Shown: one piece after another, positions 1 to 38,733 of the stretch
Position numbering within the stretch: position 1 is the first letter of the stretch
How the letters are laid out: every line of letters starts with the position of its first letter
Source of the DNA: Chamaesiphon sp. 336R_metabinner_41
Lineage (GTDB): Bacteria; Cyanobacteriota; Cyanobacteriia; Cyanobacteriales; Chamaesiphonaceae
Length of the DNA: 38,733 nt
Direction: 5' to 3'
Assembly: GCA_025359915.1 (NCBI GenBank)
Contig: JANYDE010000058.1
Span: 1-38,733, forward strand
Notes under the pieces: model-generated
Databases searched by the model: none
What the model was told of the DNA's origin: nothing
The model's input: only the letters and a program-made list of their open reading frames with translations
Translations under genes and position numbers: made by a program

Positions 1-441
1 GCGGTCGAACAGAATGGCTTAAACATACTTAAATCTTCACAAAACTCATGCTTAGTGACATGGTCATAGATTTACTTTTATTGCTAGAATATAATTAGCT
101 AAGGTCGTCAAACTGAGTATCTAAGCCAAAGCTTAGTTTTGATTGAGCATCGCAAGTAATTATTGGGCAGATCTTAATCGATTGGATCGATAATTGCTTT
201 ACCGTAAGGGGTTGCTTTCATCCACAAAAATTGGCTATATTTCTTGGCAATAACAACACTGATGATTGTCATGACGCGCACGGGATGTGCGCTTTGTTTA
301 AGCCTCTTTGAGGGAGAGCGGTGTTGCTCGTTTCACCTAAAGGATGGAAAACAGTAATCTGAGACACTTTTATACAGGTCATAGATTTGTGTAGATTTAG
401 TTCACCCCTTACCAGCCACCTGGATTAACAATATCGCCTTC
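1..441. other. Gene-free left edge
   Basis: I see no convincing coding frame here. The stretch is AT-rich in its first 250 bases and contains one terminator-like hairpin, listed separately. The short string GGTCATAGATTT occurs twice (about 61 and 377). The region may be the tail of a gene or RNA that begins outside the window, but nothing visible proves that. Confidence 0.5.
276..299 (+). terminator. Probable rho-independent terminator
   Basis: A perfect 6-bp GC-only stem (GCGCAC / GTGCGC) closes a 5-base loop GGGAT and is followed at once by TTTGTTT. It would end a plus-strand transcript entering from the left. No gene is visible upstream inside the window. Confidence 0.5.
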
Positions 442-714
442 ATGCAGCAGCCCAACAATTCCTTCATGGACTTTGTGAATGCAGCCTACATCAATGCAGC
501 CGCCGCTTCCCTCTCCAACGACCTGCTCTTCGTCGCCACCGCTGCATCGATGTTTATGGTCATCGAAGGACGGCGCGTCGGCGTTCGTTACGTCTGGCTC
601 TACCTCATTTTCTCTGCCCTCGTCGCCATCAGCGTCACATTCCCCCTATTCCTCCTCGCCCGACACCTCAAGCTCACCAACACCCAACCCGAACAAATTA
701 CCACCGAAGCTTAG
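442..714 (+). CDS. DUF2834-like small membrane protein, possibly N-terminally truncated
   Basis: A 90-residue protein with two hydrophobic segments (about residues 25-45 and 50-74) separated by a basic loop, EGRRVGVRYVW. The pattern of a polar helix, a charged turn, then a second helix ending LFLLARHL resembles small DUF2834 membrane proteins, which usually carry another N-terminal hydrophobic helix. Here the frame is open back to a TAG at 382-384 and reads plausible protein (PLPATWINNIAF) before the first ATG, but there is no usable start and no Shine-Dalgarno sequence. The gene may therefore have lost its 5' end, or it may start at this ATG. No function is known; family assignment is from memory of the pattern. 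Confidence 0.5.
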   Translation: MQQPNNSFMDFVNAAYINAAAASLSNDLLFVATAASMFMVIEGRRVGVRYVWLYLIFSALVAISVTFPLFLLARHLKLTNTQPEQITTEA

Positions 715-1029
715 AAAAATCCCCTCCTCTGCGTTGGCGATAGCCGGCCTTTGGCACAGGCAGACGCTACGCGTTGGCGCAGCCTTGCCTTGGCATTACG
801 GAGCGGCGACTTTATTCTGGGGTTCCCCCAGAATAAAAAACCGACAAGACAGGGGTGCCCGTCAGGGCAGCACATTTATAGTGCGGGTGGGTAGATCTCC
901 GCAACACCCCCATCTCCCCCACCCATAAAGCAAGCGCGAATGATACCATAAATAGATAAGAAAGCTGTAAAGATATAAATACTTCAGCACTCATCTTTTT
1001 AGATTAAACGGAACCCTCGCTTGCCCACT
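715..1029. repeat. Repeat-filled spacer before secA
   Basis: About 315 bases without a gene. It contains a GCGTTGGCG-type palindromic repeat (about 730-810), a hairpin at 814-834 (9-bp stem around ATTCTGGGG with loop TTC) that begins a motif also found at 26481-26517, and a GGGTGGGTAGATCTCCGCAACA motif (about 883-905) related to sequence at about 22658-22677. A GGAA at 1009-1012 lies a good distance before a TTG at 1021 but far from the secA ATG. Confidence 0.6.
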
Positions 1030-3825
1030 ATGCTGAAAAAATTATTTGGCGATCCCAACGTTCGCAAACTTAAAAAGTATCAACCGATTGTTGCTGAAAT
1101 TACGCTCCTAGAAGAAGAAATCCAGGAACTCAGCGACGAACAACTCAAAGGGAAAACCACAGAATTCAAGCGCAGACTGGAGCAAGCGAATAATGATGAG
1201 GAAGAAAAAGAACTTTTAGACGAACTCCTCCCCGAAGCCTTTGCCGTAGTTCGCGAAGCTGGTAAGCGCGTCCTCGGCTTGCGGCACTTCGACGTGCAAA
1301 TGCTGGGGGGTATGGTGCTCCATGAAGGACAGATTGCCGAAATGAAGACTGGAGAAGGTAAAACTCTGGTAGCGACCCTTCCAGCCTATTTAAACGCCCT
1401 TACAGGTAAAGGCGTTCACGTCATCACCGTGAATGATTACCTGGCGAGACGGGATGCGGAGTGGATGGGACAAGTTCACCGCTTCTTGGGTTTATCAGTT
1501 GGATTGATTCAATCAGGGATGAACCCCCCAGAGCGGAAGAAAAATTATAACTGTGATGTTACCTATGCAACTAACAGTGAATTAGGCTTTGATTATTTAC
1601 GCGATAACATGGCGGAAGCAATGGGCGAAGTCGTTCAGCGTCCGTTTAATTTCTGCGTCATTGACGAGGTTGACTCGATTCTGATTGACGAAGCACGGAC
1701 ACCATTGATTATTTCGGGACAAGTTGAACGTCCAACTGAGAAATATCTTCAGGCTGCTGATATCGCCCGTGGTTTGAATAAAGAAAACCATTATGAAGTT
1801 GATGAAAAAGCGCGAAATGTGCTACTTTCCGATGAAGGTTTTGCCGAAGCAGAGCGGCTACTCGGTGTAACGGATCTGTATGATGAAGCTGATCCTTGGG
1901 CGCACTATATTTTTAACGCGATTAAAGGGAAGGAACTATTTATTCGTGACGTTCATTACATTATCATGAATGACGAAATCACGATCGTCGATGAATTTAC
2001 CGGACGGGTATTATCGGGAAGACGTTGGAGCGACGGCTTACACCAAGCAGTGGAAGCCAAGGAAAAGGTCAAAATTCAGAACGAAACCCAAACTCTAGCG
2101 ACGATTACCTATCAAAACTTCTTCTTGCTCTACCCTAAATTAGGTGGGATGACAGGTACAGCCAAAACCGAAGAAGTCGAGCTGGAAAAAACCTATAAAA
2201 TCCAAGTTACTGTCATGCCCACCAATCGGGTGCGTCAACGGTACGATTTTCCTGATGTCGTCTACAAAACCGAAGAAGCTAAATGGCGAGCTGTCGCCCA
2301 AGAATGTCTGGAAATGCACAATACCGGACGACCTGTGCTCGTTGGTACTACCAGTATTGAAAAATCCGAAATTCTCTCCACCCTCTTGAACCAACTGGAA
2401 ATCCCCCATCAACTCCTGAATGCGAAACCAGAGAACGTCGAACGGGAATCGGAAATCGTCGCTCAAGCTGGACGTAAAGGAGCGGTCACGATCGCGACTA
2501 ACATGGCCGGACGCGGAACGGATATCATCTTAGGTGGTAACTCCGATTATATGGCGCGCCTCAAGTTGCGGGAATACCTGATGCCCCGCGTCGTCGCCCC
2601 TGAAGACGATGGCAATATGAGTCCCACTACCGTCGCCGCCGCCCAACAAAGCAAGGCTTCTGGCAAAGGTTTCGCATCTGGCAAAAAAGCCAAAACCTGG
2701 AAAGCATCCCCCGATATTTTCCCCACCGACATCGCCAAGGAAACTGAAGCGATGCTCAAAGATGCGGTTAACTTCGCCGTTGGACACTATGGCGAACGCA
2801 GCCTCTCCGAACTCGACGCAGAAGAAGTAATCGCCGTCGCCTGCGAAAAAGCACCCACCGAAATCGAAGCCATCCAAAGACTGCGGAACGTCTATAAAGC
2901 CGTCCGCAAAGAATACGATGCTTTTACCTCTGTCGAACACGACGAAGTGCTAAATAATGGTGGCTTACACGTAGTCGGTACCGAACGCCATGAATCCCGC
3001 CGAGTAGACAATCAACTACGCGGTCGTGCGGGTCGTCAGGGTGATAAAGGCTCGACTAAGTTCTTCCTCAGTTTAAAGGATCCTTTGATGCAAATCTTCG
3101 GTGGCGATCGAGTCAGTGGCTTAATGGATGCCTTCCGTGTTGAAGAAGACATGCCCATCGAGTCCAAAATGCTCACCAACAGCCTCGAAGGTGCTCAGAA
3201 AAAAGTCGAAACTTACTACTACGACATCCGCAAACAGGTATTTGAATACGACGAAGTGATGAACAATCAACGTCGCGCCATCTATGCCGAACGCCGTCGC
3301 GTCCTCGAAGGTCAAGACCTCAAAGAACAAGTGGTAAAATACGCCGAGCGGACAATGGATGATATCGTCAACGCCTACGTCGAGCCAGACTTACCCCCAG
3401 AAGAATGGAACCTCGAAGGCTTAGTCTCCAAATCGCGGGAATTTGTCAATCTCTTCAACGATTTGACCCCCGCCCAAATTGAAGACATGACTTACGACGA
3501 AATCAAAGTCTTCATGCGCGAAGAAGTCCGCCGCGCCTACGATATCAAAGAAACCGATATCGACAAAGTTCAAGCCGGACTAATGCGCCAAGCCGAACGC
3601 TTCTTCATCCTCCAACAAATCGACACCCTCTGGCGCGAACATCTCCAATCGATGGATGCCCTCCGCGAATCAGTCGGTTTACGGGGGTACGGTCAAAAAG
3701 ATCCGTTGATTGAGTACAAGCAGGAAGGTTATGAGATGTTCCTGGAAATGATGACGGATATTCGCCGGAATGTGGTCTACTCGATGTTCCAATTCTCACC
3801 CGAACGTCAAGCCCAAGCAGCGTAG
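1030..3825 (+). CDS. secA: Preprotein translocase motor ATPase SecA
   Basis: SecA drives export of unfolded precursors through SecYEG by ATP hydrolysis, and in cyanobacteria serves both plasma and thylakoid membranes. The 931-residue protein has Walker A GEGKT at about 108-112, the helicase-type DEVD at 212-215, the preprotein cross-linking region, and the motor-2 motifs [11 protein letters not shown] and [20 protein letters not shown]. The C-terminus ([11 protein letters not shown]) lacks the cysteine-rich zinc tail of E. coli SecA, as is normal for cyanobacteria. An in-frame TTG at 1021 would add three residues and has a better-placed GGAA, but the ATG at 1030 gives the usual start, [10 protein letters not shown]. 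It stands alone, followed by a short hairpin. Confidence 0.97.
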
Positions 3826-3853
3826 AAAGTTATCTTGATGTGATGCTATATCG

Positions 3854-3874
3854 CCGACTTCTTAAAGAAGTCGG
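3854..3874. repeat. Short palindrome downstream of secA
   Basis: A 9-bp perfect stem (CCGACTTCT / AGAAGTCGG) with a TAA loop. This palindrome type is widespread in cyanobacterial spacers. It could help end secA transcription, but only GTTTTAG follows after a GGATAT gap, so it is a weak terminator at best. Confidence 0.6.
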
Positions 3875-3915
3875 GGATATGTTTTAGAAGGTTATCGATC
3901 GACTAAGATAAATAT

Positions 3916-4347
3916 ATGAAAGTATCACAAAGAGCTGCCTCATTAGAATATCTTGAATGGCTTGAATCATTTTACGAGTCAATCATGAGACCTTATGTCG
4001 AACTTACTCATGAATGGGATCGCACTAAATTTCGTGAACACTTTGATCCGAAAATAATCAAAGTAATCCAAGCTGATGGTATCGATATTGGGATGCTCAA
4101 AGTCGAAGAAAGAGATGACTGTATTTATCTTGGTGACATCCAAATCGATATCGCATATCGACGAAAAGGGATTGGTACACAATTAATTGAAACAGTAATT
4201 GGCTCTGGAAATCTATTTAATAAATCCGTCCGACTTCGGGTACTCAAAGGGAAACCAGCCAAAGAATTATATCTCCGCTTAGGATTCAAAGAAATCCAAA
4301 CAATCGATAACGCCTATATTCTGGAAAGAAAAGCCGTAGCTGGGTAG
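3916..4347 (+). CDS. GNAT-family N-acetyltransferase
   Basis: A 143-residue protein of the usual size for a single GNAT domain, which transfers an acetyl group from acetyl-CoA to an amine. The acetyl-CoA binding motif A is clear: IQIDIAYRRKGIGTQLIE, with the R-x-x-G-x-G loop at about residues 86-91. The C-terminal part, AKELYLRLGFKEI, is the family's closing helix and strand. No signal peptide or membrane segment. The substrate cannot be told from sequence. No clear Shine-Dalgarno sequence precedes the ATG. It lies alone between two repeat-bearing spacers. Confidence 0.85.
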   Translation: MKVSQRAASLEYLEWLESFYESIMRPYVELTHEWDRTKFREHFDPKIIKVIQADGIDIGMLKVEERDDCIYLGDIQIDIAYRRKGIGTQLIETVIGSGNLFNKSVRLRVLKGKPAKELYLRLGFKEIQTIDNAYILERKAVAG

Positions 4348-4351
4348 AGCA

Positions 4352-4438
4352 GAGCGTTGGCGGAGCCTCTCCGTTATGAGGCAACCTAACTAACATACAA
4401 ACATCCTAGAAATGTTGGGTTTCATTCTTCAACCCAAC
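4352..4438. repeat. Palindromic repeats after the GNAT gene
   Basis: Two elements. At 4352-4383 is a GCGTTGGCGGAGCC motif running into CTCTCCGTTATGAGGC, the reverse complement of the type seen at 30142-30163 (CTCTCCGAGAGGCTACGCC). At 4414-4438 is a hairpin with an 8-bp perfect stem (GTTGGGTT / AACCCAAC). Both types are typical of dispersed short repeats in cyanobacterial spacers. Confidence 0.6.
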
Positions 4439-4510
4439 CTACAATTGAATATCATCGTCTGAACTATGATTAGAATGATTAACAGATAGACTATGATTGC
4501 CGTATGGAAT

Positions 4511-4651
4511 TACTCCCTTCCCGCTGGGAGAGTATAGATTACTCTGACTGCACCATTGAACACTGGATCGCAGATATGAATTTTATTCTCTCAAACCTAG
4601 TCATTGCAATCGATTGAAGACAATCTATAGTCTTGTAACGGGAAGGGAGTA
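4511..4651. repeat. Element bounded by 13-bp perfect inverted repeats
   Basis: TACTCCCTTCCCG at 4511-4523 is the exact reverse complement of 4639-4651. The 115-base interior has no reading frame of note. The right copy ends three bases before the stop codon of the minus-strand gene at 4655. No clear target duplication was found. It may be a small nonautonomous mobile element or a long-range fold in the 3' end of that gene's mRNA. Confidence 0.5.
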
Positions 4652-4654
4652 TAC

Positions 4655-5116
4655 TTAGAAACGGAAGCCAGCACCCAGTGTCACGCTAGTATTGCCATTA
4701 TTAAAGGGGATTGCTACAGCACCTAACAAGGAAACGTAATCGCTAATGGTGAAATCTGCGCCAACTTGAGCAAAACCATTGGTAGTAGTAGTGTTATTCG
4801 CTGTTTGGAACTCTACACCCAGTCCGACAAATGGAGTAATTGGTAATGCTGATTGAAGCAAATTCCAGTCGTAAGTAAGACTAGCACCATATTCTGTACC
4901 ACCAGAAGGAAATGTCACAAACGGACGAAGCGCGAAGTTATCAGCGACACCAATTTTACCATCGATCCCAAATACACTGGATCCACCACCGAAGGTGACT
5001 GATGGCGCGACATAATTATTGCCGATACCGCCAGCTAGAGCTGTTTGAGGCGATTGGGTAATTGCCGAAACGATTGCAGCAAAAAGAATTGCGGGGATAA
5101 ATAAAAGCTTTTTCAT
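4655..5116 (-). CDS. Outer-membrane beta-barrel protein (OmpA-like/porin-like fold)
   Basis: A 153-residue protein with a clear signal peptide (MKKLLFIPAILFAAIVSAIT, cleavage probably near TALAG at about 25-29). The mature part is a run of alternating hydrophobic/polar strands rich in Gly, Thr, Asn and aromatic residues, ending GAGFRF with the terminal phenylalanine typical of BAM-assembled barrels. At about 125 residues it suits a small 8-strand barrel. Nothing shows a specific cargo. A bounded inverted-repeat element begins just 3' of the stop codon. Confidence 0.75.
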   Translation of the reverse strand: MKKLLFIPAILFAAIVSAITQSPQTALAGGIGNNYVAPSVTFGGGSSVFGIDGKIGVADNFALRPFVTFPSGGTEYGASLTYDWNLLQSALPITPFVGLGVEFQTANNTTTTNGFAQVGADFTISDYVSLLGAVAIPFNNGNTSVTLGAGFRF

Positions 5117-5209
5117 ATGGGATAATAATTATTGCAGGTATTAATTTAGACGATCGATCCCAAAACTTAGTTCCACTCGCAATTTTTCCGCGCTAGATGG
5201 CTCCGTAAA

Positions 5210-5347
5210 ATGACTCAACACCTCACACCTGAAGTCCGCCAAATTATCGAGCGGGTGCTCCAACTGGAAAAAGACAGGCTCGATCGCAAGAAGAATTCGC
5301 CAATTAATGATGATATCCTTAAAATCATCAAAGAAATTGTCGTATGA
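5210..5347 (+). CDS. 45-residue protein coupled to the SMC-like ATPase
   Basis: A short frame starting MTQHLTPEVRQ and ending IIKEIVV. It is charged, predicted mostly helical, with a central ERVLQLEKDRLDRKK stretch. The stop TGA overlaps the ATG of the next gene as ATGA, which argues that this is a translated leader gene and that the two proteins are made together. No obvious Shine-Dalgarno sequence is present (GGCTCCGTAAAATG). I do not recognise a named family. Likely a small partner or regulator of the ATPase, inferred from coupling only. Confidence 0.6.
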   Translation: MTQHLTPEVRQIIERVLQLEKDRLDRKKNSPINDDILKIIKEIVV

Positions 5348-7407
5348 AGTTGACCACAATTCGCCTCTACAACTTCCGTCAATTTTATGGTGAGACTCCT
5401 GAGATTCATATTGCTACGGATGACGATCGCAATACTACCATCATTCATGGGAATAATGGCGCAGGTAAAACTAGTATTCTCAATGCGTTTACGTGGGTAC
5501 TTTACGAAAAATTTACCGCTGCTTTTGCCGAGTCTCAGCAATTAGTCAATAAACGCGCGATTGCGGAAGCTGATATCGGTACAGCGATTGATAGTTGGGT
5601 TGAAGTCGCCTGGGATCACGATGGGAAGCGTTATCGTGCTAAACGAATGTGTCGCGCCTATAAGCAGGAAACTGGCGTTAATCTTGTCAATAATGAATTG
5701 CTGTATCTCTACATCGGCGATGCTGATGGTAAATGGCTGCATCCTCAACAACCGCCGGATGAAATTATCGGCAGAATTTTACCTGCGAGTTTGCATCAAT
5801 ATTTCTTTTTTGATGGCGAAAGGATCGAGCAAATTGTGCGTCAGGATAAAAGATTAGAAATCGCTGAAGCTACGAAAATATTGCTTGGGGTGGAAGTCTT
5901 AAATCGATCGATAAAACATCTTGCTGAAGCTAAAAAGACGTTAGAAAACGAACTCGCGCAGATTGGCGATACAACTACGAAGGATTTACTTAGATCCCAA
6001 CAGCAGTGTCAACAAGAGATCGATCGAATCGAACAACGTCAAGCTGAAATAATCCAAGAAATTGCTAACTTTAAACAGATTGAACAAGAGATCGATCGAT
6101 ATCTACTCGAACTTACAGCCGCTAAAGCTACTCAATTACAACGACAAGAATTAGAACGAACTAAAGCTACCCATCAAACCCAGCTTCGTCAGGCTCAGAC
6201 GGCGATTAAGCAATTAATTTCGACTCAAGCGCATACAGTTTTACTGGCAGATCTAACTAAAGACTTCCAAACAATTGTAGCTGAATTACGCGATCGAGGT
6301 GAACTAAATCAAGGTATCTCCCGCGAATTCCTCAGTCAACTCCTCCACCATCAGAATTGTCTGTGCGGCACGAAATTGAGTCCTAAGACTGCCGCCTATA
6401 TCCAAGTCCAAAACTGGCTGTCTCGTGCCAGTATTGCAGTGATTGAAGAGACAACCATGCGGCTGATTACCCAAGTTGAAGATCTCGAAACTAAAGGGGC
6501 TGACTTCTGGAAATCGATCGATCTTCAGCAGCAAATAGTCAGTACGGCTAGAGCTGAGATTAGTCAGTTAGAGCTAAAAATAGACAATCTCGAATTGCAG
6601 CTTCGTCAAGATACGAATGTTGAGATTAGTAGTCTCCAAAAACGTCTCGATGATATCGAAGTAAAAGTTCGTGATTTAACTCTCAGTCAAGGACAGAATA
6701 AACAGCAAATTATCCATCTCGAAGGACAAATTCAATCACTAGCGAAACAAATTGCTAAACAACAAACAAATTTAGATAGACAAAACCTCGCCCATCGTCG
6801 GCTCCAAGCAGCGACGACAGCAATAGCCGAATTAACCACCATTCGCCATCAACAAGAACAACAATTTCGGCTCGATCTCGAACAGCGTGTCCAGCAGATT
6901 TTTCAAACAATTTCAGTTACGCCATATCTACCAAAGATCACCGAAAAGTACGAACTAATGTTAGTCGAAAATACTAGAGGTGTGGAAACTACTGTCGCCG
7001 CATCTACAGGTGAAAATCAGATTCTCAGTCTGTCATTTATTGGCGGTATTATCGATCGAGTCCGCACCTGGAGCGAACAAAAATTGCTCGCAGTTCCAGA
7101 AAGCAATACCTTCCCGATCGTGATGGATTCACCGTTTGGCAGTCTCGATCGAATCTCCCGTCGTCAAATCGCCCAAATCTTACCCCAATTAGCAAATCAG
7201 CTCGTAGTCCTCGTGACCAAAACGCAATGGCGGGACGAAGTAGAAACCGAAATGCAGCCAAAGATTGGCAGACAATATCTCTTAACTTACTATACGTCTA
7301 AATTAGATTGTCCTGAAGATTACCTAGATATTAATAATCAGCGTTATCCCTTAATTAAGCATAGTCCCAATGACTTCGACTATACCGAAATCATCGAAAT
7401 AACATAA
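5344..7407 (+). CDS. SMC/Rad50-like AAA ATPase resembling DndD
   Basis: A 687-residue protein with the split-ATPase layout of Rad50, RecF and DndD. The N-terminal head (FRQFYGETPEI, Walker A GNNGAGKT at 36-43) is followed by a long coiled coil from about 190 to 540, rich in Gln, Glu and Leu. The coil is interrupted at 339-342 by a CxCG zinc-hook-like motif (CLCG). The C-terminal head has an ABC-signature region near LSLSFIGGIID and Walker B/D-loop VMDSPFGSLD with Asp595. The FFFDGERIE and KILLGVEVL motifs are those of DndD-type proteins of phosphorothioate DNA modification. No dndB, dndC or dndE gene is present, so a DndD function is not shown; DNA repair or phage defence are alternatives. 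It follows the 45-residue gene by ATGA overlap and precedes birA by 4 bases. Confidence 0.85.
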   Translation: MKLTTIRLYNFRQFYGETPEIHIATDDDRNTTIIHGNNGAGKTSILNAFTWVLYEKFTAAFAESQQLVNKRAIAEADIGTAIDSWVEVAWDHDGKRYRAKRMCRAYKQETGVNLVNNELLYLYIGDADGKWLHPQQPPDEIIGRILPASLHQYFFFDGERIEQIVRQDKRLEIAEATKILLGVEVLNRSIKHLAEAKKTLENELAQIGDTTTKDLLRSQQQCQQEIDRIEQRQAEIIQEIANFKQIEQEIDRYLLELTAAKATQLQRQELERTKATHQTQLRQAQTAIKQLISTQAHTVLLADLTKDFQTIVAELRDRGELNQGISREFLSQLLHHQNCLCGTKLSPKTAAYIQVQNWLSRASIAVIEETTMRLITQVEDLETKGADFWKSIDLQQQIVSTARAEISQLELKIDNLELQLRQDTNVEISSLQKRLDDIEVKVRDLTLSQGQNKQQIIHLEGQIQSLAKQIAKQQTNLDRQNLAHRRLQAATTAIAELTTIRHQQEQQFRLDLEQRVQQIFQTISVTPYLPKITEKYELMLVENTRGVETTVAASTGENQILSLSFIGGIIDRVRTWSEQKLLAVPESNTFPIVMDSPFGSLDRISRRQIAQILPQLANQLVVLVTKTQWRDEVETEMQPKIGRQYLLTYYTSKLDCPEDYLDINNQRYPLIKHSPNDFDYTEIIEIT

Positions 7408-7411
7408 TCAG

Positions 7412-8200
7412 ATGGAACGTCAAAAAATATTAGATTTGCTAGCAGAAGATCGAGATTTAGGACTAGATATAAACATCCATATCTTCGATACATTGACATC
7501 CACTAATGATAAATTAGCGCAATTAATTGCCGAAGAAAATGCACCTCCAGGTACAGTAGTAATTGCTAGAACTCAAACAGCCGGACGGGGACAACGGGGT
7601 AGCACTTGGGATTCAGGTGAAGGCGGTTTATACATGTCAATGTCTATAGCCCCTGATTTATTAGCAATAAACGTCCATCAATTAACAGTTGGATTAGTGT
7701 GGGGAATTGCAGATCAATTAAGACAGCAAAAAATCCCCGTCTGGATAAAATGGCCTAACGATCTAATTTTAGCTGATCGAAAATTAGGCGGAATTTTAAC
7801 TCAAACCCGCATCGCTCAAGGTAAAATTCACCAGGCGATTGTCGGTGTGGGGATTAATTATGCTAACCCAGTCGAAGGAAAAGCAATAAATTTAGCTCCC
7901 AGTAAGGATTGTCAGCCAAATTACGGAAATATTCCCATTCAGATGTTAACAAGCTGTACGATTAGGGGAATTATAAGTGGGTATAAACGTTGCACTCCAG
8001 CAACGATCGACAGCCTGCTGTCGGACTATCTTGAACTACTCAATGCTCGTGGAAGTTCTGTAATAGTGGATGGTAAGTTAGGAACTGTTTTGGGGATCTC
8101 ACCACAAGGAGAGTTGCACATCGGGTTTACAACTGCCGCTGAGATAACGGAAACGTATCTTATTCCTGGTACATTCACATTAGGCTACGAGAATTTGTGA
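7412..8200 (+). CDS. birA: Biotin--[acetyl-CoA-carboxylase] ligase
   Basis: Attaches biotin to the carrier protein of acetyl-CoA carboxylase through biotinyl-AMP, the first need of fatty-acid synthesis. The 262-residue protein has the biotin/ATP-binding loop GRGQRGSTWDS, the catalytic KWPNDLIL strand, GGILTQ and VGVGINYAN. The C-terminal SH3-like domain ends GKLGTVLGISPQGELHI. There is no N-terminal helix-turn-helix, so it is the monofunctional type without repressor activity. It starts 4 bases after the SMC-like ATPase stop codon and is probably co-transcribed with it, though the two functions have no known link. Confidence 0.93.
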   Translation: MERQKILDLLAEDRDLGLDINIHIFDTLTSTNDKLAQLIAEENAPPGTVVIARTQTAGRGQRGSTWDSGEGGLYMSMSIAPDLLAINVHQLTVGLVWGIADQLRQQKIPVWIKWPNDLILADRKLGGILTQTRIAQGKIHQAIVGVGINYANPVEGKAINLAPSKDCQPNYGNIPIQMLTSCTIRGIISGYKRCTPATIDSLLSDYLELLNARGSSVIVDGKLGTVLGISPQGELHIGFTTAAEITETYLIPGTFTLGYENL

Positions 8201-8286
8201 CTTCGGACATACGCGAAATTAATTGGTTTTGCTATGCTGGGGCGAACGAATAGTTCTGAACTGGACTGCGTTAAATTAAAATAACT

Positions 8287-9828
8287 ATGAGCAGCAAAGC
8301 AGAAAAAACATCGAATCATTCACGTCAGCAATCTCGGTCGAATATTTTCTTCCGCAGTCCGCTGCTGTTGAAGATTGTCGCTTGGCTAGGAAGTCTTAGT
8401 TTCCTCGGAAGCACTGGACTTGCTTTGGCAGACATCAAACCGCCCTCTTCTTCTAAAACTGAAGCACCGGAACTGATCCAAGCCTCCGCAGCACCAATGG
8501 CTGGCATTGATGCTGTGAAGCTAGAAGACCAAGAAGCATATGGTCCTTACTTTCCAGTTGCTCAAAAGCCATCTCCAGTTCAACTCAATGTAGCACAACT
8601 TCCAAATCGAGAAGTTCCAGTTGCTGTCGCCCCCGCTGACGCAGTAATTCTGCCAACAGGCACAATTGTTCGTCCGCAACATACAGATGTATTGACCGCA
8701 CACAACTATACAGTTGGGGTCAATGAATCGGCTTCAGAACCAAGTAGATCTGAAGAACTTAACAATATTTCTGCTCCAGCTTCCCGCATTAGTGCAATGC
8801 CAGGTCGGAGTAGGGAAATAGTTAATGTTACAAGCAGTCAGATTCAACCACAATCTGCCATTAGTAAATCGATTCCCAAAACTAGCATTCAAGCAAAATC
8901 CAGTTCGGGACAGCCTATTACTGGCTATCGTTCTGTGCCAAAAGTTGCTAGCATTCCGGTATTACAACGTGTAGATCGATCGAGCGTTAGTATTGCTAGC
9001 ACTCCAGCAGAAACTCAGCGTCCGCGATTCTATCCTCAAGTTGTGCCATTAGCGGGACTAATCCCTAACGTGGTCAAGCCGATGAAGCCTGCGGTAACGG
9101 CTCTACCAGCACCAGTTAGATTGGCACCAATATTACCAACTGTCGCTTCAGCAACAGCTCCAGCAGAAGAGTTTGTTGAAATTCCAGTACCTGCACCGAA
9201 AAATCAGCGAATCGAAGTTCAATCTGTCGCTCACTTACCCCAAATCAGTGAGATGAAATCGGTACCCGCAGTTCCCGCGATACCTAGCGTTCGCCCAGCA
9301 GCGGCAGCTTCGCAATCTCAACCCATTGCCTTTGTCAATATTGGCGCGAATGAGTCCAGAGTAGAATTGGGCTATCCGCTCAGTCGTCCAGCTCCGACCA
9401 CTTCCCGCTTTGGTTGGCGGACACACCCAATTACAGGTAGTCGTCGCTTCCACTCAGGGATGGATATCGGTGCTCCAATGGGCGCACCCGTTGTCGCGGC
9501 TGGCACGGGGATTGTGATGTCCTCCGGTTGGCTCGGTGGTTATGGCAAAGCAATTGTGATTCAACACAATGGTGTCCAGCAGACTCTCTACGGACATCTG
9601 TCTGAAGTTTTTGTCCAACCAGGACAAAGAATCGAACAAGGCACCGTGATCGGACGTGTCGGCAGCACTGGCAACTCTACCGGTCCTCACCTCCACTTCG
9701 AGACACGGGCAGCTACGAATGACGGTTGGGTCGCTGTCGATCCTGGCGACCAAATCGAGTATGCTCTAAACAATCTCCGTCAAGCAGCACCATTTGCACA
9801 ACGGGATTTACCACCTGGATATAATTAG
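8287..9828 (+). CDS. M23 (LytM-type) peptidoglycan endopeptidase
   Basis: A 513-residue exported protein. Basic N-terminus, then a hydrophobic segment at about 25-50 (LLLKIVAWLGSLSFLG) that acts as signal or anchor. Residues 50-355 are a long Pro/Ala/Val/Ser-rich linker of low complexity. The C-terminal M23 domain (about 360-490) has the complete zinc site: HSGMD with His389 and Asp393, and HLHFE with His470 as ligand and His468 catalytic. GHLSEVFVQPGQRIEQG is the family's beta-hairpin. Such enzymes cut peptide cross-links or, with activators, regulate amidases in division. Since all key residues are present, I expect an active enzyme. Own promoter likely in the preceding 86 bases. Confidence 0.9.
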   Translation: MSSKAEKTSNHSRQQSRSNIFFRSPLLLKIVAWLGSLSFLGSTGLALADIKPPSSSKTEAPELIQASAAPMAGIDAVKLEDQEAYGPYFPVAQKPSPVQLNVAQLPNREVPVAVAPADAVILPTGTIVRPQHTDVLTAHNYTVGVNESASEPSRSEELNNISAPASRISAMPGRSREIVNVTSSQIQPQSAISKSIPKTSIQAKSSSGQPITGYRSVPKVASIPVLQRVDRSSVSIASTPAETQRPRFYPQVVPLAGLIPNVVKPMKPAVTALPAPVRLAPILPTVASATAPAEEFVEIPVPAPKNQRIEVQSVAHLPQISEMKSVPAVPAIPSVRPAAAASQSQPIAFVNIGANESRVELGYPLSRPAPTTSRFGWRTHPITGSRRFHSGMDIGAPMGAPVVAAGTGIVMSSGWLGGYGKAIVIQHNGVQQTLYGHLSEVFVQPGQRIEQGTVIGRVGSTGNSTGPHLHFETRAATNDGWVAVDPGDQIEYALNNLRQAAPFAQRDLPPGYN

Positions 9829-9917
9829 ATAACGATCGCTATCTTCAACAGGGTCAGATTGCTAGATCTAAGACGTGGTATCTTGTGATGGTAACGCACA
9901 AAAACTCTATTTACTTA

Positions 9918-9947
9918 TCCTAGTAGCGATCGCTGCTAGGATATTTT
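9918..9947 (+). terminator. Hairpin terminator built on a GCGATCGC core
   Basis: TCCTAG and CTAGGA flank an AGCGATCGCT palindrome, giving an almost perfect self-complementary stem interrupted by one T/G pair, followed by TATTTT. The core is the HIP1 octamer GCGATCGC that is abundant in many cyanobacteria. It lies 90 bases after the M23 peptidase gene and before the DEP-domain gene. Confidence 0.5.
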
Positions 9948-9994
9948 AGATCGAATCAAAAGTTAACTTAGTCCTATTTGGGAAAGAAGGTAGC

Positions 9995-10549
9995 ATGTTA
10001 CTCAAGTTACAAGACGTAAGTTATTGTCAACTTGTACGTCAGTTTGGAAACACCTCAGAAATTGTTATTGGTGTAAACTATCAGGGCAACTTATTTGTTC
10101 GAGGCAATTCTTTTCCACTTCAACAGCGTCAGATCGCCATTACTGAAATGCGTCGTAGTTATCTCGATCCAGAACCTGCGGTAGCTTGTTTACTGGTAGA
10201 AAATGGCGATATTGTGACTATTTGGTATGAGGATAAATACATCATTAAAATAGTCAAAGATGCTGTTGATATTGTTAGCTACTTCAACTTAGCTCAATTA
10301 GTTGCTGAGATGCGATCGCCACAAGGCGTTAAGATTGAGGACCGATCTCGAAGTTTTCGCTTTCCCTATCTTCGCTGTTTTCTCGGTCGAGAAGCGGTCG
10401 ATTGGATGACGAAAAAACTACCGATCGATCGTCCTCATGCTGTTGCCTTGGGGCAGCGATTAATTGATGATAATTGGCTCAGAAATCTCTCGAATAAACA
10501 GCCGTTTGAAGACAACGATCTTTTTTATCAGTTTTCGATGGATAAGTGA
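9995..10549 (+). CDS. DEP-domain protein
   Basis: 184 residues. The C-terminal part, about 110-184, reads as a DEP domain: VKIEDRSRSFRFPYLRCF, then LGREAVDWM, the LGQRLIDDNWL helix and a closing DNDLFYQF. DEP domains are mainly known from eukaryotic signalling proteins, where they bind membranes or receptors. The first 105 residues form no domain I can name; they contain short alternating beta strands (EIVIGVNYQGNLFVRGN). No membrane span or signal peptide. A GAAGG lies 5 bases before ATG as a good ribosome binding site. Function unknown; a signalling or membrane-docking adaptor is a guess. Confidence 0.7.
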   Translation: MLLKLQDVSYCQLVRQFGNTSEIVIGVNYQGNLFVRGNSFPLQQRQIAITEMRRSYLDPEPAVACLLVENGDIVTIWYEDKYIIKIVKDAVDIVSYFNLAQLVAEMRSPQGVKIEDRSRSFRFPYLRCFLGREAVDWMTKKLPIDRPHAVALGQRLIDDNWLRNLSNKQPFEDNDLFYQFSMDK

Positions 10550-10553
10550 GTCA

Positions 10554-10567
10554 GTTGATAGTTGATA
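10554..10567. repeat. GTTGATA heptamer repeat (two units)
   Basis: GTTGATA twice in tandem just after the DEP gene stop codon, followed by a CGACACC-rich stretch. The same heptamer, on the other strand, forms a five-unit array at 31173-31207. Confidence 0.6.
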
Positions 10568-10624
10568 GTTAATTTGGACTTGCCCCGACACCTGACACCC
10601 GACACCCCTACACTCCATGACTCC

Positions 10625-11404
10625 ATGATTCCTCGTGTCTTAGATTTACTTGATTTAGCTTGGGCATTTGGTTTAATTGCGATCTCGATGGGTTTGTTGC
10701 AATGGCAACGAGTTGGCATCGGTGGACAAATGGCTTTAGCTGCTGCTAGATCTATTTTGCAGCTATTGGTGATGGGGTTTGGTTTGCAGGTAATCTGGCA
10801 ATTGGACAACCCGTTGGTGACGGTGGGGGGTATTTGCTTGATGGCAATTGCGACGACAATCGCCACGAGCAACCGGATCGGCGATCGAGTCAAGGGTTTA
10901 CTCCCAATTGTCGGTGGAGCTATCTTCACGGGGCTAATAGTCGCCGTTGGCTACACAATGATAGTAGTAATTAGACCGAGTAGTTGGCATCAGCCGCAAT
11001 ATTTATTGGCTTGTGCGGGGATTTGCTTGGGGTATTTGCTTAATAATACGGCGGTGGCGGGAGAACGCTTGATAACTGAGATCGATCGACATCAAGCCGA
11101 AATTGAAACTCGACTTAGTTTAGGTGCCACTTCCGCGCAAGCGATCGCATCTTATCGACAAATAGCGATTAAATCTGCTTTATTACCAACAATCGATACT
11201 TTAATGGTAGCTGGATTGGTGACGATTCCTGGATTTTTGACAGGGGAATTATTGACGAATATCCAACCAGTTAATGCGGCGGGATATCAGATTGTGGTGA
11301 TGTTTATGGTGATGGCAAGCAATACCATTGCGGCGATTGTTGTAACTGGTGGAATTGTCAATCGTTATTTCAATCAGCATTCTCAACTACAACCGCTAGA
11401 GTGA
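10625..11404 (+). CDS. UPF0014/FetB-like ABC transporter permease
   Basis: A 259-residue integral membrane protein with about seven hydrophobic segments. The Q-rich entry to the second helix, AARSILQLLVMGFGL, and the cytoplasmic loop EIETRLSLGATSAQAI (a coupling-helix-like EtRLsLGAs motif) are family marks. YRQIAIKSALLPTID and PGFLTGELL complete the pattern. E. coli FetB pairs with the ATPase FetA and is linked to iron export. No ATPase gene is adjacent here, so the partner must be elsewhere. The frame is open from a TTG at 10562, but that part is repeat-derived; the ATG at 10625 gives the normal N-terminus MIPRVLDLLDLAW. Confidence 0.85.
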   Translation: MIPRVLDLLDLAWAFGLIAISMGLLQWQRVGIGGQMALAAARSILQLLVMGFGLQVIWQLDNPLVTVGGICLMAIATTIATSNRIGDRVKGLLPIVGGAIFTGLIVAVGYTMIVVIRPSSWHQPQYLLACAGICLGYLLNNTAVAGERLITEIDRHQAEIETRLSLGATSAQAIASYRQIAIKSALLPTIDTLMVAGLVTIPGFLTGELLTNIQPVNAAGYQIVVMFMVMASNTIAAIVVTGGIVNRYFNQHSQLQPLE

Positions 11405-11445
11405 CGTTATAATTCAATCTTAACTTTTAGTTGAATTTTGTAATT

Positions 11446-12570
11446 ATGGCAGCACATAAGAATTTTAGCGTTGTGATGATGTTCTTGGGGCTATCGTTCG
11501 CGGCGGCAAATATTAATAGCAATCCTGCGACTGCAAATACATCGGAAAAGCAGGTTAGATATCATCTAGCTCAAAACTCCCAACGACAAGCTGATGATTT
11601 ATTAATATCTGGCAATCGAAAATTTACAGCAAAAGATTATCCTGGGGCAATTGCTGATTTTACTAGATCGATCGAGCTTAGTCCCAATTTCCAAAAGGCT
11701 TTTTATAATCGAGCAATAACTCGTAATCTAGTCGGCAATATTCAGGGGGCGATTGATGATTATAGTCAAGTCATCAAGTTAGATCCGCAGCATATTAATA
11801 GCTACTTTGCTAGAGCGCATTGTTTGGATGAAATTGGTAATAAGCAAGGAGCAATCGGCGATTTAGATCGGATTATTCAACTCGACTCAAAATCAGTAGA
11901 GGCTTATCTCGATCGCGGAAATATCCTCCACGACTTAGGCGATTTTAAAGGGGCGATTGCTAGCTTTTCTGAAGTTATCAAGCTCAAGCCAGATCGTGCC
12001 GATGCATATCTCAATCGGGGCTTGGCAAAATATAAATTAGCCGATCGAAAGGGTGCGATCGAAGATTATACTCTAGCTATCAAAGCGAATCCTAACTATA
12101 ATCTAGCATATCACAATAGAGGCTGGACAAGAGCTGATTTGGATGACAAGAAAGGTGCCATAGCTGATTACGATCGAGCGATTGAGATCGATCGGACTTA
12201 TTACCTGAGCTATTACAATCGCGGCAATATTCGCCGCAGATATGGCGATCATCTCAGAGCGATTGCTGACTATACTAAAACCATCGAACTCAAACCAGAT
12301 TTTGCGGCTGCGTATAATAATCGATCGCTATCTCACAAAAAAATGAAGGCATTTAAATTGGCAATTAGTGACTGTAACGCAGCCATTAAATTTGATCCAA
12401 ACCTTGCCGAGGCTTATTACAATCGTGCGTTGTCTCGTCGAGAGCTAAAAGACAAATCTGGTGCAATTAGCGATTTTAAAATGGCGGCTAAATTGTATCA
12501 GCAACAGGGTCGTAAAAAGGAGGCGGCAAATGCCCTCAATTTCGTCCAGCAAGTCGAACAGCAAAAATAG
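11446..12570 (+). CDS. Exported tetratricopeptide-repeat protein
   Basis: 374 residues. A signal-like N-terminus (MAAHKNFSVVMMFLGLSFAAA) precedes about nine consecutive 34-residue TPR units covering residues 40 to 370. The units follow the A-Y-x-N-R-G-x-A-x-x-x-x-x-x-x-x-A-I-x-D-Y pattern, with D/N-P turns (LDPQ, LKPD, ANPN). Such arrays form protein-binding solenoids; in cyanobacteria they occur in assembly factors and in many proteins without known role. The upstream TTG at 11431 would add five residues; the ATG is preferred. Nothing nearby identifies a partner. Confidence 0.85.
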   Translation: MAAHKNFSVVMMFLGLSFAAANINSNPATANTSEKQVRYHLAQNSQRQADDLLISGNRKFTAKDYPGAIADFTRSIELSPNFQKAFYNRAITRNLVGNIQGAIDDYSQVIKLDPQHINSYFARAHCLDEIGNKQGAIGDLDRIIQLDSKSVEAYLDRGNILHDLGDFKGAIASFSEVIKLKPDRADAYLNRGLAKYKLADRKGAIEDYTLAIKANPNYNLAYHNRGWTRADLDDKKGAIADYDRAIEIDRTYYLSYYNRGNIRRRYGDHLRAIADYTKTIELKPDFAAAYNNRSLSHKKMKAFKLAISDCNAAIKFDPNLAEAYYNRALSRRELKDKSGAISDFKMAAKLYQQQGRKKEAANALNFVQQVEQQK

Positions 12571-12576
12571 GCTTTG

Positions 12577-13854
12577 CTAAACCACAGCAACCGCGCTATT
12601 TTCCTGGGGACTAACTATCGAAATATAAGGTTCGCTCAGATATTTATCAGCGGCTGTTTGCAACTGATTGGATGTCAGTTGTTGAATGGCAGCGTTAAAC
12701 TGGCTGTCAAAATCCACCCCCAATCCTAATAACTCATACCATCCATAGGTTTGCGCCAATTGTCCATTGGTTTGTTTCCCTAGCGCGTATTGTCCGAGCA
12801 GCTTGTCTTTAGCCGTTTGGAGTTCGGCTACTGACAACGGCTCCATGCACAATCGATCGACTTCAGCGCGTAATCCACTAACAGCAATCTTGGTATTGCT
12901 GGCGGCGGTGCCCATATATACCGCAAAGTGCGAAGTATCCAATCGCGTCGGGTAAAATGAGGATACATCATAGGCTAGCCCTCGTTTTTCTCGCAGTTCG
13001 ACAAACAAGCGGCTAGACATCCCATTGCTCAAATAACTATCGATTAATTTGAGTGCGATGCAGTCAGGATCGTGGACTGCTGGCGCGAGATAACCCAGCA
13101 TCACGATCGCTTGTTGGGTCGATTGATGCTCTACTTGATACTGAGGTGTGGTAGTCACCCGCGCTGGTGCGAGCGTCGGTAGCTCGACTTCTGGTACATC
13201 CCAATCTCCGAATACTTGTGTCACTAAATTGATCGCTTCTGCTGGCGTAATTCGCCCTGCAAGGCTGATAATTAGTCGATCGGGACGAATATGCGTCTGA
13301 TGATAATCAACTAAGTCCTGACGGGTAAATTGCCCCATTGTATCAGCAGTTCCCAGACTCGATCGAGCATAAGCATGTTCGCCATATAGAGCCGTTCGCA
13401 GTTGCCGATAAGCATTATTAAATGGTTGCTCTGTTTGCGATTTAATCGCTTGCAGGATCAACTTCCGTTCTAGCTCAATTTGTGCGGCGGGGAAACTTGG
13501 AGTTCTGAGGATCTCCCCTGCCAACTGAAATATATCTACCAAATCTGACTTAACCGTCTTCAGACTCAGCTTGATATAGTCTGTCGTCGTATCGATACCC
13601 AACCCAGCTCCAACTGATTCTACTCGATCAGCAATTTCCAATGCTGATAATCGTTCCGTCCCCTTCGTCAGTACCGATGTCAACAGTTGCGCCAATCCCG
13701 CCTGTTTGGGTGCCTCCCAGCGACTCCCCGCTGGGATAAAGAATCGCCCAGAAACAATGTCCGCAGTCGGATTGGCGATCGTCAAAACTGTAATACCATT
13801 CGCTAACTGACTACGATGAACTGGGTGATTAATCATTGGTGAGGCTAAAGCCAA
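12577..13854 (-). CDS. M16-family peptidase homologue lacking the zinc motif
   Basis: 425 residues with the two-lobe M16 fold: an N-terminal lobe starting LANGITVLT and a C-terminal lobe beginning near residue 220. In active members the first lobe has HxxEH in GxAHFLEHMxFKGT. Here the matching segment is GLAQLLTSVLTKGT, with Gln56, Thr59 and Ser60 replacing His, Glu and His. The usual downstream zinc-binding Glu is also gone (LILQAIKSQ). The C-terminal Arg/Tyr substrate-positioning motif survives (SRLFVELREKRGLAYDV). Inactive M16 chains normally pair with an active one, like the two subunits of mitochondrial processing peptidase. No active partner lies in this window. An alternative start is Met7. 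Confidence 0.88.
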   Translation of the reverse strand: MALASPMINHPVHRSQLANGITVLTIANPTADIVSGRFFIPAGSRWEAPKQAGLAQLLTSVLTKGTERLSALEIADRVESVGAGLGIDTTTDYIKLSLKTVKSDLVDIFQLAGEILRTPSFPAAQIELERKLILQAIKSQTEQPFNNAYRQLRTALYGEHAYARSSLGTADTMGQFTRQDLVDYHQTHIRPDRLIISLAGRITPAEAINLVTQVFGDWDVPEVELPTLAPARVTTTPQYQVEHQSTQQAIVMLGYLAPAVHDPDCIALKLIDSYLSNGMSSRLFVELREKRGLAYDVSSFYPTRLDTSHFAVYMGTAASNTKIAVSGLRAEVDRLCMEPLSVAELQTAKDKLLGQYALGKQTNGQLAQTYGWYELLGLGVDFDSQFNAAIQQLTSNQLQTAADKYLSEPYISIVSPQENSAVAVV

Positions 13855-13904
13855 GTATAAGTACGCTGTTTACGATCCAAGCTACACCATATCACTCACC
13901 AAAC

Positions 13905-14585
13905 TCAAGACTTCAACAACTGTGGATCCACCAACCAATTTTTAATTGCCAAAATTGCTGCTTGAGTTCGATCTCGGACACTGAGTTTACTCAAAATTGT
14001 ATGAACGTGAACGCGGACTGTACCCGTTGCAATATATAAGACACTCACAATTTCTTGATTGCTTTTGCCCATCGATACTAGAGCTAATATTTCTTGTTCT
14101 CGCTTGGTCAAGACTGTGCTAAATTCAGTCTCAATCGTCGGTAGGATCGGTTTTTCAGGATCTCGAAACGCACTAAAAATTTCATGACTGGCAGTATTAT
14201 CCCACCAGGAAGCTCCAGCCACGATCGATCTGATTGCCAAAACAATCGAGTTGGGAGCCAAACCTTTGAGACAATAACCATTGACATTCGTTGCAATCAA
14301 ATCCTCGATCGACTGTGGCTGACAATTTGAGGTTAAAATTAAAATCCGTAAATGTGGACGGTAGAGCCGCATCTGTTGGCAAGTTTCTAACCCATCAATG
14401 CCCGGTAAGCCAATATCTAAGATCGCGATATCAATCTCCAGCTCGGTTTTGACAAATTCAATCGCTGTTTCACCATCCTCTGCTTCTGCGACAACGATCA
14501 AATCAGGTTCTCGTACCAACCGAGTTGATAAACCCAGCCGAAATAGCTCATCGTCTTCAACTAGCAAAATGCGGATTGTAGACAT
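13905..14585 (-). CDS. NarL/FixJ-type response regulator
   Basis: 226 residues. Receiver domain: acidic pair at 10-12 (EDD), phospho-acceptor Asp57 in AILDIGLPG, Thr85 and Lys107 of the active site. A linker leads to a LuxR-type helix-turn-helix at about 160-215, LTKREQEILALVSMGKSNQE then TGTVRVHVHTILSKLSVRDR. It would bind DNA when phosphorylated. The frame extends to 14678 but the ATG at 14585 gives the normal MSTIRILLVEDD start. It lies 46 bases after the histidine kinase gene on the same strand, so the two are presumed partners. The target genes and signal are unknown. Confidence 0.93.
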   Translation of the reverse strand: MSTIRILLVEDDELFRLGLSTRLVREPDLIVVAEAEDGETAIEFVKTELEIDIAILDIGLPGIDGLETCQQMRLYRPHLRILILTSNCQPQSIEDLIATNVNGYCLKGLAPNSIVLAIRSIVAGASWWDNTASHEIFSAFRDPEKPILPTIETEFSTVLTKREQEILALVSMGKSNQEIVSVLYIATGTVRVHVHTILSKLSVRDRTQAAILAIKNWLVDPQLLKS

Positions 14586-14631
14586 GTTCGGAGAATAAAT
14601 ATGGGAGTGTGTGCTATTACGGATCTTAGTC

Positions 14632-15690
14632 TTAGGCTTCACTCGCTGACTTAGGCAAGGTAAATAAAAAAGTAACACCTCTGGCTACTGTTGCCTCCAC
14701 CTCAATTGTACCGTCATGTGCTCCAATAATCTGTTGTACTAGATATAATCCTAGCCCCGCACTTTTGGAACGACGACCAATTGTACCTTGATAAAATTTG
14801 ACGAAAATATGGGGTAAATCTTCGGCTTTGATGCCTTTGCCGCGATCGATCACTTGCACTAAATATTGATTCGATTTTTCACTAATAGATACTATAATCT
14901 TACTCTGTGGTGGTGATTGATTGATGGAATTGAGCAATAAATTGGTGAATACTCGTTCGAGCTTGTCTGGATCGCATTCTAGTTGACTAGTAGTACTATG
15001 ATCCACCAATTCAATCTGTACCTGACGATTGTGTGCCAGATCTAGCAACCCATCGATCGCATCGCTAGCGATTATTGCCAAATTACTAGTTTGATAATTT
15101 AGATACAAGCCATGATTATCATTGCGACAAGTTTCTAAAATGGTTTGGAGATTATTAATGCTCATTTTGTGAGCGCGACTCATTACCCCCAAAGCATGTT
15201 TTTGGGCAGTAGTAACTTCACCAAAATCACCCACAATGAAAGTATTAATTGTTTCGATCGCACCCAGCAGTGGATTCTGGAGATCGTGGACGAGATTAGC
15301 TGTAAAATCCGTTTTTAATTCGGCTAATCTAGATTGGATGATCAGTTCTGATTGGCAACTGGCGGCCAACTCGCTATAAGTTCTGATTTGAATACTTAGT
15401 ATACAAGAGAAAATCAGAGCTGCAATAGCCAGTATTCGATTGGAAAATGCCACTGGTTCGATCGTTTCTAGTCGTAACGGCTGGTTATCGAAGTAACATA
15501 GTAATGTCAGGATAACAGTGACAACTGTCACCCATTTTCCCCACTGAGTACCGATCCGATAGCTTGCCACTAAAATTGGCACCACATATGCATAACCGAC
15601 AATATATTGATTGGGTATAATTATTTCTAAACTCAGAATGGCAACAACTAAAATCCCGACAATCCAGCGCGGATGATAAATTTTCCCCAT
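14632..15690 (-). CDS. Membrane sensor histidine kinase
   Basis: 352 residues. The N-terminal third has three to four hydrophobic segments (about 8-27, 30-45, 52-66, 84-101) with no sizeable periplasmic domain, suggesting the membrane part itself senses or that this is an intramembrane sensor. Dimerisation/phosphoacceptor helix at about 125-190 with His135 in LVHDLQNPL. ATPase domain: N box FTNLLLNSINQSP, G1 DRGKGI, F box FVKFYQ, G2 GLGLYLVQ. All catalytic boxes are complete. First gene of a two-gene operon with the response regulator. A 600-base spacer lies upstream. Confidence 0.92.
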   Translation of the reverse strand: MGKIYHPRWIVGILVVAILSLEIIIPNQYIVGYAYVVPILVASYRIGTQWGKWVTVVTVILTLLCYFDNQPLRLETIEPVAFSNRILAIAALIFSCILSIQIRTYSELAASCQSELIIQSRLAELKTDFTANLVHDLQNPLLGAIETINTFIVGDFGEVTTAQKHALGVMSRAHKMSINNLQTILETCRNDNHGLYLNYQTSNLAIIASDAIDGLLDLAHNRQVQIELVDHSTTSQLECDPDKLERVFTNLLLNSINQSPPQSKIIVSISEKSNQYLVQVIDRGKGIKAEDLPHIFVKFYQGTIGRRSKSAGLGLYLVQQIIGAHDGTIEVEATVARGVTFLFTLPKSASEA

Positions 15691-16293
15691 AATGTCGTTG
15701 CCTAGCTTAAATCATGTAGTAAATTGTATCTTCAACGGCACGAGAAGAGCAAGTTAACGCTACACACTATTTCATAACTATATCTTTTGATATATATCTA
15801 TACAAATAGTCATCAGCTTGGGTTGTTAAAATTCGCACAATAATTCAATAACTATCGATCTTGTGCCAATGATATATATCAGGGTACGGAAGATAGTAAT
15901 CGCGATCGTACATAGCATAGCAGTAAACTGATATAGGCGTTCAAATTTACGTCAAAGTGTTGCATCAATCTCTACATTAAGATTTAATAGAATATAACTA
16001 AAGCAAGCGAATAATTATCGTTTGCCTCTGGCTCTCAACTTAGCTGGAAGTACACATTCTTTAATTCTGCTCGATAGTTATTTTCTCGAAAAACACTAGT
16101 ATTTATGATTAGATATTTGAAGAGATAATTTCGATCGACAGTACATTGCATGGCGAATTTCGTCAGGGTGGATGCAATGCTGGTCTGTGTGCTGAAGGTT
16201 TGTTGGTCAGTAAACAGTCGAATGTACTTCAAACATCATGATCAGTGGTGAAATCAATGTTTTCAATGTTCGATCGAGGATTAACAAAAGCTA
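15691..16293. other. 600-base spacer, no gene recognised
   Basis: AT-rich spacer between the divergent histidine kinase gene and the broken PATAN gene. A 65-codon minus-strand frame at 16035-16232 is present but has no ribosome binding site and no recognisable family. ATATATC/GATATAT motifs occur at about 15789-15800 and 15870-15880, and could be promoter parts. I see no RNA gene or repeat array. Confidence 0.5.
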
Positions 16294-17031
16294 ATGAGTA
16301 TAAATAATCTGGAGAAAGTCGATCGCAATAATTCCAGCTTTCGAGATCTTATCACTCAGTTCAAAGAAGTCAAAGTACATGCTTTGAGTGGCGATTTGAT
16401 CGTTCTAGTCGAATCTGAGTTTAGTCGGATGTTCTCTTTTAATGCAGGGAAATTGGTGGGGATTAGTGGCGGGATAGATTCAATTGATTGCTGGCACCGA
16501 AATCTCAAAATTGCCAAATTCACGTTAACCCCCGATTTATCGATCGATAATGATGGTAATTAGCAAATACCATTAGAATTGTATGTGTTCGCCCGGAAGT
16601 TGGTAGCAATTGAAGTTTTATTCGATTTGATTCAGATCTGTCAACGTACTAAAAATAAATTGTCCTATCAGTTTATCCTGATCGATTCAAATAATCTCAA
16701 ATCAAATCCAACTTCAACCTTACTAGATATTCAACCAATTTTGGATGAAGTTATTCAATCTTGGCAAGAATGGCAAAATGCTGGATTATCAGAATATTGC
16801 CCAAACTAATTCTTGAATATTCAGGATTATGTACAATTATTAGAACTAATAGATATAAATAATTCACTAGAAATATTACTATCGATCGATGGCAAGAAAT
16901 CGCTGCGAAATTTGGCTGTAGATGCTCAACAAAATTTACTCGACTATACAACTCGACTATTGTCTTTATTGAAAGAGAAAGCGATCTCCCTCTCATCAGT
17001 CCAGATCGATCGAATTGAGAATTTTCGATAA
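16294..17031 (+). pseudogene. PATAN (PatA N-terminal)-like gene with two in-frame stop codons
   Basis: One frame runs 246 codons with only two interruptions, TAG at 16561-16563 and TAA at 16807-16809, and no frameshift. Read through, the product follows the PATAN domain of cyanobacterial PatA/PixG/TaxP1-type regulators. First part: ALSGDLIVLVESEFSRMFSF then NAGKLVGISGGIDSIDCWHR. Second part: LVAIEVLFDLIQICQR and QSWQEWQNAGLSEYCPN. Third part: LSIDGKKSLRNLAVDAQQNL and RLLSLLKEKAI. The receiver domain that normally follows is absent; a terminator lies 10 bases after the final stop. Most likely a decaying gene, though preservation of frame over all three parts leaves readthrough open. The first stop is followed by CAA. 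Confidence 0.7.
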
Positions 17032-17041
17032 ATATTCTACC

Positions 17042-17087
17042 AAAATAATGGCAGGGACAACTCATAAATTGTCCCTGCCATTATTTT
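17042..17087. terminator. Strong bidirectional terminator, 19-bp perfect stem
   Basis: Bases 17042-17060 pair perfectly with 17069-17087 around the loop CTCATAAA. The stem has AAAATAAT at its foot and TTATTTT at the other side, so it has U-tracts in both directions. It lies between the convergent broken PATAN gene (plus) and the ABC-F gene (minus). A related hairpin is at 20412-20445. Confidence 0.8.
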
Positions 17088-17099
17088 AGATATTAAAGG

Positions 17100-18794
17100 C
17101 TATTTCTTCTTCACGCTTGCCTTCTCTGCTTTAGCGGCTTTTTTGGCTGCTTCTGCGGCTGCAAAAGCTTTTTGTTTGGCTGCTTGACGTTCTTCTTCTA
17201 GTTTGTCGAGGTAGTAATGATAGTCACCGAGATAAACGCGGAACTCACCATCGCGGACTTCGACGATTTTATTCGCAACTTGAGAGATAAAATACCTGTC
17301 GTGGGAAACAATTAATGCCGTTCCATCATAGTTGATCAGGGCATTTTCGAGGGTTTCTTTAGCTGGAATATCTAGGTGGTTAGTAGGCTCATCTAGAATT
17401 AATAAGTTAGCGGGAATTAGCAGCATTTTCGCCAGAGCGAGACGAGCTTTTTCACCCCCACTGAGTGATTCAACCTTTTTAAAAACCATGTCACCAGTAA
17501 ATAAGAACTGTCCTAAAAGAGTTCTGACTGCTTCATTTTTCCAGTCAGGAACTTCATCATGAATAGTCGCTAATACTGTTTTATCTAAGTCTAATGCTTC
17601 GGCTTGATTTTGCTCGAAGTAACTCGGAATCACATTGTGTTCGCCGAGTGCAATCGTGCCACTAGTTTGATGTTCCATCCCCATGATCATTTTCAACAGG
17701 GTGGATTTACCACAACCATTGGGACCTAAGAATGCGATTCTATCACCACGTTCGATGAATAAATCTGTGCCCATAAATAGAATTTTATCACCGTAGACAT
17801 GTTCTAAATTTTTAATCTCAACTATTTCCCGACCGCTGCGAGGTGCTGGTGGAAAACGGAAGCTGAGGGTACGCATTGTTGATGCTGGTGCTTCAATTCG
17901 CTCGATTTTATCGAGGAGTTTTTCCCGACTCTTTGCTTGAGTACTCCGAGTTGCACTGGCTCGGAATTTTTCGACGAAGGCTTGTTGTTTTTCGAGTTCT
18001 TTTTGTTGCCGCTCGAAGGCATTTAATTGAGCGTATGAGTTCTCAGCTTTTTGTTCGAGGTAGGATGAATAGTTACCAAGATAGGTAGCCGAAACGCCAC
18101 GTTCTGTTTCGACGATCTGATTGCAGAGTCTGTCTAGAAACTCGCGATCGTGTGAGATAATTACCATCGGCGTTTCGAGTTTACGTAGGTAATTCTCTAA
18201 CCATTCGATCGTCTCTAAGTCTAAATGGTTAGTCGGCTCATCTAGTAGTAGTAAATCTGGGAATTGAAGTAAGATTTTGGCTAAACTCATCCGCATTTGC
18301 CAACCACCACTAAAAGCACTTACCAATCGATCGGCATCTTCCATTTCAAACCCGACTTCGGGTAAAATCTTGTCAATCTCGGCTTCTAACGCATAGCCAT
18401 TTAAGGCTTCATACAATCGCTGGAATTTATCCATCCGCGTGAGCAATTTGTCTAGCTCATCACCAGCCGCAGTTTCTAACTGATGATGGATTTGATTGAG
18501 TTCAGAGTGAACCCGATTAGCTTCTCCAAATGCTTGCCACAATTCTTCTTTGACAGTCTTCGTCGGATCCACATCAAATTCTTGATTGAGATAGGCAATA
18601 TTTAGACTATTCGGACGAATAATCTCGCCGCTAGTGGGTTCGATTTGCCCAGCGATAATCTTCATTTGGGTAGATTTACCCGCCCCATTCGCACCTACTA
18701 AGCCAATTCGATCCCCTGGCTTGACTTCCCAATTAATGTCCTTGAGGACTTCTCCTGTGGGATAAATCTTGCAGATATGTTCCAGTCGCAGCAT
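17100..18794 (-). CDS. ABC-F family ATPase
   Basis: 564 residues with two ATPase domains and no membrane segments. Domain 1: Walker A GANGAGKST, signature FSGGW, Walker B LLLLDEPTNHLD. Domain 2: Walker A GPNGCGKST, signature LSGGEKARLALA, Walker B LLILDEPTNHLD. Between them is the charged linker (about 240-320) that in this family reaches the ribosomal P-site tRNA. The C-terminus is a lysine/alanine-rich tail (KKAAKAEKASVKKK). ABC-F proteins act on stalled ribosomes in translation regulation or antibiotic protection, not in transport. The frame opens at 18848, but MLRLEHICKIYP at 18794 is the normal start. Its 3' end faces a strong terminator. Confidence 0.92.
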   Translation of the reverse strand: MLRLEHICKIYPTGEVLKDINWEVKPGDRIGLVGANGAGKSTQMKIIAGQIEPTSGEIIRPNSLNIAYLNQEFDVDPTKTVKEELWQAFGEANRVHSELNQIHHQLETAAGDELDKLLTRMDKFQRLYEALNGYALEAEIDKILPEVGFEMEDADRLVSAFSGGWQMRMSLAKILLQFPDLLLLDEPTNHLDLETIEWLENYLRKLETPMVIISHDREFLDRLCNQIVETERGVSATYLGNYSSYLEQKAENSYAQLNAFERQQKELEKQQAFVEKFRASATRSTQAKSREKLLDKIERIEAPASTMRTLSFRFPPAPRSGREIVEIKNLEHVYGDKILFMGTDLFIERGDRIAFLGPNGCGKSTLLKMIMGMEHQTSGTIALGEHNVIPSYFEQNQAEALDLDKTVLATIHDEVPDWKNEAVRTLLGQFLFTGDMVFKKVESLSGGEKARLALAKMLLIPANLLILDEPTNHLDIPAKETLENALINYDGTALIVSHDRYFISQVANKIVEVRDGEFRVYLGDYHYYLDKLEEERQAAKQKAFAAAEAAKKAAKAEKASVKKK

Positions 18795-18902
18795 GAAATT
18801 AATTTTCTCCAGGAGTAGGTGAGAGGAGGGCGAGTATCCCAAGTCCATTTTAACAAAACTTTACCACAATTGAGAGTGGAGGGGGAAAGGGGGTGGAAAA
18901 TG

Positions 18903-18967
18903 GATAGTTGATAGTGCGTTTGGACGCAAGCGTCCTTTTGTCGCCCTATTCCCTATTCCCTATTCCC
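18903..18967. repeat. Heptamer repeats and hairpin between ABC-F and cpcS
   Basis: A GATAGTTGATAG stretch at about 18903-18914, a hairpin GGACGC-AA-GCGTCC at 18922-18935 followed by TTTT, and three units of CCCTATT at 18944-18967. The last is the reverse complement of the AGGGAAT unit in the array at 20256-20311. Confidence 0.65.
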
Positions 18968-19011
18968 AAACTTGCTAAAATTAAGATTGAGTTAGTAAGA
19001 CAAAGCCGCCA

Positions 19012-19614
19012 ATGATGGATGTAATGGAGTTTTTTCAGCACAGTGCTGGTAGATGGAGATCGAAGCGGATCACTCATCACCTGGCATTTAGAAGATCGGA
19101 GATGGGTGAATCAGAGATTGAGGTGAAGGCATTAGCCGCCACAGATCCGGACATAATTGAGCTGTGTGAATCCCATCAAGTCGATCCCAGTTTAGCGGTA
19201 GGCGGCTGCTGTGTAACTTGGGCGGCTTCGATGGGTTGGGATCAGGAAGGCGAGAATCATGAAGGTAAAACTGTCTTCGCCCTAGTTCCCGATCCCGAAC
19301 AACCTCATAGCGGTCAATTGTTGCGCGATCGAGGGTATGCTGAAATTGTCTCTGTTGTGGGACATTATCAGATGGATAATGATGGCGGATTGGTTTTGAC
19401 AACAGAATATGACATCATGAGTTCGGTTGAGCGATTTTGGTTCCCCAGTCCAAATGTTCGAGTTCGCAGTAGTACTGTCAAACGGATGGGTGGATTTAGT
19501 ACCGCCACATTCTGCACCGAAACTCGTTGGCTAGGTGACTCAAACAGCGATACTGTCGCGACTGAATCGGCGAATATAGATTCTAATTTAATTCTCTCTC
19601 CGCTGGGTTGGTGA
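19012..19614 (+). CDS. cpcS: Phycobilin lyase of the CpcS/CpeS family
   Basis: Attaches bilin chromophores to a cysteine of phycobiliproteins, needed for phycobilisome assembly. About 200 residues. Recognisable are the N-terminal MEFFQHSAGRWRSKRITHHL, the LLRDRGYAEIVSVVGHY strand pair, TTEYD and VERFWFPSPNVRVRSS, all along the lipocalin-like barrel of the family. Which subunit or bilin it serves is not shown by sequence. Start is ATGATG; either may be used. Its TGA stop overlaps the GTG start of the next gene (GTGA), so the two are translationally coupled. Confidence 0.88.
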   Translation: MMDVMEFFQHSAGRWRSKRITHHLAFRRSEMGESEIEVKALAATDPDIIELCESHQVDPSLAVGGCCVTWAASMGWDQEGENHEGKTVFALVPDPEQPHSGQLLRDRGYAEIVSVVGHYQMDNDGGLVLTTEYDIMSSVERFWFPSPNVRVRSSTVKRMGGFSTATFCTETRWLGDSNSDTVATESANIDSNLILSPLGW

Positions 19615-20150
19615 TAACTAGCAAAGAAACTGAAAAATATGATGTTGGAGTGCAATATCTCCAACGCATTCAATCCCTGTTACCAGATCCACAGATGGTG
19701 GATGTAATGGATAATTTACGCGATCGAGTCTCGATTTGCAACTGGATTGGCGAATACATCGAAGCTGTCAATATCTTGCTTCAAGCTCATCTTAATGCTT
19801 GTCATGACTGTTTCGACTCGCGCGACCGCAAATCGATCGATATCTTTGCCATTCCATTGGCATCATCGGTGCGATTAGATGGCTTTTGCAATATTACTAC
19901 CGTACCGACGACAATTCTAGTCGATGTGGGCAGAGTCGCACCAGCCGATTGGTTGGCTCTAGTCGCCCATGAGTACGCTCACGCTCATTTAGGCTTCCCA
20001 GGTCACGATCGCGAATACGCTATGGTTCTGAGCCATTTATGCTTAGGATTAGGCTTTCCACAACCATCTACAATCCCAAACGATCGTAGTTTATACTATT
20101 GGCCGCCATATTCAGCCTCGATCGATCCATTAGCTTTTTGGCGGGGATAG
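19611..20150 (+). CDS. HExxH-motif protein coupled to cpcS
   Basis: 179 residues of unknown family. The notable feature is LVAHEYAHAHLGFPGHDREY at about 122-141: HEYAH is the zinc-protease HExxH motif in a hydrophobic helix, with further histidines in HAHLGFPGH. The first half is helical (LQRIQSLLPDP, NLRDRVSICNWIGEYIEAVN), followed by VPTTILVDVGRVAPADWLAL. No signal peptide. A GTG start shares GTGA with the cpcS stop; a TTG one codon upstream is less likely. Coupling suggests a role near phycobiliprotein maturation or turnover, but this is inference. It could also be an inactive protease fold. Confidence 0.7.
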   Translation: MITSKETEKYDVGVQYLQRIQSLLPDPQMVDVMDNLRDRVSICNWIGEYIEAVNILLQAHLNACHDCFDSRDRKSIDIFAIPLASSVRLDGFCNITTVPTTILVDVGRVAPADWLALVAHEYAHAHLGFPGHDREYAMVLSHLCLGLGFPQPSTIPNDRSLYYWPPYSASIDPLAFWRG

Positions 20151-20216
20151 GGAGGGGAAAGGGGAAAGGGAGATCGACTAAACCACTAAACCACTCTAAA
20201 TGTCTAACTTGACACT

Positions 20217-20374
20217 AGACTTCCTGCGAAAGTCAGGGGATAGGGGATAGGGGATAGGGAATAGGGAATAGGGAATAGGGAATAGGGAATAGGGAATAGG
20301 GAATAGGGAATAGGGGGAACTATAGATAAAAACGGTACTGAAAAAGATTCTATTTTTACTTTCGCAGGAGGTCT
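20217..20374. repeat. Candidate nonautonomous element with 17-bp imperfect terminal inverted repeats
   Basis: 20217-20233 (AGACTTCCTGCGAAAGT) and 20358-20374 (ACTTTCGCAGGAGGTCT) are reverse complements with one mismatch. Each end is also partly self-palindromic. The interior holds the heptamer array listed next. No open reading frame. Confidence 0.55.
20235..20311. repeat. Heptanucleotide tandem array, 11 units
   Basis: Three units of AGGGGAT followed by eight exact units of AGGGAAT. Such short tandemly repeated repetitive sequences are a cyanobacterial hallmark. Copy number is likely variable. The surrounding spacer from 20151 to 20477 has no other gene. Confidence 0.9.
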
Positions 20375-20411
20375 ACTGGGAAGGGAATATAATTCAGCAA
20401 CCCAACAACGT

Positions 20412-20453
20412 GAGGTAGGGGTAATTCATAAATTATCCCTACCTCGCGTTTTT
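20412..20453. terminator. Hairpin terminator between convergent genes
   Basis: 15-bp stem with one G-T pair (20412-20426 with 20431-20445), loop CATA, followed on the plus strand by GCGTTTTT. Its loop region (AATTCATAAATT) resembles that of the hairpin at 17042-17087. It could stop plus-strand readthrough and, less clearly, end glnB. Confidence 0.6.
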
Positions 20454-20477
20454 GATCCGATTGGCGTTCGTTATCAA

Positions 20478-20822
<345 letters not shown>

Positions 20823-20904
20823 TTACTCCTGAATGTGTGTTTATATACTAGATTTTAGCTGCACCAACTCGATCTTTTGTATCATTGTTAGACCAGATAA
20901 ACAT

Positions 20905-20918
20905 GTAACTTTGGCTAC
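20905..20918 (-). promoter_or_regulatory. NtcA binding site upstream of glnB
   Basis: GTA-ACTTTGGC-TAC, a perfect GTA-N8-TAC signature of the nitrogen regulator NtcA. On the glnB strand a TACAAA (weak -10, 20875-20880) follows after 24 bases, within the usual 20-24 base spacing. This fits NtcA activation of glnB under nitrogen limitation, known in other cyanobacteria. Confidence 0.65.
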
Positions 20919-21006
20919 AAAATACCAAGATCGCAGTCTTTGCGAATCTAAATTTTTGCATATTAAATCCAAAATTGGTAGCGATCGATACCGATTGTAA
21001 TGTCAC

Positions 21007-22503
21007 TTAGCTGCATCTACCACAGATTAAAGTCAAATTCTTTAGTCGTAATGCTAGCAGATCGTTTAAAATGGCGGCATCATACCGCCATTCCCAATTA
21101 CCTTCAGCAATCCCTGGAAAATTCATTCTGGCTGTACCATCCAAACCCAAGACATCTTGAAGTGGAAAAATCGCAATATTGGCGACAGAAGTCATCGCCA
21201 AGCGAATCGTATCCCAATGAACTCCCGCTGCACTAATCCCACCTGAATATAACAAGAATCGATCGCGTTCCCGACCGCTTATTTTCTCGAACCAACCAAC
21301 AGTTGTATCATTATCATGGGTACCTGTATAGACGACGAAATTGCGTCCATAATTAAATGGTAAAAAGGGATTACCATTGTCAGAACCGAACGCAAATTGC
21401 AATACTTTCATCCCAGGAAAACCGAACTGATCTCTGAGAGCTTCGACATCTGGAGTAATTACTCCTAAGTCTTCAGCTAGGATCGGTAAATGCCCCCATT
21501 TATGTTGAATGGTGGCGAATAATTCTGCACCTGGAGCTTTAATCCAGCGTCCATTCATGGCTGTAAGTTCGCCTTGTTCGACTGCCCAAAATGCTTGGAA
21601 TCCGCGAAAGTGATCCACACGAATTACATCGACTAATTTTAGCAGCGATTCAAATCTTTGAATCCACCAATTGAATTGCGTATGAGCTAATTGCTCCCAG
21701 TTATAGACTGGATTTCCCCATAGTTGTCCAGTTTCGCTAAAGTAGTCAGGTGGCACGCCAGCCATGAGAGCCGCTGCACCTGTTTCGGGATCGAGTTCAA
21801 AGAATTCTTGATTTGCCCAGACATCCGCGCTATCGTGAGCAACATAAATTGGAATATCACCGATGATTTCAATCTCATGTTTATGAGCATACTGTCTGAG
21901 TGCAGACCATTGTTCAAAGAATTTGAACTGAATAAATTTATGGTAACTAATTTGATGTTTGAGTTGATTTTGCCAGTGAATGAGCGCAATCGGTTCGCGC
22001 TTGACTAGATCGATCTCTTCCCATTCATGCCAGCTCTTATTACCATGAGCTTCTCGCACTGCCATAAATAAAGCATAGTCATCCAACCAATAAATCTGAC
22101 CGTGACAGAAATTATCGAAGGCAGTTTTTTGATCTTTATCGGCTGTTTGCTCGAATCGATCGAATGCCGAATGATATAATTTGGTCTTGGTTTCGATCGC
22201 TAATGGAAAATTGACCTTACCAGTAGAAAATGTCGGTAGATTTGCTAGATCCGCTGGAGTCAGCAATCCATCTTCTAAGAGTTTAAGTGGACTCAGGAGT
22301 AACGGATTGCCCGCGATCGCCGAATAACACATATAGGGCGAGTTACCATAACCCGTCGGTCCTAATGGTAATATCTGCCAATATTTTTGTTTGGCATTGT
22401 GTAAAAAGTCAATGAATGTATACGCATCTTCACCCAAATCGCCAATCCCGAAGGGGCTAGGTAGTGAGGTGGGATGAAGGAGAATTCCACTGGAACGAGT
22501 CAT
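21007..22503 (-). CDS. malQ: 4-alpha-glucanotransferase (amylomaltase)
   Basis: Transfers alpha-1,4-glucan segments between maltodextrins, in cyanobacterial glycogen breakdown. 498 residues, normal for GH77. N-terminus RSSGILLHPTSLPSPFGIGD and QILPLGPTGYGNSPY are family signatures. Catalytic residues: nucleophile Asp in VIRVDHFRGF, acid/base Glu in LAEDLGVI, stabilising Asp in GTHDNDT. All present. It lies downstream of trpB on the same strand, but palindromes between them make a separate transcript likely. Confidence 0.96.
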   Translation of the reverse strand: MTRSSGILLHPTSLPSPFGIGDLGEDAYTFIDFLHNAKQKYWQILPLGPTGYGNSPYMCYSAIAGNPLLLSPLKLLEDGLLTPADLANLPTFSTGKVNFPLAIETKTKLYHSAFDRFEQTADKDQKTAFDNFCHGQIYWLDDYALFMAVREAHGNKSWHEWEEIDLVKREPIALIHWQNQLKHQISYHKFIQFKFFEQWSALRQYAHKHEIEIIGDIPIYVAHDSADVWANQEFFELDPETGAAALMAGVPPDYFSETGQLWGNPVYNWEQLAHTQFNWWIQRFESLLKLVDVIRVDHFRGFQAFWAVEQGELTAMNGRWIKAPGAELFATIQHKWGHLPILAEDLGVITPDVEALRDQFGFPGMKVLQFAFGSDNGNPFLPFNYGRNFVVYTGTHDNDTTVGWFEKISGRERDRFLLYSGGISAAGVHWDTIRLAMTSVANIAIFPLQDVLGLDGTARMNFPGIAEGNWEWRYDAAILNDLLALRLKNLTLICGRCS

Positions 22504-22543
22504 AAATGAGGAGGAGAGGGGGACTTGACTACGGCGGAGATCT

Positions 22544-22680
22544 GACCCACCCCGAATGAGCCTTAAGGCTCATTCGCCCCTCCTAGGAGGGGATTTTCAC
22601 TCCAGCCTTAACATTTGGGGTAAATCCCCTCTTCGGAGGGGTGGCGCGTAGCGACGGGGTGGGTAGATCTACGCAACAAC
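22544..22680. repeat. Cluster of palindromes downstream of trpB
   Basis: A perfect 24-base palindrome at 22553-22576 (half-site CGAATGAGCCTT), a perfect 16-base palindrome CCCCTCCTAGGAGGGG at 22577-22592 followed by ATTTT, and a CCCCTC-TTCG-GAGGGG stem with a TTCG tetraloop at 22626-22641. The outer parts ACCCACCCCG and CGGGGTGGGT (22545-22554 and 22655-22664) also pair, so the whole may fold as one structure. On the minus strand it probably ends trpB. Confidence 0.75.
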
Positions 22681-22688
22681 TCGAAAAA

Positions 22689-23930
22689 CTAAAATTTCAA
22701 CACCTTAGCAACAGTCTGTACATCCTTATCCCCACGTCCCGAACAATTGATCACAATTTTGGGACTACCAGAGAGTTGAGGACAGAGAGTTTCTAGGTAT
22801 GCGATCGCGTGGGATGTTTCTAGAGCGGGTATAATGCCCTCTAGCTTGGATAGTAACTGAAACGCAACTAAAGCCTCAGCATCAGTCACACTATAATATT
22901 CTGCTCGTCCCATATCTTTGAAATAGCTATGTTCTGGCCCTACACCAGGATAGTCTAATCCGGCACTGATGGAATGTGCCTCAGCAACTTGTCCATCATC
23001 ATCCTGCAACAGATAACTCATCGCGCCATGTAGAACACCTGGACGACCTTTAGTCAGCGTTGCGGCATGTTTTTCAGTCTCAACACCTTCGCCTGCGGCT
23101 TCCACCCCAATCAGGCGCACAGATGGCTCCTTGACGAATTCGTGAAATAATCCCATCGCATTAGAACCACCCCCGATGCAAGCCAGGAGAATATCTGGTA
23201 AACCGCCCCATTTTTCCATCGCTTGAGCGCGGGTTTCCACCCCAATAATCGCATGAAAATCGCGGACAATCATCGGATAAGGATGTGGCCCAGCCACCGA
23301 ACCGAGGATATAATGAGTCGTCTCTACATTCGTCACCCAATCCCGAATTGCTTCCGAAGTTGCATCCTTGAGCGTACCAGTTCCCGCAGCTACCGGACGT
23401 ACTTCCGCACCCAGTAATTGCATCCGAAATACATTTAGCTCCTGACGTTTCATATCTTCCACGCCCATGAAGATGACGCAATCCAGCCCAAATCGAGCGC
23501 AGACAGTCGCTGTAGCTACTCCATGCTGTCCCGCACCAGTCTCGGCAATTACCCGTTGCTTGCCCATCCGTTTGGCAAGGAGTACTTGCGCCAAAGCATT
23601 ATTAATCTTGTGGGCACCAGTATGATTTAAGTCTTCTCGTTTGAGGTAAATCTGGGCACCAGTGCCATCGGGACGGGCATAACGTTCCGTCAGACGTTCG
23701 GCGAAATAGAGGGGGCTAGGTCTGCCCACATAGTCGCGTAGCAGTCCATTTAGTTCTTGCTGAAATTCAGTAGTTTTGGAATAACGATAATACTCAGCCT
23801 CGAATTCTAGCAGAGCTGGCATCAACGTCTCTGGTACATATTTTCCCCCAAACTTGCCAAACCGACCGAGACTGTCTGGCTGTTGGGTTGACTGACGATT
23901 TTGGCTGGGTGAGAGGGGCGTTTGAGTCAT
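22689..23930 (-). CDS. trpB: Tryptophan synthase beta chain
   Basis: Joins indole and serine to tryptophan using pyridoxal phosphate; works with TrpA, whose gene is not in this window. 413 residues. The PLP lysine is Lys108 in [11 protein letters not shown]. The phosphate-binding loop GGGSNAMG and the [10 protein letters not shown] loop are intact. N-terminus [19 protein letters not shown] is typical. The frame is open to 24050, but the ATG at 23930 gives a normal start, MTQTPLSPS. trpC lies about 1.6 kb upstream with nadA and a DUF5340 gene between; not a compact trp operon. Confidence 0.97.
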
Positions 23931-24061
23931 GTTTTGATGGTGGGATGTCTGGCGATGGCAATTGACCTCGATCGATATATTATACCGCTGCTCGCTCGCC
24001 CCTATCCATCGCGATCGGCAAGGGTGCAAAATACTTGATGGTGGAAGCAATACAAGAAAAA

Positions 24062-25024
24062 TTAACTCATCTCTAACATCCGTTGCATCGGACGTAGAGC
24101 GGCTAATCGGACATCTTCAGGCATCGTGATTTCAGGAGTTCGATCGCGCATTGCCAGATATAATTTTTCAAGTGTATTCAACCGCATGTGTGGGCATTCA
24201 TTACAAGCACAATTAGTCGTTGGCGGCGCAGGGATAAACTCTTTTTGCGGTTGAGCCTTCTGCATCTGGTGAATGATACCTGGTTCAGTCGCGATAATAA
24301 ATTGAGTACTCTGACTTTCAGCAGTGTATTTTAATAAGGCACTAGTTGATCCGATAAAATCGGCATGTTGCAATACCGCTTCCTCGCACTCTGGATGCGC
24401 GATTACTTCAGCATTAGGATGATTGATTTTGAGCTGAACTAACTTCTTTTCCGAGAAGATTTCATGTACCATACAACTCCCTTGCCATAGTACCATTTCT
24501 CGATCGGCTTGCTGCATCACATAGCGACCTAAATTGCGATCGGGTGCAAAGATAATTCCCTGTCCTGGTGGAATTTGTTTGACAATTTTGACAGCATTTG
24601 AACTGGTACAAATAATATCACTCAGAGCCTTAATATCTGCTGTACAGTTAATATAAGTAATTACAATATGGTCGGGATATTTAGCTTTGAATGCAGCAAA
24701 AGAATCGGGGGGACAACTATCAGCTAGCGAACATCCCGCCGCCAAATCTGGTAATAGTACTAATTTCTGTGGATTCAAAATCTTGGCAGTTTCTGCCATA
24801 AAATGAACGCCAGCAAAAACGATAACATCGGCATCAGTACTAGCCGCTCGGCGAGATAATTCTAACGAATCCCCAATAAAATCCGCTACATCCTGAATCT
24901 CCGAATCCTGATAATAATGCGCCAAGATCACAGCATTCATTGATTGTTTCAACCCCTGAATTGCTGCGACAACATCAACAGGGATGAGATCTTGATTAGC
25001 AGTCGGACGTGCGGTGACAAACAT
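24062..25024 (-). CDS. nadA: Quinolinate synthase
   Basis: Condenses iminoaspartate with dihydroxyacetone phosphate to quinolinate in de novo NAD synthesis, using a [4Fe-4S] cluster. 320 residues. Family motifs: [41 protein letters not shown]. The likely cluster cysteines are one in [10 protein letters not shown], one in HPECEEAV and one in [10 protein letters not shown]. Start ATG at 25024. Neither nadB nor nadC is adjacent. 131 bases separate it from trpB, so co-transcription is possible but not shown. Confidence 0.96.
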
Positions 25025-25202
25025 TTAAGTCGTTGGGATTGGGGTACTTAGTTCAGTCTATTTTTTAATTATAGTAGATTTTACCAGAATGCCAAGTATT
25101 GAGCGTTGGTAGCAATCCCATTTGATTTCCTAGTCGTAATGCAACCTGTAGGGATATGGTTCTTTAAGTTCCTTTGCCCTTTCCCCTACTCCATCGGCAT
25201 GG

Positions 25203-25457
25203 CTAATCTCTCGTCGCAACTTCTTCTTTACTCAGTAATGAATTGAGTGCCCAAACGTGCTCTATTTCCATCTGTTGGTTTCGACAAGTATCTTCCAACA
25301 ATTTGTGTTGAGATAAAGCTTTGCGGAGCGTGACGATTAACTGTTGGACTCGTTCTCTGACGATCGGATCGCGATCGGCTGTTATCATGGTTTGACGTTC
25401 GAGAACTTGTAAAATCAGTTCGTAATGTACTAATGAAGGTAGTTTAATAGGATCCAT
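25203..25457 (-). CDS. DUF5340-type conserved cyanobacterial protein
   Basis: 84 residues, highly helical and charged, starting MDPIKLPSLVHYELILQVLE, then RQTMITADRDP and QQLIVTLRKALSQHKLLED. The sequence fits the cyanobacterial DUF5340 family from memory of its pattern. No membrane span, no known function. It lies just after trpC on the same strand (55 bases between), a possible shared transcript. Confidence 0.75.
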   Translation of the reverse strand: MDPIKLPSLVHYELILQVLERQTMITADRDPIVRERVQQLIVTLRKALSQHKLLEDTCRNQQMEIEHVWALNSLLSKEEVATRD

Positions 25458-25512
25458 GAATCTGAATTCACCCGATCCTCAATGGATGGGTGATTATATT
25501 AGGTGGGTAGAT

Positions 25513-26397
25513 TTACATTGCAAACAGACTGACAATGCCCTGTCCAGGATCGTCTTGCTTTACTAATGATTCCCCAATTAGCACCGCAGTTGCACCAGCG
25601 TCGGCGACTATTTTGAGATCTTCAGCAGTATGTAAGCCAGATTCACTGACAATGAGGATTTCTCGATCGAGTATTTCTTGTTTTCGCGATGCTAGAAGTG
25701 TCTGGGTAGTCTGTAAATCTACACTGAAAGTAGCGAGATCGCGATTATTAATCCCGATCAATTTTACACCCTTCAATTTTAACACTCGATCGAACTCTTC
25801 CTCAGTATGTACCTCGATTAGAGCTGTCATTCCCAATACCTCAACAATCTTGAGGAAGTACTGAAGATCGCTATCTTCCAAAATTGCTGCAATCAATAAT
25901 ACCGCATCAGCACCATGAGCGCGAGCATAGTAGATTTGGTAGGGATAAATCACAAATTCCTTACACAACAGCGGTAAATCCACCGCCTGACGCACAGCCG
26001 CCAGATTCTCGAAACTACCCTGAAAAAACTTGCTATCAGTCAACACCGACAAACAACTAGCACCACCGCGCTGATAGGATTTGGCAATTTCCACCGCATC
26101 GAAGTCCTCCCTAATCACCCCCTTGCTAGGAGAAGCCTTCTTCACTTCGGCGATGACAGCGGGATAAGTCCTACCCTGCTTGAGGGCACCCAAAAAGTCC
26201 AAGGGTGGTGTCATGACCTCGACCCGCTTTTTGAGCTTGTCTAGGGGCATTTTGTCCCGCATCGGGGGGATTTCTCGCTCCTTGTACCAGACAATCTCTT
26301 CGAGGATATGTTCGGGCTGAGAATCGGGAACTACAATCTGATACTCAAGTGGACCAACATTTACGGATGAACTAGGCGGGCGACGACGGATTTTCAT
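25513..26397 (-). CDS. trpC: Indole-3-glycerol-phosphate synthase
   Basis: Closes the indole ring in tryptophan synthesis. 294 residues; the cyanobacterial form carries an extra N-terminal stretch ([20 protein letters not shown]) before the barrel. Barrel motifs: [14 protein letters not shown] (catalytic lysine), [51 protein letters not shown] and AVLIGESLV. The frame is open to 26451, but that part is repeat-derived; the ATG at 26397 is the normal start. Monofunctional, with no fused TrpF. Confidence 0.96.
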
Positions 26398-26438
26398 GGA
26401 GGGGGTGGATGGTGTGGGTGATGGAGTTGCTGCGGAGA

Positions 26439-26597
26439 TTTTTACCCCCAACCCCCTTGTAAAGCGGCGTTTTTATGTCTAGGGTTCCCCCCGAATAAAA
26501 AAACGACAAGACAGGGGGCTTTCCGGCTCTCTCCCATTTGAGAGAGAATGCTTTCTGGCTCCCTCCCCTTTCTAAGGGGAGGGCTGGGGTGGGGTAA
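26439..26597. repeat. MITE-like repeat, copy 1
   Basis: Starts TTTTTACCCCCAACCCCC (26439 on) and ends GGGAGGGCTGGGGTGGGG (to 26597). The two ends are roughly inverted-complementary. Both ends are shared with the copy at 28812-28928: the left 26 bases are identical. Interior differs; it holds the GAATAAAAAAACGACAAGAC motif also found at 830-850. Lies between holA and trpC. Confidence 0.65.
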
Positions 26598-26616
26598 AGA
26601 TCTATGCAGCAACTAT

Positions 26617-27606
26617 CTATTTTAACGGTTGAAAGATTTGACACAATTCGATCGCGTGAATCTGTAATGTAGAGGTAGTTTCCGCGCCGCGTTTGAGGCT
26701 AAATTCTAAATCTAGTAATTTGGGTAGACTGGCTGCGAGTCGATCGGCAGTGGTAGATTGGAGTTCCTGCTTGATGAAAAATAGGCGTTTGGGATTGCCA
26801 AGTCCGGCGGCTGTCGCTATGACTCGATCGTCTTTTTCTCCAGCTTCTAGGAGCATTTTAACCCACAACCAGGTGCGAAATTGACCGACGAGGGTGGCGA
26901 CTATTTTTAAGGCGGGTTCATTGTGGTTGATTAATTCGGCGATGAGATGTAAAGCTGTAGCAACATCCCCTTGACGAATGGCGGCGGCTAGTTGGAGACT
27001 ATTCTGAGTATTGGCAACTACGAGACTAGCTACCATTACTCGATCGATCTGTTGTCCTGCTCCACCTGCCAGAAGTTGTAATTTGTCTAATTCTAAATAT
27101 AATTGGCGGGTATTATTCCCGACGGATTCGGCGAGGAGTTGGACTGCATCGGGGGTAATTTTTAAGCCCAATTCTTTGGCGACAATTTGCACGCGCTGAC
27201 TGAGTTCTTCAGTTTTCCACGGTGGTATTAATCCGAATTCTTGGACGTTGGCATATTTCTGAATTGTCTTAGTTGATTTTAGTCTACCGTCTGGTTTATT
27301 TTTGCTCGTTAATAGCAGCACTGTCGTCGCCGGAATCTGAGGTAATGTCCGTTCTAATTCGGTGAGCAATTGCTCGGAGCATTGCTGCATGACGGTGGTA
27401 TCTACGAGCCAAATTAAGCGTTTTCCCGTTCCAAATGGGGGAGTCATTGCTGCCTCTAGTGCTGATATGACGGCATCTTCTCGATCTGGATTAATCTTTT
27501 CATAGTTGAAACTTACCCAGGCTGAATCGAGTGATGATTGTTGAATTGCTGTGACTGCTTTGGCGATCGAGAAATCATCATCACCCCAGTATAAGATTAC
27601 GGTCAT
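26617..27606 (-). CDS. holA: DNA polymerase III delta subunit
   Basis: The clamp-loader subunit that opens the sliding clamp. 329 residues, usual size. N-terminus MTVILYWGDDDFSIAKAVTA matches the family's opening strand and helix, followed by the degenerate AAA+ parts (WLVDTTVMQQ, TTVLLLTSKNKPDGR) and the typical LAESVGNNTRQLYLELDKL and AAAIRQGDVATALHLI segments. Delta has no functional Walker A, and none is seen here. A short gap separates it from the pentapeptide gene upstream; 220 bases with a repeat element follow. Confidence 0.92.
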   Translation of the reverse strand: MTVILYWGDDDFSIAKAVTAIQQSSLDSAWVSFNYEKINPDREDAVISALEAAMTPPFGTGKRLIWLVDTTVMQQCSEQLLTELERTLPQIPATTVLLLTSKNKPDGRLKSTKTIQKYANVQEFGLIPPWKTEELSQRVQIVAKELGLKITPDAVQLLAESVGNNTRQLYLELDKLQLLAGGAGQQIDRVMVASLVVANTQNSLQLAAAIRQGDVATALHLIAELINHNEPALKIVATLVGQFRTWLWVKMLLEAGEKDDRVIATAAGLGNPKRLFFIKQELQSTTADRLAASLPKLLDLEFSLKRGAETTSTLQIHAIELCQIFQPLK

Positions 27607-27634
27607 TTAATTAATAGATATTGAATATAATATT

Positions 27635-28786
27635 TTAATCATCATCAAACGATCGCGCTGACAATACATGATCCAATGATCCTAACTTGTTCTGAATCCC
27701 TTCGCATCCACCTGGAATGGTTTGACGAGATTTTTCACCACACCACGCACAACAGTATTCGCGCTGTGATTTGGACAGATGTCGAACATTTGTAAAATCG
27801 ACATCCTCGACGATTGCACCGCTACATTCGCCCTTAATATAATCAGGATATCGATCTGGAGTGCGCGGGCTAGCAAGTTCTATTTCTCCATAAAATAGTC
27901 GAGTACCGTTAAGATCGGCACCGTTTAATTTAGCTTGATACAAGATAGTTCTAGCCAAATTAGCCTTTGACAAATTGCATCCACTTAAATCGCTGCGAAT
28001 GAGATTAGCGTCGCTCAGATCTGCCCAGCGTAAATCGGTTTGTGAGATATCTGTACCTGCTAAGATTACGCCCAAGTTTATCACGCGAACACCGTAGATC
28101 CGATCTTCATCATAACCGCCATTACCATTTAGAACAACTCGCCCTAATCGTAGATCTCGTTTGAGCGGAGTTAGTAATTTAGAACGGGATAGAAAGCGAA
28201 TAACTCTCGCTTTTCCGATTGCATTGACACTACCTAATAATGCCGCAGTTCGACCGATTGCAAATGAACGTTCTTGCGGCCAATCTTCGAGAAATCCTTT
28301 ATCATCTAAAACTAAATCCGAAATTCCTTGAAAGTAATTATCGATCGTTTGTTGTTGAGTCAGAAAGTTTTGAAGCCGATTCAGTCGATTTTGTTCGATC
28401 GTTAGATCGCGAGAAACAATATATTGTCGCCAGGACACGTATGCTGCTAAACTAGCAATGATCATCTGTCCGATCGCACCACTCCACAACCCCAATACCC
28501 CAACAATATCCCAATCAGTTCGCGCTGATAGATTATCGAAGTTATTGAAAAATCCACAGATTTTGAGTAAGACAATTATCGCAATTATAATTGTCAGTGC
28601 TGTGACTAATCGCAATCGCTGAATTTGTGAAATAGATCGAGGTATTTTGGGACGGATACCTCGATAGATAATCGGTGTTGATAATACTAATGCGATCGAG
28701 CAACCTGCGATGGTAAGTCCAGTATGATGAAAGTATAATCCACAGCCGATCGCAATTATTCCTAGTAGATTTAACCAGATTGTCAT
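27635..28786 (-). CDS. Membrane protein with pentapeptide repeats and cysteine-rich tail
   Basis: 383 residues. Hydrophobic segments at about 4-21, 22-42, 60-78 and 93-118, then a helical cytoplasmic part (EQNRLNRLQNFLTQQQTIDN). Pentapeptide repeats of A(D/N)LxX type run from about 240 to 300 (TDLRWADLSDANLIRSDLS, ANLARTILYQAKLNGADL), forming a short right-handed beta helix. The C-terminus has YCCAWCGEKSRQTIPGGCEG with four cysteines in 18 residues, possibly a metal or redox site. Function unknown. 28 bases upstream of holA, so possibly co-transcribed. Confidence 0.8.
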   Translation of the reverse strand: MTIWLNLLGIIAIGCGLYFHHTGLTIAGCSIALVLSTPIIYRGIRPKIPRSISQIQRLRLVTALTIIIAIIVLLKICGFFNNFDNLSARTDWDIVGVLGLWSGAIGQMIIASLAAYVSWRQYIVSRDLTIEQNRLNRLQNFLTQQQTIDNYFQGISDLVLDDKGFLEDWPQERSFAIGRTAALLGSVNAIGKARVIRFLSRSKLLTPLKRDLRLGRVVLNGNGGYDEDRIYGVRVINLGVILAGTDISQTDLRWADLSDANLIRSDLSGCNLSKANLARTILYQAKLNGADLNGTRLFYGEIELASPRTPDRYPDYIKGECSGAIVEDVDFTNVRHLSKSQREYCCAWCGEKSRQTIPGGCEGIQNKLGSLDHVLSARSFDDD

Positions 28787-28811
28787 TTACTCTAAAATTT
28801 TAGATCTCAGC

Positions 28812-28928
28812 TTTTTACCCCCAACCCCCTTGTAAAGGGGGCTTTAGATCCTAGTTTGGATGGCAAAGTCTTTTGCCTGGGGGCTTTCATTCCCGCCCCT
28901 TTACAAAGGGAGGGCTGGGGTGGGGTAA
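28812..28928. repeat. MITE-like repeat, copy 2
   Basis: 117 bases with the same ends as copy 1 at 26439-26597: TTTTTACCCCCAACCCCC at the left and GGGAGGGCTGGGGTGGGG at the right. The interior differs from copy 1 and contains TGGCAAAGTCTTTTGCC, a small palindrome. Fills the space between the pentapeptide gene and tilS and ends 3 bases before the tilS stop codon. Confidence 0.65.
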
Positions 28929-28930
28929 GG

Positions 28931-29896
28931 CTATTGTCTCACAACGATCGACTTACCATAAACTTCCGCAGCTAACCCATTACTAAATGTCGATGTGCGA
29001 GTACCATTCGGCGCATTAATTAACGCGAGAGTATCTTCAATCTGGCTAAAAGTAGGCATTTTATTTAATGCTTTAGTGAGAAATTGACGGATGACTCGGC
29101 GTTGAAGGGAAAGGGGAATCGATGCGATGATAACTCGATTTAGTTTAACATTTTGTTCGTCTACTGCTTGTCGATACCAATCGCTGGCGAGTGATTCTAG
29201 ATGTTCGACATCTGCACGTAATAGCTCGGCGGTGCGTGCTAAATGACTCTCGACTTGGGGATTGAAACTCGCTGCTAATTGCGGCATAATTTCTTGGCGA
29301 ATCCGATTGCGAGCGTATTTTAGATCGTGATTATAAGCATCTTTCCAAACGGGTAATTGATACTCTTGACAAAAGTCGCCTGTTTGGGTGCGATTAATTT
29401 CTAGTAATGGGCGCACTAAACTAACCCCTGGTGTTAATTGTCGTCGCCAATCCATCGCACATAATCCATCCGCACCCGCGCCGCGCACTAAATTATAGAG
29501 GAAGGTTTCGGCTCTGTCTGTTTGGGTATGAGCGGTGACGATATAAGTACTCCCAGTCTGTTGGGCGATTCTAATTAAGACTTGATATCGCCACTCCCTA
29601 GCGGCGGCTTCTGTCTCTGGTAAATTGGCGGTAGTCTCACAATGAAATGGTAACATCCAGCCAGCCGTAACTTGAGCGACTCGATCGGCAATCCCGATAT
29701 CTTGTCGCCAACCATGATCGCAATGAGCGACGGCTAGCTGCCATTTCCAGCGCGATTGCAAGTCTTTGAGCATTTGTCCCAAACACAGTGAATCCTGCCC
29801 CCCAGAGACGGCAATCAGGATATTTGCTCCAATTGGTAACAACTGTCGATCGATCAGGCTTTGATGAAGTTTACTATGTAATGGTGTCCAAGGCAT
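28931..29896 (-). CDS. tilS: tRNA(Ile)-lysidine synthase
   Basis: Converts cytidine 34 of the CAU anticodon of one isoleucine tRNA to lysidine, making it read AUA. 321 residues, the short cyanobacterial form. PP-loop motif VSGGQDS at about residues 29-35, then AHCDHGWR, TAHTQTDRAETFLYNLVRG and the CxxYxxxxxxxxxxYNxx-like segment DAYNHDLKYARNRIRQEIMP. The N-terminal catalytic domain is complete. Start ATG at 29896. Confidence 0.94.
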   Translation of the reverse strand: MPWTPLHSKLHQSLIDRQLLPIGANILIAVSGGQDSLCLGQMLKDLQSRWKWQLAVAHCDHGWRQDIGIADRVAQVTAGWMLPFHCETTANLPETEAAAREWRYQVLIRIAQQTGSTYIVTAHTQTDRAETFLYNLVRGAGADGLCAMDWRRQLTPGVSLVRPLLEINRTQTGDFCQEYQLPVWKDAYNHDLKYARNRIRQEIMPQLAASFNPQVESHLARTAELLRADVEHLESLASDWYRQAVDEQNVKLNRVIIASIPLSLQRRVIRQFLTKALNKMPTFSQIEDTLALINAPNGTRTSTFSNGLAAEVYGKSIVVRQ

Positions 29897-30027
29897 TTAG
29901 TGGGGACAAGGGGGACTGTGGGGGACTGGGGGACGAATAAGTTTCTATTCCCTATTTCAGCTATTATACCAATGTGATGGTGGGTGGTTTTGTTCTATAA
30001 TTGGATTAGTTTTAGAAGTTCGATCGA

Positions 30028-30363
30028 ATGCAACGTGACACATCAAGCATATTTCAGAGCGTACGAGTTATTCTGGCGAGGAATTTAGAAATCGATATTG
30101 AGACGATCGATCTAGACTTTAAATTCCATAGTTTTATCGATTCTCTCCGAGAGGCTACGCCAACGACTTGCTGCTTATCGTCAGGAGAAATCGGGTTCAA
30201 AAGATTTACTCAGTTATATCGAAGCCGCCAGTATTTACATCGATTTATCTGAAGAGTTTGAGTTGAAATTCTTGGCAGATTTTACAGGTGTGGCTTGTAT
30301 CACGGTGGCGGACTTGATTTTGCTAATCCAATCTAAATTAGAATTGGGTTTGGCTGGGAACTA
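30028..30363 (+). pseudogene. Frameshifted small gene, tentatively acyl-carrier-protein-like
   Basis: Frame 1 from ATG 30028 reads SIFQSVRVILARNLEIDIET then FHSFIDSL; after about 30146 protein-like sequence continues one frame over, RLRQRLAAYRQEKSGSKD, then ASIYIDLSEEFELKF and CITVADLILLIQSKLELG to TAG at 30361-30363. Removing one C from the palindromic CTCTCCGAGAGG (30142-30153) restores one frame of about 111 codons. The head (helix, then DxxxTIDLDFKF) and tail (DLSEEFELKF, then a VADLILLI helix) resemble an acyl carrier protein, but the serine position is not clear, so this is tentative. Its 3' end overlaps the 3' end of cobI by 26 bases. A sequencing error is possible. Confidence 0.6.
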
Positions 30364-31048
30364 GAATCATTGAGAAATAAGGTACGTCGTGTGGGTTGAC
30401 ATCCTCGATCGGGATAATCTTTTGATCGGGAGCGGTTGCTTGTTCGATATACTTAGCACGGGACAATAAATCGAGATCGCTGAGTATTTGGCGGACTTTA
30501 TCAAAATGACGACGCAGTTTGATAATTGCTACTGCATCAGCATTGATTAGTTGCGCTCTCAATGATGGCGCGGGTAAGGTTGCAGACAAGACGCTAAAAA
30601 TATCATTTTGATAACATAAAGGGCTGCCGATAGCGGCGGCTGCTCCCATCGCCGAAGGTACGCCAGGGACGATTTCTGTCTCAAATCGATCGGCTAAACG
30701 GGTAAATAAATACATAAATGAACCGTAAAATAACGGATCGCCACAGCATAACACGACTACATCTCTACCTGCGGATAAATGATTGACGATCGGTCTAATT
30801 GCTTCACTATATGATGCTTGTGCTGCTTCTGGATCGAGAGCGCGGGGGAAATGAAAACAGACTTCGATTTGGTTGCCCCTCAGAAAAGGTGCGACAATCG
30901 ATCGAGCGATACTTTCTCGATCGATTGCTGAATGATAAGCGATCACCGGAGCCGCCTGCAATAGTCTAAACGCCTTGAGCGTCAATAATTCAGGATCGCC
31001 AGGACCAACCCCAATCCCATATAATCTTCCTGTCTGAATTGCAACCAT
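30338..31048 (-). CDS. cobI: Precorrin-2 C(20)-methyltransferase
   Basis: Methylates C-20 of precorrin-2 (or its cobalt form) with S-adenosylmethionine in corrin synthesis. 236 residues of the tetrapyrrole methylase fold. N-terminal GRLYGIGVGPGDPELLTLKA is the SAM-binding start, VVVLCCGDPLFYGSFMYL the second motif, EIVPGVPSAMGAAAAIGSPL the third. Open to a TTG at 31069, but the ATG at 31048 is the likely start. Third gene of a minus-strand cob group, 144 bases after cobH, with repeats in the gap; still probably co-transcribed. Confidence 0.92.
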   Translation of the reverse strand: MVAIQTGRLYGIGVGPGDPELLTLKAFRLLQAAPVIAYHSAIDRESIARSIVAPFLRGNQIEVCFHFPRALDPEAAQASYSEAIRPIVNHLSAGRDVVVLCCGDPLFYGSFMYLFTRLADRFETEIVPGVPSAMGAAAAIGSPLCYQNDIFSVLSATLPAPSLRAQLINADAVAIIKLRRHFDKVRQILSDLDLLSRAKYIEQATAPDQKIIPIEDVNPHDVPYFSMILVPSQTQF

Positions 31049-31120
31049 TTTTCTTCTGATCTTTTCCAATTAGATTTAGACATTTTGTAGAATCTAGTTA
31101 ATGTTTAAGCATCTTTTTTA

Positions 31121-31207
31121 ACCGCAGAGGCGCAGAGGGCGCAGAGAGAAGAAAAGATTTCAATTTAAGAACCAACTATCAACTATCAACTATCAACTAT
31201 CAACTAT
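31121..31207. repeat. Two short tandem repeats between cobI and cobH
   Basis: 31121-31149 holds a CGCAGAGG-type repeat seen widely in cyanobacteria. 31173-31207 is five exact units of CAACTAT (ATAGTTG on the cob strand). The second array covers the cobH stop codon: the last codons GTT GAT AGT TGA come from the repeat. Confidence 0.85.
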
Positions 31208-31858
31208 TTCCTGCTCCATTGCTAAAGCATTAACCGCCGCCGCCGCCATCGCACTCCCACCGCGTCTACCGTGAATAGTCAGAAACGGAACACCCCGACT
31301 ATCTGCGGCTAGAGCTGCTTTTGATTCCATCGCACCGACAAAACCGACGGGGAAGCCGAGAATCAATGCTGGTTTGGGTGCGCCTGCGTCGAGCATTTCC
31401 AGGAGTCGAAACAGAGCTGTCGGCGCATTTCCAATTGCAATTACTGAGCCAGCCAAATATGGTCGCCATAGTTCTAATGCCGCAGCCGATCGAGTATTCT
31501 CTAATTGAGCTGCTAAATCTATGACTTGCGGATCTGGAAGCGTGCAAATTACTTGATTATCGACAGGTAAACGTTTGCGCGTCACGCCATTGGCTACCAT
31601 CTGCGCGTCACACAAAATCGGTGCGCCATTTGTGAGTGCTGTTCGTCCCACCCGAACGGCATCGATCGAGTAGTCCAGATCGCTCACAATATCAATCATC
31701 CCACAAGCATGGATCAGTCGCACTGCTACTGTATTGAAGTCGGCGGGTAATGTATCTAAATTTGCCTCGGCTCGAATTGTCGCGAATGATTGACGATAAA
31801 TTTCCGCCCCATCGCGAACATAATTTAGGGGTGCTGGAATGGTGGTTTTAGACGACAT
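31193..31858 (-). CDS. cobH: Precorrin-8X methylmutase
   Basis: Moves a methyl group from C-11 to C-12 to form hydrogenobyrinate or cobyrinate. 221 residues, normal size. Motifs: VRDGAEIYRQSFATIRAEA, ACGMIDIVSDLDYS (the His/catalytic loop reads RLIHACGM), GAPILCDAQMVANGVTRKRL, AIGNAPTALFRLLEM, LGFPVGFVGAMESK. The frame is open to 31969, but MSSKTTIPAPLNYVRDG at 31858 is the start. It overlaps the cobG 3' end by 11 bases. Its last residues IVDS and stop are formed by a heptamer array. Confidence 0.95.
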   Translation of the reverse strand: MSSKTTIPAPLNYVRDGAEIYRQSFATIRAEANLDTLPADFNTVAVRLIHACGMIDIVSDLDYSIDAVRVGRTALTNGAPILCDAQMVANGVTRKRLPVDNQVICTLPDPQVIDLAAQLENTRSAAALELWRPYLAGSVIAIGNAPTALFRLLEMLDAGAPKPALILGFPVGFVGAMESKAALAADSRGVPFLTIHGRRGGSAMAAAAVNALAMEQEIVDS

Positions 31859-33314
31859 TAAATATTTGCTGGAGTTGGGATAGAGATTGACGAGAGATAA
31901 ATGCTCGGAAAGATTCTTGGAGATTGAGCCGCTGATAATGATAAGCGTCGATCGATTTACCGATCGCAATTGGGACTTGTGCGGGTGAGTAAAGATCGCT
32001 CAGTTCTCGTTCAAATGCGGCTGGAACACCTTCGATCGAGATTCGATAGTGTCCAGATTGATCGGGGCTTTTATCGTCTCCCCAGAGGGTAATATCGGCG
32101 CGATCGTGTTGAGCGCAAGATCGATCGCAACCACTAAAATGAATACTTAAGGGTAGATCGAGTTTATATTTAGTAGCTAAGTAATTGGATAGATCGATCG
32201 CATCTCGTTGAGTATATGTCGCCCCAAATTTACAGCCTGTAGATCCCGCGCAGGCTCTGAGTAAGCTACTCGGATGATTCGCTGTATGGATTAAATCTAA
32301 GTCAGTAATTAATGCTTGTACTCGCTCCAGATCTATCCCCTGTATATCGGGAAGAATAATATTTTGCCACGGAGTCAATCGAATCGTACCATTCCCATAT
32401 CGTTCAGCAATTTCAGCTAACCCTTCGATCTGGTTTCGATTCCATCGTCCCAATAGTAACACCACACCCAGATAGTATCGATCTGATTGAGATTGTCGAT
32501 GTACGCCGATGTGGGGGATGGGGGAGGGTGGGGAGATGGGGGAGATGGGGAGGTTTTTAAAAATGAAATGGCTAGAACCCGTGAATTCTAGTTGAACAAT
32601 CTCGCTAAAACCAGTTAAACCCCAATGACGAATGATATCTCGCAATCGTGGTTTGCGGCGAATATCTCCACCTAGCAGTTCAATTCCCGATCGATAACTT
32701 TGAGCAATTGCAGCCAGCATCGGGATACATTCATCCAATCCCAATTTTACCCCGACAGGTAGCGGTGCGGATCCTCTATCACCAATCCCTAAATACAGAT
32801 CGAACTCACGATCGCTAACAGCTAATAACGTAATATCATTAGGTCGATTGATTATGCCGACACTCCCACCACCATCAAAACCCACGCTAAACTTTGTGGA
32901 TAATATCCCCAATTCGGGATGATGACTAAGATATTCATGCCAAGCTTGAGCCAGTGGACGAATATCGATTAATTCCTGCGCATCAATCCCCGCAGTTGGA
33001 CTCATCATGATATTGCGAATCCCATCGACAGCCGAGTTACTCGCCGCCAGACCACAATCGGTTAATTTAATTAATACTTCTGTCGGAATATGTCCAGTTA
33101 GTGCCCGTAATTGTAAATTAGCACGATTGGTAACTTGAATATACTCTAACCCAGTTGTGGCTAGTAGATGATCGATCGCCAAACACTGCGATGTATCTAA
33201 CACTCCACCAGGAATTCGCAACCTAGTCAACAGTCCATCTCGCGCCACCGCAGGATGATAAATATCTGGACAAATAGTGTGTTCGACAGACACTGAATTT
33301 AACTCCTTCCCCAT
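31848..33314 (-). CDS. cobG: Precorrin-3B synthase
   Basis: Oxygen-dependent hydroxylation of precorrin-3A with lactone formation; the aerobic-route step before ring contraction. 488 residues with the nitrite/sulfite-reductase fold: two ferredoxin-like halves (GLLTRLRIPGGVL and RYYLGVVLLLGRWNRNQIEG). Four cysteines for [4Fe-4S]: Cys355 and Cys361 in ACAGSTGC, Cys396 and Cys400 in GCDRSC. Between the halves, at about 253-268, a proline/serine tract (PISPISPPSPIP) is encoded by a G-rich repeat. The frame opens at a TTG at 33323, but ATG 33314 is preferred. First gene of the group behind a cobalamin riboswitch. Confidence 0.93.
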   Translation of the reverse strand: MGKELNSVSVEHTICPDIYHPAVARDGLLTRLRIPGGVLDTSQCLAIDHLLATTGLEYIQVTNRANLQLRALTGHIPTEVLIKLTDCGLAASNSAVDGIRNIMMSPTAGIDAQELIDIRPLAQAWHEYLSHHPELGILSTKFSVGFDGGGSVGIINRPNDITLLAVSDREFDLYLGIGDRGSAPLPVGVKLGLDECIPMLAAIAQSYRSGIELLGGDIRRKPRLRDIIRHWGLTGFSEIVQLEFTGSSHFIFKNLPISPISPPSPIPHIGVHRQSQSDRYYLGVVLLLGRWNRNQIEGLAEIAERYGNGTIRLTPWQNIILPDIQGIDLERVQALITDLDLIHTANHPSSLLRACAGSTGCKFGATYTQRDAIDLSNYLATKYKLDLPLSIHFSGCDRSCAQHDRADITLWGDDKSPDQSGHYRISIEGVPAAFERELSDLYSPAQVPIAIGKSIDAYHYQRLNLQESFRAFISRQSLSQLQQIFNVV

Positions 33315-33349
33315 GCAACGCAAGGAATAGTGAATTTTTAAGTACCGAT

Positions 33350-33478
33350 GCTAGTTGGTACACTCAGTTACGGTATTCTGACTCGAAGCTTTCGCTCCAT
33401 CACAGTTGCGGCACAGCCTTGGATTTTCACCAAACTTTCCCGATCCTAAGTTAGTTCAATCTAGCACGATCCGGTAAC
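33350..33478 (-). promoter_or_regulatory. Cobalamin riboswitch in the cobG leader
   Basis: On the minus strand the leader reads GGGAAAGTTTGGTGAAAATCC, then the B12-box GGCTGTGCCGCAACTGTGA, then GAGTCAGAATACC, the core order of the cobalamin riboswitch. The flanks TACCGGATC...GCTAG and CTAGCATCGGTA can pair as the closing stem. The element ends about 35 bases before the cobG ATG, so ligand control of translation start or premature ending is possible. It should lower cobG-cobH-cobI expression when B12 is plentiful. No T-run terminator stands out between it and cobG. Confidence 0.9.
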
Positions 33479-33716
33479 TAGTTGATACCCTAACGATTTC
33501 CCGCCAAATGACTCTAGGTGGGAGCGGGGAAAATTGCTAGCATCTAAGGAAAATAATCGGTAAACCAGTATCGGAACAATCCTACTATTGCAGCGTCACA
33601 GACAATAAAATCACACAGACTGTTCGGGAATCTCCACAACAGGTCGTCACTGAATAGTGAAATTCGAGCTACAATCTCTTTTAGTGTGAGTAAGTATAAA
33701 TAACTATTCTAAAGCT

Positions 33717-33923
33717 ATGTCTCCCAGCCCACTAACCCTCGACGCTCCAAGATCTACTGTCAGCAGCAATGCCCAATTCGATCGCTCCGAGCACGAACAA
33801 CAAGTTGCTAAACTAACGAAAGCTCTATATCCCGTCGATCAGCAAGAACGGTTTCTCGAACTTCAAGCCGAAGTTGAGACGCTCTTCATCCAATTACAAG
33901 CTCTCCAACGAGTTCACGTCTAG
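33717..33923 (+). CDS. Small conserved cyanobacterial protein
   Basis: 68 residues with a Ser/Pro-rich disordered N-terminus (MSPSPLTLDAPRSTVSSN) and a helical rest: EQQVAKLTKALYPVDQQERF then LELQAEVETLFIQLQAL, likely a short coiled coil. I recall similar small proteins across cyanobacteria but no function. It is followed by a clear rho-independent terminator, so it is a stand-alone unit, divergent from the cob group. Confidence 0.75.
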   Translation: MSPSPLTLDAPRSTVSSNAQFDRSEHEQQVAKLTKALYPVDQQERFLELQAEVETLFIQLQALQRVHV

Positions 33924-33982
33924 TCTTTTTCGTTAGAAAATTTTTCCCATCATCTAAAAATAACAACCTTTTTATATCAAAA

Positions 33983-34026
33983 AATAGACAAAGATCGAGG
34001 ATATTCGATCTTTGTCTATTGTTTTT
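33983..34026 (+). terminator. Rho-independent terminator
   Basis: 16-bp perfect stem (33983-33998 with 34005-34020), loop GGATAT, followed by GTTTTTT. The A-rich left flank makes it work in both directions. Ends the 68-residue gene. Just after it, 34049-34083 carries a CCCATCTC repeat related to the tract inside cobG. Confidence 0.9.
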
Positions 34027-34132
34027 TGCGAAGATTCACTCCAATCCGCAATCTCCCATCTCCAAATCTCCCATCTCCCATCAACCCCTAGATAGAATAT
34101 AAAGGTGCTCAACATCGCTACTTCATAGTTAA

Positions 34133-35335
34133 ATGTCTCTATCTTCTTATCAGGTTCGCTGGGTTAATTATTTAGCAGAGATCCCCCAAGGTGAGTGGGA
34201 TGCCTTGGCGATGCCACTAAAAACCCCATTTCTGGAATGGGAATGGTTGAATACGCTAGAGACTTCTGGCAGCGTTACAGCGGAGACTGGATGGATGCCA
34301 ATGCATCTAACTGTATGGAAAGGGCAGACATTAATTGGGGCTGCACCTCTATATGTGAAGGGACATAGTTATGGTGAATTTGTATTTGATAATCAGTGGG
34401 CAGAATTGGCGCAACGGATGGGAATTCGGTATTATCCCAAGTTGGTGGGGATGACTCCAATTACGCCAGCGGAGGGCTATCGATTTCTCATTGCCGATGG
34501 TGAAAATGAAGCGGCAATTACGGAATTGATGGTACGATCGATCGATGAATTTTGCATCCAGCATCGGTTATCAGGATGCCATTTTTTATATGTCGATCCC
34601 CAGTGGCGATCTCAGATGAATGAATACGGTTACAGTACTTGGATCAATCACAATTACGTCTGGCAAAATGGCGATTACCAAAATTTTGATGATTATTTGA
34701 GCGTATTTAATGCCAACCAACGCCGGAATATTAAACGGGAGCGGAAATCTGTTCGCGAGGGTGGTTTGAATTTAACTACGGTTACTGGCGATGAAATTCA
34801 ACCGCAGTTATTTTCCCAGATGTATGCTTTTTATGCAGATACCTGCGATAAGTTTGGGTGGTGGGGAAGCAAGTATCTGACTCCCGAATTTTTTGAGCAG
34901 CTCCATGCTAATTATCGACATCGAGTGGTATTTGTGACTGCGATAGGTGAAGATCCCTCGACTCCAGTCGGGATGTCTTTTTGTATTACTAAAGGAGATC
35001 GGTTGTATGGTCGTTATTGGGGTAGCAATGAGGATGTAGATTGTCTTCATTTTGATGCCTGTTACTATACACCGATCGAGTGGGCAATTCAACATGGAAT
35101 CAAAACTTTCGATCCTGGGGCAGGCGGCAGACACAAGAAGCGACGGGGTTTTCCAGCGACAGCAAACTATAGTCTCCATCGATTTTATCATCCCCGCTTC
35201 GGGCAAATATTACGCGATCATTTAGAGGAATTTAATGAGTTGCAGCAGCAGGAGATTGTGGCAATCAACCAAGATTTACCGATGAAAATCACTTCACCGT
35301 TGACAATGGACAATGGACAGTGGACAGTTAACTAG
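34133..35335 (+). CDS. FemAB-like GNAT-fold protein (PF04339 type)
   Basis: 400 residues. Matches the long FemAB_like family once called DUF482: opening tPFLEWEWLNTLE-like segment, TVWKGQTLIGAAPLYVKGHS, YPKLVGMTPITPAEGYRFL, then NANQRRNIKRERKSV, GMSFCITKGDRLYGRYWGS and FDPGAGGRHKKRRGFPA. These proteins have a double GNAT fold; transfer of an amino-acid or acyl group to a peptide is presumed, with no proven substrate. No signal peptide. The last ten residues (TMDNGQWTVN) are encoded by a heptamer repeat (ACAATGG type), so the ancestral stop was probably earlier. Confidence 0.85.
   Translation: MSLSSYQVRWVNYLAEIPQGEWDALAMPLKTPFLEWEWLNTLETSGSVTAETGWMPMHLTVWKGQTLIGAAPLYVKGHSYGEFVFDNQWAELAQRMGIRYYPKLVGMTPITPAEGYRFLIADGENEAAITELMVRSIDEFCIQHRLSGCHFLYVDPQWRSQMNEYGYSTWINHNYVWQNGDYQNFDDYLSVFNANQRRNIKRERKSVREGGLNLTTVTGDEIQPQLFSQMYAFYADTCDKFGWWGSKYLTPEFFEQLHANYRHRVVFVTAIGEDPSTPVGMSFCITKGDRLYGRYWGSNEDVDCLHFDACYYTPIEWAIQHGIKTFDPGAGGRHKKRRGFPATANYSLHRFYHPRFGQILRDHLEEFNELQQQEIVAINQDLPMKITSPLTMDNGQWTVN
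35303..35330. repeat. ACAATGG-type heptamer repeat in a gene 3' end
   Basis: Four units: ACAATGG, ACAATGG, ACAGTGG, ACAGTTA. It lies in the last codons of the FemAB-like gene and runs up to its stop region. Confidence 0.75.
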
Positions 35336-35494
35336 TTGTTATTTGACTTGGGATCGTCAAAATTAGTAGCAATCGATCTCGCAAGCACACCGCAATGTGG
35401 TCGCCAAAATATTGATAATTCAGGGTGGAAACTATCCAAATTATGAATAGATGAGTTAATCTAGATCTAAATATAATAATTCTGGGTCAGCGTT

Positions 35495-35878
35495 ATGACT
35501 TTATTAACTGATAATTTAACTGCGATCGATAATAAATTATCCAATCGGCATATCGATCTCGATCCTGAAGGCTACTTTATTATTTATATCGATCGAGAAG
35601 CTGGATTAATCTGCGCGAAGCATTATACTAATGTCATTAACGATCGCGGTCTAGCCGTCGATCCCGAAACTGGCAAAGTAATTCCCGCAAAAGGTAGCGT
35701 ACCTCGTGCTACTACCACTCTATTTACGGGACGAACAGCGAAGGAATTATGCGTTAAAGTTCTCGAAGACGCTCAACCCTGTTTAGTCGGAATGTTGGAT
35801 CATGCTGCTTATTTAGGGCGAGAATTTACCCGTGCAGAAATTGCTTTACTATCAGGATCAGAGTATATTCAAGACTAA
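35495..35878 (+). CDS. DUF4346-domain protein
   Basis: 127 residues: NRHIDLDPEGYFIIYIDREA, then GLICAKHYTNVINDRGLAVD, GRTAKELCVKVLED and LDHAAYLGREFTRAEIAL. This is the cyanobacterial DUF4346 domain, which is also found fused to dihydropteroate-synthase-like proteins; here it stands alone. Function unknown; a pterin link is only suggested by those fusions. No membrane segment. It ends 48 bases before a large inverted-repeat structure. Confidence 0.8.
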   Translation: MTLLTDNLTAIDNKLSNRHIDLDPEGYFIIYIDREAGLICAKHYTNVINDRGLAVDPETGKVIPAKGSVPRATTTLFTGRTAKELCVKVLEDAQPCLVGMLDHAAYLGREFTRAEIALLSGSEYIQD

Positions 35879-35926
35879 ATCTATATTGTGCTGGTGCTGG
35901 TGTGTTATGCTGTCCTGTCTCGCTTG

Positions 35927-36069
35927 TCAGGAGAAGGTGCTCCACTTGCGGAGTTGGGTCGGATGGGTTCCCCATCCGTGACCCATACCCAAGCAGCGGC
36001 TCACCTTCTCCTGACGGAGACCCTATTGCTAACGCAAACACTCCGCTACCGCGAACGGGAAGGCTGTGC
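35927..36069. repeat. Large foldback repeat between DUF4346 and psb32-like genes
   Basis: Outer arms TCAGGAGAAGGTG (35927-35939) and CACCTTCTCCTGA (36002-36014) pair perfectly; inside, CGGATGGG-TTC-CCCATCCG (35960-35978) forms a perfect 8-bp hairpin, and TTGGGT pairs with ACCCAA between. To the right, CTCCGCTACCGCGAACGGGAAGGC-type sequence runs to the stop codon of the minus-strand gene. A composite of dispersed palindromic repeats. No coding capacity of its own. Confidence 0.7.
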
Positions 36070-36777
36070 CTAATCCTGATTTTGGTACCACCACCAAGTT
36101 GCCATCGGAATGATCGTAGCGGCAATTAATAACCCAATTACGATAATCAGAAAACTCGTACGGTTGGCATCGGTTTCTTCTGCTTTGAGATAAGTTCTGC
36201 CAACTTCTGGAGTAGAGATAGCTTTTGGTGGACCAGGATCTACTTTTCCCGATAATACAGCCATTAATCGATCGGCACCATCACTGAACGCCTGATTATA
36301 CTTATTTCCATCTCGCAATGGCATCGACATGGTTTCACTAGTGATACTAGTTGCAATTGCTTCAGTCAAAATTGGCTGGACTTCAACCCCAGTTTGAATC
36401 CCGATGGTATTCGTGACATTATCCAAGACAATCAGTGTTTGATTGGCTTGTTCCTCTGGTGTTGTAAACCATTTTTTGAATAGTTTATCGGTAAAAGTTT
36501 GAATTGTATCGCCGTAATCAAGGCGATGGATTGTCACAAACCGAACTTCTTTGCCAGTTTGCTTGGCAAGCTCTTCTAAAGTACCCTTAACCTTGCCCTT
36601 GGTAGATAAACTCAAGACATCAGCTTTATCGACAATCCAGGTTGGTACGCCTGCGGAGACAACCGGAACTTCATAAATAGCCGTAGCTTGAGCGGGAAGC
36701 GCGAATATTCCAACTGAGATCGTCGCAACGATCGCAAATAATAGTATTTGACGGAGACAATGACGAATATATGACAT
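36070..36777 (-). CDS. psb32: Psb32-like TPM-domain protein
   Basis: 235 residues. Signal peptide (about 1-32, LLFAIVATISVGIFALPAQA), a TPM domain at about 45-180 (VDKADVLSLSTKGKVKGTLE, EVRFVTIHRLDYGDT, QTLIVLDNVTNTIGIQTG), and a C-terminal membrane helix (SFLIIVIGLLIAATIIPMAT) with a short cytoplasmic tail. This layout is that of cyanobacterial Psb32, which protects photosystem II from photodamage and helps its repair. TPM proteins also exist in other settings, so the exact role is inferred from layout. Confidence 0.82.
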   Translation of the reverse strand: MSYIRHCLRQILLFAIVATISVGIFALPAQATAIYEVPVVSAGVPTWIVDKADVLSLSTKGKVKGTLEELAKQTGKEVRFVTIHRLDYGDTIQTFTDKLFKKWFTTPEEQANQTLIVLDNVTNTIGIQTGVEVQPILTEAIATSITSETMSMPLRDGNKYNQAFSDGADRLMAVLSGKVDPGPPKAISTPEVGRTYLKAEETDANRTSFLIIVIGLLIAATIIPMATWWWYQNQD

Positions 36778-36887
36778 GATATTATGAGCTAATAGCTGTC
36801 TTAACTCTAGCAGAATCAGATCATCGATCGATGTCCCATCGGTTAATCCTCAAACCAACGAAGGGGTTGGTGTCGAACACGATTGAC

Positions 36888-37040
36888 TTATAGCATCAAC
36901 AATACTGGTATCTGATGCTGAATGGGGGTCTCGAAATATGACTCGACCTCAACCGCTACAGCTTTCTGAGGTGGCTTGATGTCAATATTCCAAGCTAGTG
37001 CGACTGTCATCACGATCGCCAAAATGATTTTTTCGAGCAT
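36888..37040 (-). CDS. Possible 50-residue membrane-anchored small protein
   Basis: Frame starts MLEKIILAIVMTVALAWNID, an N-terminal hydrophobic segment, followed by KPPQKAVAVEVESYFETP. A full AGGAGG lies 10 bases before the ATG, which is the main reason to believe it. A weak hairpin (ACCAAC / GTTGGT, 36854-36871) lies after its stop. No family recognised. Between it and psb32 lies about 110 bases of spacer. Confidence 0.45.
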   Translation of the reverse strand: MLEKIILAIVMTVALAWNIDIKPPQKAVAVEVESYFETPIQHQIPVLLML

Positions 37041-37161
37041 ATCTACATGTCCTCCTCGTTACATGCTATTGGTTCCTACATTTCAATTATCGCATGAAGA
37101 TCGGATCCATCTGTAACTTATGTCACTAAAATACAGGTTTTTTTAGTATTTGTGCGTAAAA

Positions 37162-38142
37162 CTATGAGTCGATCGATCCGATATTTAGCTGACGCAGTTT
37201 GCGGTAATATAACTGAAGAGCGTCTGCGGGCACAAAAAGTTCCGCACTCAAATCGCTAGGGATGATTTGTGGCTGTTGGGATTCGACAATAGGCTTGTCT
37301 TGCTCGAAGATTTTAATCGTGCGATTGTAAGTATCCCTGTCGGCCCATTTACCTGTAAAAAAGTTGCGAAAATTCATCCATTTACTCACAGTTGTATTAA
37401 GGTCTACGGGAACATGAGCCGTCCAAATCGTTAATAGTCCAAACGGTAAATAAACTTCCAGAAACGTTAGATTGGGCAAGAAAAATCCAGTGCGGGTTCT
37501 GATGGGTGCGCGTTCGCCTTTTACCAATAACTTCCATAAACCTTTCGGTGGTGTCGCCGCTAAATGCACCGTCGCACTAGCACCGCCATCATAATTCTCA
37601 ATAACTAACTCGGCGATTTCTGGTGCATCAGGATTGCCAAAAGCTCCCGCATGTACGAAGGGTGCATGGGCAAAATCCAACCCATTTTCCAATACGCGTT
37701 CGTAATTAGCATTCCACCAAAACTTACCTTGAATTGACCTCAGACCACCTGATTCTACCTGAGGAAAGTTAGGAATAGTCGGTAACGATACTGGTTCCTT
37801 ATCGCCCACATATACCCAAATCCAGCCATATTTTTCTTGGACTGGGTAGGTATTCATTTTCGCAGCTTTCGGGATAGCAGACGTGGGCGATTGTGAGGGA
37901 ATTTTGACACAATTACCATCAGGTTGATATTCCCACCCATGATAGGGACATACAATACAATCTTTGGAGATCGAACCTTTGGCAAGCGATGCACCGCGAT
38001 GAATACAGGCATTGCTCATCGATTGGATCTGTCCATCAGCCGTGCGATACAACACCAATTCTCGACTGAGGATTTTCAGCAATTTAGGGCTGGTAGAGAT
38101 TTCATCGCTAAACTCGACGGCATACCACAAATTTTCGGACAT
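37162..38142 (-). CDS. Rieske [2Fe-2S] oxygenase, alpha-subunit type
   Basis: 326 residues. N-terminal Rieske domain with Cys46-x-His48 (CIHRGASL) and Cys65-x-x-His68 (CPYHGW) 16 residues on. Catalytic mononuclear iron site: ENGLDFAHAPFVHAG with Asn153/Asp156, His159 and His164. Electrons would come from ferredoxin or a reductase. The family includes VanA-type demethylases and the pheophorbide a oxygenase group; this one is shorter than plant PAO and lacks its C-terminal membrane helix and CxxC. The substrate cannot be told. No signal peptide. Confidence 0.88.
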   Translation of the reverse strand: MSENLWYAVEFSDEISTSPKLLKILSRELVLYRTADGQIQSMSNACIHRGASLAKGSISKDCIVCPYHGWEYQPDGNCVKIPSQSPTSAIPKAAKMNTYPVQEKYGWIWVYVGDKEPVSLPTIPNFPQVESGGLRSIQGKFWWNANYERVLENGLDFAHAPFVHAGAFGNPDAPEIAELVIENYDGGASATVHLAATPPKGLWKLLVKGERAPIRTRTGFFLPNLTFLEVYLPFGLLTIWTAHVPVDLNTTVSKWMNFRNFFTGKWADRDTYNRTIKIFEQDKPIVESQQPQIIPSDLSAELFVPADALQLYYRKLRQLNIGSIDS

Positions 38143-38242
38143 CTGACTCGATCGACACTATCGTAATTGTATCTGACTAAGGGACTTCCAAGCACTTAAT
38201 AATCCCAGTCTTGATTTACCGATCTTGCAATTGCTAAATACT

Positions 38243-38590
38243 TTAAAACTGCCAGGGTAAGCGCACCTCAAACGCTATTGACAACGAGGCAGTAGTTGTG
38301 GATGCGGGGAAGGCGGAGGCTAACAAAGTAAGCATATAACGATTATCCATGGCGGCACGCTTAGATTTTTGCTTGAGACTACCCTTAAAAGTATGCTCAC
38401 AATTAAGGATATTAAGAGCAAAACGACGAACTAGAGCCAGATTGTGAGGAGCATGAAGAGAGCGGACACGACAAGCATCTTCGTTAAAAGTAACATCAAG
38501 TACCCAGTGCAAGGAATTTTCGATACCCCAATGCTGGCGAATAGCTCTAGGGATCTGAGAACTATTACTAGACTCACATCTTGCACCAAT
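38243..38590 (-). mobile_element. ISAs1-family transposase remnant (C-terminal part)
   Basis: Translating the complement from about 38575 gives SQIPRAIRQHWGIENSLHWV, LDVTFNEDACRVR, HAPHNLALVRRFALNIL and GSLKQKSKRAAMDNRYMLTL: the well-conserved C-terminal third of ISAs1 (H-repeat type) transposases. The expected N-terminal two thirds do not follow in the remaining 140 bases, which show no matching frame. So it is a truncated copy, with the 5' end lost or interrupted near 38590. No terminal inverted repeat is recognised. Confidence 0.75.
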
Positions 38591-38733
38591 ACATAGGGCT
38601 TGCTGACAAAAGCCAAAACCCAGACACAGAGAGAGATATAAACAATAAAAAGTTAGTCAAGTTCAATGAAATCGGCTAAAATCAACTAAAATTAGTGAAG
38701 AAATCGATATATCCGTACAAGTAATGTATAAAA

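Follow-up and report, generated by a model that had tools for sequence, protein, structure and literature searches.

What does a reading frame of 45 codons do directly ahead of a gene for a DndD-like ATPase? The pair lies on a Chamaesiphon contig of 38,733 nucleotides, the whole of which is called the window here; it is contig C72 of a 4.2-Mb genome in 169 contigs (G000). The initial annotation, made from the sequence alone, had taken the pair for a possible undescribed repair or anti-phage unit. We have analyzed the pair, its relatives and the rest of its genome in a sample of 388 genomes of the class, including 62 of the window's order, which we take to be the Cyanobacteriales of GTDB; the NCBI classification places Chamaesiphon in the Gomontiellales. 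The two genes are probably pbeB and pbeC of a complete but scattered Dnd-Pbe phosphorothioate (PT) system, which would block the replication of unmarked DNA.

The gene pair and its surroundings

Both frames and their ATGA junction lie exactly where the initial annotation had placed them, and the Walker A and CxCG hook motifs that it named are present as GNNGAGKT and CLCG. The features of the locus are:

5210..5347, + strand: pbeB, a 45-aa ORF with a family profile match and signs of purifying selection
5344..7407, + strand: pbeC, a 687-aa CxC-type ABC ATPase with coiled coil and zinc-hook motif; matches PADLOC PbeC and Pfam AAA_23
5344..5347, + strand: ATGA overlap of the pbeB stop and the pbeC start; 79 of 88 canonical pbeC genes have the same 4-nt overlap
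5449..5472, + strand: Walker A codons, GNNGAGKT (residues 36-43); Walker A in 87 of 88 canonical PbeC
6358..6369, + strand: zinc-hook codons, CLCG (residues 339-342); CxCG in 87 of 88 canonical PbeC
7126..7149, + strand: Walker B / D-loop codons, DSPFGSLD (residues 595-602); DSPFGxL in 87 of 88 canonical PbeC

The overlap suggests that pbeB and pbeC are translationally coupled. Close to the pair are genes for SecA (upstream), a GNAT protein, a 153-aa ORF without a Pfam family, BirA (directly after the pair) and an M23 peptidase. The block of 153-aa ORF, small ORF, ATPase gene and birA is preserved at the loci of six close relatives, five titled Chamaesiphon and one 'uncultured cyanobacterium'; the sequence of a seventh relative locus (L008) starts within the ATPase gene. 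No modification or nuclease genes were found in the window, where the 24 further ORFs are housekeeping genes or have no Pfam assignment (the Pfam scan left out three antisense frames of 132-136 aa). A PADLOC search of 10 of these 24 ORFs gave cross-matches for two proteins only, one of ABC-F type and one histidine kinase, and a promoter and terminator scan found sites no more frequently than in shuffles. The earlier remark that no modification or nuclease gene is near holds for the window ORFs scanned; it does not hold for the genome, where Dnd and Pbe genes lie on other contigs.

Identity of the ATPase

The PADLOC PbeC model (PDLC02753) matches residues 1-649 of the ATPase with 974 bits. The NCBIfam DndD model (TIGR03185) scores 145.9 bits, below its cut-off of 245.85, matches to the NCBIfam Rad50 and SbcC models are far under the family cut-offs, and the best PDB matches are to Rad50 (E 1.4e-4). 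These profile scores identify the ATPase as PbeC, the 'CxC' sister of DndD. An AlphaFold2 model of PbeC built from seven close relatives reached a mean pLDDT of 42.6, too low to be of use. The 50 PbeC rows of the same order form a single clade (SH-aLRT 99) in a quick tree which, as all trees here, was made without bootstrap. Distant PbeC copies of a second type (the second copies in G266 and G314, and those in G271, G121 and G222) are left out of the canonical counts, and genomes with PbeC fragments only (G256, G185, G246, G360, G247, G015 and G182) are left out of the reading of upstream ORFs. The PbeC of G351 is without the first 44 profile positions, Walker A included.

A conserved small-protein family

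The same 45 codons, with the same start ATG, occur in the six close relatives, and immediately upstream there are stop codons or unconserved sequence. In ungapped comparisons of the window with these relatives dN/dS was 0-0.13 for the small ORF (45 codons) and 0.035-0.06 for PbeC, with dS values that are high, up to 1.3 and 1.8, respectively. By this codon-level evidence the small frame is a real gene and the pair is under purifying selection. A profile search found a small-protein homologue at most 400 nt upstream of 83 of 88 canonical PbeC genes (86 genomes), so that the small ORF is, as had been supposed, a real and conserved partner of the DndD-like ATPase; the profile was drawn partly from genomes that were later searched and has the window protein as one of its rows. 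The co-occurrence is strict among the 80 genomes searched, with a PbeB homologue in 67/67 that have canonical PbeC and in 0/13 that do not. The refuting condition set out in the initial annotation, a small ORF that lacks conservation upstream of orthologous ATPases, was thus not borne out. The match in the window's own genome has an E-value of 1.9e-20, and PbeB is retained in 51/51 same-order genomes with canonical PbeC.

Column identity of PbeB in cyanobacteria averages 58% over 20 chosen rows. The protein of the window is a short form of the family and does not have the 'EPI' stretch found at the N-terminus of most of the other PbeBs in cyanobacteria. Its fold is probably two helices: an AlphaFold2 model places them at residues 7-27 and 32-44 with a mean pLDDT of 74, although with seven near-identical rows this is a low-depth model that serves as a hint. 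Homology extends to haloarchaeal PbeB proteins, in a comparison that covered others than that of H. jeotgali: Natrinema scored 35 bits and Halorhabdus 24 bits, where the highest of 2000 shuffles reached 11.

Plasmid-borne relatives were examined in 11 records opened out of 25 tblastn matches, ten of them annotated around the match. A small gene stands directly before the ATPase gene in 9 of these 10, and the tenth has an intervening transposase gene. When the PbeB profile was run on ten plasmid small ORFs, those of Pseudanabaena (a cyanobacterium) and four haloarchaeal ones scored above all 2000 shuffles; those of Ruegeria, Pontibrevibacter, Lactiplantibacillus, Rhizobium and Haloprofundus did not, and are PbeB by position only. 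The Ruegeria plasmid has an uninterrupted PbeA-B-C-D order, and the Pseudanabaena plasmid has the same order with four genes between PbeC and PbeD. In Halorhabdus a transposase lies between the helicase (putative PbeA) and PbeB, and the protein after PbeC matches TIGR04062 below the cut-off.

The remaining genes of the set

The pair had also been described as being without other dnd genes. Such genes are present on other contigs of the genome: DndC (contig C57, 678 bits), DndD (C131, 627 bits) and DndE (C14, 128 bits) all score above their cut-offs and have no internal stop. The same holds for two stop-free pbe genes, PbeA (an SF2 helicase of 504 aa, TIGR04095; C73, 638 bits) and PbeD (TIGR04062; C62, 173 bits). 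DndB was searched for in this genome and not found. Proteins that match TIGR04095 also match PADLOC PbeA; TIGR04062 was taken as PbeD from its place after PbeC, as PADLOC gave no match for PbeD or PbeB. There is no single four-gene cassette, the pbe genes being at three places. The neighbours are mostly core genes: AcsF and a tRNA-Ser precede PbeA, DndD is flanked by alanine dehydrogenase and ArgB, DndE neighbours IPP isomerase, and PbeD is flanked by a sodium/solute symporter and a radical-SAM-like protein. Beside DndC are two candidate defence or mobile nuclease genes, with TilS beyond. A seven-gene Dnd-Pbe set (PbeA, B, C and D with DndC, D and E) is thus scattered over the genome of the window.

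Distribution, dispersal and linkage

Among the 388 genomes of the class, PbeC was found in 96, PbeA in 94, PbeD in 93 (91 above cut-off) and DndC in 79 (77 above cut-off; the weak matches in G017 and G270 are left out of the dndC counts). PbeA accompanies PbeC in 93 of 96 genomes and occurs in 1 of the 292 without it, and PbeC stands alongside dndC in 71 of the 77 genomes with dndC above cut-off. Within the window's order, PbeC, DndD and DndE are each found in 52 of the 62 genomes, partly different ones (51 of the 52 PbeC are canonical), and 48 of the 52 genomes with PbeC have all seven genes. PbeC is absent from the other 10, of which seven have none of the seven genes, so that the set is dispensable.

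Counting genes within 15 kb as linked, or at one place, 11 of the 48 complete sets are at one place, 12 at two, 5 at three, 4 at four, 9 at five, 6 at six and 1 at seven, so that 37 of 48 are split over two or more places, counts which contig ends may inflate in draft genomes. The scattering is not a contig artefact, since in eleven genomes (G022, G184, G266, G348, G150, G327, G157, G300, G323, G351 and G387) one contig holds all the genes at four to seven places, and PbeC and PbeA are 129 kb or more apart. The distance between PbeA and PbeC is no more than 5.5 kb in 39 of 41 genomes of other orders, and in the two exceptions (G213 and G256) PbeC is at a contig end. On the quick PbeC tree the break between PbeA and PbeC takes ten changes, seven of them forced by well-supported branches; this count, over 50 same-order and 9 of 38 other-order rows, does not separate breaks from rejoinings. 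Clustering outside the order speaks for scattering as a derived state that arose repeatedly, and favours this view over the 'primitive form' which the accessible text of PMC8569181 offers as one alternative for the layout of dnd genes.

The linkages have not survived equally. PbeB-PbeC is linked in 45 of the 48 complete sets, DndC-DndD in 34, DndD-DndE in 28, PbeC-PbeD in 26 and PbeA-PbeC in 17; the corresponding numbers for the 20 sets at four or more places are 17, 7, 4, 0 and 3. PbeB is linked to PbeA in 19 of 48. PbeB-PbeC is therefore the best-surviving linkage of the set. The distance between the two is 1.6 kb in G205, 0.8 kb in G305 and 45 kb in G351, and a PbeB away from PbeC is kept next to PbeA in G022 and G184. 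According to the available portion of PMC10853773, CxC ATPases are universally linked to a DndE; by the linkage counts this fails in the present order, if PbeD is the DndE that is meant.

The nuclease domain of PbeA and other nucleases

Outside the order, 37 of 42 PbeA sequences have 244-310 residues ahead of the helicase; canonical same-order PbeA have at most 82 (53/53). The HxK...D/E/N motif is found in 39/39 full-length PbeA (these 37 and two second copies within the order). A profile of the N-terminal PLD/HKD domain showed no trace near any of the 53 same-order PbeA, that of the window's genome included, with less than 200 bases of upstream sequence in one of them (G116). Of the five short PbeA from other orders, four retain traces of the domain, and the fifth is truncated at the end of its contig. 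The 476-aa annotation of PbeA on the Pseudanabaena plasmid probably starts at the wrong site: its frame continues open for another 240 codons, which hold the domain. The PbeC tree suggests a single loss of the domain; the PbeA tree is quick, leaves out four short fragments and has no placed root. The PbeA matches of G150 and G372 end short at the C-terminus. We call the system a variant of PbeABCD because its PbeA is without the PLD/HKD domain. The loss is not unique to the order, as 3 of 11 plasmid-borne systems (Halorhabdus, Natrinema and Lactiplantibacillus) are also without HKD.

A genome-wide search for the HKD domain (E 0.001) gave no match in 33 of the 52 same-order PbeC genomes. Matches in the other 19 are second PbeA copies (G198 and G314) or lie at other places; the one in the window's genome is a 735-codon frame on contig C50 (76 bits). 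The system of this genome cannot be called wholly nuclease-free, as directly upstream of dndC there is an HNH candidate of PT-DNA-binding type (NF045808, presumably the SBD-HNH/SprMcrA type), albeit below the family cut-off (139 bits against 180). The dndC regions of 50 same-order genomes contain a relative of this candidate in 19 cases, one of which (G252) is a 74-residue stretch only. With such a gene upstream of dndC, to assume that there is no cutting would be unsafe.

Proposed function and alternative readings

The gene identities, intact frames, co-inheritance and scattering, together with the absence of the PbeA nuclease domain and the selection on PbeB and PbeC, are the observations on which a mechanism may be modelled; its PT dependence and replication block would carry over by analogy with the published PbeABCD experiments. 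DndC, DndD and DndE, with a putative cysteine desulfurase, would insert sulfur into the DNA backbone. The PT would mark self DNA, and the Pbe proteins would halt the replication of unmarked DNA without visible cutting. PbeC may be an ATP-driven coiled-coil clamp with a zinc hook; its scanning of DNA would be shared with PbeD, a further DNA-binding protein of DndE-like type and the putative DNA-reading partner of PbeC. PbeB would be a small constitutive, obligate subunit of PbeC, co-made by translational coupling, and PbeA a helicase without nuclease domain that could translocate on, or remodel, mark-free DNA. With the HKD domain of the archaeal protein lost, the activity of PbeA may differ. 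The complete but scattered sets show operon break-up by degrees, which a single linkage, PbeB-PbeC, resists; this resistance points to a physical PbeB-PbeC complex, and it speaks against the published idea that PbeB restrains a PbeA nuclease. Weighing against such a contact are G022 and G184, where PbeB adjoins PbeA and not PbeC, and G351, where the two are 45 kb apart.

That idea, in which the small protein is a negative regulator or trigger of the PbeA nuclease and not a structural or activating subunit of PbeC, was proposed in PMC10853773, whose available text describes the small protein as rapidly evolving and mostly disordered, and the two genomes in which PbeB adjoins PbeA agree with it. 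We consider it unlikely. As a leash on the nuclease PbeB is disfavoured because it persists in all of the 51 same-order genomes where canonical PbeC is accompanied by a PbeA devoid of nuclease domain; 45 of 48 sets link it to PbeC, against 19 that link it to PbeA, it is well conserved in cyanobacteria by the column identity of the 20 chosen rows, and deletion of pbeB abolished protection in archaea (PMC6459918, as far as accessible). Far less credible still is that the ATPase is an unrelated stand-alone repair protein of Rad50/SbcC or DndD type, with an incidental small ORF. The Rad50 structures among the best PDB matches and the NCBIfam Rad50 and SbcC matches would be its basis, but the latter are far under their cut-offs against 974 bits for PbeC, the small ORF belongs to a conserved family in strict co-occurrence with canonical PbeC, and the reading is contradicted by the co-occurrence of PbeA, PbeB, PbeD and Dnd genes with the ATPase.

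Whether the order's Dnd-Pbe set still acts against invaders is a separate matter, and its present role in cyanobacteria is conjectured here. The set may instead maintain the host chromosome and no longer restrict, to which we give somewhat less than an even chance; among the things that it might scan for are absent PT marks, stalled forks and oxidised sites. Domestication would explain why the set is near-fixed, single-copy, scattered and free of PbeA's own nuclease. In its favour are the 48 of 52 PbeC genomes that retain all seven genes, 37 of the 48 at two or more places; the absence of the PbeA nuclease domain in 53/53; the housekeeping genes among the neighbours of the pair, PbeA, DndD, DndE and PbeD; the low dN/dS of PbeB and PbeC; and the vertical inheritance of dnd in Cyanobacteriales reported in the accessible text of PMC8569181. 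On the other hand, PbeC is missing from ten of 62 same-order genomes, seven of them without the whole set, a relative of the PT-reading nuclease candidate lies by dndC in 19 of 50 genomes, and vertical inheritance is compatible with defence. A housekeeping PT reader is the better match to the near-fixation, the dispersal among core genes and the low dN/dS; continued defence agrees with the patchy HNH gene and with the seven PbeC-less genomes, of ten, that have lost the whole set. In a fuller version, whose prospects we put somewhat below even, an ancestral operonic Dnd-Pbe defence system of the Cyanobacteriales lost the PbeA nuclease, became fixed, split repeatedly into up to seven loci with almost every gene retained, and was domesticated into a dispersed core-genome PT reader and maintainer, with PbeB-PbeC as its last unit and the one most resistant to splitting. 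If there is such a dispersed machine, cyanobacterial PT modification is not 'solitary'.

Relation to earlier work and to known systems

The PbeB-PbeC pair itself is already known, and the label 'undescribed' has to be withdrawn: PbeABCD, of which it is part, was described in haloarchaea (Haloterrigena jeotgali), where PbeB has 66 residues (accessible text of PMC6459918), and is named a CxC ABC-ATPase system in the available portion of PMC10853773. In the archaeal experiments, as the same part of PMC6459918 reports, PT-dependent protection needed pbeB, pbeC and pbeD absolutely and pbeA in part, and cleavage of virus DNA was not seen; the supposed anti-phage ancestry is accordingly well founded. 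Cyanobacterial PbeAC may well be among the entries in the tables of PMC6459918. For cyanobacteria, the accessible text of PMC8569181 describes dnd genes as vertically inherited, in 'various configurations' and with operon 'disorder', without PT restriction components; it finds the dndFGH cluster absent in Nostocales, and the absence of a PT restriction component is part of the basis of its argument for an antioxidant origin. Pbe does not occur in that text. The accessible text of PMC2442094 has dndC-D-E still clustered in several cyanobacteria. We found no report of matching Pbe genes in this order, or of their scattering, co-retention or missing nuclease domain, in a literature of which subscription journals and supplementary tables were mostly beyond reach, and no published experiment on cyanobacterial Pbe.

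Defence systems are usually detected by clustering, so that the genes of a system dispersed along a chromosome are recorded as solitary ones, which is what happened in the initial annotation. The present set suggests an anti-virus system turned into a permanent fixture. Since PbeC accompanies dndC in 71 of 77 genomes, the role of PT in cyanobacteria is directly testable, with named genes to delete.

Of the known systems, PbeABCD (phosphorothioate-blocked DNA exclusion, the CxC ABC-ATPase-DndE systems) shares with the present set the helicase PbeA, the small PbeB, the CxC ATPase PbeC and the DndE-like PbeD, the company of DndCDE and, where the genes are clustered, the A-B-C-D order. It differs in that the cyanobacterial genes are scattered, their PbeA is without the PLD/HKD domain that the archaeal protein of the experiments has, the PbeB is shorter (45 against 66 aa) and the set is apparently vertically inherited, with PbeC in 52 of 62 genomes of the order. 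DndD of DndABCDE resembles PbeC as an ABC ATPase with coiled coil and a weak 146-bit match; PbeC, however, is below the DndD cut-off and has a CxCG hook, and a true DndD (627 bits) is encoded elsewhere in the genome. Rad50/SbcC and SMC proteins have in common with PbeC the Walker A/B head, the long coiled coil and the hook-like cysteines, but the matches are weak, the hook is CxCG, and PbeC co-occurs with Pbe and Dnd genes. The PT-DNA-binding HNH restriction enzymes (NF045808), represented by the candidate beside dndC, are a patchy accessory outside the pbeB-pbeC pair.

Candidate nuclease genes near dndC

In the window's own Chamaesiphon genome, the stretch of contig G000:C57 around dndC (L178) contains two candidate genes of nuclease type:

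L178:3976-4935, minus strand, candidate phosphorothioate (PT)-DNA-binding HNH restriction endonuclease gene
L178:5129-5866, plus strand, 246-aa protein with PDC-S02 and PD_DExK matches (PADLOC)

The HNH candidate lies immediately 5' of dndC, on the same strand, and matched the endonuclease model with 139 bits, below the cut-off of 180; relatives were found in 23 of 61 scanned regions. The match of the 246-aa protein, two genes away from dndC, to PDC-S02 was strong (305 bits).

Partial gene sets and variant loci

Another member of the order, G143 (3.8 Mb, one contig), retains PbeA alone (G143:C1:979015-980361, 682 bits), and searches of this genome gave no match to PbeB, PbeC, PbeD, DndC, DndD or DndE. 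On contig G231:C26, DndC, DndD and DndE lie inside 7 kb and an HNH relative is also present; searches with PbeA, PbeB, PbeC and PbeD found no match in this genome, whose gene content is that of a solitary PT module within the order.

In the window's genome, PbeA is immediately preceded by a tRNA gene:

L042:1196-1282, tRNA-Ser(TGA)

The PbeA annotation on the Pseudanabaena plasmid (NZ_CP112875.1, L039:1993-3423) appears up to 240 codons short, which would hide the HKD nuclease domain. PbeC of G185 is apparently interrupted, since it matches the profile in two pieces (1-429 and 429-647) with about 1.3 kb between them (G185:C1:3821712-3824921).

A distant second type of PbeC (132-152 bits) occurs in G266, G271, G314, G121 and G222. 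Each has its own small upstream ORF (54-78 aa), none of the five matching the PbeB profile, and in three genomes (G314, G121 and G222) this PbeC adjoins a PbeA, with DndC within about 5 kb.
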